This document shows positions 1 through 64,000 of a DNA stretch of 64,000 nucleotides, piece after piece. Within the stretch, counting starts at the first letter, position 1. Every line of letters starts with the position of its first letter. The translations under genes were made by a program, and so were the position numbers. Under the pieces are notes generated by a model, which had not been told where the DNA came from, searched no databases, and was given only the letters and a program-made list of their open reading frames with translations. Source of the stretch: Maricaulaceae bacterium EIL42A08 (GTDB taxonomy: Bacteria; Pseudomonadota; Alphaproteobacteria; Caulobacterales; Maricaulaceae); assembly GCA_024178355.1 (NCBI GenBank), contig JAMZNZ010000002.1, positions 1,221,501 to 1,285,500 on the forward strand, read 5' to 3'.

Positions 1-1
1 G

Positions 2-154
2 TTTGAAGGCCTTCAGCGCTCCCCCAGACACAAGTCGGGCATCGCCATGCGCTTTCCGCGCATTCACCGCATCCGCTGGGACAAACCCGCCGCCGAGGCC
101 GACCGGCTGGAGGCGCTGGAAGCCTTGCTAAAATCACGGTTCGACGGCGGCTGA
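2..154 (+). CDS. ATP-dependent DNA ligase, C-terminal end (partial)
   Basis: Only the last 50 codons are in the window; the gene begins upstream of base 1. The visible tail reads RSPRHKSGIAMRFPRI followed by an Ala/Glu-rich helix and a TGA stop. This matches the motif VI region (basic, K-x-G-x-A-x-RFPR) that closes the OB-fold of bacterial ATP-dependent DNA ligases, which seal nicks during repair. Family membership comes from this short motif alone, so the subtype cannot be told. The following gene starts about 50 bp downstream on the same strand and is unrelated in function. Confidence 0.7.
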   Translation, partial: FEGLQRSPRHKSGIAMRFPRIHRIRWDKPAAEADRLEALEALLKSRFDGG

Positions 155-206
155 GACCATGCTATAGAGCGGTTGAACGTGTTTTTCAGCTTGGGGCGTG
201 ACGACC

Positions 207-1022
207 ATGGATATTGCACAAATCCAGGAATTCCTGACCACTGTTGGTCTTCAGATGGCAATCAATGTAGGCATGGCCGCCCTGATCCTGATTGTCGGTT
301 TCATGGTGGCCGGTTCGGTCGCGCGCTTCATCCGGCGTATCCCCGATCGCAATCCCAAGCTTGACAAGACACTCGCGAATTTCTTTGCCTCGATGGCGAA
401 GTGGGCAATCCTCGCCGTTGTTATCATTGCGGTTCTGACCCGCTTCGGTGTTGAGACCACCTCGTTGGTTGCCGCTCTGGGTGCCGTGACTCTGGCCATC
501 GGCTTTGCCCTTCAAGGCACGCTGTCGAACGTGGCCGCTGGCGTGATGATCGTCTTCTTCCGCCCCTACAAGATTGGCGATTATGTTGAAGTTGCTGGTG
601 TCGCTGGCAGCGTGAAAGACGTCACCCTCTTCTACACCGAGCTGAGCACACCTGATAATCGCCAGATCACCATCCCGAATGGCCAGTCCTGGGGTAATGT
701 GATCACGAATTACTCCGCCTACCCGACACGCCGCTGCGATTTTGTGTTCTCCGCCAGCTATGACGATGACATCGAAAAGGTCATCGGCGTCCTGCGTGAG
801 ACTTTCGACGCTGACGAGCGCGTGTTGAAAGATCCGGAGCTTTTCGTCGAAGTCAAAGCCCACGGGGCCTCCAGCGTCGACTACGTGGTCCGCGCCTGGT
901 GTAACGCTGGCGACTATTGGGGTCTGCACTTCGACATGAACAAGGCGGTGAAGGTCGCGTTCGACAAGAATGAGATCGAGATTCCCTACCCCCATCAGGT
1001 CGAGATCCAGAAAAAGGGCTAA
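207..1022 (+). CDS. MscS-family small-conductance mechanosensitive channel
   Basis: Predicted 271-residue inner-membrane channel that opens under membrane tension and releases solutes during hypo-osmotic shock. Three N-terminal hydrophobic segments are visible. The third is the Gly/Ala-rich pore helix (GAVTLAIGFALQGTLSNVAA), followed by the beta-domain signature with FFRPYKIGDYVEV and ITIPNGQSWGNVITNYS, then a cytoplasmic alpha/beta tail. The length is close to E. coli MscS (286 residues). An in-frame GTG lies at 198, but ATG 207 has GGGG about ten bases upstream and gives a normal N-terminus. Several MscS paralogues per genome are usual, so no gene number is assigned. Confidence 0.93.
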   Translation: MDIAQIQEFLTTVGLQMAINVGMAALILIVGFMVAGSVARFIRRIPDRNPKLDKTLANFFASMAKWAILAVVIIAVLTRFGVETTSLVAALGAVTLAIGFALQGTLSNVAAGVMIVFFRPYKIGDYVEVAGVAGSVKDVTLFYTELSTPDNRQITIPNGQSWGNVITNYSAYPTRRCDFVFSASYDDDIEKVIGVLRETFDADERVLKDPELFVEVKAHGASSVDYVVRAWCNAGDYWGLHFDMNKAVKVAFDKNEIEIPYPHQVEIQKKG

Positions 1023-1067
1023 ATTCTCGCCCCACTGGTGCCGCAATTAGCCCGGACAAGAAGAGTT

Positions 1068-1391
1068 ATGACCGAGCCAAGCAAATCCACCACCGCCGAC
1101 GCCCATCCGCGCAGATCGCTGATGCAGCGTCTGACCAATGTGAAGCCCAGCGACTTTATCGTGCTGTTCTTCCTTTGCGTTTTCGTCGGCATGATTCTGG
1201 CGTTTTTAAACGTCGATCCGGCCGAGCTGTGGGTGGATTTCTTTGGCGCGGTGGCCGACGCCTGGCAGCAATTCTTCGGCAATCTGGGCTCGGCCCTGCG
1301 CTGGTCGCTGCAGTATTTCTTCCTCGGCGCGGTGATTATCGTGCCGATCTGGCTGCTCTTCCACGTCATCCGCGCGCTCAACAAGAGCTAA
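1068..1391 (+). CDS. Small two-helix membrane protein, DUF6460-like
   Basis: A 107-residue protein with a polar N-terminus, a first membrane helix (FIVLFFLCVFVGMILAFL), a central amphipathic stretch with Trp and Phe (WVDFFGAVADAWQQFF), and a second helix (FFLGAVIIVPIWLLFHVIRAL). The pattern of a helix, an acidic D-P turn, an aromatic segment, then FLGAVIIVPIWL resembles the alphaproteobacterial DUF6460 family; that match is from memory. The function is unknown. ATG 1068 follows a purine-rich AAGAAGAG; a GTG at 1038 would add ten unlikely residues. It lies 45 bp after the MscS gene and could be cotranscribed with it. Confidence 0.75.
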   Translation: MTEPSKSTTADAHPRRSLMQRLTNVKPSDFIVLFFLCVFVGMILAFLNVDPAELWVDFFGAVADAWQQFFGNLGSALRWSLQYFFLGAVIIVPIWLLFHVIRALNKS

Positions 1392-1440
1392 GCGCTGACA
1401 CCGCTTTCATTGTGAGCCTGCGAGGCGTAAAAGCCTTGCC

Positions 1441-1971
1441 ATGAGCAAAGATCTTCAAGCCCACTTGGACGAGCTGGCTGGCCTGCTCGTCGCGGGCAGC
1501 CCCCATGCGGTCGACCTCGGCTTTGAGCTGGACAGCATCACGCCCGGCGTCGCGGTCATTCGCGCACCCTATCGCGAAGACCTGATTGGCGATCCTGAGA
1601 CCGGCGTCATGCATGGCGGCGTGGTGACTGCACTCCTCGACCACACGGCGGGCCTGGCCGCCTTTGCCGGCTTTGGCGGCGACAAGGCGGTCGCCACCCT
1701 GGACCTGCGGCTGGATTACATGCGCCCCGCTGAACCGGGCAAGGACGTGATCGCCGAAGCCAGAACCATCAAGGTGTCCGGCCTCTTCGCCTTCGTCAGC
1801 GCGATTGCCCACGACGGCGATGCGGACGATCCCGTCGCCACGGCCCACGCCGCCTTCATGGTCTCCAAAGTCTCTGAAGCGGCGGCAGAAAAGGCCAAGG
1901 AAGACATCGCGCGCGGCGCAACGCCGATCTCCGCCCTGCCCAAGCCTGGCGAGAAAGGAGGCGCGCTATGA
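1441..1971 (+). CDS. PaaI-family hotdog thioesterase (first of two)
   Basis: Predicted 176-residue acyl-CoA thioesterase of the hotdog fold. The signature GVMHGGVVTALLDHTAG is the PaaI/YbgC-type helix with the HGG turn and a catalytic acidic residue (Asp). ATLDLRLDYMRPA is the matching beta-strand. A 30-residue charged C-terminal tail (AAAEKAKEDIARG) extends beyond the minimal fold. Its stop overlaps the start of the next gene by four bases (ATGA), so the two are translationally coupled and probably form a pair of related subunits or two enzymes acting in sequence. The substrate cannot be told from sequence. Confidence 0.88.
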   Translation: MSKDLQAHLDELAGLLVAGSPHAVDLGFELDSITPGVAVIRAPYREDLIGDPETGVMHGGVVTALLDHTAGLAAFAGFGGDKAVATLDLRLDYMRPAEPGKDVIAEARTIKVSGLFAFVSAIAHDGDADDPVATAHAAFMVSKVSEAAAEKAKEDIARGATPISALPKPGEKGGAL

Positions 1972-2378
1972 GCGATCGTCTTAGCCCGCTTCTGTCGAGC
2001 CCCTATGTCCAGCGCCTTGGCGTGCGTTTCGTTGGCCACGGCGATGAATTGACCGGCATTCTGCCCTATACTGAACAGATCGTCGGCAACCCGCTGATCC
2101 CCGCCCTCCACGGCGGTGCCATCGGCGCTTTCATGGAGATGACAGCGGCCGCAGGCCTGCTCGCCCATTCTGAACTCGCCGCCCTGCCCAAGCCCATCGA
2201 TGTGGCCGTCGACTATCTCAGACCCGGCCGCCCCGAAGACGTCTTCGCCCGCGCCGTGGTCACCCGCCAGGGCTCGCGCGTCGCCAATGTGAAGGTGGAG
2301 GCGTGGCAGGCCAAGCGGTCATCGCCGATTGCGAGCCTGCATGGGCATTTTCTGGTGAAGCCGGTCACTTCATCCTGA
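1968..2378 (+). CDS. PaaI-family hotdog thioesterase (second of two)
   Basis: A 136-residue hotdog-fold protein with LHGGAIGAFMEMTAAAG (the HGG turn, with Glu where the acid usually sits) and VAVDYLRPGRP. Spacing to the preceding paralogue is a four-base ATGA overlap. Sequence similarity between the pair is limited to the fold motifs, so this is an old duplication or a recruited partner. The last codons and TGA stop (…TCATCCTGA) are also the first bases of the palindromic repeat that follows, and the same nine bases end the GIY-YIG gene at 2845. The original C-terminus may therefore have been replaced when the repeat arrived. Confidence 0.87.
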   Translation: MSDRLSPLLSSPYVQRLGVRFVGHGDELTGILPYTEQIVGNPLIPALHGGAIGAFMEMTAAAGLLAHSELAALPKPIDVAVDYLRPGRPEDVFARAVVTRQGSRVANVKVEAWQAKRSSPIASLHGHFLVKPVTSS

Positions 2379-2379
2379 T

Positions 2380-2525
2380 GGTCCTTCGAGGCTCCCCTGG
2401 ATCAAGTCCGGGGTCACACCTCCGGATGAGGGTGAGACAGACCTCATCAATATTGGCTTGCAGCATCTCCCCCCGCCCCTCATCCTGAGGTGCTTTTGCG
2501 TCAGCAAAAGCCTCGAAGGACGCAC
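2380..2525. repeat. REPIN-like palindromic repeat, copy 1
   Basis: Two REP-type units in inverted orientation. The left unit begins GGTCCTTCGAGGCTCC and ends near GGATGAGGG at 2423-2432. The right unit begins CCTCATCCTGAGGTGC at 2479 and ends GCCTCGAAGGACGCAC at 2510. The left loop holds the palindrome CCCTGGATCAAGTCCGGGG, which belongs to a second repeat family seen near 36.3 and 36.8 kb. The right loop is the hairpin GCTTTTGCGTCAGCAAAAGC. Transcribed RNA would fold into a long hairpin between the thioesterase and GIY-YIG genes. Confidence 0.85.
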
Positions 2526-2539
2526 ACCGGGGACGCGCC

Positions 2540-2845
2540 ATAACCGCTTGGGTCTATATTCTGAAATGCTCGGATGGGTTTTACTATGTTGGCTCCCATC
2601 GCGGTGAGGATTTGGGCGTGCGCGTTGGCGAGCACCAGCTTGGCATGGGCGGATACACGTCCAGACGACGACCGGTAGAGCTGGTTTATTCTGAATGGTT
2701 TACGCTCATCACTGACGCGGTAGCGGCCGAACGCCAGATCAAGGGATGGTCAAGCGCCAAGAAAGAAGCGCTGATCGCCGGCGACTTTGAGCGGCTTCAA
2801 AGCAAGGCAAAACGACGCGGCGGCAAGCCTCGCGCTTCATCCTGA
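2540..2845 (+). CDS. GIY-YIG nuclease-domain protein, apparent ATA start
   Basis: The reading frame encodes a roughly 101-residue single-domain GIY-YIG protein of the UPF0213/YhbQ type: WVYILKCSDGFYYVGSHRG carries the paired VYI/YVG strands, R and H follow in the first helix, and AAERQIKGW holds the catalytic Glu. The domain begins immediately after codon 2540, which is ATA. The frame has no ATG, GTG or TTG between the upstream stop (2486) and the motif. GGGGA lies six bases before the ATA. An internal GTG at 2612 would delete the GIY-YIG strands. Either AUA is used as a rare start or the gene has lost its ATG. REPIN-like repeats flank it on both sides. Confidence 0.72.
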   Translation: MTAWVYILKCSDGFYYVGSHRGEDLGVRVGEHQLGMGGYTSRRRPVELVYSEWFTLITDAVAAERQIKGWSSAKKEALIAGDFERLQSKAKRRGGKPRASS

Positions 2846-2846
2846 T

Positions 2847-2987
2847 GGTCCTTCGAGGCTCCCCCGGATCAAGTCCGGGGTCGCACCTCAGGATGAGGGT
2901 AATTGAGATTATTCAACGGTTAGCCTTGCAGCCATAACCCGCCTCCCTCATCCTGAGGTGCTTTTCGAAGAAAAGCCTCGAAGGACG
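2847..2987. repeat. REPIN-like palindromic repeat, copy 2
   Basis: Same architecture as copy 1. The left unit GGTCCTTCGAGGCT, with the loop palindrome CCCCCGGATCAAGTCCGGGG, ends in GCACCTCAGGATGAGGG. A spacer of about 45 bp follows, then the inverted unit CCCTCATCCTGAGGTGC-TTTTCGAAGAAAA-GCCTCGAAGGAC. The first ~65 bp are nearly identical, in direct orientation, to the start of copy 1, so the two repeats bracket the GIY-YIG gene. It ends 18 bp before the gyrB stop codon and lies at the 3' end of both convergent genes. Confidence 0.87.
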
Positions 2988-3004
2988 TACGCCCTCAACG
3001 CGCC

Positions 3005-5416
<2,412 letters not shown>

Positions 5417-5481
5417 TTACCTGAATTGGCCTCAAGTCACCATGTCTGGGTGCATTTGAATGTGGAGAGCTGAAGGCCTCC

Positions 5482-6117
5482 TCAACGCACCAGAAGCAAC
5501 ACCGCCACACCGGCAAGCAGCGCCGCCGTCACGCCGTCGGCCCAGCGCTTTAAACCCTTTTGTGCCAGCCAATTACGTGCCCTGTGTGCACCAGCCACAT
5601 AAATCGCGATGAAGATTATGCCCATGGCGATCAGGATCGCGATCATCTGGGCATACTCCACCGGCCCGACCACCGACAGGTCAAAGAAGGCCGGCACGAA
5701 GGACAGATAGAAGGCGATCGCCTTGGGATTGGACAGTGGCATCGCGATTCCTGCCGCATAGGTGGCCGCCAAACCGCGCTTTGAGGGCATGGCCAAGGAC
5801 ACCGGGCCGGGGTCTTTGGGGTGCAGCACGCCCTGCAGCGCGCCCCATGCAAACCAGAGCAGAATTGCCGCTCCGCCAATCTTCACCAGCCACACCCACG
5901 GCCCCGCAGCCTCCACCAAACCCGACGTGGCCGCCAGCCCGGTGATCGCGACTGTCAGCCAGAAAATGTCACCGGTCAGGATGCCAAAGCCATAGCTTGC
6001 GCCCGACCACACCCCGCCGTTCAGCGTGCGGCCCACCATGGCCAGCACGCCAGGGCCCGGCGTCAGGAACAGGATCAGCAAAGACGCGGCAAACGCCGCC
6101 AGTGTGGCAATCGTCAT
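5482..6117 (-). CDS. LysE/RhtB-family amino-acid exporter
   Basis: A 211-residue inner-membrane protein with about six hydrophobic segments. The N-terminal signature LFLTPGPGVLAMVGRTLNGG is the PGP-x(n)-G motif of the LysE/RhtB/ArgO superfamily, which exports amino acids or homoserine lactones. MPLSNPKAIAFYLSFVPAFF, in the middle, is also typical. The start at 6117 places the first membrane helix at the N-terminus (MTIATLAAFAASLLILFL). The frame stays open to 6249, but those extra 44 codons are Arg-rich and run into a palindromic repeat, so they are not counted. The exported substrate is not predictable. Confidence 0.9.
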   Translation of the reverse strand: MTIATLAAFAASLLILFLTPGPGVLAMVGRTLNGGVWSGASYGFGILTGDIFWLTVAITGLAATSGLVEAAGPWVWLVKIGGAAILLWFAWGALQGVLHPKDPGPVSLAMPSKRGLAATYAAGIAMPLSNPKAIAFYLSFVPAFFDLSVVGPVEYAQMIAILIAMGIIFIAIYVAGAHRARNWLAQKGLKRWADGVTAALLAGVAVLLLVR

Positions 6118-6177
6118 GGGCCGGGAGGTAGCCCGAGCGCGGCACGAGGGGAAGTGGGGGAGGTGTTTGTAGCCGTT

Positions 6178-6249
6178 GTGCGTCCTTCGAGACGGCCTCT
6201 CGAACTGGAGCTCCTCACTCCCTTCGCTCGGCTTCGCCGTGGTACGCAC
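6178..6249. repeat. Degenerate REPIN-like repeat, copy 3
   Basis: Begins GTGCGTCCTTCGAGACGGCC and closes with ACGCAC (6244-6249), giving a six-base terminal inverted repeat. The inner part (CTCCTCACTCCCTTCGCTCG) keeps only traces of the CCTCATCCTGAGG arm. It appears to be an eroded or single-unit copy of the family described at 2380. Confidence 0.6.
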
Positions 6250-6431
6250 ATAATGAGCTCATTATTCTGGCAAGAATGATGCCCTGTAATCATTTAGCCA
6301 CCCCATTTGCGGCGCACCGCAGAGTCGTCGCCTGTAAACGCACCAAAGGCCCACGCTGGGGAAATGGGTGCGTTGAGGACGACAGATGCTTCTGATCACT
6401 GGAGCATCACGCCAAGGAAGGGAGATGCGTG
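6250..6431. other. Intergenic stretch between two repeats, no recognisable gene
   Basis: With the flanking repeats and the small ORF at 6432 this forms a 635-bp gap between lysE-like and SURF1 genes. I find no convincing long coding frame here, no tRNA and no terminator. Short open frames on either strand lack ribosome binding sites or conserved composition. Confidence 0.5.
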
Positions 6432-6578
6432 ATGTTGGATCCAGCAACGGCGATCCTGGAACGGATTGACAGCCTTAGCATCGTGGGAATCGCCTTGGCT
6501 TTGCCCGCGATCATCGCAGCAATCAGGATGCCAAAGGAAGATCTTGTCAGATGGATGACAAAGAAGCGCGGACGATGA
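6432..6578 (+). CDS. Candidate small membrane protein (48 residues)
   Basis: ATG 6432 is preceded by GGAG with seven bases spacing. The frame gives a 48-residue peptide with an amphipathic start (MLDPATAILERIDSL), one hydrophobic segment (IVGIALALPAIIAAI) and a strongly basic tail (RWMTKKRGR), ending at TGA 6576-6578. The layout of one helix with a positive C-terminus is typical of small inner-membrane peptides. The ORF is bracketed by repeat copies 3 and 4, as the GIY-YIG genes are bracketed by repeats. I know no family for it; it could also be a chance frame. Confidence 0.35.
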   Translation: MLDPATAILERIDSLSIVGIALALPAIIAAIRMPKEDLVRWMTKKRGR

Positions 6579-6591
6579 GTATAATCGTGTG

Positions 6592-6702
6592 GTGCGTCCT
6601 TCGAGACGCTCGCCAAGGGCTCGCTCCTCAGGATGAGGGATGTTGAAGCTCTATGAAAACCTCATCCTGAGGAGCGCGAAGCGCGTCTCGAAGGACCCTC
6701 AC
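6592..6702. repeat. REPIN-like palindromic repeat, copy 4
   Basis: Left unit GTGCGTCCTTCGAGACGCTC with GCTCCTCAGGATGAGG; right unit CCTCATCCTGAGGAGCGC with the hairpin GCGCGAAGCGC, then GTCTCGAAGGACCCTCAC. This variant uses CGAGAC/GTCTCG arms and GGAGCG rather than GGTGC. It lies about 50 bp upstream of the SURF1 start. Confidence 0.85.
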
Positions 6703-6752
6703 AATGAACCTCCCCCGTGACAAGGCTGCTGCCTCGCGCCATATCACAGGCC

Positions 6753-7466
6753 ATGACGTTCAAGCCCTTTCCAGTCCTGACGCTACTCACCCTGCCCGCC
6801 CTCGCCTTCCTTGTGTGGCTGGGCAGCTGGCAGCTCGACCGGCGCGCGTGGAAGGCCGAGCTGATTGGTCAGTTTGAGGCCACCGCCGCCCTGCCTGCGG
6901 CAAGCCTTGGAGAAATCCTGTGTGAGGGCGATGACGGGCTTGGCCGGGCGGTGACGCCGGACGCGCTAAGCGCAGAGCAGGAGCTGAGCTTTTACGGGCT
7001 GGGTCCTGAAGGCGCGCCGGGCTGGCGGATCTTCTCGGCGGTTGCCGCACCGGCCTGTCTTGCCGAACGCCACATCCTGATCGAGGTGCGCTTTGAGCCG
7101 CTGATGGCGGCGCGTGCCAATGTGGACGGGCGTGCAGCCGTTGTCTCCGAAACGCAGGCCTGGCGGCTGGAACGCCCGCGTGAGGCTGGGCCCTTCACGC
7201 CACCAAACACATTTGAAACGGCCGAATATTACAGCTTCGCGCCGGATATGGCGTTGGCGCTGGGGCTACAGGATGGCTCGCTGAGCCCGGACTGGTGGGT
7301 TGCCCGCGACAGTGGCGAGCCGCCGGCTCACCTGACACAGACCCCGCCGGAACGCCATGTGGGCTATGCGGTGACGTGGTTTTTGATGGCGATCGCCCTG
7401 ATTGCGATCTATCTCATCTTCCACATCCGGGCCGGGCGACTGCGCTTTGGCACTCGCGACGTATAA
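6753..7466 (+). CDS. SURF1 family cytochrome oxidase assembly protein
   Basis: A 237-residue SURF1 homologue, which helps insert heme a into subunit I of cytochrome c oxidase at the inner membrane. It has the family layout: an N-terminal membrane helix ending in the signature WLGSWQLDRRAWKAELI, a periplasmic domain of about 150 residues, and a C-terminal helix preceded by HVGYAVTWFLMAIALIAIYL. ATG 6753 is preferred because it puts the helix at the N-terminus; the frame is open to GTG 6717. In many alphaproteobacteria this gene follows ctaE. Here it lies 3.6 kb from the oxidase operon and on the other strand, so it is expressed separately. Confidence 0.88.
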   Translation: MTFKPFPVLTLLTLPALAFLVWLGSWQLDRRAWKAELIGQFEATAALPAASLGEILCEGDDGLGRAVTPDALSAEQELSFYGLGPEGAPGWRIFSAVAAPACLAERHILIEVRFEPLMAARANVDGRAAVVSETQAWRLERPREAGPFTPPNTFETAEYYSFAPDMALALGLQDGSLSPDWWVARDSGEPPAHLTQTPPERHVGYAVTWFLMAIALIAIYLIFHIRAGRLRFGTRDV

Positions 7467-7560
7467 GAATCTAAAGAATTTTGTGCGATACACCGTGCCC
7501 TGTTCAGCCGGGACTTGAACCGACACGTCGCGAGGCGTCTACTTATCGCCCGAAGGCTTT

Positions 7561-8154
7561 ATGGAGCACGGCGCAATGGCGCTTTGGCGTGACGACATTC
7601 AGGACACCGTGCTGTGGGGCGAAGGCATCAAGCTGCGCGCCCCGACGGCTGAGGACTATGACAGCTGGGCCAAGCTGCGTTACGCAAGCCGTGCACATAC
7701 TGAAAAGTGGGAACCCAGCTGGGCTGAGGATGAGTTGAGCCGCTCAGCCTATCGTCGCCGCCTTAAGCGATACCAGGCCGATGTGGACCAGGGGACGGGC
7801 TATCCCTTCTTCATTCTGCGCGCCAGCGACGACGTCCTTTTGGGGGCCTGTAACCTCAACAATGTGCGCCGCGGCGTGCTGCAGGCCGCTGATCTGGGCT
7901 ACTGGATTGGCAGCCCCTATACCCGCAAGGGCCACTGCCGCGCCGCGGTCCGCCGAGTTTTGTCCTACGCGTTTGAAACGCTGCGCCTGCACCGCGTGGA
8001 AGCGGCAACCCGGCTGGAAAACGACGCCTCGCGTCAATTGCTTCTCTCGGTCGGCTTCACGCCCGAAGGCGTCGCTCGGCAGTATCTGAAGATTGACGGC
8101 GAATGGCGCGACCACCTGAAATTCGCAATCCTGCGTGATGATCCGCTGCGGTGA
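7561..8154 (+). CDS. RimJ/RimL-type GNAT acetyltransferase
   Basis: A 197-residue GCN5-related N-acetyltransferase closest in pattern to RimJ, which acetylates the N-terminal Ala of ribosomal protein S5. Visible are IKLRAPTAEDYDSWAKLR (strand 1), GACNLNNVRRGVLQAADLGYW (strands 4-5 with GYWI), the acetyl-CoA loop YTRKGHCRAAVRRV and LHRVEAATRLENDASRQLL, the usual N-xxS site. The acetyl-CoA loop reads R-K-G-H-C where R-x-G-x-G/A is usual, a mild change. ATG 7576 is an alternative start. The GTGA overlap with the following EAL gene suggests a two-gene operon. Confidence 0.88.
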   Translation: MEHGAMALWRDDIQDTVLWGEGIKLRAPTAEDYDSWAKLRYASRAHTEKWEPSWAEDELSRSAYRRRLKRYQADVDQGTGYPFFILRASDDVLLGACNLNNVRRGVLQAADLGYWIGSPYTRKGHCRAAVRRVLSYAFETLRLHRVEAATRLENDASRQLLLSVGFTPEGVARQYLKIDGEWRDHLKFAILRDDPLR

Positions 8155-9287
8155 GTTCCATGGGTGAGGCTTTTGAAGCAGCCGCTCGCGCAGCCGGAGC
8201 CCTTGCGGTTGAGATTACCGGCCATGCGATAGCCCTGGGCGGTGACGCAGAGCGCCTGGGTCTTGACCAGGTCCAGGCCATACAAACGCTTGCCGGCTTT
8301 CTCGACGCCTGCGCCCCGGGTGATCGCGGCGCGCTGGAGCGGCTCGGTTTTCACAGCAAGATTGACCGGCGTGTCCGCCTTGTGGGCGCTGATGGGGCTG
8401 TGCGGTATGCCCGCCTGATCGGCGCACCGGATAGCGGCACCTGGCGCGGACTTCTGCTGCCCGCCGGGGCTAGCCCCGATGGCGGCCTTGCTGCGCTTGA
8501 TCTTGAAACGGCCCTGCGACAGGCGCTCGAAGATGGCGACGTGCTCGCTCACCATCAGCCAGTGGTTTCGCTGGAGACTGGCAAGCTTGCCGGATTTGAG
8601 GCGCTGGCTCGCTGGGTCCGCCCGGACGGCAGTGTCGACCTGCCCGAACACTTCCTGCCGCTGGCCGACGAGCAAGGGTTGATCCGTGCTGTGGGTGATG
8701 CGGTGCGCGGATCGGCGATTAAGGATGCAGCCGCGTGGCATGCCGCGCGAGGCAAGAGTGGCAGACCCCTATTCCTGGCCGCAAACGCGACCGCCAGTGA
8801 ACTCTGCGCACCGGACTTTACCGACAGTCTGCTAAGTCAGGTCAGGGAAGCTGGTCTTCCGGCGGGAACCTTCAAGCTGGAGATTTCAGAGACCGAGGTC
8901 ATGCGTGATCCCGATCATGCCGAGATCGCCATGAAGGCATTGAAAGCAGGCGGTGTCTCGCTGGTGCTGGATGATTTCGGGACCGGGTATTCATCCCTCT
9001 CCCGCCTTGATCGCTTCCCGTTTGATACCGTGAAGATCGACCAGTATTTCACCCGCGCCGCCCAGACCGATGATGCCGCCCGTTCCATCATCTCCGGCGT
9101 AGTGCGAATTGCACGCAGCTACTCCATGACGATTGTGGCTGAAGGCATTGAAACCGATGCGGCTGCAAAGCTGTGTGCGGAGCTCGGCTGTGATTTCGGC
9201 CAGGGCTTCCGCTACGCCCAGGCCCTGCCCCCCGAAGAAGCGGCCAACGCAGCGCTTCACGGCATGACAGGCCGGTTTGAGGTTTAG
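8151..9287 (+). CDS. EAL-domain cyclic-di-GMP phosphodiesterase
   Basis: A 378-residue cytosolic protein. The first ~120 residues form a PAS-like sensory region (DRRVRLVGADGAVRYARLIG); the rest is an EAL domain that hydrolyses cyclic di-GMP. All key residues are visible: GFEALARWVRPDG (EAL Glu), NATASEL (Asn), LEISETEVM (Glu), LDDFGTGYSSLSRL (DD), VKIDQYF (Lys), IVAEGIET (Glu) and QGFRYA (Gln), so the domain should be active. No GGDEF domain is present. The GTG start at 8151 overlaps the TGA of the acetyltransferase gene; ATG 8160 is an alternative. Signal and output are unknown. Confidence 0.93.
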   Translation: MSSMGEAFEAAARAAGALAVEITGHAIALGGDAERLGLDQVQAIQTLAGFLDACAPGDRGALERLGFHSKIDRRVRLVGADGAVRYARLIGAPDSGTWRGLLLPAGASPDGGLAALDLETALRQALEDGDVLAHHQPVVSLETGKLAGFEALARWVRPDGSVDLPEHFLPLADEQGLIRAVGDAVRGSAIKDAAAWHAARGKSGRPLFLAANATASELCAPDFTDSLLSQVREAGLPAGTFKLEISETEVMRDPDHAEIAMKALKAGGVSLVLDDFGTGYSSLSRLDRFPFDTVKIDQYFTRAAQTDDAARSIISGVVRIARSYSMTIVAEGIETDAAAKLCAELGCDFGQGFRYAQALPPEEAANAALHGMTGRFEV

Positions 9288-9290
9288 GGC

Positions 9291-9403
9291 GTGCGTCCTT
9301 CGAGGCTTTTCTAACGAAAAGCACCTCAGGATGAGGAGGATGAGTGCTTGATCTCACCCTCATCCTGAGGTGCGAGCCTTATGGCGAGCCTCGAAAGACC
9401 CTC
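9291..9403. repeat. REPIN-like palindromic repeat, copy 5
   Basis: The left unit GTGCGTCCTTCGAGGC with loop hairpin TTTTCTAACGAAAA ends in GCACCTCAGGATGAGG. The right unit CCTCATCCTGAGGTGC with loop GAGCCTTATGGC ends GAGCCTCGAAAGACCCTC. It sits exactly between the convergent 3' ends of the EAL gene and the alcohol dehydrogenase, where it could act as a bidirectional structured 3' end. Confidence 0.87.
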
Positions 9404-9413
9404 CGAAGTACGC

Positions 9414-10430
9414 CTAGCTAAAATCGTTATCCAGCACGATGCGATAGCGTGGAGAGCCATTTTTCAGCTTGTCCATGGCCGCATCGATCTGGCTCATGGG
9501 CATGCGTTCGACCATCGGGCTGATGTCGTGGCGAGCGCAGAAATCCAGCATGTCACGGATTGTTGCCGGGCTGCCGAGCGGCGAGCCGGAGACAGAGCGC
9601 TGGTTGGACAGAAGCTGGAAGGCGTGCGCCGGAATAGCGTTTGGCGGAATGCCCACGGTATGCAGGCGGCCGCGCGGACCGAGCGCGTTGAGATAAAGCT
9701 GCCAGTTCAGGTCCACAGCCACCGTGGTCAGGATGAAGTCGAAGCGTCCCGCTTCAGCCTGCAGCGCCTCTTCCGAACGGCTGTCGACGATCCGGTGCGC
9801 GCCAAGCTTTTTGGCTTCTTCAGCCTTCGCACCGGTGGAGGTAAAGGCGGTCACCTCACAGCCCCAGGCGTTGAGGAATTGAACCGCCAGGTGCCCCAGG
9901 CCGCCAATACCAACAACACCCACCTTGTCAGTCGGCTTCACGCCCATCTGGACAATCGGGTTGAACACGGTAATGCCGCCACAGAAGAGCGGGCCAGCGT
10001 CTTCAGGCTTCACGCCATCCGGCAGCTTGTTGGCCCAGCTGGCCTGCACGCGCACCTTTTCAGCAAAGCCGCCATGGCGTCCCACGGCAATCTGCTCCAC
10101 CGAGCCACACATATTGTGATCGCCATGCATGCAGGGATCACAGGTCAGGCAAGAGCGCGAAAACCAGCCAACACCCACCGTGTCGCCGGGCTTTAAATGC
10201 GTGACGTTGTCGCCAACCTGGGTGATCTTGCCAACCACCTCGTGCCCCGGGGTCAGTGGGTATTGGGAAATGCCCCACTCATCGGCCCACAAGGAGAGGT
10301 CGGAGTGGCACAGCCCACAGGCCATGACGTCAATCTCGACATCATCACCCTTCATGGGGCCCGGATCGTAAGAAATCTGTTCGAACTTTGCTCCCGCAGA
10401 CGGGGCAGACCAGGCGCGGATCATCGGCAT
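9414..10430 (-). CDS. Zinc-type NAD(P)-dependent alcohol dehydrogenase
   Basis: A 338-residue medium-chain dehydrogenase of the YahK/AdhC cinnamyl-alcohol type, oxidising primary alcohols or reducing aldehydes. Catalytic zinc ligands are in GLCHSDLSLW and GHEVVGKI, plus the Cys in PLFCGGI. The structural zinc site is CLTCDPCMHGDHNMC, with the classic spacing of four cysteines. The Rossmann loop is GVVGIGGLGHLAV. The length is a little short of the usual 345-350. The coenzyme preference is probably NADP(H), but the residue after the second beta-strand (STGAKAEEAKK) is only suggestive. It is monocistronic. Confidence 0.93.
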   Translation of the reverse strand: MPMIRAWSAPSAGAKFEQISYDPGPMKGDDVEIDVMACGLCHSDLSLWADEWGISQYPLTPGHEVVGKITQVGDNVTHLKPGDTVGVGWFSRSCLTCDPCMHGDHNMCGSVEQIAVGRHGGFAEKVRVQASWANKLPDGVKPEDAGPLFCGGITVFNPIVQMGVKPTDKVGVVGIGGLGHLAVQFLNAWGCEVTAFTSTGAKAEEAKKLGAHRIVDSRSEEALQAEAGRFDFILTTVAVDLNWQLYLNALGPRGRLHTVGIPPNAIPAHAFQLLSNQRSVSGSPLGSPATIRDMLDFCARHDISPMVERMPMSQIDAAMDKLKNGSPRYRIVLDNDFS

Positions 10431-10526
10431 CTCCCTTAAATTAATCTGACCGGGAGGATAGAGCGCTCTGGAAGTGCGTCTACGTAATAGAGTTACGAGT
10501 CACAGGGCTTTGTCAGGGTTTTCTTT

Positions 10527-10640
10527 CTGATGGTCCTTCGAGGCCCGTTTTAGGCTCGCACGTCGAAGATGAGGTCTTCATGAAGCTCCCACTTCCCTCA
10601 TCCTGAGGAGGTCTGTCAGGACTGTCTCGAAGGACGAACG
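10527..10640. repeat. REPIN-like palindromic repeat, copy 6
   Basis: Left unit TCTGATGGTCCTTCGAGGCC… ending in a degenerate CGTCGAAGATGAGG. Right unit CCTCATCCTGAGGAGG, then GACTGTCTCGAAGGACGAAC. The loop arm CGTTTTAGGCTCGCACG is diverged. It ends 3 bp before the stop of the DUF983 gene, the last gene of the oxidase operon, and could stabilise the 3' end of that long transcript. Confidence 0.82.
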
Positions 10641-10643
10641 CCC

Positions 10644-11006
10644 CTACTCGTCCAGCCGAGCCTCTTCAGCGTTGTTCTTGAATTGAAGCGTGTAAAGCGA
10701 GGCCTTGAAGGGGCGCAAGAGTACAAGGATCAGCGCAGTGGTGAGCGGCAACCAGAGCACCATGTGCAGCCAGATTGGCGGCGTCGCGGCAAGCTCTACC
10801 GCCAGCACCAGCGGCACGATGATCGCACCGACGAGGAATATGACGAAGACCGCTGCCCCATCACCGACATCCGCTTTTGCGAAGTCCTGGTCGCAGGAGG
10901 CACATCGGTCAGCCAGTTTAAGATAGCCAGAAAACAAAGAACCCCTTCCGCAGGCCGGGCATTTGCCCAGAAATCCTGCAAGGAAGGGGTTCGGTGTTTG
11001 GCTCAT
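10644..11006 (-). CDS. DUF983 membrane protein, oxidase operon
   Basis: A 120-residue protein of the DUF983 family. An N-terminal zinc-ribbon-like part has CPACGRGSLFSGYL and CASC (two pairs of Cys), followed by two membrane helices (AAVFVIFLVGAIIVPLVLAV and MVLWLPLTTALILVLLR). Family members are very often the last gene of the cytochrome c oxidase operon in alphaproteobacteria, as here, 23 bp after ctaE. The context suggests a role in metal or cofactor handling for the oxidase; this is inference, and the molecular function is not established. Confidence 0.9.
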   Translation of the reverse strand: MSQTPNPFLAGFLGKCPACGRGSLFSGYLKLADRCASCDQDFAKADVGDGAAVFVIFLVGAIIVPLVLAVELAATPPIWLHMVLWLPLTTALILVLLRPFKASLYTLQFKNNAEEARLDE

Positions 11007-11029
11007 GGGGCTTTATGGGCCCGCTGGCT

Positions 11030-11920
11030 TTACTGGAACGCCACGTAGACGAAGGCGAACAGGAAGAGCCAGACCACGTCCACGAAGTGCCAGTACCAGG
11101 CCGCGGCCTCCATGCCGAAATGCTTCTCTGGCGTGAAGTGACCAGCCAGCAGACGCAGCAGGCACACAGCCAGGAAGACGGTCCCGATCACCACGTGTGC
11201 ACCGTGGAAGCCCGTCGCCATGAAGAAGGTTGCGCCATAAAGATTGCCGTCAAAGGCAAAGTGGGCGTGGGTGTACTCATAGACCTGCAGCAGCGTGAAG
11301 CAGAAGCCCAGAGCCACCGTCAGGATCAGGCCCAGCGTCGCGCCCTTGCGATCACCATGCTGAAGTGCGTGGTGGGCCCAGGTCACGGTGGTGCCCGACA
11401 GAAGCAGGATCAGCGTGTTGATCAGCGGCAGGTGGAAGGGATCAAAGGTCTCCACACCCGGCGGCGGCCAGCTTTCCCAGCCGGAGAAGTCCGCGCCGAT
11501 GGCCGGTCCGTAGAAGCTCGCGCCAGCGCGCACTTCGTGGAAGAGCGCAGCTTCGAAGAACATCCAGAACCATGCCACGAAGAACATGATTTCAGAGACG
11601 ATGAACAGGATCATGCCGTAGCGAAGACCGAGATCCACGACAGGGGTGTGGTCGCCCTGGCGCGATTCCTTGATCACATCGCCCCACCAGCCAATCATCG
11701 TCCACAGGACAACCGCCAGACCCAGCAGGAGAACCGTGAAGGACCCCTTCTGCAGGAAGAAGTAGGCCCAGCTTTCAGCGTTGGTCGACAGACCCTTCAT
11801 CTGAATCACAGCGCCAATGGCCATGATGAAGGCACCCAGCGAGCCGGTGAAGGGCCACGGGCTCGGATCAACGAGGTGATAATCGTGTTTGACGGCACCC
11901 GCCATGAACGTCTCCTGCAC
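11030..11920 (-). CDS. ctaE: Cytochrome c oxidase subunit III
   Basis: A 296-residue integral membrane subunit with seven predicted helices. Recognisable blocks are KHDYHLVDPSPWPFTGSLGA at the N-terminus, WMFFEAALFHEV, GTTVTWAHHALQHGDRKGA, GFHGAHVVIGTVFLAVCLLR and the C-terminal AAWYWHFVDVVWLFLFAFVY. Subunit III has no redox centres; it stabilises subunit I and the proton uptake path. It lies after ctaG in the standard order and is the second-last gene of the operon. Confidence 0.97.
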   Translation of the reverse strand: MQETFMAGAVKHDYHLVDPSPWPFTGSLGAFIMAIGAVIQMKGLSTNAESWAYFFLQKGSFTVLLLGLAVVLWTMIGWWGDVIKESRQGDHTPVVDLGLRYGMILFIVSEIMFFVAWFWMFFEAALFHEVRAGASFYGPAIGADFSGWESWPPPGVETFDPFHLPLINTLILLLSGTTVTWAHHALQHGDRKGATLGLILTVALGFCFTLLQVYEYTHAHFAFDGNLYGATFFMATGFHGAHVVIGTVFLAVCLLRLLAGHFTPEKHFGMEAAAWYWHFVDVVWLFLFAFVYVAFQ

Positions 11921-11995
11921 GTCTATTCGGTTTGACCGATTGGGCGCGGTATAGCCCCGCCCGCCCCGGTCTTCAATTCAAGTTCCACACCTGCG

Positions 11996-12592
11996 TCAGG
12001 ACGCCTCGCCCGTACCGGCCATGGCCGATGCGGTCTCGTAGGCATCCTCGTCCCCGGCCTGCCAGAAGGTGTAGGACAGGGTCAGGGTCGTCACATCATC
12101 AAGGCGCTCTTCCTCATCCATCAGTGGATCGACAAAGAAGATCACCGGCATATCCATCGATTCTCCCGGCTGCAGCGTCTGCTCGGTAAAGCAGAAGCAT
12201 TCCAGCTTGGAAAAGTATGGCCCCACCTTGAACGGTGAGACATTGTAGCTGGCCACACCCGTCACCGGGCGGTCGGTCGTGTTGGTGGCGCGATAAAACG
12301 CCAGCGCAGTTTCACCCACACGCACCGTCATCTGGTTCTGCAGCGGCTCGAACTCCCACGGGAAGCCGCGGGCGTTGGATGCGCTGAACCGAACGGTAAC
12401 TTCCCGGTCAAGGATGGCCGAGGAATCGTACTGCGCGATCTGGGTCGTCCCGCCGTAGCCGGTCACCCGGCAGAACAGGTCGTAGATCGGCACAGCGGCA
12501 TAGGCCATGCCCACCATAGCCACGACGATCGCCGAACAGGTAACGAGGACCTTCTGGTTCTGATCGAGCCTGGAAAAAAGCTTGCCCACCAT
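11996..12592 (-). CDS. ctaG: Cytochrome c oxidase assembly protein CtaG/Cox11
   Basis: A 198-residue copper chaperone that delivers Cu to the CuB site of subunit I. One N-terminal membrane anchor (VLVTCSAIVVAMVGMAYAAV) is followed by VPIYDLFCRVTGYGGTTQ, then an immunoglobulin-like periplasmic domain with the diagnostic FSKLECFCFTEQTL (CFCF copper-binding pair) and MPVIFFVDP. ATG 12592 is chosen because AGGG lies seven bases upstream. An in-frame ATG at 12613 overlaps the preceding gene by 14 bp and would add seven Arg-rich residues. Confidence 0.95.
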   Translation of the reverse strand: MVGKLFSRLDQNQKVLVTCSAIVVAMVGMAYAAVPIYDLFCRVTGYGGTTQIAQYDSSAILDREVTVRFSASNARGFPWEFEPLQNQMTVRVGETALAFYRATNTTDRPVTGVASYNVSPFKVGPYFSKLECFCFTEQTLQPGESMDMPVIFFVDPLMDEEERLDDVTTLTLSYTFWQAGDEDAYETASAMAGTGEAS

Positions 12593-12599
12593 CTTTGCC

Positions 12600-12818
12600 C
12601 TACGCCCCCGCATTATAGTTGGAGGACAGGCGCAGCATGGTGGTCACCGCGATCAGCACGGCAAACGCCACCAGGCTGACCGCAATCATCATATTGCGGC
12701 GCTTGCGAGCGGCTTCTTCTTCCGGCGTCAGCTTCACTGTCTCGGTGAATTCTGAGTACGGCTTGGCTTCTTCAGCTTCGGCCTTCGGGGCTTCAGTTTC
12801 GTTCGTCGGCTCAGTCAT
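12600..12818 (-). CDS. CoxF-like small single-pass protein of the oxidase operon
   Basis: A 72-residue protein: an acidic N-terminus (TEPTNETEAPKAEAEEAKPY), a short basic stretch (AARKRRN), one membrane helix (MIAVSLVAFAVLIAVTTML) and a short periplasmic end. Small genes of this kind between ctaB and ctaG in alphaproteobacteria are called CoxF and are thought to help oxidase assembly. The assignment rests on position and topology rather than on motifs. It starts 3 bp after the ctaB stop and its end nearly touches ctaG, so the three are translated together. Confidence 0.8.
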   Translation of the reverse strand: MTEPTNETEAPKAEAEEAKPYSEFTETVKLTPEEEAARKRRNMMIAVSLVAFAVLIAVTTMLRLSSNYNAGA

Positions 12819-12821
12819 GAC

Positions 12822-13829
12822 TTAGCCTCCAAAGCTCGGCAGCGCCCAGAACGCGCCTGCGCCATGCTCAACAAGCAGGGCCGCAAACAGCAGCGTCAGA
12901 TGGGCGATGGAATAGGCAAACAGGTCGCGCGCGGCCTTGTCGCCAGCACGCACTGCATAGAGCTCGTCTTCGGCGTTGTTGCCGTCACCGGCGCGCGAGT
13001 TGAAGACCCGCAATGCAAGCAGTGCAAACAACGCCCCGCCCAGGACCACAGCGCCGGTGTAGACCAGACCGCCCAGCCCGGTTAGCACCGGTCCCGCGGT
13101 GGCGGCCAGATAGAGCCCTGTGTAGAACAGGATCTGCTGCCGCGTAGACTTTGCGCCCTTGGCCACAGGCATCATCGGCACGCCGGCTGCGGAGTAGTCG
13201 CCCGACTTATAGAGCGCCAACGCCCAGCTGTGCGGCGGCGTCCACAGGAAGATAATGGCGAATAGAAGCAGGCTATCCAGCGTGATCGTGCCGGTCACAG
13301 CTGCCCAGCCGATCATGGGAGGGAAAGCGCCAGCAGCGCCCCCAATCACGATATTCTGAGGCGTCGAGCGCTTCAGCCACATCGTATAAATCACGCAGTA
13401 GAAAAAGATCGAAAACGCCAGCAGGCCCGCAGCCACATAATTGGTAGCCAGCGCCATCAGCAGGACCGAGCCAAGGCTCATCACACCTGCAAAGACATAG
13501 GCCTCTTCACGCGGCACACGACCGGTGGGAACCGGACGACGACGAGTGCGCTTCATCACTGCGTCGATGTCTGCGTCATAGGCCATGTTGAACGCGCCAG
13601 CCGCACCGGCACCCACTGCGATACAAAGGATCGCAATCGCAGCGGCAATCGGGTTCATGGAGCCCGGCGCGGCCACCAGCCCGGCAAGGCCGGTAAACAC
13701 CACCAGCGTCATCACGCGCGGCTTCATAAGCGAGACATAGTCACGCCAGTCGGCCAGCGTCGAAGACGCGCGGGGCGACGCCGCGTGAACGGCGTCGCCC
13801 TTGACGGTGTCAGCAGAAGTGTCGGTCAC
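12822..13829 (-). CDS. ctaB: Protoheme IX farnesyltransferase (heme o synthase)
   Basis: A 335-residue polytopic prenyltransferase of the UbiA superfamily. It adds a farnesyl group to heme b to make heme o, the precursor of heme a for the oxidase. The first Asp-rich motif is NMAYDADIDAVMKRTRRRPV, and the second region is ALYKSGDYSAAGVPMMPV with K, D and Y conserved. Around eight or nine hydrophobic segments are visible. The N-terminus carries about 25 extra soluble residues. It is placed directly after ctaD, the usual order. Confidence 0.96.
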   Translation of the reverse strand: MTDTSADTVKGDAVHAASPRASSTLADWRDYVSLMKPRVMTLVVFTGLAGLVAAPGSMNPIAAAIAILCIAVGAGAAGAFNMAYDADIDAVMKRTRRRPVPTGRVPREEAYVFAGVMSLGSVLLMALATNYVAAGLLAFSIFFYCVIYTMWLKRSTPQNIVIGGAAGAFPPMIGWAAVTGTITLDSLLLFAIIFLWTPPHSWALALYKSGDYSAAGVPMMPVAKGAKSTRQQILFYTGLYLAATAGPVLTGLGGLVYTGAVVLGGALFALLALRVFNSRAGDGNNAEDELYAVRAGDKAARDLFAYSIAHLTLLFAALLVEHGAGAFWALPSFGG

Positions 13830-13871
13830 GTCGGTGCGTTTCCAATCTCAGCTTACAGTTAAGTCCAACGC

Positions 13872-16369
<2,498 letters not shown>

Positions 16370-16624
16370 AACTCCCCCAAGGAGGCTTGAGTGTGTCTTC
16401 ACGACGAAGCACCGGTGTGGCGCGTTCATCGAATTGCGGCGGAATATAGGGCCGCCACCCTGTGCTGTCAGCGCGGTATAAGCGCCATATTGTCGCGATG
16501 CCTAGTGTTTTTTCAGGTGCATAAATCTGGCGCGCTCCTCGGCGGAGCCCGCGGTAACGATTGCAATTTCCTTAAGCATCTGGCTCACTGCTCGCCTCGG
16601 CAACACAGCAATGAGGGGGTTGTG
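16370..16624. promoter_or_regulatory. Divergent promoter region of ctaC and the TPR gene
   Basis: The 255-bp gap between the divergent starts of ctaC and the TPR gene must hold the oxidase operon promoter. A TATA-like AATATAGG occurs at 16442-16449, and GAGGGGG precedes the TPR start with about seven bases spacing. I cannot assign definite -35/-10 pairs or a regulator site. Confidence 0.4.
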
Positions 16625-17281
16625 ATGCAGTCGACCCAAGAAAATAAGAACAAAAACAAATCGTTGGTTAGCTTTTGTGTCGGCGGCGCATGCGGGCTGG
16701 GAGCGGCTTTGGCCTTCTCAGTAGCGGTCGCATTTGCCATGACCGGCGGCGCTTTGGGCCAGGAAGACCCAGCGCAGCGAGCGGCTTTTGCATCGGCATT
16801 GGCCGACTGCGAATCTGCAGCGTTTTCAGGCGATAACAGCGGACGAGCCATCGGAGCCTGCGACTCAGTGTTGCGGTCAGCCGAATTGGGCGATGAAACG
16901 CGCGCGCGTGTACTGGCCAATCGCGGTGCCATCGCCGTTCGCCGCGGCGAGGCCGGGCCGGCGCTGGGCGATCTGGAAGAGGCTGTAAGGCTTAATCCTG
17001 AAATGGCCGAAGCATGGCTATCTCTGTCGGGTGCGCGCATCATCGCAGGGCGTTTGAACCCGGCAATTGATGCGGCACAGACAGCCTTGTCACTGGACGT
17101 TAGCCAGCCCGCGCTGGCGCATTTTAATATCGCGATTGCCCATGAGCAGGCCGGACGTCTCGATCTGGCTTATGCATCTTACGTGGAAGCTGCATCCCTG
17201 GCCCCGGACGATTCGCGCCTTGCGGCTCAGCCTGGGCGCTTCCGCCAGCACCAGACCCAGCCTGCCCAGGCCGGCAAGTAA
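16625..17281 (+). CDS. Membrane-anchored/secreted tetratricopeptide-repeat protein
   Basis: A 218-residue protein with a Lys/Asn-rich start (STQENKNKNK), one hydrophobic segment (LGAALAFSVAVAFAMTGGAL) that is either a signal peptide or an anchor, then three or so TPR units such as AEAWLSLSGARIIAGRLNPA and LAHFNIAIAHEQAGRLDLA. TPR proteins act as scaffolds, so its partner is unknown. The start is fixed by GAGGGGG seven bases upstream. It lies between ctaC and tldD; the order is like that of other alphaproteobacteria except for this gene. Confidence 0.8.
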   Translation: MQSTQENKNKNKSLVSFCVGGACGLGAALAFSVAVAFAMTGGALGQEDPAQRAAFASALADCESAAFSGDNSGRAIGACDSVLRSAELGDETRARVLANRGAIAVRRGEAGPALGDLEEAVRLNPEMAEAWLSLSGARIIAGRLNPAIDAAQTALSLDVSQPALAHFNIAIAHEQAGRLDLAYASYVEAASLAPDDSRLAAQPGRFRQHQTQPAQAGK

Positions 17282-17388
17282 GGTTTCGAGGTGCGGGCTG
17301 GCCTCGCACCTTGGGCTTCGGCACTCTATCTTGTCAAAGAGACAAGACGACTCTGCTTTTCTGAGCCGACCGATGGAGCGCGCCTGCC

Positions 17389-18801
17389 ATGACCACAGAT
17401 CCCTTTGCCGCCTTTGAGTTTGATGCTGAAGACGCAAGCCGCGTCCTGGCAGAGAATCTGGTGGGCGCTGACGACGGTGAGCTGTTCCTGGAGACAAGCG
17501 CCTCTGAAAGCCTGGCTTTTGATGATGGCCGCCTGAAGGTCGCCAACTTTGACACGACGCGCGGCTTTGGCCTTCGCGGCGTATTTGGCGAGCGCACAGG
17601 CTTTGCCCACTCCTCCGATCCGAGCCTTGCTGCGCTGAAGCGCGCCGGTGAAACCGCGTCTGCGGCCCGCAAGGGCGCCAACGCGATCATGGCCCCAGCC
17701 CCGGCGCGGACAAACCGCCTTCTTTATGAAGACGTGGATGTCATCGGCGCGCCCGGCTTTGAAGCCAAGGCGGCATTGCTGGCGGAAATTGATGCTTATG
17801 CCCGTGCGGCTGACCCTGAAGTCGTGCAAGTAGCCTGCTCGCTGTCCGGCTCTCGTCGGGTTATCGGGATCGTGCGGGCTGACGGTGATATGCGCGCCGA
17901 AGTGCGTCCGCTTGTTCGCCTCAATGTCTCAGTGACGGTTGAGCGCGACGGCCGACGCGAGACCGGCTCGGCGGGTGCAGGCGGTCGGGCGGCCTTTGAA
18001 AACTGGCTCGCCCCTGAAAAGTGGAAAGAGCTGACCGACGAAGCGCTGCGCGTGGCCAAGGTCAATCTTGTTGCGGTCGATGCGCCAGCTGGCGAATGGG
18101 ACATGGTGCTCGGGCCGGGCTGGCCGGCCGTGCTGCTTCACGAAGCGGTGGGCCATGGTCTTGAAGGCGACTTTAACCGCAAGGGCACCAGCGCCTTCGC
18201 CGGCCGCGTTGGCGAACAGGTTGCGGCCAAGGGCGTGACCATCGTGGACGACGGTACCATACCCGACCGACGCGGTTCGCTCAGCTTTGACGATGAGGGC
18301 ACGCCGTCCAACCGCACCGTGCTGATCGAGGACGGGATACTGAAAGGCTACATGCAGGACCGACAGAATGCGCGTCTTATGGGTGTGGACCCAACCGGCA
18401 ATGGTCGCCGGGAAAGCTATGCCCACCCGCCCATGCCGCGCATGACCAACACGATCATGGAGTCTGGTAACGCTGATCCTGAAGAAATCCTCGGCGGGCT
18501 GGAAGACGGCGTCTTTGCCAAGAATTTTGGTGGCGGGCAGGTGGATATCACCTCTGGCAAATTCGTCTTCCGCTGCACCGAGGCCTATCGCGTTCGCAAG
18601 GGCAAGATTGAAGAACCGATCAAGGGCGCAACCCTGATCGGGGATGGCCCGACGTCCCTGACCAAGATCAGCCAGGTGGGCAACGACATGGCACTCGATC
18701 CTGGCGTTGGCACCTGCGGCAAGGCTGGTCAGGGTGTGCCGGTCGGCGTGGGCCAGCCCACGTTGCGCGTGGACGGGATCACGCTCGGCGGTACTGGGTA
18801 G
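17389..18801 (+). CDS. tldD: Metalloprotease TldD
   Basis: A 470-residue TldD/PmbA-family zinc peptidase. The metal-binding HEAVGH (residues 251-256, HExxxH) is followed by GLEGDFNRKGTSAFAG and by DDEGTPSNRTVLIEDG, with GKAGQGVPVGVGQPTLRVDG at the C-terminus. TldD with its partner TldE (PmbA) degrades unfolded peptides and matures some modified peptides; tldE is not in this window. In alphaproteobacteria tldD is commonly next to the ctaC operon, as seen here, which supports the assignment. Confidence 0.96.
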   Translation: MTTDPFAAFEFDAEDASRVLAENLVGADDGELFLETSASESLAFDDGRLKVANFDTTRGFGLRGVFGERTGFAHSSDPSLAALKRAGETASAARKGANAIMAPAPARTNRLLYEDVDVIGAPGFEAKAALLAEIDAYARAADPEVVQVACSLSGSRRVIGIVRADGDMRAEVRPLVRLNVSVTVERDGRRETGSAGAGGRAAFENWLAPEKWKELTDEALRVAKVNLVAVDAPAGEWDMVLGPGWPAVLLHEAVGHGLEGDFNRKGTSAFAGRVGEQVAAKGVTIVDDGTIPDRRGSLSFDDEGTPSNRTVLIEDGILKGYMQDRQNARLMGVDPTGNGRRESYAHPPMPRMTNTIMESGNADPEEILGGLEDGVFAKNFGGGQVDITSGKFVFRCTEAYRVRKGKIEEPIKGATLIGDGPTSLTKISQVGNDMALDPGVGTCGKAGQGVPVGVGQPTLRVDGITLGGTG

Positions 18802-18844
18802 GTTCACTCCCACCTTCCCAAAACATGACAAATCGTAAGGTTTC

Positions 18845-18858
18845 TCACACAGGCGTGA
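18845..18858. promoter_or_regulatory. Candidate operator upstream of the first TonB-like receptor
   Basis: TCACAC-AG-GCGTGA is an imperfect inverted repeat with a two-base spacer. A perfect version, TCACAC-AA-GTGTGA, precedes the paralogue at 21084. Both are followed by the shared block ACCGAAAGG (18867 and 21127). The 5' gaps differ by 21 bp, about two helical turns. No regulator is identified. Confidence 0.35.
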
Positions 18859-18957
18859 CGCGTCTGACCGAAAGGTAACAAGCCTTTCGCGCAGAAGTGC
18901 GTATGACTAGCTCCCACGAGAATTCGTAAATTCGATCAATTATTTGGGACGCTGCTC

Positions 18958-21057
18958 ATGTCTGTGCGCCTTGCCGCTTCGCTCGCCCTGTCGGTGAGCG
19001 TCACCGCCCTCTCCTTGCCTGCTCACGCCCAGGAGGCTACCCCGCCCGCAACCCGCGCGAACACCGCGATCATCGGATATGAAGCGGTCTTTTTCGACCA
19101 GTTTGCGCCTGTCACAGCACTTGACATGATCAGCCGCCTGCCGGGCTTTTCACTCAATGATGGCGACACTCAAAGCCGGGGCCTCGCTGACGCGTTCGGC
19201 AATCTTCTTATCAATGGAGCGCGCCCCTCAGACAAGTCGATTGGCCTTGGCACAATTTTGAGCCGCATCCCTGCCGACCAGGTGCTCTCCATCCAGCTGA
19301 TCCGCGAACCGGTCCCAGAATATGAAATGCGCGGCCATGGCCAGCTGGCGAACGTGATCCTGCGCGAATCCAGCGGCATGGCGTCCTCCTTTGATGCGCG
19401 CATCAACTATTTCAACGGCCAGCGCCTCGGCAGCCGAGTCCAGGGTTCGGTGACGCGCAGCTTTGGCGATCTGGAGCTGACCGGCGCGCTGACCGTGAAC
19501 TGGCGCGGCCCGCGGGTTCTGCGCGAAGACCGCGACTTCAATGCTGACGGGTCGCCCATTCAGGAAGCCTACGACTCTGAGCAGCGCACCTTCCGCTCAC
19601 TGATGCCATCTTTCTCGGTAGTCACACCGCTGGGGGCCAACACCCGACTTCGCGTCAACACCTCTGGTGAGGTCTGGGACTGGAACCGCCGCCAGCGTAC
19701 CGAAGTTTATGTACCGACCCGCGACACCAGCCCACTAAGCCGATTTGAAGTGCTGGACACTCGAAATGAAGGCTGGTTCTTCAGCACCACCGCCACGCTG
19801 AACCATGACTTCTCCGACGCTTTATCCTCACAGACTGTGCTTCTGGTCAGCCGTGACGGACAGGATAATCAACCTGAAACCTTCACGACCTTTGATCCGG
19901 TGTCCATCACCGACCAGGTGGTTGTGGACTTTGCCAATGAGGGTGAGGAAACCGCGCTGCGCCAGAACCTCACCTGGACCGTGAATGATCGCCATAGCCT
20001 GGAATTTGGGGCCGAGGCGGCCTTCAACGCCAACGAAAACGAGCTCGCCCTTTCCGAACTATCGGGCGGTGTCCTGGTGCCGATTGACTTGCCTGTGGCC
20101 AGCACGCGGGTGGAAGAGCGGCGCAGTGAGCTTTCAGTGCGCCACGTCTGGGGCGTGACTGAGCGGTTGAGCCTGGAATCCGGGCTTCGCTACGAGACCT
20201 CCGAGATCAGTCAGTCCGGCGATGCTGAGCAGGAGACGAGTTTCTCGTTCCTGAAGCCTGAAATCAGCCTGACCTGGCGGCCGACCGATCAACGACGCTG
20301 GCGATTTGCTCTGGAGCGCAATGTTGATCAGCTCAGCTTTGGCAAGTTTGCAAGCTCGGTCGATCTGACCTCTGAGCAGATCAATGTCGGCAATCCGGAT
20401 TACAGACCCCAGACAGACTGGACGCTCGAAGCCCAGCTTGAGCAACGCTTTGGCGAGGACGCCTCTGCGACAGTTACCGTGGGTCGGGTCTGGGTGCAGG
20501 ATCTTGATGACTTCATTGTAGTCAGCGACGGCAACGGAAATGTGTTTGATGCGCCGGGCAATATCGGAAACGGGACGCTGGACCGGGTTACCCTTGAATG
20601 GACGACACCGCTGGATCGGCTGGGCCTCAGAAACGCGACGTTGGACGGCTTCCTGGAGTGGTACAACTCCAACGTCACCGACCCAGTGACCGGGCTTGAT
20701 CGCGCCTGGTCCGGCATTCGCGAATGGGAAACCCGCCTTGATTTCCGCCAGACCTTCCCTGAAAGCCAGGTGGCCTGGGGCTGGGATTATTTCTGGCTCT
20801 CCGACGGTGCCGTTTATCGCGCCCGAGAGTTCCGCGAACTCACCTTTCCCAAAGGCGACTTCGACATCTATGTAGAAACCACGCGCTGGTTTGGCCTGAC
20901 CACCCGGCTCGGGGCTGACTTTATCTTTGACAGTCCAGAAGAAATGCGCCGCACCTTCTACACCGGCTCGCGGGCCGATGGCGTCATTTCACGGGTCAGA
21001 GAAACCGAGGCCAAGCAAGGGGTGACAGCCTATCTTCAGGTGCGCGGGGCGTTTTAA
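18958..21057 (+). CDS. TonB-dependent receptor-like outer-membrane barrel (A)
   Basis: A 699-residue protein with a signal peptide (LAASLALSVSVTALSLPAHA) and a plug-domain region of about 120 residues (TALDMISRLPGFSLNDGD, GNLLINGARPSDKS, VLSIQLIREP). A long beta-barrel follows, with GNPDYRPQTDWTLEAQLEQR and a terminal Phe (…VRGAF) as expected for BamA-dependent barrels. The plug differs from classical siderophore receptors; no clear TonB box is seen after the signal peptide. It is paralogous over its full length to the next gene. The ligand is unknown; a peptide or other oligomer is possible given the adjacent protease. Confidence 0.85.
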   Translation: MSVRLAASLALSVSVTALSLPAHAQEATPPATRANTAIIGYEAVFFDQFAPVTALDMISRLPGFSLNDGDTQSRGLADAFGNLLINGARPSDKSIGLGTILSRIPADQVLSIQLIREPVPEYEMRGHGQLANVILRESSGMASSFDARINYFNGQRLGSRVQGSVTRSFGDLELTGALTVNWRGPRVLREDRDFNADGSPIQEAYDSEQRTFRSLMPSFSVVTPLGANTRLRVNTSGEVWDWNRRQRTEVYVPTRDTSPLSRFEVLDTRNEGWFFSTTATLNHDFSDALSSQTVLLVSRDGQDNQPETFTTFDPVSITDQVVVDFANEGEETALRQNLTWTVNDRHSLEFGAEAAFNANENELALSELSGGVLVPIDLPVASTRVEERRSELSVRHVWGVTERLSLESGLRYETSEISQSGDAEQETSFSFLKPEISLTWRPTDQRRWRFALERNVDQLSFGKFASSVDLTSEQINVGNPDYRPQTDWTLEAQLEQRFGEDASATVTVGRVWVQDLDDFIVVSDGNGNVFDAPGNIGNGTLDRVTLEWTTPLDRLGLRNATLDGFLEWYNSNVTDPVTGLDRAWSGIREWETRLDFRQTFPESQVAWGWDYFWLSDGAVYRAREFRELTFPKGDFDIYVETTRWFGLTTRLGADFIFDSPEEMRRTFYTGSRADGVISRVRETEAKQGVTAYLQVRGAF

Positions 21058-21083
21058 CCGCTCCGCCTTTCGCGGGCGCAACA

Positions 21084-21097
21084 TCACACAAGTGTGA
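21084..21097. promoter_or_regulatory. Candidate operator upstream of the second TonB-like receptor
   Basis: TCACAC-AA-GTGTGA is a perfect six-base inverted repeat with a two-base centre, 71 bp before the start of receptor B. It shares arms with the site at 18845. It could be a repressor or activator site common to both receptors. Confidence 0.4.
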
Positions 21098-21154
21098 TCC
21101 AATACACTGCGGCAAACGTCCTGTTTACCGAAAGGGACGTTATGTTCCGCGCCC

Positions 21155-23221
21155 ATGAGACAGACCTTGCTTACCTGTGCGGCCAGCCTGGCGCTGGCTG
21201 GAGCCCTGACCGTGCCTGCCCAGGCAAATGACCGTTCCGAATTCGTAACGGTTGAAGATGACGTGCTGACCTATGCGCCAGCCTTCTTCACCGACTTCAA
21301 TCCTCAAACGGCCCTGGATATGGTCAACCGCGTGCCAGGATTTTCAGTCTCCGGCGGTGGTGGAAGCCGGGGGCTAGCCGGAACCCTCGGCAATGTATTG
21401 ATCGATGGGCGCCGTCCCAGCTCGAAGAATGGTGTCGCGACCCTGTTGTCACGTCTTCCAGCCTCCGCGATTACCGAGATCAAGCTCATCCGTGCCCCCA
21501 TCCCGGGCATCGACATGGCCAGCCAGGAACAGGTGGTCAACGTCATTACCAGCCAGTCTGGAAGCTGGACCGGTGCGTGGGAGGCGCGAGCACGCGTTTT
21601 CGAAAACGAGCGCATCGTAACGGTGGGTGAGATATCGGCCACTCGCGCCACTGCAAACGGTTCACTCACGCTCGCGCTTGACCTGGCGGGACATGCCGAA
21701 GGCAACACCGCCGAGCGGCGCTTTTTCCTCGCCGATGAAACTTTCCTCGGCTCGGAAAACGAGCGCAATCAACGCAGCTTTTATGACGTGACGCCTTCAC
21801 TGGCCTGGCAGCGCGATTTTGAACACGGCCATGCCTTACGCGTCGACTCGCGAGTCTGGGCCTGGCGATTTAGAAATACTCGAAACGGCACAAGTCTGGA
21901 CGCAGGCGAACTTGAAACCGGTTTTGACGCGGCTCAGTCACGGACCGAAGCCTGGGGCACCGAAACCACCGTCGATTACGACCACGTATTCAGCGGTGCC
22001 TGGTCAGGCAAGCTGACTAGCCTACAGCGCTATGAGTCGAAAGACGAGAATGATTTTTTCGACTTCTTTGGAGCTTCAGGGCAATTTGCAAGCCGCGTTG
22101 ACATTATCGAGGCAGAGACTTCTGGCGAATCTGTACTTCGCGGTGAAATTCGCCGCGCATCGAGCGACGCACGCTCTTTGACACTGGCCCTTGAAGGCGC
22201 ATTCAACTTCCTCGAAGGCAGCGTTGACATCACAGAAGACGATGGCACCGGTCCGGTTCCTGTCGCTCTGCCGGTCAGCAGTACGCGGGTTGAAGAACGC
22301 CGTGTTGATGCTTCGGCTCAACAGATCTGGCGCGTGTCCGACACTTTTACCCTTGATGGCGTCGTCGCAGTCGAATTCAGCGAAATCAGTCAAACCGGGG
22401 ACGCAGAGCAAAAGCGGACCTTTACTTATTTCAAGCCCGCTTTTAACGCGATCTGGACCCCCAATGATGCCGATCAGCTAAAAGTCTCGTTGGTTCGCTC
22501 AGTCGGCCAGCTTTCATTTGGAGAGTTCGTATCCTCCATCAATGTCAACGACGACACCACCAATCTGGGCAATCCGGATTTGGAACCGGAACGCACGTGG
22601 CGCCTGCAGGCCGACTGGGAACGCCGCTTCTGGCAGGAGGGTACGGTTCGCCTGTTGGTTCGCCACGAATGGGTCGAGGCGGTTGCGGATGTGGTGCCGG
22701 TTGGTCTCAGCTCTGACGGACCGGGCAATCTTGGCGATGGAACGCGCCTGCGCTTTCAGATCAATGCCGATATTCCTACGGATAATCTGGGAATTTCAGG
22801 CGGTCTGTTTTCCGTTGGTGCCATGACGCGTGAGACCAAAGTCACCGACCCGGTAACCGGTGTCGAACGCCGGTTCCGCAATGATGAAGACTGGCGCTTC
22901 AATCTCAACTTTCGTCAGGACCTGCCACAATCCGGTTTTGCCTGGGGCACGTCATACAGCCTTCAGGGCGATGAAGACTTTTACCGAACAAGCCGGTTTG
23001 AACGGGTGCGGGCACCGCGTGGCAACATCAATGGGTTTGTCGAGCGCCGCTTTGAAAATGGCCTGACCGCAGAGGTCGGGGCCAATCTTCGCATGGGCGA
23101 AAATGAGCGCATCCGCTATGACTGGCCTACCACCCGGGCGGACGGTTTTCCCACCCGGATCGAACGGCGCAGCATTAACGACGATGGTGTGCTATACTTC
23201 GAAGTCAGTGGCGTATTCTAA
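21155..23221 (+). CDS. TonB-dependent receptor-like outer-membrane barrel (B)
   Basis: A 688-residue paralogue of receptor A: signal peptide (LLTCAASLALAGALTVPAQA), plug region with TALDMVNRVPGFSVSGGG and GNVLIDGRRPSSKN, then a barrel ending in Phe (…EVSGVF). Blocks shared with A include ST-RVEERR, SEISQ-GDAEQ and the GNPD box. The ~100 bp between the two genes carries its own putative operator, so B may be transcribed both with and without A. The classical TonB box is again not evident. Ligand unknown. Confidence 0.85.
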   Translation: MRQTLLTCAASLALAGALTVPAQANDRSEFVTVEDDVLTYAPAFFTDFNPQTALDMVNRVPGFSVSGGGGSRGLAGTLGNVLIDGRRPSSKNGVATLLSRLPASAITEIKLIRAPIPGIDMASQEQVVNVITSQSGSWTGAWEARARVFENERIVTVGEISATRATANGSLTLALDLAGHAEGNTAERRFFLADETFLGSENERNQRSFYDVTPSLAWQRDFEHGHALRVDSRVWAWRFRNTRNGTSLDAGELETGFDAAQSRTEAWGTETTVDYDHVFSGAWSGKLTSLQRYESKDENDFFDFFGASGQFASRVDIIEAETSGESVLRGEIRRASSDARSLTLALEGAFNFLEGSVDITEDDGTGPVPVALPVSSTRVEERRVDASAQQIWRVSDTFTLDGVVAVEFSEISQTGDAEQKRTFTYFKPAFNAIWTPNDADQLKVSLVRSVGQLSFGEFVSSINVNDDTTNLGNPDLEPERTWRLQADWERRFWQEGTVRLLVRHEWVEAVADVVPVGLSSDGPGNLGDGTRLRFQINADIPTDNLGISGGLFSVGAMTRETKVTDPVTGVERRFRNDEDWRFNLNFRQDLPQSGFAWGTSYSLQGDEDFYRTSRFERVRAPRGNINGFVERRFENGLTAEVGANLRMGENERIRYDWPTTRADGFPTRIERRSINDDGVLYFEVSGVF

Positions 23222-23318
23222 GGCCCGACTGCTGTACTGAGACCGGATTGGGGAGCCGGTTGCGACAATTGATGTGGAGCCTTGGGCGCGCCGATCAAAT
23301 CTGAGCGTCGGAGGTCCC

Positions 23319-24278
23319 ATGCGTCGAATTTTCTCCCCATTCATCACCACAGCAATAGTCTCTTTGATGTCGGTCATGGCTCCATGCCAGGTGCCTGCTT
23401 TTGGCGATCAGGGAAGTATCGAGGAAGTCCCACTTACACAGCTCCCAAGCGGCCACCTGACCGTCGACGTGCTGTTAAATGGCCAGGGCCCCTACCCGTT
23501 TGTGATTGATACAGCCGCGAGCCACACTGCCATTATCGAACCGCTGGCAGTCCAATTCGGTTTTGAGCCTGAAGCCAGCCCGCTGGCCGATGTCCAGACT
23601 TTGACAGAAGAAATTGTCACCGAGCGCTTCAAATTCGACAGCATTTCAATTGCCTCGGTGCACGGACTTGATATCGACGCGGTCGTCGTCGGTGCCCCAA
23701 TGGGGGCCAGCCTACCGGTTTTAGGTCTGTTGGGATCTGATGTGCTGGAGGGGCGGCGCATCCAGATCAACTATGTCGATCAGACGCTGAAGTTTGGCGA
23801 TCTGATGCTGGACCATGCCGACGGACGGGTCGACCCCAACTGGAATGTCCTTATAGGTCAGGGCCGAGTTTCAAGGGCTCGCCAGCCGGTAAGGGTCCTG
23901 GTGGATACCGGATCGGCTCGTACGATCGTGAACGCGCGGCTGGCCCGCTGGGCCAGTCGCCGCAGTGCGTCGCTGCGCGTGCGTGTCGGTGGGGCCAGCC
24001 GTCTTGCAGAAACGGTCGACAGCGAGGGCGTCGCCCGGGTGAATGATTTGCGGGTGGGTGGCATCTGTCTGCCTGACTTCATGGCCATAGAAGCTGATGT
24101 GGATATTTTCCGCGCTTTGGGCTGGGAGAATGAACCCGCCATCATCCTGGGGATGGACGTGCTTCAGCACACCGTCCTGACCATTGATCATGGCCAGGAC
24201 GTGTTCCAGCTGGACCCAGCCGATCGGCTTGGTCGCTGCATCGGCTTTCCGCGCGTTCAGCTCACCCTGGAAAGCTGA
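23319..24278 (+). CDS. Secreted two-lobed aspartic protease (retropepsin-like)
   Basis: A 319-residue exported protein. A signal peptide (MRRIFSPFITTAIVSLMSVM) is followed by two retropepsin-type lobes: FVIDTAASHTAIIEP (catalytic Asp in DTA) and VLVDTGSARTIVNARLA (DTG), each with a downstream hydrophobic-Gly segment such as VLGLLGSDVLEGR and IILGMDVLQHTVL. Having both Asp in one chain means that it could work as a monomer, like pepsin, unlike dimeric retropepsins. ATG 23319 has GGAGG five bases upstream. It follows receptor B by ~100 bp and probably acts in the periplasm or outside, perhaps on material the two receptors import. Confidence 0.87.
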   Translation: MRRIFSPFITTAIVSLMSVMAPCQVPAFGDQGSIEEVPLTQLPSGHLTVDVLLNGQGPYPFVIDTAASHTAIIEPLAVQFGFEPEASPLADVQTLTEEIVTERFKFDSISIASVHGLDIDAVVVGAPMGASLPVLGLLGSDVLEGRRIQINYVDQTLKFGDLMLDHADGRVDPNWNVLIGQGRVSRARQPVRVLVDTGSARTIVNARLARWASRRSASLRVRVGGASRLAETVDSEGVARVNDLRVGGICLPDFMAIEADVDIFRALGWENEPAIILGMDVLQHTVLTIDHGQDVFQLDPADRLGRCIGFPRVQLTLES

Positions 24279-24299
24279 CAGACCGCCCCACGGCGCGCG

Positions 24300-26372
24300 T
24301 CAAGGCGCATCGCTCGACCGGTCCATGGACGGGCCTCCGGCCTCGGTTTCACGGGGATGCGGCTCCATCTCACTCGCCGCTGAGCCCATCAGCTTTTTGA
24401 TAAGCGGTGAGATCAGCAACATCACCAGGGCAATGCCCATGGCAACGAGGCCGACACTGCCATAGACCTGCGCATAACCAGCCTTGGCCGCGATTGGATC
24501 AACGATCTGGCCGCCAATGGTCTCGCCACCTGTTGTGGATGCAATCAGGCCCGCAACGTAGTTGGATAGCCCTGAAAACAGGAACCAGGCCCCCATCGCC
24601 ATTCCCACGACCCGGGCTGGCGCCAGCTTGGTAATCGCAGACAGACCCACCGGAGACAGCATAAGCTCACCCAGCGTGTGAATGAGATAGATCAGGAACA
24701 CAAAGTACACGGCCACCAGCGCTGTGCCGGACAGGTTGATCCCGGCAACAAGCACATAGAAGCCAAGACCCGCCATAAAGACGCCAAGCGCGAACTTCAC
24801 TGGGGTTGACGGGTTGAGCCTGCGTTTGGCCAGCGCAACCCATAGCCAGGCCAGGATCGGTGCGAAGATGATAATGTAGCCCGCATTCAACGCCTGGAAG
24901 ACCGGAGCAGGTACCGTAACGCCGAACATCTCCTTGTTGACCAGCTCGCCGGTAAACAGGTTGAGCGAGGACCCGGCCTGCTCAAACAGCGCCCAGAAGG
25001 GGATCTGTGCCAGGATGAAATAAAGGGCTGCGACCATCTGGCCGCGCTCCTCGCCCTTGGCCCCAAAGACGGCATAGCCAAGGAAAACCACAATCATCGC
25101 CAGACCAAGCCAGCCAACGATACCGCCGAAATAGCTGGGAAAGGTCACGGCAGTGAAGGCCACGCCAATGATTGCCAGCCCAGCCAGATAGCAGGCGGTT
25201 TCAACCGTGATCAGACCAAAGATTTTCTCTTTCAGCTTTGCCGGATTTGGCGGCTCGGCCTTGCCTTCCAGCCAGTGCTGGAACACCAGGAATGTGATGA
25301 GACCAGCGAGCATCCCAATGCCGGCGAGACCAAAGCCCCACTTCCATCCGTAGACGATGCCGATGATGCCCACAGAGATCGAGGACAGGAAGCTGCCCAG
25401 GTTGATCCCCATGTAAAACAGGGTGAAACCGGAATCGCGGCGCGGATCACCCAGGTCATAAAGTTCACCAACGATGGTGGAGATATTGGCTTTGAGATAG
25501 CCCACACCGGCAATAATCAGCGCCAGCGCAAGGAACAGGATGTTCACGTAGAATTGCTGCTGCTCTACGCTAGTATCGTAAAGGTCCGGCGTGTACCGAG
25601 CGAGTTCGTCAGAGGCCCCGTCCTCGCCCTGAAGGATAACCGCGTCAGTGCGGCTGTCTTCTTCAAAGCTTAGAGCTTCGCCATCAACCTCGACAAAGAC
25701 CCCAGCGTCAGTTTCGCTGAGCACATAGCTGCGCCCATCCAGGAACTCGACACGGTCAACCGGGTCAGGGCCCGCGCAGCCAGCACTAATCAGGGCACAG
25801 GCCTGCTGGATAAGGCTGCGGCTTTCACGCTCGATCAGATAGCCATCATCGCCAGCTTCAGCACTGGCGATCCAGCGGTCCTCACCGCCCACAATGGCGA
25901 AGCGCTCAGTATCCAGGATAAGGCGGCGGCGTTCATCATCAACCGTGACGAAGAGCTCGCGGTTGCCCCCTCGCCCCTCTGCCTCAATCTCGATACGCGC
26001 ATCGGCCACTTCGAGATATTCGCGTGAGCCTTCGCCCTCAAAGGCCATCAGACTGTGACCGAGCACCAGAAGTATTGCTCCGTACGTCACCGCCTTTCGC
26101 TGCCCCAGATAGCGATCAGCCAGCGTCCCGCCGACAATCGTCATGACGTAAACCAGCGCGGTGTAAGCGCCGTAGATCAGGCCAGCCTGCTGCTGGGAAA
26201 ACAGGAAATGCTGAGCCAGGTAAAACACCAAAAGGCCGCGCATGCCGTAATAGGAAAAACGCTCCCACATCTCTGTGAAGAACAGGATGGCCAGGCCCTT
26301 CGGGTGGCCAAAAAAGCTCGTGTCCTGAAGCCCGCGCGGCTTGTCTGCGCCGCTCGCGTTTGCGTCTGACAT
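24300..26372 (-). CDS. POT/PTR-family peptide:H+ symporter with extra periplasmic domain
   Basis: A 690-residue proton-coupled oligopeptide transporter. The ExxERFxYY proton motif is FTEMWERFSYYGMRG (residues 33-47), and FTLFYMGINLGSFLSS and LGELMLSPVGLSAITKLAP are POT signatures. Ordinary members have about 500 residues. Here an insertion at ~113-275, between helices 3 and 4, forms a hydrophilic, acidic, beta-rich domain on the periplasmic side (RIEIEAEGRGGNRELFVTVD) with Cys192 and Cys199. Its repeated 'value and default' look suggests a ligand-binding or docking role; this is inference. It runs convergent to the protease gene, 21 bp apart. Confidence 0.93.
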   Translation of the reverse strand: MSDANASGADKPRGLQDTSFFGHPKGLAILFFTEMWERFSYYGMRGLLVFYLAQHFLFSQQQAGLIYGAYTALVYVMTIVGGTLADRYLGQRKAVTYGAILLVLGHSLMAFEGEGSREYLEVADARIEIEAEGRGGNRELFVTVDDERRRLILDTERFAIVGGEDRWIASAEAGDDGYLIERESRSLIQQACALISAGCAGPDPVDRVEFLDGRSYVLSETDAGVFVEVDGEALSFEEDSRTDAVILQGEDGASDELARYTPDLYDTSVEQQQFYVNILFLALALIIAGVGYLKANISTIVGELYDLGDPRRDSGFTLFYMGINLGSFLSSISVGIIGIVYGWKWGFGLAGIGMLAGLITFLVFQHWLEGKAEPPNPAKLKEKIFGLITVETACYLAGLAIIGVAFTAVTFPSYFGGIVGWLGLAMIVVFLGYAVFGAKGEERGQMVAALYFILAQIPFWALFEQAGSSLNLFTGELVNKEMFGVTVPAPVFQALNAGYIIIFAPILAWLWVALAKRRLNPSTPVKFALGVFMAGLGFYVLVAGINLSGTALVAVYFVFLIYLIHTLGELMLSPVGLSAITKLAPARVVGMAMGAWFLFSGLSNYVAGLIASTTGGETIGGQIVDPIAAKAGYAQVYGSVGLVAMGIALVMLLISPLIKKLMGSAASEMEPHPRETEAGGPSMDRSSDAP

Positions 26373-26490
26373 GGATATCTCCCCAATGCGGCAGGCGTGT
26401 ACAACTGTGCCGCTAACTCACAAAATAATTGGGGCGTAAAAGATCATGCCAGGGGTCGCCGGGGCAAGGCAGACGCTGCCTTCAAGCCGA

Positions 26491-27330
26491 TTAGCCGCAG
26501 CAACCGGCGCTAACGCTGGCCGTGGCGGCTTCGGTGAAGGGATTGCGCGCGGCCGGCTGGCAACCGCCCTCACTAAGACGCAGCTCCACTGTCGCCGAGA
26601 CAAAGCGCAGCCCGTTCAGCTTTTCAAGCAACTGCGGATCGGTCACGGCAAGTGGGCGATGGTCCACCAGCGCCGGTGTTCCAAAGCCGGTATCCTTTGC
26701 AATGGCGAGAAAATCGTCCCAGCTCAGCGCACCCGCCAGACACTCGCCATAGAGGATGGGGTCGGTGCGAAGAGCTTCTGGTACCGGGGTTTCAGAATAG
26801 ACATCAGCAAAGTGCATGACGCCACCCGGCTTCATAAGACTGGCCACACCAGCGAACACCCCCGGCTTGTCGATCGACAGATTGATCACACAGTTGGACA
26901 CCACAAGGTCAAAGCTCGACGGTTCAAGGCCCAGCTTATCCAGCTCCTCGATATAGCCTTTCACAAAGCGCGTATTGGGCTTTTCAAAACCGAAGCGCTC
27001 GGCGTGCCAGCTCTCGTGTTTTTGAGCCACGGCGAGCTGTTCGTCGGTCATGTCGACACCAACCACCTCACCGCTCTCACCCACCAGCTGAGCCAGCAGG
27101 AAAGCATCACGCCCGGTCCCGCAGCCCAGATCCAGCACCCGCGCGCCGCGAATATCTTCAGGAGCCACCAGGCCGCAGCCGTAATATTTCTCGGACACTT
27201 CAGGATGAATGTTGGAGAGCGCCGCCGCCACAGCATCGCTGGGCGAAGAAATCTCGCAGCAAGCGTCAGACTTTAAATCTGCGTTGGTTTCCAGCACACC
27301 GCCGTAATAATCGCGAACGCTCTCACGCAT
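26491..27330 (-). CDS. arsM: Arsenite S-adenosylmethyltransferase
   Basis: A 279-residue SAM-dependent methyltransferase that methylates As(III), giving volatile or less toxic species. The SAM motif is VLDLGCGTGRDAFLL. The conserved As-binding cysteines can be placed: Cys24/25 (SDACCEIS), Cys52 (YYGCG), Cys147 (SNCVINL) and Cys197 (GECLAG). The C-terminal 40 residues end in AGCCG, a further thiol pair. The start at 27330 gives the usual MRESVRDYYGGVL; the frame stays open upstream without support. No arsR, arsB or arsC lies nearby, so the gene stands apart from an ars operon. Confidence 0.92.
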   Translation of the reverse strand: MRESVRDYYGGVLETNADLKSDACCEISSPSDAVAAALSNIHPEVSEKYYGCGLVAPEDIRGARVLDLGCGTGRDAFLLAQLVGESGEVVGVDMTDEQLAVAQKHESWHAERFGFEKPNTRFVKGYIEELDKLGLEPSSFDLVVSNCVINLSIDKPGVFAGVASLMKPGGVMHFADVYSETPVPEALRTDPILYGECLAGALSWDDFLAIAKDTGFGTPALVDHRPLAVTDPQLLEKLNGLRFVSATVELRLSEGGCQPAARNPFTEAATASVSAGCCG

Positions 27331-27429
27331 GACAAAGGCTCCCCGGTTGATCTGGACGCGGACTATTGCGCGGTTAACCTGACGCGTCGATACACAGATG
27401 AGTGACCGACTGCGCAGGAGATCGAGACC

Positions 27430-27855
27430 ATGGCCCAGACGACCCTTGATATCCGCACGACAGGGCCTGGGCTTTACGAATTCACATCGGCCGCCAATGG
27501 CTTCGTGAGATCCAGCAGCAAGGGCGGGGACGGTCTTCTCACTTGCTTTGTGCGCCATACCTCGGCTTCGCTGGTGATCCAGGAGAACGCCGATCCGGAT
27601 GTTCAGCGCGACCTGCAGGGCTTTTTCAAGCGCCTGGTCCCTGACAGCGATGATCCGTCCATGTCCTGGCTTGCGCACACCACTGAAGGGCCCGATGACA
27701 TGCCCGCCCACATCAAGTCCGCCCTCACCGCGGTCAGCCTTGGCGTACCGGTGACGCGCGGGGCGCTGGCGCTAGGCACCTGGCAGGGGCTCTACCTGTT
27801 TGAGCACCGCCACACGCCGCATACCCGCCAGGTGGTGCTGCATCTAAGCAGCTGA
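27430..27855 (+). CDS. YjbQ-family protein (secondary thiamine-phosphate synthase type)
   Basis: A 141-residue protein of the UPF0047/YjbQ family. It has HTSASLVIQENADPDVQRDL, HTTEGPDDMPAHIKSAL and ALGTWQGLYLFEHR, the three conserved blocks whose His residues bind metal. E. coli YjbQ has weak thiamine-phosphate synthase activity in vitro, hence the family name; the physiological role is not settled. It is divergent from arsM, with 99 bp between the starts holding both promoters. Confidence 0.92.
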   Translation: MAQTTLDIRTTGPGLYEFTSAANGFVRSSSKGGDGLLTCFVRHTSASLVIQENADPDVQRDLQGFFKRLVPDSDDPSMSWLAHTTEGPDDMPAHIKSALTAVSLGVPVTRGALALGTWQGLYLFEHRHTPHTRQVVLHLSS

Positions 27856-27941
27856 ACCAGAACACCGACAATCAGCAGTCGCCTCGCAAGGCCACAAGCT
27901 GATAGTGTTGAGCTTAACAAAACTGATTCCCGGAGCTTCCC

Positions 27942-28232
27942 ATGACTGACGCCCCCATCGGCTCGAAATCCAACCCGTCCCAGTATGATTGCTACGAGGA
28001 TCTGGCCGACGACGAGCCCTATTTCGTCATCCGCGCCCACGACCCGCTGGCGAGCGCCATTGTCGAGCTCCACGCCTATATCGGTGCGGGACAGGACGGT
28101 GCGGCCCATAACAAGCTTGATGAGATCATGGCCCTGACCAAGGACCGCGCCCCCCGCCCGGCCGGCAGCCCCAAATACCGCGAAACCTTCGCCATTTCCC
28201 TGTCCATGGAAAACTGGCGCGAGACGCACTAG
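27942..28232 (+). CDS. Hypothetical protein, 96 residues
   Basis: A short soluble acidic protein with an N-terminal YDCYEDLADDEPYFVIRAHDP and a helical middle (ASAIVELHAYIGAGQDGAA), ending ISLSMENWRETH. The YFVIRAHDPLA stretch followed by a helix suggests a compact alpha/beta protein. I do not recognise a named family, although such proteins occur as conserved hypotheticals in alphaproteobacteria. It follows the yjbQ gene by 86 bp on the same strand. Confidence 0.65.
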   Translation: MTDAPIGSKSNPSQYDCYEDLADDEPYFVIRAHDPLASAIVELHAYIGAGQDGAAHNKLDEIMALTKDRAPRPAGSPKYRETFAISLSMENWRETH

Positions 28233-28245
28233 GGCGAACTTCTAC

Positions 28246-28380
28246 GCCCTCCCTCCCCTTGATGGGGAGGGTGTCCCGTGAGGGACGGGTGGGGTGAAGG
28301 TTATTAAGCGCCAGCGCTCCCCCCACCCGACCAGCGCCAAAGCGCAGCCCACCCTCCCCACGCTGGGGGAGGGAAAGCGT
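28246..28380. repeat. Compound palindromic repeat (G/C-tract family)
   Basis: Contains the hairpin CCCTCCCCTTGATGGGGAGGG, then GTCCCGTGAGGGAC, then GGGTGGGGT, followed 30 bp later by CCCCCCACCC and ACCCTCCCCACGCTGGGGGA. The two halves are mutually inverted and each folds on itself. It lies at the 3' end of the hypothetical gene at 27942 and is unlike the CCTTCGAGG family. Confidence 0.75.
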
Positions 28381-28422
28381 TCCAGCGCCGCGTTAATTCT
28401 TCAAGCACTAACCCTTGCAAGA

Positions 28423-28437
28423 GGGAGGGAGGGAGGG
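28423..28437 (+). other. (GGGA)n tract, potential G-quadruplex
   Basis: Four consecutive GGG runs separated by single A residues (GGGAGGGAGGGAGGG) on the plus strand. One-base loops favour a very stable parallel quadruplex. The tract lies 17 bp after the stop of the minus-strand dienelactone hydrolase, so the G-rich strand is that gene's template strand, where it could hinder RNA polymerase reading out of the gene. Confidence 0.6.
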
Positions 28438-28454
28438 AACTCTGGTGTTGGCGT

Positions 28455-29342
28455 CTACCCCAGCACCTCTTCAAAGAACGCCAGCGTTCGCTCCCAGCTG
28501 AGCTCGGCGGCGGTTTCGTCGTAGCGCGGCGTGGTGTCGTTGTGGAAGCCGTGGCCGACGCCTTCGTAGACGTGCGTAGTGTAGCTTTTACCGGCCGCGT
28601 CCAGCGCGTCGCGAAATTCCGGCCAGCCTTCATTGATGCGGGCGTCGTTTTCTGCGTAGTGGATAAGCAGCGGGGCCTCGATTTCGGGGACACGTTCGGT
28701 CGGGGCCTGGCGGCCATAATAGGGCACGGCACCAGCGAGATCGGGGAAGGTCACGGCCATGGCGTTACACACCCCGCCGCCATAGCAAAAGCCGACGCAG
28801 GCGACCTTGCCATTGACCTCGTTGTCAGCCTGCAAGTGGTCCTTGGCGGCAAAGAAGTCGTTGAGCAGACGCTCACGATCCACGGTGCGTTGAAGCGCGC
28901 GGCCATCATCGTCATTGCCGGGATAGCCGCCCACGCTAGAAAGGCCATCGGGTGCGAGCGCGATGAAACCGGCCTTGGCGACGCGCCGGGCGACATCCTC
29001 GATATAGGGGTTAAGGCCCCGGTTCTCGTGGACCACCACCACACCGCCGCGCGGAGCCGTCATATCGGTGGGGGCAACGCGATAGGCGCGCACTTCGCCA
29101 TGACCCTCCGGCGAGGGGTAGGTGACGTATTCCGGGTGGATGTCAGGATCGGTTAACTTCACCTGATCAGCCAGCGCATAGTCCGGCGACATGGCTTCCA
29201 GCAGCGCCGCTGCGGTGAGTCCGCCTACAGTAAAGCCGGCCGCCCGGGTTAAAAACTCCCGCTTGGAGATTTTGTCGTGGGCGTAAAAATCATAGAGCTC
29301 GATAAGTTCGGGCGGAAAATCTTTCGCGGTCAGGCGGGCCAT
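28455..29342 (-). CDS. Dienelactone hydrolase family protein
   Basis: A 295-residue alpha/beta hydrolase. The catalytic triad is visible: Cys186 in GFCYGGGVCN, Asp233 in AENDARINEG and His264 in GVGHGFHND. Dienelactone hydrolases open lactone rings in aromatic degradation, and many homologues have other ester substrates. The first 60 residues include KISKREFLTRAAGFTVGG and a hydrophobic helix, reminiscent of a Tat-type leader but without the twin Arg. No catechol-pathway genes are close. The start is supported by GGGGAG eight bases upstream. Confidence 0.9.
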   Translation of the reverse strand: MARLTAKDFPPELIELYDFYAHDKISKREFLTRAAGFTVGGLTAAALLEAMSPDYALADQVKLTDPDIHPEYVTYPSPEGHGEVRAYRVAPTDMTAPRGGVVVVHENRGLNPYIEDVARRVAKAGFIALAPDGLSSVGGYPGNDDDGRALQRTVDRERLLNDFFAAKDHLQADNEVNGKVACVGFCYGGGVCNAMAVTFPDLAGAVPYYGRQAPTERVPEIEAPLLIHYAENDARINEGWPEFRDALDAAGKSYTTHVYEGVGHGFHNDTTPRYDETAAELSWERTLAFFEEVLG

Positions 29343-29434
29343 GGCGGTGTCTCTCCCCTTGGTGTGGACGTGGAGATAGGGCGCTGGGGTGGGGCGGCGA
29401 GGTCGATGCCCTTTCCTCCCCCAGCCCCGAAGCG

Positions 29435-30253
29435 CTAGGCACCCGGCTTCAACCAGTCCTGTAACTCGTGCAGCCACCCGGCCTTTCGCGCGACGGCGCG
29501 GCGGTGATCGAGATCGAGATCGGCGATCAGGACCTCCTCGCCTGGTCCAGCTTCGGCCAGCAGCGTGCCGTCCGGGCCAGCGATGACGGAATGGCCCGCG
29601 TATTGTGTGCCCTCTTCGGTGCCGCAGCGATTGCTCATCGCGGCAAAGACGCTGTTTTGATAGGCCATCACCGCGATCTCATGGGCAAACAGGGTGGTGT
29701 TCTCGCTAGCGAGATTGCAAGACGGGATGGCGATGATTTCCGCGCCCGCCAGCGCGCACCGCCGCCAGCTTTCAGGAAAGTGGCGGTCGTAACAGATCAC
29801 CACGCCGATCCGCCCCGCGGCGGTGTCATAGACCTCAAAGCCTTTACCGTGGGCGTAGTAATCCTTCTCCCAGAAGTCTTCGAACTGGGCCACATGGACC
29901 ATGTCGGACATGCCGAGCTGTCGCCCGTCTGCGTCAAAGACCGGGCTCGCATCATAGCGCGTGCCGTCTTCGGTCTGGCGGTAGACATTGGGGATGGTGA
30001 CCAGCCGGTGGGTGGCTGCAAGCTCCGACAGGCGCGCCAGCGCGGGGTGATCTGCGCCCATCACGTAACGGTCGGCAACGCCGGGCTGATCCGCGTCGCG
30101 GTGCTTCGGGAAAAAGGGCGAGAGCTGCACCTCGGGAAAGACGACAATGTCGGAACCCTCACTGGCGGCACGTGCCATCAGTCGCTCTGCGGTGGCGAGA
30201 TTGGCCTCCATATCCGGGCTCATGGCGTGTTGCAGCACAGCGAGTTTGGGCAT
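29435..30253 (-). CDS. Nitrilase-fold (carbon-nitrogen hydrolase) protein, catalytic Lys not conserved
   Basis: A 272-residue protein of the CN-hydrolase superfamily, near the N-carbamoylputrescine amidase branch. The Glu41 site (VVFPEVQLSP) and the nucleophile Cys154 (GVVICYDRHFP) are present. The usual Lys of the Glu-Lys-Cys triad, expected around RKxH or SKMVH, is replaced: the stretch is LGMSDMVHVAQFEDFWEKD, with Asp117 where Lys would be. Lys130 in WEKD is retained. Either the enzyme is inactive, uses another residue, or acts as a binding protein. The fold assignment is firm; the substrate is unknown. Confidence 0.88.
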   Translation of the reverse strand: MPKLAVLQHAMSPDMEANLATAERLMARAASEGSDIVVFPEVQLSPFFPKHRDADQPGVADRYVMGADHPALARLSELAATHRLVTIPNVYRQTEDGTRYDASPVFDADGRQLGMSDMVHVAQFEDFWEKDYYAHGKGFEVYDTAAGRIGVVICYDRHFPESWRRCALAGAEIIAIPSCNLASENTTLFAHEIAVMAYQNSVFAAMSNRCGTEEGTQYAGHSVIAGPDGTLLAEAGPGEEVLIADLDLDHRRAVARKAGWLHELQDWLKPGA

Positions 30254-30388
30254 GGCGAGGTCCTTTAAGAAACGAGGTGACGCATGACTGTTACCCCGCC
30301 CTCGCCTGGCGACAACCGGGCAAATGCTGGTGACGCGATCACAAATTTGCTAAAAGGTTAACGGGGGAAACAAAGGGGGAGGCTGATC

Positions 30389-30574
30389 ATGGCACGGCGC
30401 GTGTTTGCAAATCCGTCTGCGATTGTGGGGGTCGGGCTATTGCTGGGAGGCGTATCGCTGTTCCAATTCCTGGGCCTTGAAGCGCTTGGCTCCAGCGACT
30501 GGCTGGTTGCATGGGGCGCGGGACTGATCTGTATCGGCGGGCTTTTGGTGATGGCGGCCCAGCTGCGAAGCTGA
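30389..30574 (+). CDS. Small two-helix membrane protein
   Basis: A 61-residue ORF with a basic N-terminus (MARRVFANPS) and two hydrophobic segments (AIVGVGLLLGGVSLFQFLG and WLVAWGAGLICIGGLLVMAA), ending in Arg-Ser. GGAGG six bases before ATG supports translation. The helical hairpin layout is typical of small inner-membrane proteins. I know no family. It stands alone between the nitrilase-like gene (divergent) and panD. Confidence 0.55.
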   Translation: MARRVFANPSAIVGVGLLLGGVSLFQFLGLEALGSSDWLVAWGAGLICIGGLLVMAAQLRS

Positions 30575-30754
30575 CCCTGCGACGACCCCATCACCCTTTA
30601 AATTTAACCGGTGACACGCCATTTATCATGACAGGTCCGTGAACAGGGCTCGCGTGCGAGCGAAGTTTGAGCTATACGGCGCCGCAACACAGTTTTTCGC
30701 GCCCGCAGCGTGGCCTGTCTCGCTGCTCCCGCGCACCACAGTCGGAGTTCAGGC

Positions 30755-31141
30755 ATGCACCTGACCATGATGAAAACGAAGCTCCACCGCGCCGCCGTAA
30801 CCCAGGCAGATCTGCACTATGAGGGCTCGATCTCCATCGACGCAGATATTCTGGACGCAGCCGGCATCCTGCCCCACGAGCAGGTAGATGTGCTCAACAT
30901 CAATACTGGCGACCGCTTCACCACCTACGCCATTGAGGCTCCGCGCGGGTCGAAAACCTTCGGCATCAATGGCGCTGCTGCGCGCCTGGCCCAGGTGGGC
31001 GACCGCATCATCGTGGTGGCCTATGCCGCAATGGACGCTGAAGCAGCCCGCAATTTTGAGCCAACGGTGGTGCTGCTGGACGAGAAGAACGACGTGGTCA
31101 GCGTTAACGACAAGTCCGGTACCGTGGTGAACTTCGCCTAG
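30755..31141 (+). CDS. panD: Aspartate 1-decarboxylase
   Basis: A 128-residue pyruvoyl enzyme making beta-alanine from L-aspartate for pantothenate and coenzyme A. The self-cleavage site is Gly24-Ser25 in [11 protein letters not shown], matching E. coli numbering exactly when ATG 30755 is used, which supports this start over the upstream TTG at 30710. Lys9 (KLHRAAVT), [11 protein letters not shown] and [12 protein letters not shown] are conserved. A strong hairpin terminator follows, so it is monocistronic. No panB or panC in the window. Confidence 0.96.
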
Positions 31142-31166
31142 GGCAAAACGCCCTGATTCCAAACAC

Positions 31167-31197
31167 AAACGCCCCGACCTGATGGCCGGGGCGTTTT
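31167..31197 (+). terminator. Rho-independent terminator of panD
   Basis: AACGCCCCG-ACCTGATGG-CCGGGGCGTTTTC: an eight-base GC stem with a loop and a short T run. It also serves the convergent acyl-CoA dehydrogenase on the other strand, where AAAACGCC reads as a poly-T-like end. Confidence 0.8.
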
Positions 31198-31220
31198 CAT
31201 TTCAGCGTCGCGCCCGGGCC

Positions 31221-32441
31221 CTAGCCCAGATCATTTAGCCAGCGCTTGGCTTCAAGGCGTGAGATGGTGCGCTCGTGCACCTCATCGGGGCCATCGGCCA
31301 GACGCAGCGTGCGGATACCCGCATAGCTGTAGGCCAGCGGGAAGTCGTTGCTGACACCGCCGCCGCCATGGGCCTGGATGGCATTGTCGATCACTTCCAG
31401 CGCGACACGCGGCGCGGCCACCTTGATCATGGCGATCTCACCACGGGCCTGCTTGTTGCCGACGGTGTCCATCATCCAGGCTGCTTTCAAGGTGAGCAGG
31501 CGGGTCATCTCGATATCGATGCGCGCCTTGGCGATGCGGTGCTCCCAGATGGAGTGCTTGATGACCGGCTTGCCAAAGGCTTCCCGGCTCATCGCGCGCT
31601 TGACCAGAAGTTCCAGCGCTCGCTCCGCCGCGCCTATAGTGCGCATGCAGTGGTGAATTCGGCCCGGCCCGAGGCGGCCTTGCGCAATTTCAAAGCCACG
31701 CCCCTCACCCAGCAACATGTTGGAGGCCGGCACGCGCACATTATTCAGCTTGATTTCCATGTGGCCGTGGGGCGCATCATCATAACCGAAGACAGGCAAG
31801 TGGCGTTCAATCGTAATGCCTTCGGCGTCGGCGGGCACCAGAATCATGGACTGCTGCTTGTGAGTCTCGGCTGTGGGATCAGACTTGCCCATGACGATAT
31901 ACATCTTGCAGCGCGGATCACCGGCCCCGGAGCTCCACCATTTGCGGCCGTTGATGACGTACTCATCGCCATCGCGCACGATGGAACATTCGATATTGGT
32001 GGCGTCAGAACTGGCCACCGCCGGCTCAGTCATCAGGAAGGCTGAACGGATCTCGCCAGCGAGCAGACGCGGTAGCCATTCAGCCTGCTGCTCAGGCGAA
32101 CCATAGCGTACCAGCACTTCCATATTGCCGGTGTCGGGTGCCGAGCAGTTGAACACTTCAGACGCCCAGCCCACACGGCCCATTTCTTCAGCCAGTGGTG
32201 CGTAATCCTGATTGGACAGGCCCGCACCCTGATCAGAATCCGGCAGGAAGAGATTCCACAGGCCTTCGGCCTTAGCCTTTGCCTTCAGCTCTTCGATGAT
32301 CGGGATGACCTGCCAGCGATTCTCGCCAAAGCTGGCCAGCTGGTCGTGATAGGTTTTCTCGTTGGGATAGACATGCGCGTCCATGAAGGCCCGCACGCGG
32401 CCCAGATAATCCTTGCAAAGATCGGAATACTCAAAATCCAT
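31221..32441 (-). CDS. Acyl-CoA dehydrogenase (ACAD10/11-like)
   Basis: A 406-residue FAD-dependent acyl-CoA dehydrogenase, oxidising acyl-CoA to the enoyl-CoA in fatty-acid degradation. FAD/substrate-region motifs include [40 protein letters not shown] and [17 protein letters not shown]. The C-terminal signature [16 protein letters not shown] and LADGPDEVH mark the ACAD10/11-type subgroup. ATG 32441 ([14 protein letters not shown]) follows a strong GGGGAGGAG. The thiolase of the same strand lies 900 bp away, with a GNAT gene between, so the two are probably not cotranscribed. Confidence 0.95.
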
Positions 32442-32610
32442 CTGTGTCTCCTCCCCGCACACATTTTTCTGGCGAGCGCTTTGTTTTGTTTCATCCCGGA
32501 GTTTAACGCACTCACCAGATTTGCCACCCGTCATTCGTGATGAAACGCAGTGACACATGGTCCGCCATTGCTCGGGCTAAGGGTATACGACCTTTAAAAC
32601 CAGTCTCCGG
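32442..32610. other. Upstream region of the acyl-CoA dehydrogenase
   Basis: Part of a 319-bp gap without a gene, continued by the repeat at 32611 and 76 bp before the GNAT gene. It should hold the dehydrogenase promoter. I see no clear operator, although TTTGTTTTGTTTC (32481-32493) is an AT-rich island in otherwise GC-rich DNA. Confidence 0.4.
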
Positions 32611-32684
32611 CGTCATCCTGACGACGGTCAGGACCCAGTCGTACTGGCAGAGCCGCTGGGCCCTGTATTAAATTCAGGATGACG
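32611..32684. repeat. Palindromic repeat with CGTCATCCTG ends
   Basis: Perfect ten-base terminal inverted repeats CGTCATCCTG (32611) and CAGGATGACG (32675). The interior has CGACGGTCAGGACCCAG and CTGGGCCCTG, which pair partly. It resembles the 95-bp family at 56763 in overall plan (GTCAT…ATGAC) but not in sequence. Confidence 0.7.
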
Positions 32685-32760
32685 GTATGGATTTTTGGAG
32701 CGTGCGACACCGCCCGCATCGCGCTAAAAGACGAGACCAGACCTGCTAAGACGCCATTCC

Positions 32761-33231
32761 ATGATGAACACCAACCCCACCATCGCCATCGACGATCCCA
32801 CGCGCGCTGACGTGCTGGCGCTTTTGGAGCGGCATTACGCCTTTACGCTGGCCCACTCGCCTGAAGGGGCGTGCTACACCTTCAAGCCTGAGGAGCTCGC
32901 CGGACCAGCGATGACATTCTGGACCGCTCGGCGCGATGGGAGGCCCGTCGGCTGTGTCGCGCTTTATCAGCGCAATGAGCGCTTTGGTGAGCTGAAGTCA
33001 CTGCACGTGGCAGAAGGCGAGCGTGGAACCGGGCTTGGCGAGCGGCTGGTTCAGGTGGTGATCGACGCAGCGAGGGTGTGTGGATTTGAAGAGCTGGGCC
33101 TCGAAACGGGCAAGTCTGACGGCTTTGCTGCGTCGCGCCGCCTATACGCCCGGCTTGGGTTTTCTGACACCCCCGCCTTTCCACCCTATCAATGCGGCGG
33201 CTTCAGTCATTGCATGAAGCGCGCGGTGTAG
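32761..33231 (+). CDS. GNAT-family N-acetyltransferase
   Basis: A 156-residue acetyltransferase of the type with LKSLHVAEGERGTGLGERLV (acetyl-CoA loop R/G-x-G-L-G) and LGLETGKSDGFAASRRLYAR followed by LGF. PVGCVALYQRNERFGELKSL is the strand before the loop. The final YQCGGFSHCMKRAV resembles the PSE-F-C-MR ending of small GNATs annotated as PsiE/YjdJ-like. Substrate unknown. Monocistronic, convergent to the thiolase. Confidence 0.88.
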   Translation: MMNTNPTIAIDDPTRADVLALLERHYAFTLAHSPEGACYTFKPEELAGPAMTFWTARRDGRPVGCVALYQRNERFGELKSLHVAEGERGTGLGERLVQVVIDAARVCGFEELGLETGKSDGFAASRRLYARLGFSDTPAFPPYQCGGFSHCMKRAV

Positions 33232-33314
33232 GGGAATGCCCCTGTCTCCGCCTTGAAGGCGGCAAACAGGAGCCGACCTGACGTCTGTAAACTCGCGACA
33301 CTTCAAAACAAAAA

Positions 33315-33338
33315 CCCCGCCAGCTTGTGCCAGCGGGA
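33315..33338. terminator. Bidirectional hairpin between GNAT and thiolase genes
   Basis: CCCCGC-CAGCTTGTGCCA-GCGGGA hairpin, with AAAAACC on one side and TTCTTTGTTT on the other, lying between two convergent genes. It is placed and shaped as a bidirectional terminator. Confidence 0.6.
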
Positions 33339-33367
33339 TTCTTTGTTTCAGCTTTCAAGCGCGTCGC

Positions 33368-34555
33368 TTAGCTCACGCGCTCAATGGCGACTGCGGTCGC
33401 TTCACCGCCGCCGATGCACAGCGAGGCGACGCCTTTATCGACGCCATTCTTCTCCATGGCTGCGATCAGCGTGGTCATGACGCGAGCACCGGATGCCCCG
33501 ATCGGGTGGCCAAGCGCGCAGGCACCGCCATGAACGTTGACGTTATCGTGGCTAAGGCCGAGCTCTTTCATCGCGATCATCGGGACCACGGCGAAGGCTT
33601 CATTGATTTCCCACAGGCCGACATCACCGGTCTGCCAGCCAGCCTTTTCCAGCACCTTGCGCATGGCCGGAACCGGCGCGGTGGTGAAGTAAGCAGGCTC
33701 GTGCGCGTGGGCCGCGATGGCCGTGATCTTGGCGATCGGCGTCAGGCCGCGGCGCTCAGCTTCAGACTGGCGCATCATGACCAGCGCAGCAGCCCCGTCA
33801 GAAATTGCCGAGGCGTTGGCTGCGGTGACCGTGCCGTCCTTGCCGAAGGCGGGACGCAGGCTCGGGATCTTTTCCGGGCGAGCGTTGCGCGGCAGCTCGT
33901 CGGTTTCCACCGTCACATCACCCTTGCGGGTGGAGATGGTGACCGGCGTGATCTCGCGCTTGAAGCTGCCGTCCTCGGTCGCCTTGATGGCGCGGGCCAG
34001 CGTTTCCAGCGCATAGGCGTCCTGGTCTTCGCGGGTGAACTGATATTCCTGGGCGATCATGTCAGCATAAACGCCCATCGCCTTCTTCTCATAGGCGTCT
34101 TCCAGACCGTCCTGGGCCATGTGGTCCTTGACGGTGTCGTGGCCGTATTTGAAGCCCGTACGGTGGTTCGGCAGAAGGTGCGGCGCGTTGGTCATGGATT
34201 CCATGCCGCCCGCCACGATGACGCCAGCATCACCGGCATAAAGCGCAGCGCGACCCATGATGGCCGCCTGCATGCCCGAGCCACACATCTTGTTCAGCGT
34301 GGTGGCCTCGACGGACTTGGGCAGACCGCCATAGATCGCCGCTTGGCGCGCCGGGGCCTGGCCCTGACCGGCACCGAGCACATTGCCCATATAGATCATG
34401 TCCACGTCTTCACCGGCGACACCGGCTTCAGCCAGCGCAGCCTTGACCGCTTCAGCACCCAGCTGGCTCGCCGACAGCGGGGCCAGCTCACCCAGCAGGC
34501 CGCCCATCGGGGTGCGGGCCATGCCAACGATGACAATCGGATCTTCAGAACTCAT
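33368..34555 (-). CDS. Acetyl-CoA C-acyltransferase (thiolase)
   Basis: A 395-residue thiolase, condensing or cleaving acetyl-CoA units. The nucleophile is Cys91 in LNKMCGSGMQAA. The His is in GGACALGHPIGASGARV. The second Cys is in GVASLCIGGGEA near the C-terminus. Its N-terminus DPIVIVGMARTPMGG is typical for acetyl-CoA acetyltransferases (AtoB/PhaA/FadA group). The distinction between biosynthetic and degradative use is not possible here. The start at 34555 is preceded by GGAGA; the longer frame lacks support. Confidence 0.95.
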   Translation of the reverse strand: MSSEDPIVIVGMARTPMGGLLGELAPLSASQLGAEAVKAALAEAGVAGEDVDMIYMGNVLGAGQGQAPARQAAIYGGLPKSVEATTLNKMCGSGMQAAIMGRAALYAGDAGVIVAGGMESMTNAPHLLPNHRTGFKYGHDTVKDHMAQDGLEDAYEKKAMGVYADMIAQEYQFTREDQDAYALETLARAIKATEDGSFKREITPVTISTRKGDVTVETDELPRNARPEKIPSLRPAFGKDGTVTAANASAISDGAAALVMMRQSEAERRGLTPIAKITAIAAHAHEPAYFTTAPVPAMRKVLEKAGWQTGDVGLWEINEAFAVVPMIAMKELGLSHDNVNVHGGACALGHPIGASGARVMTTLIAAMEKNGVDKGVASLCIGGGEATAVAIERVS

Positions 34556-34654
34556 GGGAGGGTCTCCTGTTGCTCGACGGATGCCCTCTTGAGCTTGGCC
34601 CGCCGAAAATCTGAGTATTGCCGCTGGCATCTCCCCGCGGCAGATTGCGCGCAA

Positions 34655-35182
34655 ATGAGCCCGTCCTATTGCACCGCGTCAAGTCTCCTCGCAGTCGCAG
34701 CACGCCGCCTGCGCATGGTCCCGCGCGCTCGAGACTGGGCGGAAGCCCTGCTCATGTTGGGGATTTTGGGGGTTCTAGCCTTTGTGATCAGCCATTGGTC
34801 TGAAAGTTTGAACTGGGACGCGGCCCTGCCTGGCCTGCAAGCTGACCCGGCTCAATTCCTGACCCTGGCCCTTGTGGCGGTGATCATCCCGTCGCTGGCA
34901 GAGGAGTTTGTCTTTCGCGGTTTGCTTCAGCCGAAACGTCTTTCCGGGCTAATGAGCTACGCCATCTGCGCGCTCAGCCTGATCCTTTTCATCCTCTGGC
35001 ACCCCATTCAGGTCTGGACACGATGGTTCACCGGTCAGGCGGTGTTTATGGACCCCGGCTTCCTGGTCGTCGCTGGAATGCTGGGTCTGGCCTGCACGAT
35101 CAGCGTGCATAGGAGCGGGAGTATCTGGGGCGCGGTTGCGATGCACTGGATCGTGGTCGTCGTCTGGAAGGCCGGAGTGTGA
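34655..35182 (+). CDS. CPBP-family intramembrane glutamic protease
   Basis: A 175-residue polytopic protein of the Abi/CPBP (Rce1-like) family. The catalytic motif EEFVFRG carries Glu83, Glu84 and Arg88. His116 (LFILWHPIQ) and His164 (HWIVVVVW) supply the other conserved positions. About four membrane helices are visible. The size is small for the family. Members cleave transmembrane or prenylated substrates; here the target is unknown and no sorting-tag partner is adjacent. The ATG at 34655 is one option; ATG 34715 (MVPRARDW) is another. Divergent from the thiolase. Confidence 0.85.
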   Translation: MSPSYCTASSLLAVAARRLRMVPRARDWAEALLMLGILGVLAFVISHWSESLNWDAALPGLQADPAQFLTLALVAVIIPSLAEEFVFRGLLQPKRLSGLMSYAICALSLILFILWHPIQVWTRWFTGQAVFMDPGFLVVAGMLGLACTISVHRSGSIWGAVAMHWIVVVVWKAGV

Positions 35183-35240
35183 TTGCCCTTTTGGCATCCC
35201 GGACAAATCAGTCTTGGCCGGAATAACAGAGCTTTCTTCC

Positions 35241-35359
35241 GAGGGTCTTTCGAGGCTCGCCCTTGGCTCGCACCTCTTCGATGAGGGTGAGATCAAACTC
35301 CGTCTCCGCTCATCGAAGAGCTGCTTTTGCGTAAGCAAAAGCCTCGAAGGACGCACGCC
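35241..35359. repeat. REPIN-like palindromic repeat, copy 7
   Basis: Left unit GAGGGTCTTTCGAGGCTCGC ending CACCTCTTCGATGAGGG; right unit GCTCATCGAAGAGCTGCTTTT with hairpin GCTTTTGCGTAAGCAAAAGC, then CTCGAAGGACGCAC. In this copy the arm CCTCATCCTGAGG has become CTCATCGAAGAG, matched on the left by CTCTTCGATGAG. The compensatory change shows that the pairing has been kept. It lies between CPBP and prmA. Confidence 0.85.
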
Positions 35360-35427
35360 CTCACCGCAGCGCTTCCCAAACCTCCCCTCACCGCTTAAAC
35401 CCGCGCGAAAGCTTTAGGAGCATTCCC

Positions 35428-36291
35428 ATGTCGACTGTCTGGCGTTTAACGGTGACCGGTCCGATCCAGCCTCTGCTGGCTGCGGGTGAGCGTCTGAACA
35501 TGGCCGATCCGGCCCCGGCGCTGGGCTGGTCGGTGTTTGAGGATGATGGGGATGAAACCCACGGCTATATCGAGGTGCTGTTCGCCGACCGCATCGACGA
35601 GACGGCCTTCCTCACCCAGCTGGGCCTGACCCGCTCTGATCTTGAGGCCATCTTCATGCCGCTTCCCGAAGAAGACTGGATCGCCATGAGCCTGGCCGGT
35701 CTGCCGAGCGTTGAGGCCGGGCGCTTCCTGGTCCATGGCGAGCACACCGCAGACGATCTGCAGCCCCACCATATCAGCCTGTTGATCGAGGCCGGGCCCG
35801 CCTTCGGCACCGGCCATCACGGCACCACGCTGGGCTGCCTGAAAGCGATGGACAAGCTGGCAGCCGATGGGCTCCAGCCGACAACCATTCTGGACCTGGG
35901 AACCGGAACCGGCCTTCTCGCGATCGCGGCAAAGAAGCTCTGGCCAGACGCCGACATCCTCGCCACCGATATCGACCCGGTCAGCGTGGACGAAACCCTC
36001 ATCAACGCGACAAAGAACAGCGTCAGCTTCGCGGCGGAAACCGCCGACGGCTTTGACCACGCCGCGTTTGAGGGCCGCACCTTCAACCTCATCCTCGCCA
36101 ACATCCTCGCCGGGCCGCTGATAGAGCTCGCCCCGCAAGTCGTCGCGCGCCTGGAAGACGGCGGCACCGTGGTGCTCTCCGGCCTCTTGGAAGAACAGGC
36201 GGAAAAGGTCACCGCGGCCTATGTGGCCGAAGGACTGAGCCTGAAGGAACAGGGCCTGATTGAGGGCTGGGGGACCTTGGTTCTTCAATAA
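35428..36291 (+). CDS. prmA: Ribosomal protein L11 methyltransferase
   Basis: A 287-residue SAM-dependent methyltransferase that trimethylates ribosomal protein L11. An N-terminal domain of ~100 residues is followed by AFGTGHHGTTLGCLKAM, the SAM loop ILDLGTGTGLLAIAAKKL, DILATDIDPVSV and the NILAGPLIELAP active-site region (PrmA signature N-I-L-A). The length is close to E. coli PrmA (293). Monocistronic between two repeat elements. Confidence 0.95.
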   Translation: MSTVWRLTVTGPIQPLLAAGERLNMADPAPALGWSVFEDDGDETHGYIEVLFADRIDETAFLTQLGLTRSDLEAIFMPLPEEDWIAMSLAGLPSVEAGRFLVHGEHTADDLQPHHISLLIEAGPAFGTGHHGTTLGCLKAMDKLAADGLQPTTILDLGTGTGLLAIAAKKLWPDADILATDIDPVSVDETLINATKNSVSFAAETADGFDHAAFEGRTFNLILANILAGPLIELAPQVVARLEDGGTVVLSGLLEEQAEKVTAAYVAEGLSLKEQGLIEGWGTLVLQ

Positions 36292-36304
36292 AACACTCTC
36301 ATGA

Positions 36305-36397
36305 ATTCCCGGACGCGAAGCGATCCGGGACCTCACTCAGAATTGAGTGCTTTACCTTGCCAGAGGCCCCGGATCTTCGCTGCGCTTGTCCGGGGTT
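36305..36397. repeat. Palindromic repeat pair (CCCGGA family), left of GIY-YIG gene 2
   Basis: TCCCGGACGCGAAGCGATCCGGGA (two half sites around GCGAAGCG), then the hairpin CACTCA-GAAT-TGAGTG, then the inverted partner beginning CCCCGGATCTTCGC and ending GTCCGGGG. It is a REPIN-like arrangement of a second family. The motif CCGGATCAAGTCCGG from this family is also embedded in repeat copies 1 and 2. Confidence 0.8.
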
Positions 36398-36407
36398 TAA
36401 ATAAGTT

Positions 36408-36704
36408 CTAGGTGCCGCAGACTTCTGGATAAAGACCTCGCCAGTCTGGATTGATCTTCTCAATCAAAGCCACCTTCCAGGCTCTGCGCCATTTCTTCAT
36501 GCGGCGCTCTTGCCCGGCGGCCGCATCCACATCACCGGCAGGTTCAACCCAAACCAGACGGTGACAATTATATTTCCAGGTAAAGCCACGCATTGCCCCT
36601 GAACGGTGCTCCCAAATACGTCGACAGAGATCGGCATTGGACATGCCAATGTACAAAACACCATGCGGTTTATTAGTGAGTATATAGAGATAGGCTCGGT
36701 TTAT
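36408..36704 (-). CDS. GIY-YIG nuclease-domain protein, apparent ATA start
   Basis: A 98-residue single-domain GIY-YIG protein of the COG2827 kind: AYLYILTNKPHGVLYIGMS holds the YLYI/YIG strands, LCRRIWEHR the Arg, and QERRMKKWRRAWKVALIEK the catalytic Glu, followed by NPDW. The domain begins right after codon 36704-36702, which is ATA. A TGA lies five codons above, and no ATG, GTG or TTG falls between. GGGGA sits four bases before the ATA. The next ATG (36656) would remove the first strand. The repeat pairs at 36305 and 36741 flank it, repeating the pattern at 2.5 kb. Confidence 0.75.
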   Translation of the reverse strand: MNRAYLYILTNKPHGVLYIGMSNADLCRRIWEHRSGAMRGFTWKYNCHRLVWVEPAGDVDAAAGQERRMKKWRRAWKVALIEKINPDWRGLYPEVCGT

Positions 36705-36740
36705 GAAATCCCCTCACAGGGGAGTTTCATTCAGTAACAG

Positions 36741-36810
36741 GTCCCGGATCAAGTCCGGGAATTCAATATCTTTTAAATTGAAACCCCGGACGCGAAGCGA
36801 TCCGGGGTCT
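36741..36810. repeat. Palindromic repeat pair (CCCGGA family), right of GIY-YIG gene 2
   Basis: TCCCGGATCAAGTCCGGGA (36742-36760) and CCCCGGACGCGAAGCGATCC…GGGG (36784-36807) are separated by an AT-rich 23 bp, ATTCAATATCTTTTAAATTG. The second unit is almost identical to the first unit of the element at 36305. Together the two elements bracket the GIY-YIG gene. Confidence 0.8.
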
Positions 36811-36886
36811 CTTGCCGAGTAAGGTACTGTAGATTGAAGGAGCGCCCAGCTCTTTGCTTCGCTCGGCCGGGATTTCAACGCATGTT

Positions 36887-38260
36887 TTAATAAGCCGCTT
36901 CCTCAAACACCGGCTCAACACTTCCGCCCCAGGCACCGTTGAACCGCTCAATCAGGCGCTCTGCCGGGCACACGCCGGACTTTGCGATTTCGTCGAGATC
37001 GTCGAGGAAGAGGGCTTCGTGTTCGCCGTGGGCGTTGAGCATGCCGCGGGCTTTGAGGCCTGAGCGGGAGATGGCGAGGACGTCCTTGGCTATCATCTGC
37101 AGCGTGCGGTCACGGAAGGGGGTTTTCAGCGCGTGTTTCGCCGCCCCGGTGCGAAGGTTTGCGCGTTCTTCGTCCGTCCAGTCCTTCACATAGTCCCACG
37201 CGGCATTGAGCGCGGCGTCATCATAGAGCAGACCCACCCAGAAAGCCGGCAGCGCGCACAGGCGATTCCACGGGCCTCCATCGGCGCCGCGCTGTTCGAT
37301 GAAGGTCTTCAGGCGCACTTCGGGGAAGAGCGTAGACAGGTGATCTTCCCAGTCGGTGATGGTCGGGATCTCGCCGGGCAGCGCGGGCAGCTCGCCTTTT
37401 AAGAAGGCACGGAAGTCCTGGCCCGAGGCATCAAGGAAGACGCCCTTGCGCTTGACGAAATACATCGGCGCATCCAGCGCCCAGTCGACGTATTGTTCAT
37501 AGCCAAAGCCCTCTTCAAAGGCGAAGGGCAGGTCGCCGGTGCGGTTATTGTCGGTGTCTGTCCACACATGGGCGCGGTAGGACATGTAGCCGTTCAGCCC
37601 GCCATCTTTAAACGGGGAGTTGGCAAACAGCGCCGTCGCCACTGGCTGCAGCGCGAGCGAGACGCGCAGCTTCTTGACCATGTCCGCTTCGGTGGAGAAA
37701 TCGAGATTGGTCTGCACGGTACAGGAGCGGAACATCATCTGATGGCCCAGCGTGCCCACTTTGGGCATGTAGGCCTTCATGATCTGATACCGGTCCTTGG
37801 GCATCATCGGCGTGTCTTCCAGCGCCCATTTCGGTGAAAAGCCAAGCCCCAGGAAGCCCGCGCCAATCTCATCGGCGACCTCGCGCACTTCGCGCAGGTG
37901 GGAATTCACTTCGCGGCAGGTCTCGTGGACGTTATCCAGCGGCGCACCGGACAGCTCGAACTGGCCACCGGGCTCCAGCGTGATGGAGCCGCCATCGCGT
38001 TTCAGGGCCACCGGCTTGCCGTTTTCCTCAATCGGCTGCCATCCAAAGCGGGTCAGACCCTCCAGCATCTTGCGCACGCTCGCGCCCTCACTTTCGTAGG
38101 GCAGCGGGTTGTGGCCATCGGTGGTGAAGCCGAATTTCTCGTGCTCGGTCCCCAGCTTGAACTGGCTGGCGGGTTTTTCACCGGCGGAGATATGCTCGAT
38201 GAGCTGGGCCTTGGTTTCAATCCGGGGGCCTTCGCCGCCCTGGTTATACGTGCCGCTCAT
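36887..38260 (-). CDS. gshA: Glutamate-cysteine ligase (plant/proteobacterial GCS2 type)
   Basis: A 457-residue ATP-dependent ligase making gamma-glutamylcysteine, the first step to glutathione. Motifs are ASQFKLGTEHEKFGF, GSITLEPGGQFELSGAP, FLGLGFSPKWALEDTPMMPK and MMFRSCTVQTNLDFS, typical of the GCS2 family of alphaproteobacteria and plants, which differs from the E. coli enzyme. No gshB in the window. rsmE lies upstream on the same strand in the opposite order relative to some relatives, ~110 bp apart. Confidence 0.95.
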   Translation of the reverse strand: MSGTYNQGGEGPRIETKAQLIEHISAGEKPASQFKLGTEHEKFGFTTDGHNPLPYESEGASVRKMLEGLTRFGWQPIEENGKPVALKRDGGSITLEPGGQFELSGAPLDNVHETCREVNSHLREVREVADEIGAGFLGLGFSPKWALEDTPMMPKDRYQIMKAYMPKVGTLGHQMMFRSCTVQTNLDFSTEADMVKKLRVSLALQPVATALFANSPFKDGGLNGYMSYRAHVWTDTDNNRTGDLPFAFEEGFGYEQYVDWALDAPMYFVKRKGVFLDASGQDFRAFLKGELPALPGEIPTITDWEDHLSTLFPEVRLKTFIEQRGADGGPWNRLCALPAFWVGLLYDDAALNAAWDYVKDWTDEERANLRTGAAKHALKTPFRDRTLQMIAKDVLAISRSGLKARGMLNAHGEHEALFLDDLDEIAKSGVCPAERLIERFNGAWGGSVEPVFEEAAY

Positions 38261-38368
38261 GGATAAATAGCCTTATGCCAAATGGGGTCGATCAAGTTGA
38301 CGACACAGGTAGGTGAGCGATGCCGCCTCGGCAAGCAAAGACGCAGCCCTTTCACGCGTCTGTGAGCG

Positions 38369-39133
38369 CTAGCGCCAGTCGCCTTTAAGCGCCTGCCAGA
38401 CGGTCATGGCGGCCACAACGGCTGTATCGGCACGCAGAATGCGGGGCCCCAGCGTGACCGGCAGCACGAAGGCCTGGCTGCGCAGCAATGCGCGCTCCTC
38501 CGGGGAAAACCCGCCTTCAGGGCCGATCAGGATGGCGGCGGGACCCTCTGAAGCCGTTGCAAGCGCCTCAGCCATGGGCATGGCGCGTCCGGCTTCGCCG
38601 CCCCAAGGCTTTTCAGCCTCATCGCCGCCCTCATCGCAATAGATCAGCGTGCGTGCGCTGTCCCAGCTGTTGATCAGGGCGGTGAGCGCGACCGGCTCTG
38701 CGATCTGCGGCAGATCGAGGCGCTCGGTCTGCTCAGCCGCTTCGCGCGCGATGGCTTCCATCCGCTCCCGCTTGACCCGGTCAGCGATAGTGCGCGCGGT
38801 CATGACCGGGGTGATGGAGCGCGCGCCAAGCTCGGTCGCCTTTTCCACGATGAAGTCGGTACGCGCCTTCTTCACCGGCGCAAAATAGAGCGCAAGATCG
38901 GGAACTTCGACCTGGCTGCGCGTTTGTTCGCCAATGGCCAGCACCGCGTTGCGACGCCCGGCTTCGGCGATTTCCGCCTGCCACTCGCCATTGCGGCCAT
39001 TGAACAGGCGCACGCGGTCGCCCGCCTTGCGGCGCATGACGGTCAGCAGGTAGTGCGCCTGATCCTTCTCCAGCGGCAGATGCGCGCCAGCGGAAAACTC
39101 AGCGTCGAGATAAAGGCGGGGATCAGTACTCAT
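38369..39133 (-). CDS. rsmE: 16S rRNA m3U1498 methyltransferase
   Basis: A 254-residue SPOUT-fold methyltransferase acting on U1498 of 16S rRNA. The signature LIGPEGGFSPEERALL and LGPRILRADTAVVAA form the knot that binds SAM. The N-terminal HYLLTVMRRKAGDRVRLFNG is the PUA-like RNA-binding part. ATG 39133 (MSTDPRLYLDA) is chosen; the longer frame to 39184 has no support. Divergent from ubiA, with starts only 80 bp apart, and followed by gshA. Confidence 0.94.
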   Translation of the reverse strand: MSTDPRLYLDAEFSAGAHLPLEKDQAHYLLTVMRRKAGDRVRLFNGRNGEWQAEIAEAGRRNAVLAIGEQTRSQVEVPDLALYFAPVKKARTDFIVEKATELGARSITPVMTARTIADRVKRERMEAIAREAAEQTERLDLPQIAEPVALTALINSWDSARTLIYCDEGGDEAEKPWGGEAGRAMPMAEALATASEGPAAILIGPEGGFSPEERALLRSQAFVLPVTLGPRILRADTAVVAAMTVWQALKGDWR

Positions 39134-39212
39134 GGGATGCTTGTAACCATGGTGCAGTGCCAACGCCAAGTCCGGCTTTGCCAAATCGCGTCCGCGCGCT
39201 ATCCCTCACCCC

Positions 39213-40145
39213 ATGACCGAGCCTTTGAACACCGACCGCCGCGTCGCCGACTCGCTCCCCACCAGCTGGGTAGACCGCGCCCCGTCTGGCTGGCGGCCCT
39301 ATTTGCGGCTGGCACGCTACGACCGACCGGTGGGCTTCTGGCTGCTGGCCCTGCCCTGCTGGATCGGGCTTGCGGCTGCGCGGTTGGAAGCGGGGCTCGA
39401 GTGGAGTGATCTTTACTGGGCGCTTCTGTTCGGCATCGGCTCAGTGGCGATGCGCGGGGCGGGTTGCACCTATAACGATATCGTCGACCGGGATCTGGAC
39501 GCCAAGGTCGCTCGCACCGCCGACCGCCCGCTGGCCGCAGGGACTGTCAGCCTGAAAGCCGCCTGGGGCTTTTTGATCGTGCAATGTCTGGTGGGTTTGC
39601 TGGTGCTGATCCAGCTGCCATTGCCCGCCATCCTGACCGGGCTTGCGGCGCTGGCGCTGGTGGCCGCCTACCCCTTCATGAAGCGCATCACCTGGTGGCC
39701 GCAGGCCTGGCTGGGATTGACCTTCAACTGGGGCGTTCCCGTCGCTGGCGCTGCGGCACTGGGCACCCCCTTCGCGCCTGAGGTGCTGGTCCTCTATGCG
39801 GCCATGATCGCGTGGACGGTGGGCTATGACACCATCTATGCCTGCCAGGACATGGAAGATGACGCGCTTGTCGGCGTGAAGTCGTCCGCCCGCGCCATGG
39901 GCGAGCACATCTATCGCGGTGTTCTTTTTTGCTATGTTATCAGCGCAGCTCTCGTCCTGACCGCTGGCGTTATTGCGGGCGCAGGGCTGTTCTTCGCACT
40001 GGGCTTTGCCCTCTACGCCGCCCATCTGTTCAGCCAGCTGAAGGGCTTTGACCCTGAAGATGGTATGGGCTGTCTCAAGCGCTTCAAATCCAACCAGATC
40101 ACCGGGCTTGTTCTGGTTGCCGCTTTTGTGGCCGGTGGGCTCTAG
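39213..40145 (+). CDS. ubiA: 4-hydroxybenzoate octaprenyltransferase
   Basis: A 310-residue polytopic prenyltransferase adding the polyprenyl tail to 4-hydroxybenzoate in ubiquinone synthesis. The two Asp-rich motifs are NDIVDRDLDAKVARTADRPL and YDTIYACQDMEDDALVGVKS. The N-terminal LARYDRPVGFWLLALPCWIG matches UbiA. It ends 3 bp before the stop of the convergent histidine kinase gene. Confidence 0.95.
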   Translation: MTEPLNTDRRVADSLPTSWVDRAPSGWRPYLRLARYDRPVGFWLLALPCWIGLAAARLEAGLEWSDLYWALLFGIGSVAMRGAGCTYNDIVDRDLDAKVARTADRPLAAGTVSLKAAWGFLIVQCLVGLLVLIQLPLPAILTGLAALALVAAYPFMKRITWWPQAWLGLTFNWGVPVAGAAALGTPFAPEVLVLYAAMIAWTVGYDTIYACQDMEDDALVGVKSSARAMGEHIYRGVLFCYVISAALVLTAGVIAGAGLFFALGFALYAAHLFSQLKGFDPEDGMGCLKRFKSNQITGLVLVAAFVAGGL

Positions 40146-40148
40146 ACG

Positions 40149-41597
40149 CTACCCGGCACCCAGACGTACTTCGAACGTCGTGCCGTCGTCACCGGTCGTG
40201 ACCAGCGCCACATCTCCGCCCATGGTGCGGGCGAGCTCACGCGCGATAGACAGGCCAAGGCCTGAGCCGGACTTGGTGCCTGAAATGCCAAAGGGCTGGA
40301 ACAGGGTTTCGCGCACCCGGCCTGGCACGCCGGGGCCATTATCGGTGAGCGTGACGTAAACTTCGCCATCGCGAGACTCAGCCCTGACGGTCAGGCACGC
40401 GCCCTCGCGGCCGTCCATGGCCTGAACGCCATTGCGGATAAGGTTCATGAAGATGCGGTGCAGGTGATCAGGATCGGCGCTCACGGTCACGTCGTCATCA
40501 ATCTCGTTGACCCATTCGGCAACACCGGTCGCGGCGAAAGCATCCCCGGCCGCATCATCGAGCGCATTGCGAATCGCTATGGACTGAAACTCCGGAGCGC
40601 GCTCCTGCGTCTTGCCGTAATCGAGCGTCTCCTGACACAGGCGGATGCCCCGATCGACGGCACGCACAAGCCTTGAGCCCATGGCAGCGACACGCTCATC
40701 CTTGCTGGTGGCGAGCCGGTCAGAGATCAGCTGTGCGCTGGCAAAAACATTCCTGAGATCATGATTGATCCGCGCCACGGCTCCACCCAGCGCGGCCAAG
40801 CGTTCGCGCTGGGCAAAGGCGGCGCGCACCTCGCTCTGCATGGCGGCCAGCGCGGCTTCAGCATCGCCGATTTCATCAGACCGCCCGCTGGCGGTGACGG
40901 TGCGGCTGCGGTCGGTCGGGTCTTCCTGAAACTGGGTCATCGCCCTGGATAAACGCCGGATCGGACGGACCAGAATAAACAGGATGACGAGGTAGAGCAG
41001 AACGCCGGTCACCGCCGCGATGAAGAGCGAGAGCCACACGATATTGCGTGAATAGGCATAAAGCTCATCGCGCAAGCCGGCTTCGGGCACGATGACGCTG
41101 ATCAGCTCGCCGGTGTCCATGCGTGTGCGCGGCTCCGCGATAATGCGTACATAGCGGCCCTCAGGCGCGCGGAAGGTGCCAAGCGTCGCGCCGATCCGGT
41201 CAAAGAAGCCTTCTTTGGTGACGTCCGCGGTGATCAGCTTGGCATCGCGCAGCGTGCCCCCCAGGATCAGCTCGTTCACGCCATCGGTAATGCGCGCCAC
41301 AGACACCGCATCAGCACTGGCCAGGATTTCGCGCACCATGTCTTCGCCCGGCTCCATGTCCGGCACGGACTCAGCCGCCAATGCTGCGAGATGGGCCGCA
41401 TCGGCCCGGTCCATCAGCCATTCAGTGCGGAAGTTGGATGCGCTGGGCACAAAGATCAGCACTTCGGCAATCAGCACGAAGATCACCGACAGCGACAAAA
41501 GCTTGCCCGGTAGCGAGAGCAACATCCGGCGCAGCCGAGCCACAGGCGCAACGTGGCGCTGTGCGCCCGCCTCTGGGCTGTCCGGCTCGGTATCCAA
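40149..41597 (-). CDS. Membrane sensor histidine kinase (no adjacent regulator)
   Basis: A 482-residue kinase: a first membrane helix (LLSLSVIFVLIAEVLIFV), a ~160-residue periplasmic sensor, a second helix (IVWLSLFIAAVTGVLLYLVI), HAMP (RPIRRLSRAMTQFQED), dimerisation/His box (ARINHDLRNVFASAQL; phospho-acceptor His in INHDLRN) and HATPase with NGVQAMDGR (N box), DNGPGVPG (G1) and GSGLGLSIAREL (G2). All catalytic features are present. The sensor has no recognisable PAS or CACHE motif by eye. No response regulator lies in the neighbourhood, so this is an orphan kinase. Confidence 0.93.
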   Translation of the reverse strand: MDTEPDSPEAGAQRHVAPVARLRRMLLSLPGKLLSLSVIFVLIAEVLIFVPSASNFRTEWLMDRADAAHLAALAAESVPDMEPGEDMVREILASADAVSVARITDGVNELILGGTLRDAKLITADVTKEGFFDRIGATLGTFRAPEGRYVRIIAEPRTRMDTGELISVIVPEAGLRDELYAYSRNIVWLSLFIAAVTGVLLYLVILFILVRPIRRLSRAMTQFQEDPTDRSRTVTASGRSDEIGDAEAALAAMQSEVRAAFAQRERLAALGGAVARINHDLRNVFASAQLISDRLATSKDERVAAMGSRLVRAVDRGIRLCQETLDYGKTQERAPEFQSIAIRNALDDAAGDAFAATGVAEWVNEIDDDVTVSADPDHLHRIFMNLIRNGVQAMDGREGACLTVRAESRDGEVYVTLTDNGPGVPGRVRETLFQPFGISGTKSGSGLGLSIARELARTMGGDVALVTTGDDGTTFEVRLGAG

Positions 41598-41624
41598 GTC
41601 TGCTCCCCCTTAAAAACAGGCGCG

Positions 41625-43046
41625 CTAGTGGAAGGCGGTCAATATCGCTGACCAGACCCTGGCGGCAGTGCCAAAGACCTTAGGCTCATAATATTTGCCT
41701 GCGGCGCGTTTGAACACTTCCCCGCGCGTTGGATAAGCAGGAACCGGGCTGGTCAGGTCGCGCACCGTACCACCGTTAGCCATGACGCCCTGGGCGATCT
41801 GCAGGATATCATCAGCACGGGCCCCGGCCGCGTGCGCACCAAGGATCTTGCCGCCTTTTCCAATGATCAGCTTTACCCCGCCGCGGGTGTCGCCCTCGGC
41901 AATGGCGCGGTCATTGTCATCAAAGTTGAACTTCGAGACGGTGACCTTGTCACCATATTTTTCGCGCGCCTCGTCTTCAGACAGGCCAATGCTGGCAAGC
42001 GGTGGATCGGTGTAGACGGTTTGGGGAATGGGCTGGCTGGATTGCCTGGTCGGCAGGCCAAAATAGAGATTGCGCACAATCACGCTGCCATGCCATCCGG
42101 CCAGGTGGGTCAGCTGGCCCTTGCCCGCGATATCGCCCGCCGCATAAACGCGCTTGTTTGTCGTGCGCAGCTTGTCATCGGTGACGATACCACCGGCGTC
42201 AGTTTCAACGCCCGCTGTTTCCAGCTCCAGGCCTTCAATATTGGGCTGGCGACCAATGGCCACAAGCAGATGGCTGCCCTCAATCGTTTCACCCAGAGAG
42301 GTTTTGACCGCGATGCGTCCCGATGCGTGGGCGACAGCCTGCGCCCGCGCCCCAACCACAAGCCGCACGCCATCGGACTTCAGGCTCTCAACCACCAGAT
42401 CGCGATGATCCGGATCGAGGCGCGCCAGCGGTTGCCCCGCTTCAATGATCGTCACGTCGGAGCCTAAACGCCGGAAGGCCTGACCCAACTCAGACCCGAT
42501 GGGGCCGGCACCCAGCATGATCAAGTGGCGAGGGAGCTCTTCAAGCTTCCAGATGGTTTCGTTGGTCAGGTAAGGCGCATCGGCGAGCCCCTGAATGTTC
42601 GGCACGCGCGCGCGGCCGCCAGTGGCCACCACAATGCGTTTGGCGGTGACTTGAACACTGTCCGAGCCGACAACGCGATCACTTTCAAATTTGGCGTATT
42701 CACGCACCACCCGCACGCCCAGATTCTCAAACCGCATCTGGCTGTCATTGGGTTCAATAGCCGTGATTGCGGACTGAATATGCTCGCGCACTTTGGCAAA
42801 ATCGATCTCAGGCTCACCGGCCTTGATGCCCCACTTGCCCGCGCTGCGGATCTCGTGCGCCTTGTGGGCAGCAGTGAGGATCGCCTTTGACGGCACACAG
42901 CCATAGTTCAGGCAGTCGCCGCCCATGGCCCCAGGTTCAAACAGCACCACCTTGCGCCCCAACATGGCAGCGCCGGCACTGGTCACAAGTCCGGCAGACC
43001 CGGCACCAATGACCGCCAGGTCAGCTTTGATCAGTTCGCGGCTCAT
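41625..43046 (-). CDS. Pyridine nucleotide-disulfide oxidoreductase (mercuric-reductase-like)
   Basis: A 473-residue flavoprotein of the dihydrolipoamide dehydrogenase/MerA class. The FAD motif is VIGAGSAGLVTSAGA and the redox disulfide is GGDCLNYGCVPSKA (CxxxxC). The NAD-binding motif is LIMLGAGPIGSELGQAF. The dimerisation domain has the expected His in the region ILGAHAAGARADDI. MerA features (a terminal Cys pair, an N-terminal HMA domain) are absent, and the last residues are VFGTAARVWSAILTAFH, a hydrophobic tail. The four-base overlap with the DedA-like gene upstream defines an operon whose cargo is unknown. Confidence 0.93.
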   Translation of the reverse strand: MSRELIKADLAVIGAGSAGLVTSAGAAMLGRKVVLFEPGAMGGDCLNYGCVPSKAILTAAHKAHEIRSAGKWGIKAGEPEIDFAKVREHIQSAITAIEPNDSQMRFENLGVRVVREYAKFESDRVVGSDSVQVTAKRIVVATGGRARVPNIQGLADAPYLTNETIWKLEELPRHLIMLGAGPIGSELGQAFRRLGSDVTIIEAGQPLARLDPDHRDLVVESLKSDGVRLVVGARAQAVAHASGRIAVKTSLGETIEGSHLLVAIGRQPNIEGLELETAGVETDAGGIVTDDKLRTTNKRVYAAGDIAGKGQLTHLAGWHGSVIVRNLYFGLPTRQSSQPIPQTVYTDPPLASIGLSEDEAREKYGDKVTVSKFNFDDNDRAIAEGDTRGGVKLIIGKGGKILGAHAAGARADDILQIAQGVMANGGTVRDLTSPVPAYPTRGEVFKRAAGKYYEPKVFGTAARVWSAILTAFH

Positions 43047-43798
43047 AAAACAGCCTTCTCTTCTTTCTTCGCGATAAAGCGCTTGTACGCCCAGGGCAGA
43101 ATAGCCAGAAGGCCAAAGGCAACCATCGCACCAATGACTTCCGGGGTTAACAGCGAGGAAAAGCTGGGCACGCCATCAGCCGCGGCGCGCGCAATGGCAT
43201 CACCCACAGTCGCGTAGACATAGGCACCCGGGATCACGCCCACGAGCGTGCCGAAGAAATAGGCGCGCACCGGCACGTTCAACAGCGCGGTGGCAATATT
43301 GATCCCGAAGAAGGGCAGCGCCGGGATGAGGCGCAAGATCACCACATAGGTAAAGGCGTCACGCGAAAACCCGTCCTGCAACTTCTTCACATAGTCGGGG
43401 AATTTTGCCCGCACCCAGTCAGCAAAGGCGTAGCGTGCAGCCAGGAAGATAATCGTGGCGCCAACCGTTGCCCCAAACACCGCAACGCCGGTTCCAAGCC
43501 ACGGACCGAACAGGAAGCCTGCGCCAATGGTGAACCACAGCGCGCCGGGCACCGAGATCGACACCGCCAGCGCGTAGAAGACCATATAGGCCAAAAGCGC
43601 CAGAATGAGGTTCTCCTGAACCCAGCCGTCCAGCCCGCGCAGCGTTTCGCGCATGGTTTCAAGATTGAGATATTGCGGCCCGCCCAGCGCAAAGAAGGCC
43701 ACCAGCCCACCGACCAGTATGCCCAGCGGCAGCAGGCGGGAGATCAGGGACTTCTTTTTCGCAGGCGTCTCGCCAACCGGCTCAATCTCGTCGCTCAT
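43043..43798 (-). CDS. TVP38/TMEM64 (DedA-superfamily) membrane protein
   Basis: A 251-residue polytopic protein. LWFTIGAGFLFGPWLGTGVA and LRLIPALPFFGINIATALLN are the hallmark blocks (F-G-P-x-x-G and RL-x-P-x-P-F-x-x-x-N) of TVP38/DedA-type proteins, which are lipid scramblases or transporters. The N-terminus carries 20 cytoplasmic residues (EPVGETPAKKK). In many bacteria such a gene is paired or fused with the flavin disulfide reductase that follows, so the two likely act together. Divergent from the serine hydrolase gene. Confidence 0.93.
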   Translation of the reverse strand: MSDEIEPVGETPAKKKSLISRLLPLGILVGGLVAFFALGGPQYLNLETMRETLRGLDGWVQENLILALLAYMVFYALAVSISVPGALWFTIGAGFLFGPWLGTGVAVFGATVGATIIFLAARYAFADWVRAKFPDYVKKLQDGFSRDAFTYVVILRLIPALPFFGINIATALLNVPVRAYFFGTLVGVIPGAYVYATVGDAIARAAADGVPSFSSLLTPEVIGAMVAFGLLAILPWAYKRFIAKKEEKAVL

Positions 43799-43933
43799 GG
43801 CGAAAATCCTTTAAATGCGCACATCTGCGCCTTCGCTTCGTGTTCGGGCTGATATAGCCTCCACGTGTTCACATGAAGAGTCACGAGGCGATCAACCGCC
43901 CTCACCTTCGCGTGAGCGTGGACCGGAGAGACA

Positions 43934-45085
43934 ATGATGAAAGCCGCACTCGCCCTGACCGCCGCACTCCCGCTCATGCTTGTCGCGTGTGGCAGCGCTG
44001 ACGAGGGCCCGATCCGGCGCGGCCCGGTGTCGTCATCATCGGAATCTCCGGCCTCGGTTGACGAGCGTCACGCGATCTCAATGGCCGTTGAACAGGCCGC
44101 ATCCCAGCTGAATGGCGCGGGCATGACTTTCATGGTGCTGGGACCGGCCCAGAGCCATAGCGGTTCTGTCGACAGCTCCGGTGGTCAGCGCAGCTATGAC
44201 GACTCACCGCTGCGCATAGCCAGCAACACCAAGACCTTCGTGGCGGTGGCGGCCCTGAAGCTGGTGGAAAGCGGCGCGCTTGAGCTGGATCGCCCGATCC
44301 GCAGTGACCTGCCCGCACGCCTGGTCAGCCTGCTTGAAAGCGGTGGGTATGACCTGGACGCCATCACGCTGCGCATGCTGCTCAATCACACCTCCGGCAT
44401 TCCTGATCACGCACAGACCTCGGTCTATTTTCAGGACATCCTTGATGACCCGTCGCGTGAATGGTCGCGCGCCGAGCAGCTGGAAATCGCCATGGATGTC
44501 GCCGAGCGCATCGGCGACCCCGGCGAGCGCTTTTCCTACTCCGACACCGGCTACATCCTGGTCGGTGCGATGATCGAAAAGGCCACAGATGAGTCGCTGG
44601 GCTCGGCAGTTCGCGCACTGGCTTACCCCAATCTGGGCCTGCTCGACACCTGGTGGGAGGCGCTGGAGCCTGAACCGGACGGCGTCTCGGAGCGCTTCGA
44701 CCAACAGGCCTTTGGCGGTCCCCTGTTGCGCATCCACCCCAGCGTTGACCTTTATGGCGGTGGCGGGCTTGTCTCGACCGTGGGCGATCTGGCGTATTTC
44801 CATGCGGCGGCAGCAAAGGGAGACTTGCTGGACGATCCAGCACTGAACGCGGCCTTGATCACACCCACCCAGCTCAGCCGTGAGACAGGCAATGCCTATG
44901 GCATGGGCTTCTTTGTGCGCGAATATGCCGGTGAGACCTGTTATGAGCATTCAGGCTTCTGGGGGACGCTGGCGGTCTACTGCCCTGAGACCAACGTGAC
45001 TGTTACGTCAGCCGTCACCGATGCCGAAGCCGGGTTTCGCGCGCTGCGTCCTTTCACCGAGGCGGCCATCGAGGCAGTGCGTTAG
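43934..45085 (+). CDS. Serine hydrolase lipoprotein (class C beta-lactamase/PBP fold)
   Basis: A 383-residue lipoprotein with a lipobox (LPLMLVACGS). The active-site serine is in SNTKTFVAVAALK (S-x-x-K). The second motif is YSDTGYILVGAMIE (Y-S-D where Y-x-N is usual). The third is HSGFWGT (H-x-G). Together these place it in the beta-lactamase-related family S12, which includes D-Ala carboxypeptidases and esterases. YSD is seen in some non-lactamase members. GGAGAG precedes the start. Physiological role unknown. Confidence 0.9.
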   Translation: MMKAALALTAALPLMLVACGSADEGPIRRGPVSSSSESPASVDERHAISMAVEQAASQLNGAGMTFMVLGPAQSHSGSVDSSGGQRSYDDSPLRIASNTKTFVAVAALKLVESGALELDRPIRSDLPARLVSLLESGGYDLDAITLRMLLNHTSGIPDHAQTSVYFQDILDDPSREWSRAEQLEIAMDVAERIGDPGERFSYSDTGYILVGAMIEKATDESLGSAVRALAYPNLGLLDTWWEALEPEPDGVSERFDQQAFGGPLLRIHPSVDLYGGGGLVSTVGDLAYFHAAAAKGDLLDDPALNAALITPTQLSRETGNAYGMGFFVREYAGETCYEHSGFWGTLAVYCPETNVTVTSAVTDAEAGFRALRPFTEAAIEAVR

Positions 45086-45111
45086 AGCCTGTCTGTGCGC
45101 AGGGATTGCGC

Positions 45112-45139
45112 TTGACTTGTCCGGCTCTCACCAGTATCA
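45112..45139 (+). promoter_or_regulatory. Candidate sigma-70 promoter for rpmH
   Basis: TTGACT at 45112-45117 and GTATCA at 45134-45139 with a 16-base spacer, about 60 bp before rpmH. The -35 match is good and the -10 weak, as often in alphaproteobacteria. Confidence 0.45.
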
Positions 45140-45200
45140 ACCACGGCTCGAATTTTGAAGCGCCGGACCCCCGGCTGCTCACACGCTTTGGAGCGAACCC

Positions 45201-45335
45201 GTGAAACGTACATTCCAGCCGTCAAACCTGGTCCGCAAGCGCCGCCACGGCTTCCGTTCGCGCATGGCCACGAAGGCCGGCCGTCAGGTCATCGCACGTC
45301 GCCGGTCCAAGGGCCGCAAGCGGCTGTCGGCCTAA
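45201..45335 (+). CDS. rpmH: Ribosomal protein L34
   Basis: A 44-residue basic ribosomal protein read from GTG 45201: [43 protein letters not shown]. This is the standard L34 sequence, full length. GGAG lies seven bases before the GTG. It begins the rpmH-rnpA-yidC-engB run and is a classic marker of this conserved cluster. Confidence 0.97.
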
Positions 45336-45352
45336 TCGGCACGCAGACCACA

Positions 45353-45751
45353 CTGACTGTTTTTCCAGATCGCGCCGCGCGGATAACCCTGCGGCGCGAT
45401 TTTTTGCGTGCGCGTGACGGGCTGCGCTATGCGCGCCCCGGCGTGGTGATTCAGATGCGCCCGCGCCCGGACGATGCTGAAGGTCCGGTTCGCGCTGGAT
45501 TCACCGCTACCAAGAAAATCGGCAATGCCGTTGTCCGCAATCGTGCAAAAAGACGTTTGCGAGAGGCCGCGCGTATGCTTCTACCCCTCCACGGACGGGT
45601 CGGAAGTGATTATGTGTTCATCGCACGCGGTGCGACAGGGACACGCGCCTGGACGGCCTTGCTTGACGATGTCGAAACCGCATTGATAAGCCTCGCTCGA
45701 AAATCGGGTGAAACTGATACGCGCGCACCTGCGCGAAGACCAAAGACTTAA
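45353..45751 (+). CDS. rnpA: Ribonuclease P protein component, start unresolved
   Basis: About 132 residues after the rpmH stop form the RnpA protein, partner of the catalytic RNA in 5' tRNA processing: LRRDFLRARDG, then VRAGFTATKKIGNAVVRNRA and KRRLREAARML, the RNR signature. No ATG, GTG or TTG occurs in frame between the rpmH stop and the conserved LRRDFL. The frame stays open back through rpmH (another frame) to TTG at 45188 and 45155. The start is either one of these, which would nest rpmH in rnpA as described for Thermus, or a near-cognate codon (CTG 45353, ATA 45383). The C-terminus overlaps no gene; yidC starts 15 bp later. Confidence 0.88.
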   Translation: MTVFPDRAARITLRRDFLRARDGLRYARPGVVIQMRPRPDDAEGPVRAGFTATKKIGNAVVRNRAKRRLREAARMLLPLHGRVGSDYVFIARGATGTRAWTALLDDVETALISLARKSGETDTRAPARRPKT

Positions 45752-45766
45752 AGGACCCTGGGCCCC

Positions 45767-47806
45767 ATGGGTGAACATCGCAATCTCATCATCTTTGCTG
45801 TCTTCGCGCTCGGCATGTTTCTCATGTACGACACCTTCGTGCTGCGCCCGATGGCCGAAGAAAGTCGCGCCGCCGCCGAGGCTGCACAGGCTGACCAGGT
45901 CGGCACAAATCCCGATGATGCTCCGGTCCCCAGCGTTGATGGCCTTGACGCGCTTGAAGGTGCGGTCGGCAATCTGACCCGTGAACAGGGCCTGGCCCAG
46001 TCTGAGCGCGTTGAGGTTCGCAGCCCATCCCTGTCCGGTTCCATCGCCCTGACCGGCGCGCGCTTCGATGACATCCAGCTTCTTAGCTATGACACCGAAG
46101 TGGATTCTGGTGAGCCAGTGACGCTTTTAAGCCCTGAAGGCACCGAGTATGGGCACTATGTCGCCGCTGGCTGGGTCGGTCGCACGCAAGGCCTGCCGGG
46201 CCTGAGCACTGACTGGACGCTGGTTGAAGGCGATGTCCTGACGCCAGACACTCCGATTGTTCTGGAAACCCGCGCGGGTGACCTGACCTTCCAGCGTCGC
46301 ATCAGCGTGGACGAAGACTATCTCTTCACCGTTGAGGAAACCGTCACCAACTCAGGCTCCAGCGATGTGTCGCTGCAAGCCTATGGCGTTGTGCGCCACG
46401 AAGACTTCCCGGTGATGGATACTAACCAGTTCATCCTTCACGAAGGTGCGGTTGGCGCGACCGGCAACCAGTCCTTTGACCGCAAGTTCAACTGGCTGGA
46501 AGACGAACGCGACCGCGAAGAAAGCCGCGAAGGCGAAGGCGGCTGGGTGGGTCTGACCACCAAATACTGGCTCGCAGCTGTTACGCCCGATCAAAGCGAG
46601 AGCGTAGAAGCCACCTTCCGTACGCTGAACCGTGACGAGCTGGTGTTTGAAGCGAACTATCTGTCGAGTCCGATCGCGGTTGCAGCAGGCCAAAGCATTA
46701 CCCGCACCACACACGTGTTTGCCGGTGCCAAGTCCCAGCCGGTTCTGGCCGCCTACCAGCGTGACTTTGGCATCCAGCGTCTGAACTCGGCCATCGACTG
46801 GGGCATGTTCTGGTTCTTCACCCAGCCCTTCTTTGCCGCCCTGCACTTCTTCTACGGACTTCTGGGCAATTACGGTCTGGCGATCATGGTGGTGACGCTG
46901 GCCATCAAGCTGGTGCTCTTCCCGCTGAACAACCGTGCCTTTGCCTCCATGGCCAAGATGCGCGCCGTAGCTCCGAAGATGCAGGAAATCCGTGAGCGCA
47001 ATAAGGACAATCCTCAGGCTCAACAGCAGGCCATGATGGAACTGTACCGCAAGGAGAAGATCAATCCGGTGGCCGGTTGCCTGCCGATCCTGCCGCAGAT
47101 TCCGATCTTTTTCGCGCTCTACAAGACGGTGTTTATCTCCCTTGATGCCCGCCACGCGCCCTTCTTCGGCTGGATCCAGGATATGTCGGCACCGGATCCG
47201 ACGTCGATGTGGAACCTGTTTGGGCTTTTGCCCTACGACCCGTCTGGCGTGCCGCTCATCGGCACGACGCTGGCCATCGGTGTCTGGCCGATCCTGATGG
47301 GTATTTCCATGTGGGCCCAGCAATCGCTGAACCCGCCGCCCCCGGACAAGATCCAGCGACAGATCTTTGCCTTCCTGCCGCTGGTCTTCACCATCATCCT
47401 AGCCCCGTTTGCGGCCGCCCTGGTGATCTACTGGACCTGGAACAACGTTCTGACCGTGGCTCAGCAATACTTCATCATGCGCCGCCAGGGTGTCACGACG
47501 GAGCTCGACAAGAACGCCATGCGCCTGATCGCAAAGATCAAGGGCAAGCCGGCACCTGAGTTTGAAGACCCGAATGCACCAAAGACTGCTGGCTCCACGA
47601 TTGAGGAAAAGGCGTCTGCGGCCACCAAGGCTGTCTTGAAGGATGGCTCCACGCCGCCGGCCGATGGTGAGGTGATCGAGGGTGAGGCCACCGCGGTTGA
47701 AGGCGATGCAGCATCTGAAGCTGCGCCAAAGCCCACCGGCGGCAAGCGCGTCAGCTCCAACCCCGCTGCGAAGAAAAAGCGCTCAAACCCGAAGAAGAAA
47801 AAGTGA
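45767..47806 (+). CDS. yidC: Membrane protein insertase YidC
   Basis: A 679-residue insertase placing proteins in the inner membrane alone or with SecYEG. The N-terminal helix ([20 protein letters not shown]) and a ~270-residue periplasmic beta domain are followed by the conserved core with [40 protein letters not shown] and [13 protein letters not shown]. The C-terminal 140 residues are Pro/Ala/Glu-rich and end in a Lys/Arg run ([13 protein letters not shown]), a ribosome-facing tail. Its last four bases overlap the engB start. Confidence 0.97.
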
Positions 47807-48462
47807 ACCAGGACGACGAGACCGGTTTCGACCAGGCTCAGCTGGAAGCAGCGCGCAAGCTGTTTGCTGGTCCGTGCGACTTCATGCTGGGTGTCGTTTC
47901 GCTGCAGACCCTGCCTGAGCCCGACCTGCCGGAGATCGCCTTTGCCGGGCGCTCCAACGTGGGCAAGTCCTCGCTGATCAATGCGCTGACAGGGCGTAAG
48001 TCGCTGGCCCGCGCCTCGAACGAGCCGGGACGCACGCGAGAGCTCAACTTTTTCAATCTGGGTGACCGCCTTCGAATTGTCGATTTACCCGGCTATGGCT
48101 TTGCCAAGGCTCCCAAGCCTGTCGTGGAACGTTGGACGCGGCTGACGAAGAACTATCTTCGAGGGCGTGTGAATTTGAAGCGGGTCCTGCTGCTGATCGA
48201 TTCACGACACGGGATCAAAGCCGTGGATGAAGGCATCATGAAAGCACTCGACGAGGCCGCCGTGTCTTATCAGGTGGTCCTGACCAAGGCAGACAAGCTG
48301 AAAACCGGCGAGGCTGAAAAGCGCGTCGAAGAGGTGTCCAACGCCATCAAGCGCCGCCCGGCCGCCTTCCCGGTCGTGGCGCTAACCTCCAGCGACAAGG
48401 GCCATGGCATTCCCGAGCTGCGAGCCGCCATTCTGGAAACCGCTGAGGGAGGCCGCTTGTGA
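47803..48462 (+). CDS. engB: Ribosome biogenesis GTPase YihA/EngB
   Basis: A 219-residue GTPase needed for 50S subunit assembly. G1 is [17 protein letters not shown]2 [11 protein letters not shown]3 [10 protein letters not shown] and G4 TKADKL, in standard order. Start GTG 47803 overlaps the yidC TGA (GTGA). An N-terminal extension of about 40 residues ([19 protein letters not shown]) precedes the G domain. Essential in many bacteria. Confidence 0.96.
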
Positions 48463-49445
48463 AGCTTGCGTATCTTGCTCCCCTTTTCGCACTTGTCATC
48501 TGGATCGGCGCGCCGTCCGCAGCCCGTGCGGGAGAAGTCTGTAACGAGACCAGCTTTGTGGTGGAGGTCGCCAAGGCCTGGCGCACGCCAGAAGGGCTGA
48601 GTGTTGAAGGCTGGACCCGCATTCTGCCTGGCGGGTGCGCAGAAATCGGCCCGGATACTGACATTGAGCAATATATCTACGCTCGCTCCACAGCGGCTTA
48701 TCTGGGCGGTGTGCGCGAATGGCGCGGCGGGCAGGCAGCGTGCGTTGACGAAACTGACTTTGAAATCCAGGGCGTGGGCGACTGTGAAGCGCTTGGACTA
48801 CAGGAGCGGCGCTTCAGGCGATTAAGCGAGACCGAGCGCGAGCGCACAATACTGGCTGAGCTGGCCGATTTTGGGAACCGCGCTCAGGAGGCTGGCCTTC
48901 AGCGCCTCTTACAGTCTGCAGGCTACGATATCCGTACCATTGATGGATATGCCGGTCGTCGAACACGCCAGCAGATCGCTGCTTTCCAGACTGATGTCGA
49001 CGCCAATTTCGGAAGCGACCGTATTGGTCTTCTACAGGCCCTGCATGAGCGCGCGCTGACCCGCAATGCAAATGCAGGCTTGCAGATTTGCAATGCTGCG
49101 CGTGCCCCTATGGCGGCAGCCGTGGCGCGTGCCACGGGCGAAGGCTATGAAGCGCGCGGATGGTGGCGTGTGGAACCAGGAAATTGCGCCCGACCGCTGG
49201 CCATGCGCCTGACCAATGGCGAGGTTTTTGTGCACGCCCGGCTTCTGGACGGGGCTGAGGAACGCATCCTTGCCGATAGCGATGAAATCTTCTGTGTGGG
49301 CGCAGGTCGCTTTACCACGGACCGGCGTGAGGGCTGCGGCACCGATGGTTTCCAGTCGGCCGGCTTCCGCGCTGTAACGTCAGTCAATGATGGCTCTGCC
49401 CGTCTTAGCTTTCAGGATGAGGACTTCGGCGAGGCGCTTCGATGA
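48459..49445 (+). CDS. Exported DUF1036 - peptidoglycan-binding - DUF1036 protein
   Basis: A 328-residue exported protein (signal peptide [20 protein letters not shown]). The first half is DUF1036-like: [32 protein letters not shown] central ~60-residue segment ([20 protein letters not shown]) matches a peptidoglycan-binding-1 repeat. The C-terminal part ([34 protein letters not shown]) is again DUF1036-like. GGAGG seven bases before the GTG and GTGA/ATGA overlaps with both neighbours put it in the operon. In related genomes this slot often holds argB; here a cell-envelope protein occupies it. Confidence 0.85.
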
Positions 49446-50122
49446 GCGAGCCGGTCCACCTGCCCCACATCGATACCTGGGTCTACGACCTGGACAATAC
49501 GCTCTACCCGTCCAGCGCGCCGATCATGAGCCAGGTAGACAAGCGCATGACACAATATGTCATGAAGCTGCTGGATCTGCCGTGGGACGAGGCGCGCGCG
49601 GTGCAGAAGAAATACTGGCGCACCTATGGCACGACGCTGAACGGTCTTATGACCAACCACACGGTGGACATGGGTGAGTTCATGGACTTCGTGCACGATG
49701 TCGACCACTCGGTGATTACCCCGGACCCGGACCTGGCCCATCATATTGGCCGCCAGAACGGCAAGCGCATCGTCTTTACCAACGGTTCGCGCAAGCACGC
49801 AGAAAAGGTGATCGACCGGCTGGGCCTTAATGGGCTGTTTGATGATCTCTATGACATCGAAGCTGGCGAGTTCCTGCCCAAACCCCATCGTGAGAGCTTT
49901 GTGCGCTTTACCGACCATTTTGGCATTGATGGCAAAAGCGCGATTATGTTTGAAGACAGCGCTCGCAACCTTGAAACTGCGGCGAGCCTGGGCTTTACAA
50001 CCGTTCTGGTTCGCGCCGATGAACACGACCCCCATGGGGAAAGTGCTGGACCTGGCGACCACCCGGACCATGTACACTACGCCGTTGATTGCCTGCGAAG
50101 CTTTATGAAACGCGTGCGATAG
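49442..50122 (+). CDS. Pyrimidine 5'-nucleotidase (HAD family)
   Basis: A 226-residue HAD phosphatase of the TIGR01993 (pyrimidine 5'-nucleotidase) type. Motif I is YDLDNTLYPSSAP, motif II FTNGSRKHA, then the Lys-containing PKPHRESF and motif IV MFEDSARNLETA. It is predicted to dephosphorylate UMP/CMP-like nucleotides. Start ATG 49442 overlaps the previous stop (ATGA). It sits just before dapD, a neighbour pair common in alphaproteobacteria. Confidence 0.93.
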   Translation: MSEPVHLPHIDTWVYDLDNTLYPSSAPIMSQVDKRMTQYVMKLLDLPWDEARAVQKKYWRTYGTTLNGLMTNHTVDMGEFMDFVHDVDHSVITPDPDLAHHIGRQNGKRIVFTNGSRKHAEKVIDRLGLNGLFDDLYDIEAGEFLPKPHRESFVRFTDHFGIDGKSAIMFEDSARNLETAASLGFTTVLVRADEHDPHGESAGPGDHPDHVHYAVDCLRSFMKRVR

Positions 50123-50144
50123 CTCTTTTGAAGGATAACCAGCC

Positions 50145-50978
50145 ATGAGCTTTGACCCGAGCCTGAAGTCCGCCATCGAGAAAGCCTGGGACGATCGTGA
50201 CAGCCTGACACCTTCCACCGGAGGTGAAGTGCGCGAAGCGGTTGAAGCCGCCATCGGCGCTCTGGACCGGGGCGCAGCGCGCGTTGCCTCCAAGGGCGAC
50301 GACGGCGACTGGGTGGTCCATGAATGGCTGAAGAAGGCTGTGCTTTTTTCTTTCCGCCTGAATGCCAACCGCATCATGAGCGGCGGCATTGATGGCGGTC
50401 CCTGGTGGGACAAGGTGGAGAGCAAGTTTGCTGGCTGGGGTGAGGCTGAGTTTGCCTTTTCCGGCTTCCGCGCCGTGCCGCCCGCAGCGGTGCGCAAGGG
50501 TGCCTTCATCGGCAAGGGCGTCGTTTTGATGCCGTCCTATGTGAATATCGGCGCCTATGTGGACGAAGGCACGATGGTGGACACCTGGGCCACCGTCGGC
50601 AGCTGCGCCCAGATCGGCAAGAATGTGCACTTGTCTGGCGGTGCCGGCATTGGCGGCGTCCTGGAGCCGCTCCAGGCCAGCCCCACCATCATTGAAGACA
50701 ACTGCTTCATCGGCGCGCGTGCCGAAGTCGCCGAAGGCGTGATCGTCCGCGAAGGCGCGGTGCTGGCCATGGGTGTCTACCTGTCCGGGTCCACCAAGAT
50801 CGTGGACCGTGCCACCGGTGAAGTTTACCGCGGTGAAGTCCCGCCCTACTCCGTCGTAGTGCCCGGCAACCTGCCCGGCGAAGACGGCAAGCCGGGCCTC
50901 TATTGTGCTGTGATCGTCAAACGCGTCGACGCCCAGACCCGCGCCAAGACCAGCATCAACGCCCTGCTACGCGACTAG
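50145..50978 (+). CDS. dapD: 2,3,4,5-tetrahydropyridine-2,6-dicarboxylate N-succinyltransferase
   Basis: A 277-residue left-handed beta-helix acyltransferase of the succinyl branch of lysine and diaminopimelate synthesis. Hexapeptide repeats are in [20 protein letters not shown] and [36 protein letters not shown] and the C-terminal [15 protein letters not shown] are standard. Full length. AAGGA precedes the start. dapE of the same branch lies 10 kb downstream on the other strand. Confidence 0.97.
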
Positions 50979-51982
50979 GCCAACAGCCTGTCCACAAGGA
51001 AGGGCAGGCTAACGTCCATGCGGTAGTCGATACCCGAATGGGTATCGGGAAACTCTTCATAGGTGTGCTCCACGCCCAGCGCCTTCAGGCGTCGGTGCAG
51101 TCGGCGCGCGCCATAGACCAGGTCATACTGGTCGATATCCCCACAATCGATGAAGAGCCCCTTGAGCGCGTTCAGATTGGCATGATGGGTTTCAACAAGA
51201 GTCAGCGGATCAAAGCTGAGCCAGTTGGCCCATAGCGCTTCGTCACGCTCGCAGGTTTCCAGGTCGACCGGGAGACGCACACCGTAGGGCTGGCTGGCAT
51301 CGGGGTCATAGGTCGCGGCCATGGCGAGCGTCATGAGCACATGGATTTCCCCGCCTGATGGCTTTGGATTGGCCTCCAGCTTCTCCATGAACGCTTTGAT
51401 CGAGCCTGCTTTGGCAATAGCTCTCAAAGCAGACGGGAAATCGCGCGCATAGCAAAGCTCGAACCCCATATCGCCAGAGTGACAGGCGGCCGCAGCCCAG
51501 AAGTCCGCATGTTTCAGCGCGTGATAGATCGCCCCGAAGCCGCCGGAGCTTTTACCGAACACGCCACGCCTGCCCACTCCGCCACAGCCAAACTGAGCCT
51601 CTACGGCAGGGACAAACTCTTCGATCAGAATGTCTTCCCACGGCCCCATGACCGAGGAGTTCACATACTGATTGCCGCCCAAGCGGGTGAAGCAGTCGGG
51701 AAAGGCCACCACGCAGGGCTTCAGCGCGCCTGATCCCGCCAGCCGATCAAGGCGCTCAGGAACGTTCTCGCCGAAATTCTTCCAGTTGGTATGAGACAGC
51801 CCGCTGCCGGTATAGCCGGCCAGGTCCACCAGAAGCGGCAGCCCCGACCCATCATGGCCATGGGGCACCCACACATCGATGGCACGCACATGCGGATCAT
51901 CGAGGAAATTGCCTTTGAGAAGATCACTACTGACATGGATACGCGTCAGCGTCCCGGCAGCGTGGTTATGGCGTGCGGTCAT
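50975..51982 (-). CDS. Esterase-family alpha/beta hydrolase (FrmB/EstA type)
   Basis: A 335-residue esterase of the D-family (S-formylglutathione hydrolase/mycolyltransferase-like). Serine elbow: [17 protein letters not shown]. The Asp site is in [15 protein letters not shown] and the His in [13 protein letters not shown]-terminal strands [18 protein letters not shown] and [19 protein letters not shown] are typical. No signal peptide. Convergent to dapD, with the last four bases shared. Substrate not predictable. Confidence 0.9.
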
Positions 51983-51994
51983 GGAAAGGCCTCC

Positions 51995-52594
51995 TCAAGC
52001 CGGACGACGGCTTCTGAAGGCGGCGCTCAGGGTGCCGTCGTCGAGATAATCAAGCTCTCCGCCCACCGGCACGCCGCGGGCCAGCGTGGTGATGTCCACA
52101 CTCAGATTAGCCAGCTTGTCGGAGATGAAGTGCGCGGTGGTCTGGCCATCCACGGTGGCATTCAGCGCCAGGATGACCTCCCTCACCTCGTCTGAGCGCG
52201 CCCGTTCGATCAGAGACGCCAGGTTAAGGTCTTCAGGCCCCACACCGTCCAGCGCCGACAGCACGCCGCCCAGCACATGATAGCGCCCCTTGAAGGCCCC
52301 GGCCCGCTCCAGCGCCCAAAGATCGCCAACCGTCTCGACCACGCAGATGATCTTGTCATCGCGGCGATAATCAGAACACACCGCACACGGGTCGGCGACA
52401 TCAAGATTGCCGCAGGTGCTGCAGGCCTTGATCTTGTCAGCGGCTTCGGCCAGCGCTTCGGCCAGCGGGCGCATGACCGTGTCGCGCTTTTGAAGCATCT
52501 GCAGCGCCGCTCGGCGCGCCGAACGCGGCCCCAGCCCCGGCAGACGGGACAAAAGCTGGATCAGGCGCTCAATTTCAGGACCGGCAGCAGACAT
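51995..52594 (-). CDS. recR: Recombination protein RecR
   Basis: A 199-residue recombination mediator acting with RecF/RecO. It has the helix-hairpin-helix [15 protein letters not shown], a C4 zinc finger [18 protein letters not shown] and a TOPRIM domain with [17 protein letters not shown] and [17 protein letters not shown] 52594 gives the normal ~200-residue length; longer in-frame starts exist. In many alphaproteobacteria recR follows dnaX-ybaB. Here it lies on the opposite strand, about 2 kb before ffs-dnaX, apart from that operon. Confidence 0.95.
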
Positions 52595-52680
52595 CTCAAA
52601 CTCGAATCGCAGCGAAGGTGTCATCCAATCTAGGCCGGGACGCAGCCCAAGAGAATGACAGCGCTGAAGACAGGAGGCCA

Positions 52681-52713
52681 AAAGAAAAGGGCGCGCCGTT
52701 GCCGGCACGCCCT
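52681..52713 (-). terminator. Terminator of the cytochrome c gene
   Basis: On the minus strand GGGCG-T-GCCG loops with CGGC-G-CGCCC and is followed by TTTTCTTTT, a clear Rho-independent terminator 26 bp after the cytochrome stop. It separates the gene from recR downstream. Confidence 0.75.
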
Positions 52714-52738
52714 TAAACTTCAGATCTGTCGATCAGGC

Positions 52739-53338
52739 TCAGCCTTCAACAGCTTCTTCCGCAGGCACGGCCGGGGCTTCCTCAGCGGCTGCCATTTCAG
52801 GCAGCGGCATCGGGTTGTCCGACAGGGTGCGCATGTAGGCAATGATGTTAGCGCGATCTTCCGGGTCACGCAGACCGGCAAAGCTCATCGCGGTACCGCT
52901 GATATAGCCCGACGGGCTTTCCAGGTAGGCGTTGAGGTTCTCATAGCCCCAGACCGGGTTGGTCTCGGCATACTCTTCCATCGCGCCGGAGTAGCCATAG
53001 CCGTCGACGCCCGCGACTTCGCGGCCCACAACGCCCCACATGGCCGGGCCGGTCATGTTGGCTCCGCCCTCTTCAAAAGAGTGGCAAGACGCACAGCGGC
53101 GCGAAACACGCTCGCCAGCACCGGCATCGGCATTGGCAAGAAGTACCGAGAAGTCCAGCTCTGGCTCTTCTTCTTCGACCGTCGCGGTGGTGTTAATCGC
53201 AGACATGTCGACGTAGTACGCCATCTGCTCCGGGGCTTTGGAGTGAACCAGGTAGTGGCTAAGCTCCATCAGGCCCATGACAACCAGGCCACCGGCGATG
53301 ATTACGCCAAAAACTTTGTTCCAAAACAGGTCGCCCAT
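52739..53338 (-). CDS. Membrane-anchored c-type cytochrome (CycM/c552 type)
   Basis: A 199-residue cytochrome with an N-terminal anchor (VFGVIIAGGLVVMGLMEL), a ~60-residue acidic linker (TATVEEEEPELDFSV), the heme site RRCASCHSF (CxxCH) and the Met ligand in GTAMSFAGL. The C-terminal tail is Ala/Glu/Pro-rich. Such anchored class I cytochromes carry electrons from the bc1 complex to the aa3 oxidase, which is encoded in this same window. Confidence 0.93.
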   Translation of the reverse strand: MGDLFWNKVFGVIIAGGLVVMGLMELSHYLVHSKAPEQMAYYVDMSAINTTATVEEEEPELDFSVLLANADAGAGERVSRRCASCHSFEEGGANMTGPAMWGVVGREVAGVDGYGYSGAMEEYAETNPVWGYENLNAYLESPSGYISGTAMSFAGLRDPEDRANIIAYMRTLSDNPMPLPEMAAAEEAPAVPAEEAVEG

Positions 53339-53484
53339 CTGCGTCCTCTTCCTTCAAGGATTGATATGCCGAGTGTTGCGGCGCTGTTTGGCACGGCGTG
53401 CACTCACTGGCAACATGTTCAAGCCGTGGTGTAACTAGCCGATTACACAGGCCAGTCAGCGCGTCACAGGGTCGCGGAACGCCT

Positions 53485-54354
53485 TCAGGTCTCGCCGTTT
53501 AGCCAGCGCTCTATCAAAAGCCGCGAGATCGAGAAGTGTTTGGGGAATTTCTGTCCCATCTCACCTTCGTAGAGCGCCCGTACCTCGTCACGGGTGAACC
53601 AGCGCGCATCTTCCAGATCATCATCAGGGATAAGCTCGCCCGGCTCGATTTCTGCCATCAGCCCAATCATCAAGGAGCTGGGAAAGGGCCAGGGCTGGCT
53701 CGTCACGTAAGAGGCAGAAATCACGGGCCGATGGATTTCCTCCATCGTTTCACGCGCACACGCTTCTTCAATGGTTTCACCGGGCTCCATAAAGCCGGCC
53801 AGGGTTGCATAAAGTCCTTCCGGCCAGCTTGCCTGACGGCCCATGACGCATTTGTCACCCGACCAGGGCAGCATGATCACGCTGGGATCGACGCGCGGAA
53901 AATGCTCCATCTCGCAGGACTGGCACTTTAAGCGTGTGCCCCCGTCAGACGGCGTGTTCTCACCGCCGCAATTGGAGCAGAAGCGCCGCCGCCCATGCCA
54001 CATCAGCAGCGAGCGAGCGCGTGCAAAGATGCATGCCAGATGCGGCGGAGCCTGCATGGCACTGATTCGGAAGTCCGGCCCGGCTTGAGCCACCCCCTCT
54101 TCCAGCGCGCCCGCAAACCAGGGCTTGCCCTCTTCAAGGCCCAGGAAGACGAGCCCCGGCGATTTGAGAGGCAGCATCCGTGTGCGCCGGGCGGGAACCA
54201 CCATCGGCTCACCATGCTCATCAAGCGCCAGATCAGCACCGGCAAACAATATGGCTTGAGCCTCACGGGAAGACTGCTGGTCAAAGATCCAGTCCTTGTC
54301 ACCACGCTGTAATCCGGCAAAGTCGAGGGGGGAGTCGGTAAAGGTCAGTTTCAT
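53485..54354 (-). CDS. nudC: NAD+ diphosphatase / NADH pyrophosphatase (Nudix)
   Basis: A 289-residue Nudix hydrolase that cleaves NAD(H) and removes NAD caps from RNA. The zinc ribbon CSNCGGENTPSDGG…CQSC is followed by HFPRVDPSVIML and the Nudix box GFMEPGETIEEACARETMEE, with all the catalytic Glu residues. The SQPWPFPSSLMIGLMAE block marks NudC (the SQPWPFPxS motif). Divergent from the ffs gene. Confidence 0.96.
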   Translation of the reverse strand: MKLTFTDSPLDFAGLQRGDKDWIFDQQSSREAQAILFAGADLALDEHGEPMVVPARRTRMLPLKSPGLVFLGLEEGKPWFAGALEEGVAQAGPDFRISAMQAPPHLACIFARARSLLMWHGRRRFCSNCGGENTPSDGGTRLKCQSCEMEHFPRVDPSVIMLPWSGDKCVMGRQASWPEGLYATLAGFMEPGETIEEACARETMEEIHRPVISASYVTSQPWPFPSSLMIGLMAEIEPGELIPDDDLEDARWFTRDEVRALYEGEMGQKFPKHFSISRLLIERWLNGET

Positions 54355-54437
54355 AAGATCGACTGGTAACGCGTCATTTCATCTGAAGCCATAGGTGGGC
54401 GCTTTTTACCTGCGCCCAAAATTCCTGCGCGCGTTCC

Positions 54438-54466
54438 TTGCGTTCAGGGCCGCCAGACGCGATATT
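54438..54466 (+). promoter_or_regulatory. Candidate promoter of the SRP RNA gene
   Basis: TTGCGT (54438-54443) and GATATT (54461-54466) with an exact 17-base spacer; the predicted RNA 5' end is at 54472, five bases after the -10. Spacing and position are as expected for a stable-RNA sigma-70 promoter. Confidence 0.6.
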
Positions 54467-54471
54467 GGTCA

Positions 54472-54572
54472 GTGGAAGATCGGCGGCGGACGAGCGCCTC
54501 GCCAACCCGGTCAGGTCCGGAAGGAAGCAGCCGTAACGAGTTTTCCGTTCGGGTCGCTGTTCGGTCTTCCAC
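54472..54572 (+). ncRNA. ffs: Signal recognition particle RNA (4.5S)
   Basis: The universally conserved SRP core is present: GGTCAGGTCCGGAAGGAAGC then AGCCGTAACGAG, with GGTCGCTG closing the symmetrical loop. The ends pair as GTGGAAGA (54472) with TCTTCCAC (54565-54572), giving a ~101-nt hairpin RNA that binds Ffh and targets inner-membrane proteins. It lies just before dnaX, the usual neighbour in alphaproteobacteria. Confidence 0.93.
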
Positions 54573-54620
54573 CCTTCTTAAGTCACACGCGTACAAAACC
54601 GCGAGGAGCGTTCGCCGAGC

Positions 54621-56405
54621 ATGATGGATGAACAGACTCCAGACGGCGAACCCAGTGACGAGCCGGTTGTCCATGACGGCCCTGCGCTACCCGGATTTGA
54701 GGCACCTGAAAAAGCCGATGATGACGGCTATCAGGTCCTGGCCCGCAAATATCGCCCCCAGACCTTTGACGACCTGATCGGCCAGGAGGCCATGGTCAGG
54801 ACGCTGACCAATGCCTTTGCGTCTGGGCGGATCGCCCATGCATACATGCTGACCGGGGTGCGCGGTGTGGGAAAGACCACCACGGCACGCCTAATCGCAC
54901 GGGCGCTGAACTACGAGACCGACACCTCCGACGCGCCGACCATCTCGCTGGAACCGCTGGGCCGCCACTGCGAAGCGATTGCCAAATCCTCCCACGTGGA
55001 CGTGATGGAGATGGACGCCGCCAGCCGCACCGGTGTGGGTGACATCCGCGAGATTCTGGACGGTGTGCGCTACTCGCCGGTGAGCGCGCGCTATAAAGTC
55101 TATATCATCGACGAAGTTCACATGCTGTCGACTTCGGCTTTCAATGCGCTTCTGAAAACGCTGGAAGAGCCGCCCGCGCACGTGAAATTCATCTTCGCGA
55201 CAACCGAGATTCGCAAGGTTCCAGTGACAGTGCTGTCACGCTGTCAGCGCTTTGACTTAAAGCGCATCGACCGCGAAGTGCTGACCGATCACCTGGCGCG
55301 CATCTGCGAGAAAGAAGCTGCGAATGTGGAGCGCGACGGCCTGGTCGCCATTGCCCGCGCGGCTGAAGGCTCGGTGCGTGATGCGCTTTCACTGCTCGAT
55401 CAGGCCATTGTTCAGGCTGAAGGCGATGGCCCCGTCAGCGCCGATCAGGTCCGCGACATGCTGGGTCTTGCCGATCGTACTCGCGTGCTCGACCTACTTG
55501 AAGCCACGCTGGAGTCCCGCGCCAAAGATGCACTGGATGAGTTGCGCCACCAGTATGATGCCGGCGCAGACCCGCAAGTCGTCATGCGCGACCTGCTCGA
55601 TCACCTGCATAACCTGAGCCGCATCAAGGCAGTCGGCCCTGAAGCCGATCTCGGCGAAGCGGCCGATACGGTTGCACGCCTTGTGGCGCTGGCTGAGCCG
55701 CGCTCGCTCGGACAGCTGTCACGCCTGTGGAAGCTGGCGCTGACCGGGCTGGATAATGTTCGCTCTGCACCTGATCCGGTGGCTGCCGCCGAGATGGCGG
55801 TGATCCGCCTGATGGCCGCCTCCAACATGCCACCGCCTGAAGACGCCGCGCGGCTTATCGCTGCGGCAAAGGACGGCGCAAGTGCCCCTGCCCCATCAGC
55901 GGCACCCTCGGGCGGCGACGGTGCGCCATCTGCCACGGCAACGCTCGCTCCGGCCCCGCCGCCTCAGCCTCAGGGTCCAGCCGGTCCGACCTCCATCGAT
56001 GAGCTGATCGCCATGATCGACGAGGCCCGCGACATTGGTCTGAAGCTGGACGTGGAGCGCTATATGCGCCCGGTCAGCTTTCGCCCCGGCGCGGTGACCT
56101 ATGAGCCGGCCAGGGACGCACCCAACACGCTGGGTGGCCGCATCGCAAGCTTCCTCAATGAAGCCACGGGCCAACGCTGGCTCGTTGATGCACACGGCAA
56201 GAATGGCGGCGAGACGATTTCTGAACGAAAGAAGCGCGAGAAAGCCGAAGCGACCGCCGCAATCATGCGCGACCCGGCCATGGTCAAGGCGCTGACCCTG
56301 TTTCCGGGCGCCGAGCTTTTGAACGTTGAAGATCCCGCCGAGGACACCCATCTCGACGCGGACGATGCTGACAGCGAACAGCCACCGCGACAGGAAACAT
56401 CATGA
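54621..56405 (+). CDS. dnaX: DNA polymerase III subunits gamma and tau
   Basis: A 594-residue clamp-loader ATPase. Walker A: TGVRGVGKTTTARLIARALN. Walker B: VYIIDEVHMLST. Sensor 1: FIFATTEIRKVPVTVLSRCQ, with the SRC motif. The zinc-finger cysteines of the E. coli protein are missing; only one Cys remains (GRHCEAIAKSSH), as in other alphaproteobacteria. A Pro/Ala-rich linker (~420-460) leads to a C-terminal tau domain with RWLVDAHGKNGGETISERKK. ATG at 54621 or 54624. It overlaps ybaB by four bases (ATGA). Confidence 0.96.
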   Translation: MMDEQTPDGEPSDEPVVHDGPALPGFEAPEKADDDGYQVLARKYRPQTFDDLIGQEAMVRTLTNAFASGRIAHAYMLTGVRGVGKTTTARLIARALNYETDTSDAPTISLEPLGRHCEAIAKSSHVDVMEMDAASRTGVGDIREILDGVRYSPVSARYKVYIIDEVHMLSTSAFNALLKTLEEPPAHVKFIFATTEIRKVPVTVLSRCQRFDLKRIDREVLTDHLARICEKEAANVERDGLVAIARAAEGSVRDALSLLDQAIVQAEGDGPVSADQVRDMLGLADRTRVLDLLEATLESRAKDALDELRHQYDAGADPQVVMRDLLDHLHNLSRIKAVGPEADLGEAADTVARLVALAEPRSLGQLSRLWKLALTGLDNVRSAPDPVAAAEMAVIRLMAASNMPPPEDAARLIAAAKDGASAPAPSAAPSGGDGAPSATATLAPAPPPQPQGPAGPTSIDELIAMIDEARDIGLKLDVERYMRPVSFRPGAVTYEPARDAPNTLGGRIASFLNEATGQRWLVDAHGKNGGETISERKKREKAEATAAIMRDPAMVKALTLFPGAELLNVEDPAEDTHLDADDADSEQPPRQETS

Positions 56406-56740
56406 TGAAAGATCTCGCCGGCCTGATGAAGCAGGCCCAGGACATGCAGCGCAAAATGGGCGAAGCCCAGGAAAAGCTGGAAACCCTTGAAGTGACCGGT
56501 GAAGCCGGTGCTGGCCTTGTGAAGGTTACGCTAACCGCCAAGGGCGAAATGGTCGGCGTCGAGATTGACCGCTCCCTGTCAGGTCCAGACGATATCGAGG
56601 TCATAGAAGACCTGGTCAAAGCCGCCCATGCCGACGCCAAACGCAAAGCCGATGAGGCCCACAAAGAAGTCATGGGCGAAGTCACCTCCGGCCTGCAACT
56701 GCCGCCCGGTATCGATATGCCCTTCGGGATGAAGCCTTAG
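56402..56740 (+). CDS. ybaB: YbaB/EbfC nucleoid-associated protein
   Basis: A 112-residue dimeric DNA-binding protein: MMKDLAGLMKQAQDMQRKMG, the coiled-coil, then VTGEAGAGLVKVTLTAKGEM and the second helix region ADAKRKADEAHKEVMGEV, ending LPPGIDMPFGMKP. Full-length and standard. It usually precedes recR; here the following DNA is the repeat at 56763 and a heme-uptake locus. Confidence 0.95.
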   Translation: MMKDLAGLMKQAQDMQRKMGEAQEKLETLEVTGEAGAGLVKVTLTAKGEMVGVEIDRSLSGPDDIEVIEDLVKAAHADAKRKADEAHKEVMGEVTSGLQLPPGIDMPFGMKP

Positions 56741-56762
56741 GGGCGGCTCTCCTTCCTGTATT

Positions 56763-56857
56763 GTCATCCCCCGGTTTATCCGGGGGACCCATGCTGAACC
56801 CCGCCCACCTGACTCAACCGTCACAGCATGGGTTGCCCGGACAAGCCGGGCAATGAC
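56763..56857. repeat. 95-bp palindromic repeat, left copy
   Basis: Begins GTCATCCCCCGGTTTATCCG, with inner arms GGGGGACCCATGCTGAACCC, and ends TTGCCCGGACAAGCCGGGCA then ATGAC. Two hairpins, CCCCGG/CCGGGG-type and TTGCCCGG/CCGGGCAA-type, lie in an overall inverted layout, with GCATG on both sides. A nearly identical direct copy is at 60233. Confidence 0.88.
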
Positions 56858-56863
56858 GGGTTT

Positions 56864-58978
56864 CTACCACCCACCGGTCCAGGTCAGGTCGATTCGCACT
56901 GAGCGACCGGCTTCCGCAACCCCGGCGAACACGCGTTCAAAGTTTTCGTCGAAAACGTTATCAACGCCGACATCAATGCGGATATCGCGGCTCTCAAACG
57001 GGCTCCAGCCCGCATAGAGGTCCAGCACCGCATAGCCATCGCGTTCAGCGGCCGGGTCTGTTGTCTTGTCGAAGGCAGAAGCAAAACCCACGCGGCCACC
57101 CAGCATCAGACGGTAATCCTCAATCCGGTAGCGCGCCGAGATATGGCCCATCGTCGGCTGTAGATTGCCAATGGGATCCCCGGTCAGCTGATCGGTGCCA
57201 TCCACCTCATAAAGTGCGCCGGACAGCTCAAACGGTCCGTTGATGTATGCCGCGGCCAGTTCAAAGCCTTCCAGCTCCGCGCTCGTCAGGTTTTCAGAAA
57301 AAGACGTTCCCGCCGAGCACGGCGCAAAGAAGGGCGGCGCAAAGCAGGTGGGTGACAGCGCGAAATCAACCTGCAGATTGATCAGGTCCGTCGCCTCGGT
57401 CTGGAAGATAGCCCCCTTGACCTCAAAGCGATCGCTCGCGGTGAACAGGCCCTGTTCGATGAAGCCTGCACCCAGTTCGAACGTCTCGGTCTCCTCCGGC
57501 TTCAGGTTGGGGTTTGCCACAAATTCATTGGTGATGAAGGTGGGAACGCCCAGCACCGGGTGTGGCAGGGTGAAGTGGGTGTCGGACAGGTACAGCTCGT
57601 TGAGCGATGGCGCGCGGAAGGCTTCGGCCCAGCTACCAAATACGCGAAGCCGGTCATTAATGGCCCAGGTGGCCGCCAGGCGTGGAGACACGGCGTCGTC
57701 CTGGTTGTCGCCGCCGACATCGGACGTGCTTTCAAAATGATCAAAGCGCACACCCGGCAGCACGATCAACTCACCAGCACCGCCCAGATCAAACGTGGTT
57801 TCCAGCTGCGCCCAGGCTCCGGCGAAGGTCGTCGTGCCCGATGGCACGCCGCCACGGGTATTGTCGGGCGTGCGCGAGTCAAAGCCCGTCTGCTCATCCT
57901 CATACCATTCAGCGCCCACCAGAAGCGCAGCATCAAGACCGCCGACGGTGAACTCTGAACGGTTCTCCGCGCGGATGCCGGTGGTTTCCAGGTCACGCTC
58001 GATGAAGCGGTTGATGCTCCGATCGACCTCATCAACCTCGCCCACATTGTGGTAGAGCGTTGCTTGAAAATCGATCAGCGCAGTGTCAGGGCTCACCGAA
58101 AGCGTGGCACGATAGCTGTCGGACGCCACGTCCTTGTTCACGAGCGGATTAAGACCGCCCACGCGCTCTGCGCCCTGCCCGTTATTGGGTTCAATGGCGG
58201 AGTTGCGGAAGCTCAGCCAGCCCAGCTCCAGCTCCACTGCGTCACTCAAATCCACTTCACCGGCGATCAGGCTTGAGACAATCTCATCATCTGCCGGCAG
58301 GTCCTCGCCAGAGCCCAGCGCAATGTCGCCAGACTGGCGCATCGACACCGCCGCGATGCCTTCAAAAGCGCCTGCGTCGCCAAAGACAGCCGCCGACCCG
58401 CGGCTCTCTTCGTTGACGGAACGGTAGCCGACAGAAGTGCGGACGCCGAAGCTCTGGTCGTCGGTCAGCACATCATCAGCTTCCAGTGTCTCAAAAGCGA
58501 CAACGCCGCCCGCTGCACCCGATCCATAGAGCGCAGCCGCCGAGCCGCGCACGCTTTCCACACGGCCGAGCAGGGCCGGATCGAGGAAGAGCACACCGTC
58601 ATGGGCTGAATTGAAATTCTGGCGCGCGCCATCGACCAGCAGTGTCACGCTTTCCCGGCCAAAGCCGCGCAGCGAGATCGTCTGCCCGGTGCGGCGCGGC
58701 CCACCAGCGACCTCAAGGCCTGGAATGTTCTCCAGAAGCTCAATCAGGTCGGTCGGACGGTCCTCGTTGAGGGTCTCCAGCGATAGCGCACTGGTCAGGC
58801 CGGGATAATCAAAATTGGTCAGCTCGGTCTTGGTGGCCGTGACGACGATCACGTCGCTGGCCTCGCTTTGCGGCACTTCTACTTCGTTGGCGAATGCCGG
58901 TGCAGACAGGGCCAGAGCGCTGGCCCCTGAAGCTAGAAGCGCAGCGAAACGGCGGGGGCTGGGAAGGCGTGAGGTCAT
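56864..58978 (-). CDS. TonB-dependent heme/hemoglobin-type outer-membrane receptor
   Basis: A 704-residue receptor. Signal peptide (LLASGASALALSAPAFA), TonB-box-like SDVIVVTATK, plug with LIELLENIPGLEVAGGPR, ISLRGFGRESVTLLVDGARQ and GSGAAGGVVAFE, and a barrel ending in Trp (LTWTGGW). The barrel has FRAPSLNELY and ANPNLKPE, the FRAP and NPNL boxes that mark heme/hemoglobin receptors, with His residues between them (DTHFTLPHPV). ATG 58978 is used; TTG 58987 is possible. Divergent from the DUF6607 gene, with Fur-like sites between. Confidence 0.9.
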   Translation of the reverse strand: MTSRLPSPRRFAALLASGASALALSAPAFANEVEVPQSEASDVIVVTATKTELTNFDYPGLTSALSLETLNEDRPTDLIELLENIPGLEVAGGPRRTGQTISLRGFGRESVTLLVDGARQNFNSAHDGVLFLDPALLGRVESVRGSAAALYGSGAAGGVVAFETLEADDVLTDDQSFGVRTSVGYRSVNEESRGSAAVFGDAGAFEGIAAVSMRQSGDIALGSGEDLPADDEIVSSLIAGEVDLSDAVELELGWLSFRNSAIEPNNGQGAERVGGLNPLVNKDVASDSYRATLSVSPDTALIDFQATLYHNVGEVDEVDRSINRFIERDLETTGIRAENRSEFTVGGLDAALLVGAEWYEDEQTGFDSRTPDNTRGGVPSGTTTFAGAWAQLETTFDLGGAGELIVLPGVRFDHFESTSDVGGDNQDDAVSPRLAATWAINDRLRVFGSWAEAFRAPSLNELYLSDTHFTLPHPVLGVPTFITNEFVANPNLKPEETETFELGAGFIEQGLFTASDRFEVKGAIFQTEATDLINLQVDFALSPTCFAPPFFAPCSAGTSFSENLTSAELEGFELAAAYINGPFELSGALYEVDGTDQLTGDPIGNLQPTMGHISARYRIEDYRLMLGGRVGFASAFDKTTDPAAERDGYAVLDLYAGWSPFESRDIRIDVGVDNVFDENFERVFAGVAEAGRSVRIDLTWTGGW

Positions 58979-58995
58979 GACGTGCAAATCCCTAC

Positions 58996-59018
58996 TTGCA
59001 AACAGTTCTCATTTGCGA
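58996..59018. promoter_or_regulatory. Fur-box-like site, receptor side
   Basis: On the minus strand GCAAATGAGAAC followed by TGTTTGCAA, 18-40 bp before the receptor start. GCAAATGAGAA is the characteristic left half of alphaproteobacterial Fur boxes; the right half is weaker. It suggests repression when iron is plentiful. Confidence 0.5.
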
Positions 59019-59044
59019 GACTTTGTGCCGCATCCCAATTGCGA

Positions 59045-59067
59045 TTGCAAGTGAGACTCTTTCGCAA
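59045..59067. promoter_or_regulatory. Fur-box-like site, central
   Basis: TTGCAAGTGAG-A-CTCTTTCGCAA: 11-base arms matching at 9 positions. It lies between the two divergent genes and could control both. The site resembles the TTGCGA-x-TGAG-x-CTCA-x-TTGCAA type of Fur operator. Confidence 0.5.
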
Positions 59068-59183
59068 TATGCAGTGAGGGAGAGCGACGGATGGCTCACG
59101 GCTTTTCGAGCAAGGGTCTGATCGTCGCGAACCAGCTTCACACGGTGGGCCTCCACCGCCATGCAGATGACAGGACTGATGCG

Positions 59184-60212
59184 ATGACGACCTCCTCCTC
59201 TTTGAAATTTCTCGCCCTCGGGGTTTCGGCTCTGGCTTTGACCGCGTGTGCCAGCACTGGCACGACGACCGCATCTGCGGCGTCGGCCACGGCTATGGCG
59301 GCCCCTGTCACGGAGCGCAGCGAGGCTGAGTTTCAGGCTGACCGCGAAGCCATCCTGGCCATGGTGGGTGAGTATGACGTCACCTTCGACTTTTCTGAGA
59401 CCATGCCGATTGAAGCGGGCTATGAGTTGGCCGAAGACAAGACCACCCCGGCCACCGAAGTCGTCTATGTGATTGAAGACACCGGTGATTATATCGCGCT
59501 CCAGCACCTGCTTCTGGTGGGTGATCCCTTCTCCCCGACCGTGATCAAGCACTGGCGCCAGGACTGGCAGTATGAGCCGGAGCGTCTGATGGCCTATCAG
59601 GGCTTCGGCACCTGGACGATGGATGCGGTCAGCGATGCAGACGCGGCAGGGGCCTGGTCGCAAACCGTCTACCAGGTCGATGACAGCCCGCGCTATGGCG
59701 GCCTTGCCCGCTGGGAGCATGCGTCCAACGCCTCCACCTGGGAGCCGGAAGCCACCTACCGCCCCCTGCCGCGCCGCGACGCCACCGTGCGCGACGACTA
59801 TGACGCCATCGAAGCGGTGAACCGCCACACGGTCATGTCCTGGGGCTGGACCCACGAGCAGGACAATTCAAAAGTCATCCTGCGTGATGGCGAGCCGCGC
59901 GAGCTGGTGCGCGAGCATGGCATCAACACCTACACCCGCACCGATCTGGCTGGCGATTTCGCAGCGGCTGAGTATTGGGAAGCCACCGCTGACTACTGGG
60001 CTGAAGTCCGCGACGCCTGGGACGAGATCATGCTGGCCGACAGCTTCACCGTTGAAGACGATGAGAACGGCACCCTGCTCTACGGCCCGGTCTTAAGCGA
60101 AGGTCAGGCCGTGTTTTACGGCGCGAAGGATACCGAAGAAGCCTTCGCCGAAGCCGCTGACGTGATCGAGCTTCGCGTCACAATCGATGGCGAAGCGGTG
60201 TCTGTGGACTAG
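59184..60212 (+). CDS. DUF6607-like lipoprotein next to the heme receptor
   Basis: A 342-residue lipoprotein: signal SLKFLALGVSALALTAC with lipid Cys, a short Ala/Thr-rich linker, then a domain of ~290 residues with MVGEYDVTFDFSETM, VIKHWRQDWQYEPE and RLMAYQGFGTWTM, Trp- and Asp-rich. The wording resembles DUF6607, a family found near TonB heme/iron receptors (from memory). Placed divergently behind Fur-like sites, it may bind or process the ligand at the cell surface or periplasm; this is inference. The frame is open to ATG 59091, but ATG 59184 begins the signal peptide. Confidence 0.8.
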   Translation: MTTSSSLKFLALGVSALALTACASTGTTTASAASATAMAAPVTERSEAEFQADREAILAMVGEYDVTFDFSETMPIEAGYELAEDKTTPATEVVYVIEDTGDYIALQHLLLVGDPFSPTVIKHWRQDWQYEPERLMAYQGFGTWTMDAVSDADAAGAWSQTVYQVDDSPRYGGLARWEHASNASTWEPEATYRPLPRRDATVRDDYDAIEAVNRHTVMSWGWTHEQDNSKVILRDGEPRELVREHGINTYTRTDLAGDFAAAEYWEATADYWAEVRDAWDEIMLADSFTVEDDENGTLLYGPVLSEGQAVFYGAKDTEEAFAEAADVIELRVTIDGEAVSVD

Positions 60213-60232
60213 AGGCCGCGAGCAATCACCCT

Positions 60233-60327
60233 GTCATCCCCCGGTTTATCCGGGGGACCCATTCTGAACCCCGCCCACCTGACTCATCCGTCACAGCATG
60301 GGTTGCCCGGACAAGCCGGGCAATGAC
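60233..60327. repeat. 95-bp palindromic repeat, right copy
   Basis: Same length and orientation as the copy at 56763. Differences seen by eye are ATG→ATT in the first arm and CAACC→CATCC in the middle. Extended outward, ACCCTGTCAT (60228) pairs with ATGACAGGGT. The two copies bracket the receptor/DUF6607 locus as direct repeats. Confidence 0.88.
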
Positions 60328-60339
60328 AGGGTAATCGCC

Positions 60340-60915
60340 TCAGGCCAGCAAGGTTCGCATGATAATGTCGGCGACCAGCGGGATGCCGGCCGCGGCAACC
60401 GAAAGCGGCAACGTTACGCCTAGCGACGCCAGCGCGACACGCCAGTGGATCAACAGCCGGATGATCTGGTAAGTCCCAAGGAAGGCCACCAGACTGCGCG
60501 CATCGGCGAGCCCGGACACATAGAGCGCCCAGAATAACGCCTGGATATGGATCAGCGCGAAGGTGATCCAGTTATGGCTCACCAGCCAGCTGGCATACCG
60601 GTTACTCGCGCCCAAAATCATCACGGTCAAAGCCGCCACGATCGGGAAGAGCACCCAGAAGCGCACCCAGATCGTTATCGCCTCACCCAGCGTGATCATG
60701 GCTTCGGCATCTGCAAGCGTTGGCTCACTGGCGACAAGATAATTCGCGCTGCCCACGGTGAAGGCAAAGGCCGGGATGGCCAGGATGATGCCCATGAAGG
60801 AGCGCACGACACCCTCCGAGCTGACGTCGAAATGATCGCGCCAGTCATCTTTAAAGGTCATCATCTTGAAGCAGCCAATCATGGCGGCGCGGATTTCAGC
60901 AATCAGGCTTAGCAT
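60340..60915 (-). CDS. Polytopic membrane protein of unknown function
   Basis: A 191-residue protein with four to five hydrophobic segments (GIILAIPAFAFTVGSANYLV, FWVLFPIVAALTVMILGA, WITFALIHIQALFWALYVSG, LPLSVAAAGIPLVADIIMRT). The N-terminal 35 residues are soluble and end FDVSSEGVVRSF. I recognise no family. The ATG overlaps the dapE stop (ATGA), so it is coupled to dapE translation. It may be an alphaproteobacterial conserved hypothetical. Confidence 0.75.
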   Translation of the reverse strand: MLSLIAEIRAAMIGCFKMMTFKDDWRDHFDVSSEGVVRSFMGIILAIPAFAFTVGSANYLVASEPTLADAEAMITLGEAITIWVRFWVLFPIVAALTVMILGASNRYASWLVSHNWITFALIHIQALFWALYVSGLADARSLVAFLGTYQIIRLLIHWRVALASLGVTLPLSVAAAGIPLVADIIMRTLLA

Positions 60916-62087
60916 CAGGCGAAGGTCTTGAAATAACGGGTCAGGATATCGGCGTAGATTTTCGCCAGCGACGTCACATCGCCCGCATCCACACGCTCAT
61001 CAACCTGGTGCATGGTTGCGCCCACAAGGCCGAACTCGGCCACGGGACAGTAATTCTTGATAAAGCGCGCATCAGACGTACCGCCGCCTGTGGTCAGCGC
61101 AGGCTCGCGGCCTGTGCCTGCCGCTACAGCATCGCGGACGAGATCGGTGAAGGGGCCATCCGGCGTTAAAAAGGCTTCGCCCGTGACCTTCAGATCAAGC
61201 TCGATCCTGATGCCATGCTTTTTGTGGACGCCGGCAGCTTCATCTTCGATCCACCGCTTCAGGTCATCGCCCATATGGTTGGTATTAAAGCGGATGTTGA
61301 ACTTGGCGGTCGCCTCACCCGGGATCACATTGTGGGGGGCGTTGCCCACATCAATCGTCGTAACCTCCAGATTGGACGGCTGGAAGTGCGGCGCGCCTTT
61401 GTCCAGCGTGCTGGCAGTCAGAACGTCCAGCAGGTCCAGCAGCGGCGGGATCGGGTTCTCTGCCTTCTCAGGGTAGGCCACATGGCCCTGGCGACCCTTC
61501 ACGGTGATGACACCATTCATGCTGCCGCGGCGACCCACCTTGATCGTGTCACCCAGATGGGCCGGGTTGGTCGGCTCCCCCACCAGGCAATGATCTAGCG
61601 TTTCGCCAGCCTCGGTAATCGCTTCAAGAAGCTTCTTCGTACCGTTGACCGCGGGGCCTTCTTCATCGCCAGTAATCAGAAAGGCGATGGAACCCTTGGG
61701 CTGGCCTTCAGATTTCAGGAAAGAGGCAACCCCGGCGACCATGGCCGCGATGGCACCCTTCATGTCAGACGCACCACGCCCCCACAGGACGCCATCATCC
61801 AGCGCCGCATCAAAGGGCGCGTGGGTCCAGCTGTCTTCCGGCCCAGGCGGCACCACATCGGTGTGACCGGCAAAACAGAAAACCGGACCTTCGTCGCCAA
61901 GGCGCGCGTAGAGATTATCCACCTCATCAAAGGGGTAGCGCGTCACCTTGAAACCCAGCGCTTCTAGCGCGCCGCTCAGCACGTCCAGCGCACCTGCGTC
62001 AGTCGGCGTGACAGAGGGGGCCTGGATCAGCTTTCGCGCCAGCGGGATCGGATCGGTCGGGTCAGTCGTGGGTTTAAGGTCTTCCAT
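60915..62087 (-). CDS. dapE: Succinyl-diaminopimelate desuccinylase
   Basis: A 390-residue di-zinc peptidase-family enzyme of lysine/peptidoglycan precursor synthesis. Zinc-ligand blocks: [20 protein letters not shown] (His), [14 protein letters not shown] (Asp), [16 protein letters not shown] (Glu-Glu), [20 protein letters not shown]. Full length. ATG 62087 is chosen ([10 protein letters not shown]); ATG 62099 is four codons upstream. dapD of the same pathway is 10 kb away. Confidence 0.96.
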
Positions 62088-62137
62088 GACCCCACACATA
62101 GGCTGAAACCGGGCGCTTCGCCATCATGGCGCATGCT

Positions 62138-62935
62138 TTAGTCAGGCTTGCGATAAATCCCGCTCATCGGGGCGTAGTGAAAGGCGATCCGCATGGCGGC
62201 ACGCTGCAGGGGTTCAGCCACCGTCATCATGTGGTGACCGTTGGCGTGCAGCAGCGTGTCCGCGTCGGTCATGATGCCCACATGCCCCGGCCAGAAGACC
62301 AGATCGCCGCGTTTTAACCCGGTAAAGTCCTCCGTGGTTTCCACCGCCTGCCAGTTGGCCTTCGCCCAGGCTTCCTGCGGCCCGGAATCACGCGGACACA
62401 GTATCCCAGCGGCCTCCAGTGAGGTCTGAACGAGCCCGGAGCAATCAATCCCGAGGCTTTCTTTGGCTCCCCAGAAATAGGGCGTGTGCAAGAAGCGCTC
62501 GGCAACCGCGACATAGTCTGGCTCCCAGTCGTCACCGACCGGGCGCAGATGGCCCTCAAACACCCAGCCCATGCGCTGGGCTTCGATGAATTTGCCAGTG
62601 CGTGCGCCGCCAACGACCTTGGCATTGAGACTGATCAGGCACACCGGCGCCGATTTAAGGTCCGGCTGAGAATAAACATAGGTCCTCAGCGCCTTGACCT
62701 GATGGGTCGGGATCAGCGCTGGCGCGGACAAGGCCGCCATGTCCACAAAGCCTGGATAATCATCCTGCGCGGTGCGACCCTTCGCCCAGCCGTTCTGTTC
62801 CTCCTCAACCAGGAAGACTTCTCCGGCCAGAAGCTGGGTGTCCTGCGCGCCGTCCTCTTCGGGCGTGCGCCGCACTGGCGCGACACCGGCAGTGACCTGA
62901 AACGCGCCCAAAGCGGAAGTTGGCTTATCGGCCAT
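62138..62935 (-). CDS. NlpC/P60 family cell-wall peptidase
   Basis: A 265-residue enzyme cleaving peptidoglycan stem peptides. An SH3-like N-terminal region (LLAGEVFLVEEEQNGWAKGR) is followed by the catalytic domain with Cys in GIDCSGLVQTSLEAAG, His in FWPGHVGIM and the third residue in LLHANGHHM. No signal peptide is visible, so it is cytosolic or exported otherwise, as for the recycling enzymes of this family. Its start overlaps the aminopeptidase gene by 11 bp. Confidence 0.92.
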   Translation of the reverse strand: MADKPTSALGAFQVTAGVAPVRRTPEEDGAQDTQLLAGEVFLVEEEQNGWAKGRTAQDDYPGFVDMAALSAPALIPTHQVKALRTYVYSQPDLKSAPVCLISLNAKVVGGARTGKFIEAQRMGWVFEGHLRPVGDDWEPDYVAVAERFLHTPYFWGAKESLGIDCSGLVQTSLEAAGILCPRDSGPQEAWAKANWQAVETTEDFTGLKRGDLVFWPGHVGIMTDADTLLHANGHHMMTVAEPLQRAAMRIAFHYAPMSGIYRKPD

Positions 62936-64000
62936 AACGATCCTTCAGCATGGTCCAGAGCGCGCGAGCGCCCAGCATTTCACCGCCCTGAGGACGGCCC
63001 GGGCGCGCGGTGGGGTTCCAGGCAAAGATATCAAAATGGACCCAGTTTTTCGCGTCGCTGGCAAACCGGCGCAGGAAGAGCGCTGCGGTGATAGAGCCCG
63101 CAAAGCTGCCCGAACCGGTGTTGGAAAGGTCGGCAATCGGGCTTTCCATCCACTGATCATACCCATCCCATAGCGGCATCTGCCAGACAGGGTCGTCGCT
63201 CTGCTCACCAGCCTCGGTGATGCCCGCGGCGAGCTCCGCATTATCAGTGTAGAAGGGCGCAACTTCGGGGCCGAGCGCCACGCGGGCGGCACCGGTCAGG
63301 GTTGCCATATCGATCAGCAGATCAGGATCGGACTCCACCGCCTTGGTGATCGCATCGGCCAGCACCAGACGCCCCTCAGCATCGGTATTACCGATCTCCA
63401 CGGTCAGGCCCTTGCGGCTGTCCAGGATATCGCCAGGACGGAAGGCATTGCCGGAAATGGCGTTTTCAACAGCCGGGATCAGCACGTGCAGGCGCACCGG
63501 CAGCTTGGCGTCCATGATGATGGAAGCAAGCCCCAGCACGTTGGCTGAACCGCCCATATCCTTCTTCATCAACAGCATGCCGCTGGCCGGTTTGATGTCG
63601 AGACCCCCGGAGTCAAAGCACACACCCTTGCCCACCAGGGCCAGGCGCGGATGGCTTTCATCGCCCCATTCAAACTCGATCAGGCGGGGGGCATCCACCG
63701 ATGCGCGCCCCACCGCATGGATCATCGGGTAGCTGTCGCCCTTTTTAAGGAGCTTATCGCCTGTCGTGACGTGGACTTTTGCGCCGTGCGCCTTGGCCAA
63801 CTCGCGCGCAGCCGCTTCCAGATCGCTGGGCAGCATGTCGCCAGCCGGTGTGTTGACGAGGTCACGGGTCAGCGTAACACCCGCTACTACGCGGGCCGCT
63901 TCAGCCGCATCGCCCCCTTCAGGGACCACAAAGCGGGCCGGTTGGCGCTTGGCGGCCTTGTAGCGCGTGAACTGATAGCCTCCGAGGCCCAGCGCGATGG
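62925..64000 (-). CDS. Leucyl aminopeptidase family (M17), 5' end outside the window
   Basis: The last ~355 residues of a peptidase M17 enzyme. The metal site is built from LVGKGVCFDSGGLDIKP (Lys, Asp), MKKDMGGSA and the signature NTDAEGRLVLADA. TLTGAARVALG and the C-terminal VHFDIFAWNPTARPGRP are typical. The reading frame continues upstream of base 64000 (GLGGYQFTRYKAA). Overlap with the NlpC/P60 gene makes a two-gene operon, suggesting joint turnover of peptides from the cell wall. Confidence 0.94.
   Translation of the reverse strand, partial: IALGLGGYQFTRYKAAKRQPARFVVPEGGDAAEAARVVAGVTLTRDLVNTPAGDMLPSDLEAAARELAKAHGAKVHVTTGDKLLKKGDSYPMIHAVGRASVDAPRLIEFEWGDESHPRLALVGKGVCFDSGGLDIKPASGMLLMKKDMGGSANVLGLASIIMDAKLPVRLHVLIPAVENAISGNAFRPGDILDSRKGLTVEIGNTDAEGRLVLADAITKAVESDPDLLIDMATLTGAARVALGPEVAPFYTDNAELAAGITEAGEQSDDPVWQMPLWDGYDQWMESPIADLSNTGSGSFAGSITAALFLRRFASDAKNWVHFDIFAWNPTARPGRPQGGEMLGARALWTMLKDRYGR

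Follow-up and report, generated by a model that had tools for sequence, protein, structure and literature searches.

A small GIY-YIG nuclease gene between REPIN-like repeats in a Maricaulaceae genome: a candidate copy of a minimal mobile cassette

The DNA analysed here, referred to as the window, is a stretch of 64,000 nucleotides from Maricaulaceae bacterium EIL42A08. Near its beginning a reading frame for a small GIY-YIG nuclease, of a group designated the W clade, lies between two REPIN-like elements of repeat family A (Table 1). Each of the ~140-bp elements is an inverted pair, in which the outer arms (13 nt) are perfect and the inner arms (16-17 nt) are 94% and 100% complementary, and as single-stranded DNA both fold far better than shuffled sequences. 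The initial annotation, made from the sequence alone, had described nearly identical direct repeats of about 65 bp at the two sides of the gene and had considered them as parts of larger inverted-pair elements. Both statements could be confirmed, the direct repeat extending to 76 nt at 91% identity. Since two more direct repeats continue in identical order (2457-2497/2925-2965, 41 nt, 80%; 2506-2543/2971-3008, 38 nt, 82%), one element of ~140 bp can be assigned to each side of the gene. The sequence CTTCATCCTGATG, present at 2368-2380 and 2835-2847, supplies the stop codon for the thioesterase and the GIY-YIG genes alike. A family B hairpin, CCGGATCAAGTCCGG, is nested in the family A loop at 2394-2413 (with one mismatch) and at 2861-2880. 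Family A and B cores were found less than 60 bp apart elsewhere too (C5:70557-70591 and C3:282174-282243), thus the A/B composite may itself be dispersed.

Table 1. Positions of the nuclease reading frames and of the associated repeats in the window
Feature	Position	Strand	Remarks
W-clade GIY-YIG nuclease reading frame	2540-2845	+	PF01541, E 1.4e-12
Left REPIN-like element, family A (TGAG..TCGA), two inverted hairpin units	2381-2521		DNA fold z -6.2
Arms of the left element	outer 2381-2393/2509-2521; inner 2417-2432/2477-2492
Right REPIN-like element, family A, counterpart of the left one	2848-2986		DNA fold z -10.3
Arms of the right element	outer 2848-2860/2974-2986; inner 2883-2899/2945-2961
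76-nt direct repeat, left copy	2358-2433	+	the upstream thioesterase gene ends inside it (stop codon 2376-2378)
76-nt direct repeat, right copy	2825-2900	+	91% identity to the left copy; the GIY-YIG gene ends inside it (stop codon 2843-2845)
Gene-less family A REPIN core, inverted pair	6626-6672		21-bp spacer
Gene-less family A REPIN core, inverted pair	9324-9370		21-bp spacer
Single family A core	10596-10608	+
N-clade GIY-YIG nuclease reading frame	36408-36704	-	PF01541, E 1.2e-9; ATA where a start codon is expected
Family B (CCGGATC..GATCCGG type) hairpin pair, flanking the second gene on one side	36302-36402		DNA fold z -5.6
Family B hairpins, opposite side of the second gene	36738-36878		DNA fold z -4.6

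The second GIY-YIG gene of the window belongs to a different clade, N, and, as had been suggested, it is bracketed by a different repeat family. Its matched repeats (36302-36401 and 36779-36878) agree at 71%, and the gene is enclosed by an inverted pair of 13 nt without mismatch (36302-36314/36753-36765). The two nuclease-plus-repeat cassettes noticed in 64 kb turned out to be part of a set of four: in the source genome (3.0 Mb) five genes matched PF01541, one of them a 659-aa frame which we take to be UvrC, while the four standalone genes are all bracketed by repeats. The third standalone gene, on contig C3, has family A elements on either side, and the fourth (L003, 1501-1782), located just past the window end, has a 36-nt inverted hairpin pair with one copy per side. 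In the L003 gene the YxG motif reads YCR. The bracketing repeats are dispersed, exact copies of CCTCATCCTGAGG and CCGGATCAAGTCCGG being present 52 and 29 times, respectively, in the source genome. Head-to-head pairs comprise 38 of the 52 exact CCTCATCCTGAGG cores. In the window the same core, with at most 2 mismatches allowed, was found 16 times versus 1.9 expected, and 0 of 100 shuffles reached this number. The absence of a RAYT, originally stated for the window, holds for the entire genome, where PF01797 (Y1 transposase) gave 0 matches. NCBIfam assigned no family to four proteins.

All the active site residues (Y, Y, R, H and E) are present in the W-clade frame of the window. At the position where its homologues start it has ATA, and no ATG, GTG or TTG precedes the first catalytic Tyr. 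Three of the four standalone genes of the source genome look damaged at the start, both window genes having ATA and the C3 copy an early TGA. Outside the source genome a common start codon within 15 codons was found in 180 of the 182 scored genes (two more were unscorable). The cassette of the window is therefore perhaps inactive, or its expression is very weak, and both window genes may be non-functional. ATA at the expected start occurs in L105 as well, which could mean a rare start codon or parallel decay. In the relatives each of the five GIY-YIG site residues (Tyr, Tyr, Arg, His, Glu) is conserved in 105-108 of the 108 W rows and in 65-67 of the 67 N rows; Tyr, Tyr, Arg and Glu are the catalytic residues of the GIY-YIG nuclease superfamily. 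Among proteins of solved structure, those closest in sequence belong to UPF0213 (PDB 1zg2 and 1ywl, profile match E 8e-20 and 7e-16).

The surroundings of the W-clade gene were compared using a profile built from six relatives. The best 80 of 584 relatives each contributed one locus with at most 10 kb of flanking DNA. Most of these loci are alphaproteobacterial, while 7 come from Actinomycetota, one each from Chloroflexota and Ignavibacteriota, and a few from other groups. The left and right 300-bp flanks of each gene were aligned with no motif assumed, an alignment score of at least 40 being counted as a match, and one locus with a short flank was dropped (n=79). The other genes of these loci, called by a simple longest-ORF caller, served as controls. 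Among the best 80 of 584 relatives, matched flanks were found for 56 of the 79 W-clade genes, including 7/7 Actinomycetota loci, versus 14 of the 814 control genes and 6 of the 207 controls having at least 60 bp of intergenic space on both sides; the other 23 of the 79 had no matched repeats at this score. A strict hairpin, defined as NNNNTGAG..CGAANNNN with matched ends, was present on both sides of 34/79 W genes (best 80 of 584) versus 1/843 controls and 1/212 spaced controls, and on at least one side of 48/79 versus 41/843 and 18/212; its density in the same best 80 of 584 relatives was 2.7 per kb in the flanks and 0.05 elsewhere. With a slightly looser motif, 41 of the 61 genes having a hairpin on the side of the first catalytic Tyr codon had the nearest one no more than 60 nt from that codon, and in 39 of 50 genes the nearest hairpin was no more than 50 nt from the stop codon (both for the best 80 of 584 relatives). 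The count of nuclease genes adjacent to such palindromes, which the initial annotation had proposed as a check, thus exceeds that of other genes both in terms of matched flanks and of the strict hairpin.

Within the order, matched flanks were observed for 21/36 W and 46/67 N genes among the matches listed, and for 3/7 further N genes. GIY-YIG genes of other clades from the same order had matched flanks in 3 of 17 cases, one of these being a degraded W-like gene. Strong direct repeats (score 189) stand on both sides of the L360 gene, which encodes a GIY-YIG protein of a different clade (YLKTASGRAFAKK). A phage origin was considered and rejected, as three relatives were found on viral contigs and 0/3 had matched flanks.

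The two clades can be recognised by their signatures, WVYIL..ERxIKGWSRAKK for W and VYILAS.RNGTLY.. for N. They were compared in an order set of 108 genes (among the matches listed, plus the source genome) consisting of 37 W, 67 N and 4 genes belonging to neither; this set favours genomes with both clades, and at least two of its rows (L174 = L071, L184 = L133) are common to both W sets. The W clade goes with the TGAG..TCGA hairpins of family A and the N clade with the TCATCCCGG-type hairpins of family B, also when they share one genome. Among the matches listed, motif A was present in the flanks of 21/37 W and 1/67 N genes and motif B in those of 5/37 W and 53/67 N genes, the four other-clade genes having neither A nor B; in control 600-bp blocks 0.8-1.4 kb off, A was found in 14/200 and B in 24/200. 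Motifs A and B had been composed after inspection of part of the loci, and they were re-tested on loci with previously uninspected flanks, where among the matches listed the 29 W genes had A in 17 and B in 3 cases and the 44 N genes had A in 0 and B in 31.

The same pairing was obtained without any motif. Cross-genus flank pairs reached at least 35 bits in 137/615 WW, 140/2023 NN and 10/2261 NW comparisons, these pairs not being independent, versus 4/615, 6/2023 and 10/2261 for blocks 1.1-1.4 kb away, thus the NW rate in the flanks equals that of the control. Same-clade pairs made up 334 of the 350 observed, while shuffling the clade labels inside genomes, which keeps the genome effects, gave at most 262 in 5000 trials. 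In the W clade the fraction of cross-genus flank pairs with at least 35 bits rises from 6% to 91% with protein similarity (2811 pairs, not independent). A tree built from 77 W proteins with 2 outgroups was poorly resolved, 17 of its 76 inner branches being well supported, and was not used for transfer claims. Since the bracketing is frequent and each nuclease lineage has one repeat type, these nucleases are strong candidates for the enzyme spreading the repeats.

The abundance of the repeats was examined in 150 genomes of the order by counting TCAYSCTGAGS sites, a W-clade gene being called at E < 1e-20 (29 genomes). The median was 52 sites in the 29 W-positive genomes and 19 in the other 121 (Mann-Whitney p 4e-8; permuted within families p 2e-4, within genera p 0.002). 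The expectation that repeat numbers would follow the nuclease was borne out in this respect. The relation is not strict, however: among the 121 W-negative genomes there are 11 that carry more than 60 family A sites, and a rule according to which repeats occur only where the nuclease is present had to be discarded. Loss of the enzyme after the spread, a diverged enzyme or another mobiliser could each explain these repeat-rich genomes. RAYT as a hidden mobiliser was unsupported, with 0 matches in the source genome and 2 of 11 genomes positive. One genome (G141, L199-L228) has 255 family A sites, mostly as head-to-head pairs among the matches listed, without a W gene or a RAYT. Together, the adjacency and the abundance tests support the link originally proposed between the GIY-YIG genes and the palindromes, akin to that of RAYT and REP.

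Gain or loss of the cassette could be followed at one Bradyrhizobium site beside a conserved gene, which was located in 9/9 genomes. Four of them were filled, three were bare and two were uninformative (one with 1.1 kb of unrelated, motif-free DNA, the other with a different downstream neighbour). The filled site holds a REPIN, the gene and a REP, ~630 bp, between two convergent genes, while in the bare sites (L341, L346, L347) the convergent genes adjoin and the nuclease and the repeats are both missing. At this site the gene and the repeats come or go as one unit. In B. betae, where this site is bare (L341), a nuclease gene of 88.9% identity is located at another place, L096. In two Reyranella-like genomes the same intergenic site holds a cassette in L100 and a REPIN without a gene in L111 (L111 6440-6570), and the own cassette of L111, with inverted ends, lies ~2 kb from that REPIN. 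In a congener of the window's genome (G123) the closest W gene was found at an unrelated place, bracketed again. Since congeners elsewhere share the site, movement is occasional.

The window site and that of L096 are synteny breaks and not clean insertions. The thioesterase gene and gyrB (window 1968-5407) adjoin within 1.5 kb here alone among 25 family loci, and the cassette thus sits at a rearrangement breakpoint. The thioesterase-gyrB junction was accordingly discarded as an empty site, gyrB being beside the thioesterase gene in 0 of the 24 loci of relatives (within 1.5 kb). L096 was discarded for the same purpose, as synteny breaks in 8/8 relatives (within 1.5 kb). In a related genus (L299, G009) a gene-less family A-like hairpin lies downstream of the thioesterase gene. 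At the L086 site, where the intergenic ends have diverged, no target-site duplication was seen by eye.

As to the arrangement of the repeats, the nearest hairpins are inverted around the gene in 34/49 cases for the W genes of the best 80 of 584 relatives, and in 21/24 W and 13/19 N cases in the order set (among the matches listed). Inverted ends are clearest in L003 and L111. The best-aligned left and right copies were direct in 14 and inverted in 7 cases for W, and direct in 25 and inverted in 21 for N (among the matches listed); frequent direct copies are what a REPIN-gene-REPIN arrangement would give. Family A pairs less than 80 bp apart were tail-to-tail in 46, head-to-head in 37 and in line in 27 cases (best 80 of 584).

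A mobile unit with repeat ends that are acted on by its own nuclease would be the simplest account of the cognate pairing and the joint gain. We consider it probable that the window locus represents a minimal mobile cassette of this kind, in a copy that is probably in decay, and that gene-less REPs would be spread by the nuclease as well. The cassette would consist of a ~95-aa GIY-YIG nuclease between copies of its cognate REP hairpin or REPIN. The nuclease would recognise its own repeat family and would nick or cut the repeat in a hairpin or cruciform form. Cutting would move the whole cassette as a unit in cis, and gene-less REPs and REPINs would be spread in trans, much like MITEs by an insertion sequence. 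To our knowledge, there is no precedent for transposition by a lone ~95-aa GIY-YIG domain. A broader proposal, which we put forward tentatively, is that these loci might represent a new class of minimal transposons of ~0.5-0.65 kb, REP-GIY-REP, in which the nuclease alone mobilises hairpin-ended DNA. Such a class could supply the mobiliser that is missing for the CGTC-type REPs of alphaproteobacteria; W and N would be separate enzyme-repeat lineages in it, with relatives in Actinomycetota and Chloroflexota.

The main rival assigns to the nuclease a housekeeping role, in which it would cut or resolve the hairpins and cruciforms of the repeats, either in repair or as a brake on REP number, and the adjacency would reflect co-inheritance. 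Slx1-type GIY-YIG enzymes act on branched DNA, and the UPF0213 proteins as nearest solved structures agree with such a role. The clade-specific pairing would fit a substrate-specific nuclease, and a higher REP load in genomes with the nuclease could be the need for it and not its consequence. However, the joint appearance of gene and repeats at a site that is bare in relatives is left unexplained, and so are the change of place of the gene within genera and the closeness of the repeats to it (no more than 60 nt from the first Tyr codon for 41/61 genes of the best 80 of 584 relatives). In our judgement a housekeeping role is unlikely to be the explanation. The three bare Bradyrhizobium sites bear on another alternative as well, according to which the REPs are only terminator- or insulator-like ends of a mobile gene moved by REP-REP recombination or by another enzyme: these sites have no family A hairpin to recombine with. 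A passive role of this kind would suit a repeat that contains the stop codons and forms hairpins at the gene ends, and the position of the window cassette and of L096 at synteny breaks is what recombination between dispersed repeats would give.

A generic repeat, on the other hand, would not be expected to occur as one type per clade, within one genome and across genera, or to diverge in parallel with the protein, and passive carriage seems improbable to us. The clade-repeat pairing is equally unpredicted if REPs and small accessory genes simply gather in the same insertion-tolerant intergenic regions. The REPs are indeed intergenic, and 18 of the 212 spaced control genes have a hairpin on at least one side. 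Bracketing on both sides, however, was seen in 34/79 W genes (best 80 of 584) versus 1/212 spaced controls, and bracketing is uncommon in the remaining GIY-YIG clades of this order (3/17, one of them degraded W-like); such ordinary clustering is very improbable. The clade-repeat pairing speaks against both passive carriage and intergenic clustering. If GIY-YIG nucleases are the partners of the CGTC-type REPs, a second, enzymatically unrelated REP-mobilising system would exist beside RAYT, and the spread of these repeats would be testable with a protein of ~95 residues and a short oligonucleotide. The two clades with their two repeat families offer a ready-made specificity experiment.

Several known systems resemble the proposed cassette in part. 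The UPF0213 and other small GIY-YIG proteins (1zg2, 1ywl) have the same domain and size, but they and the other GIY-YIG clades are mostly without matched repeats (3/17; 0/3 for the relatives on viral contigs). In the GIY-YIG homing endonucleases and the Penelope-type elements a nuclease is likewise tied to mobility (in part PMC1564403); here, in contrast, the flanks are REP hairpins, and in the four proteins scanned only PF01541 was matched, with no reverse transcriptase and no NUMOD. Filled and empty sites of the whole unit, as found at the one Bradyrhizobium site (4 filled and 3 bare of 9), are reminiscent of an insertion sequence or MITE. The best-aligned copies are direct as often as inverted (among the matches listed), which differs from ordinary terminal inverted repeats, although most of the hairpins nearest to the gene are inverted. 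In the open-licence PubMed Central papers searched, 'GIY-YIG' and 'REP sequences' co-occur in no paper, and no link between the two was found there among the matches listed. The accessible parts of a GIY-YIG survey (PMC1564403) and of a 2025 REP survey (PMC12306157) contain no such link, and the Bradyrhizobium REPs are described without the word nuclease in the part available of PMC5082802.

The closest parallels are the RAYT/TnpA-REP systems (REPtrons), which share with the cassette a small single nuclease gene between short palindromes scattered through the genome, frequently as inverted dimers, a repeat family specific to the enzyme clade, and a hairpin as the likely substrate. The enzyme is, however, a GIY-YIG protein (PF01541) and not an HUH Y1 transposase (PF01797), and by reading the repeats have CGTC-, TGTC- or CCTC-like heads and no GTAG tag. 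Recognition and cleavage of REP DNA by RAYT were reported (PMC3733652), while for the GIY-YIG enzymes they are predicted. By analogy, the cassette would work like a RAYT-REP system without being a member of it, since the enzyme is unrelated and the GTAG is absent. CGTC-tagged REPs occur widely in alphaproteobacteria. According to the part available of the same 2013 survey (PMC3733652), they 'apparently lack a dedicated transposase' and bracket no RAYT. The repeats described here resemble them, as judged by eye, in their TGTC/CGTC/CCTC-like heads, and also in forming dimers and in their alphaproteobacterial centre of gravity; a CCA-like tail is visible by eye in L003 and in a number of N-clade flanks, among repeats of family B. 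The head is found in family A too, where the stems are longer than the 8-9 bp given in that part of the survey (PMC3733652). In contrast to the CGTC-tagged REPs, each repeat type here has a partner nuclease.
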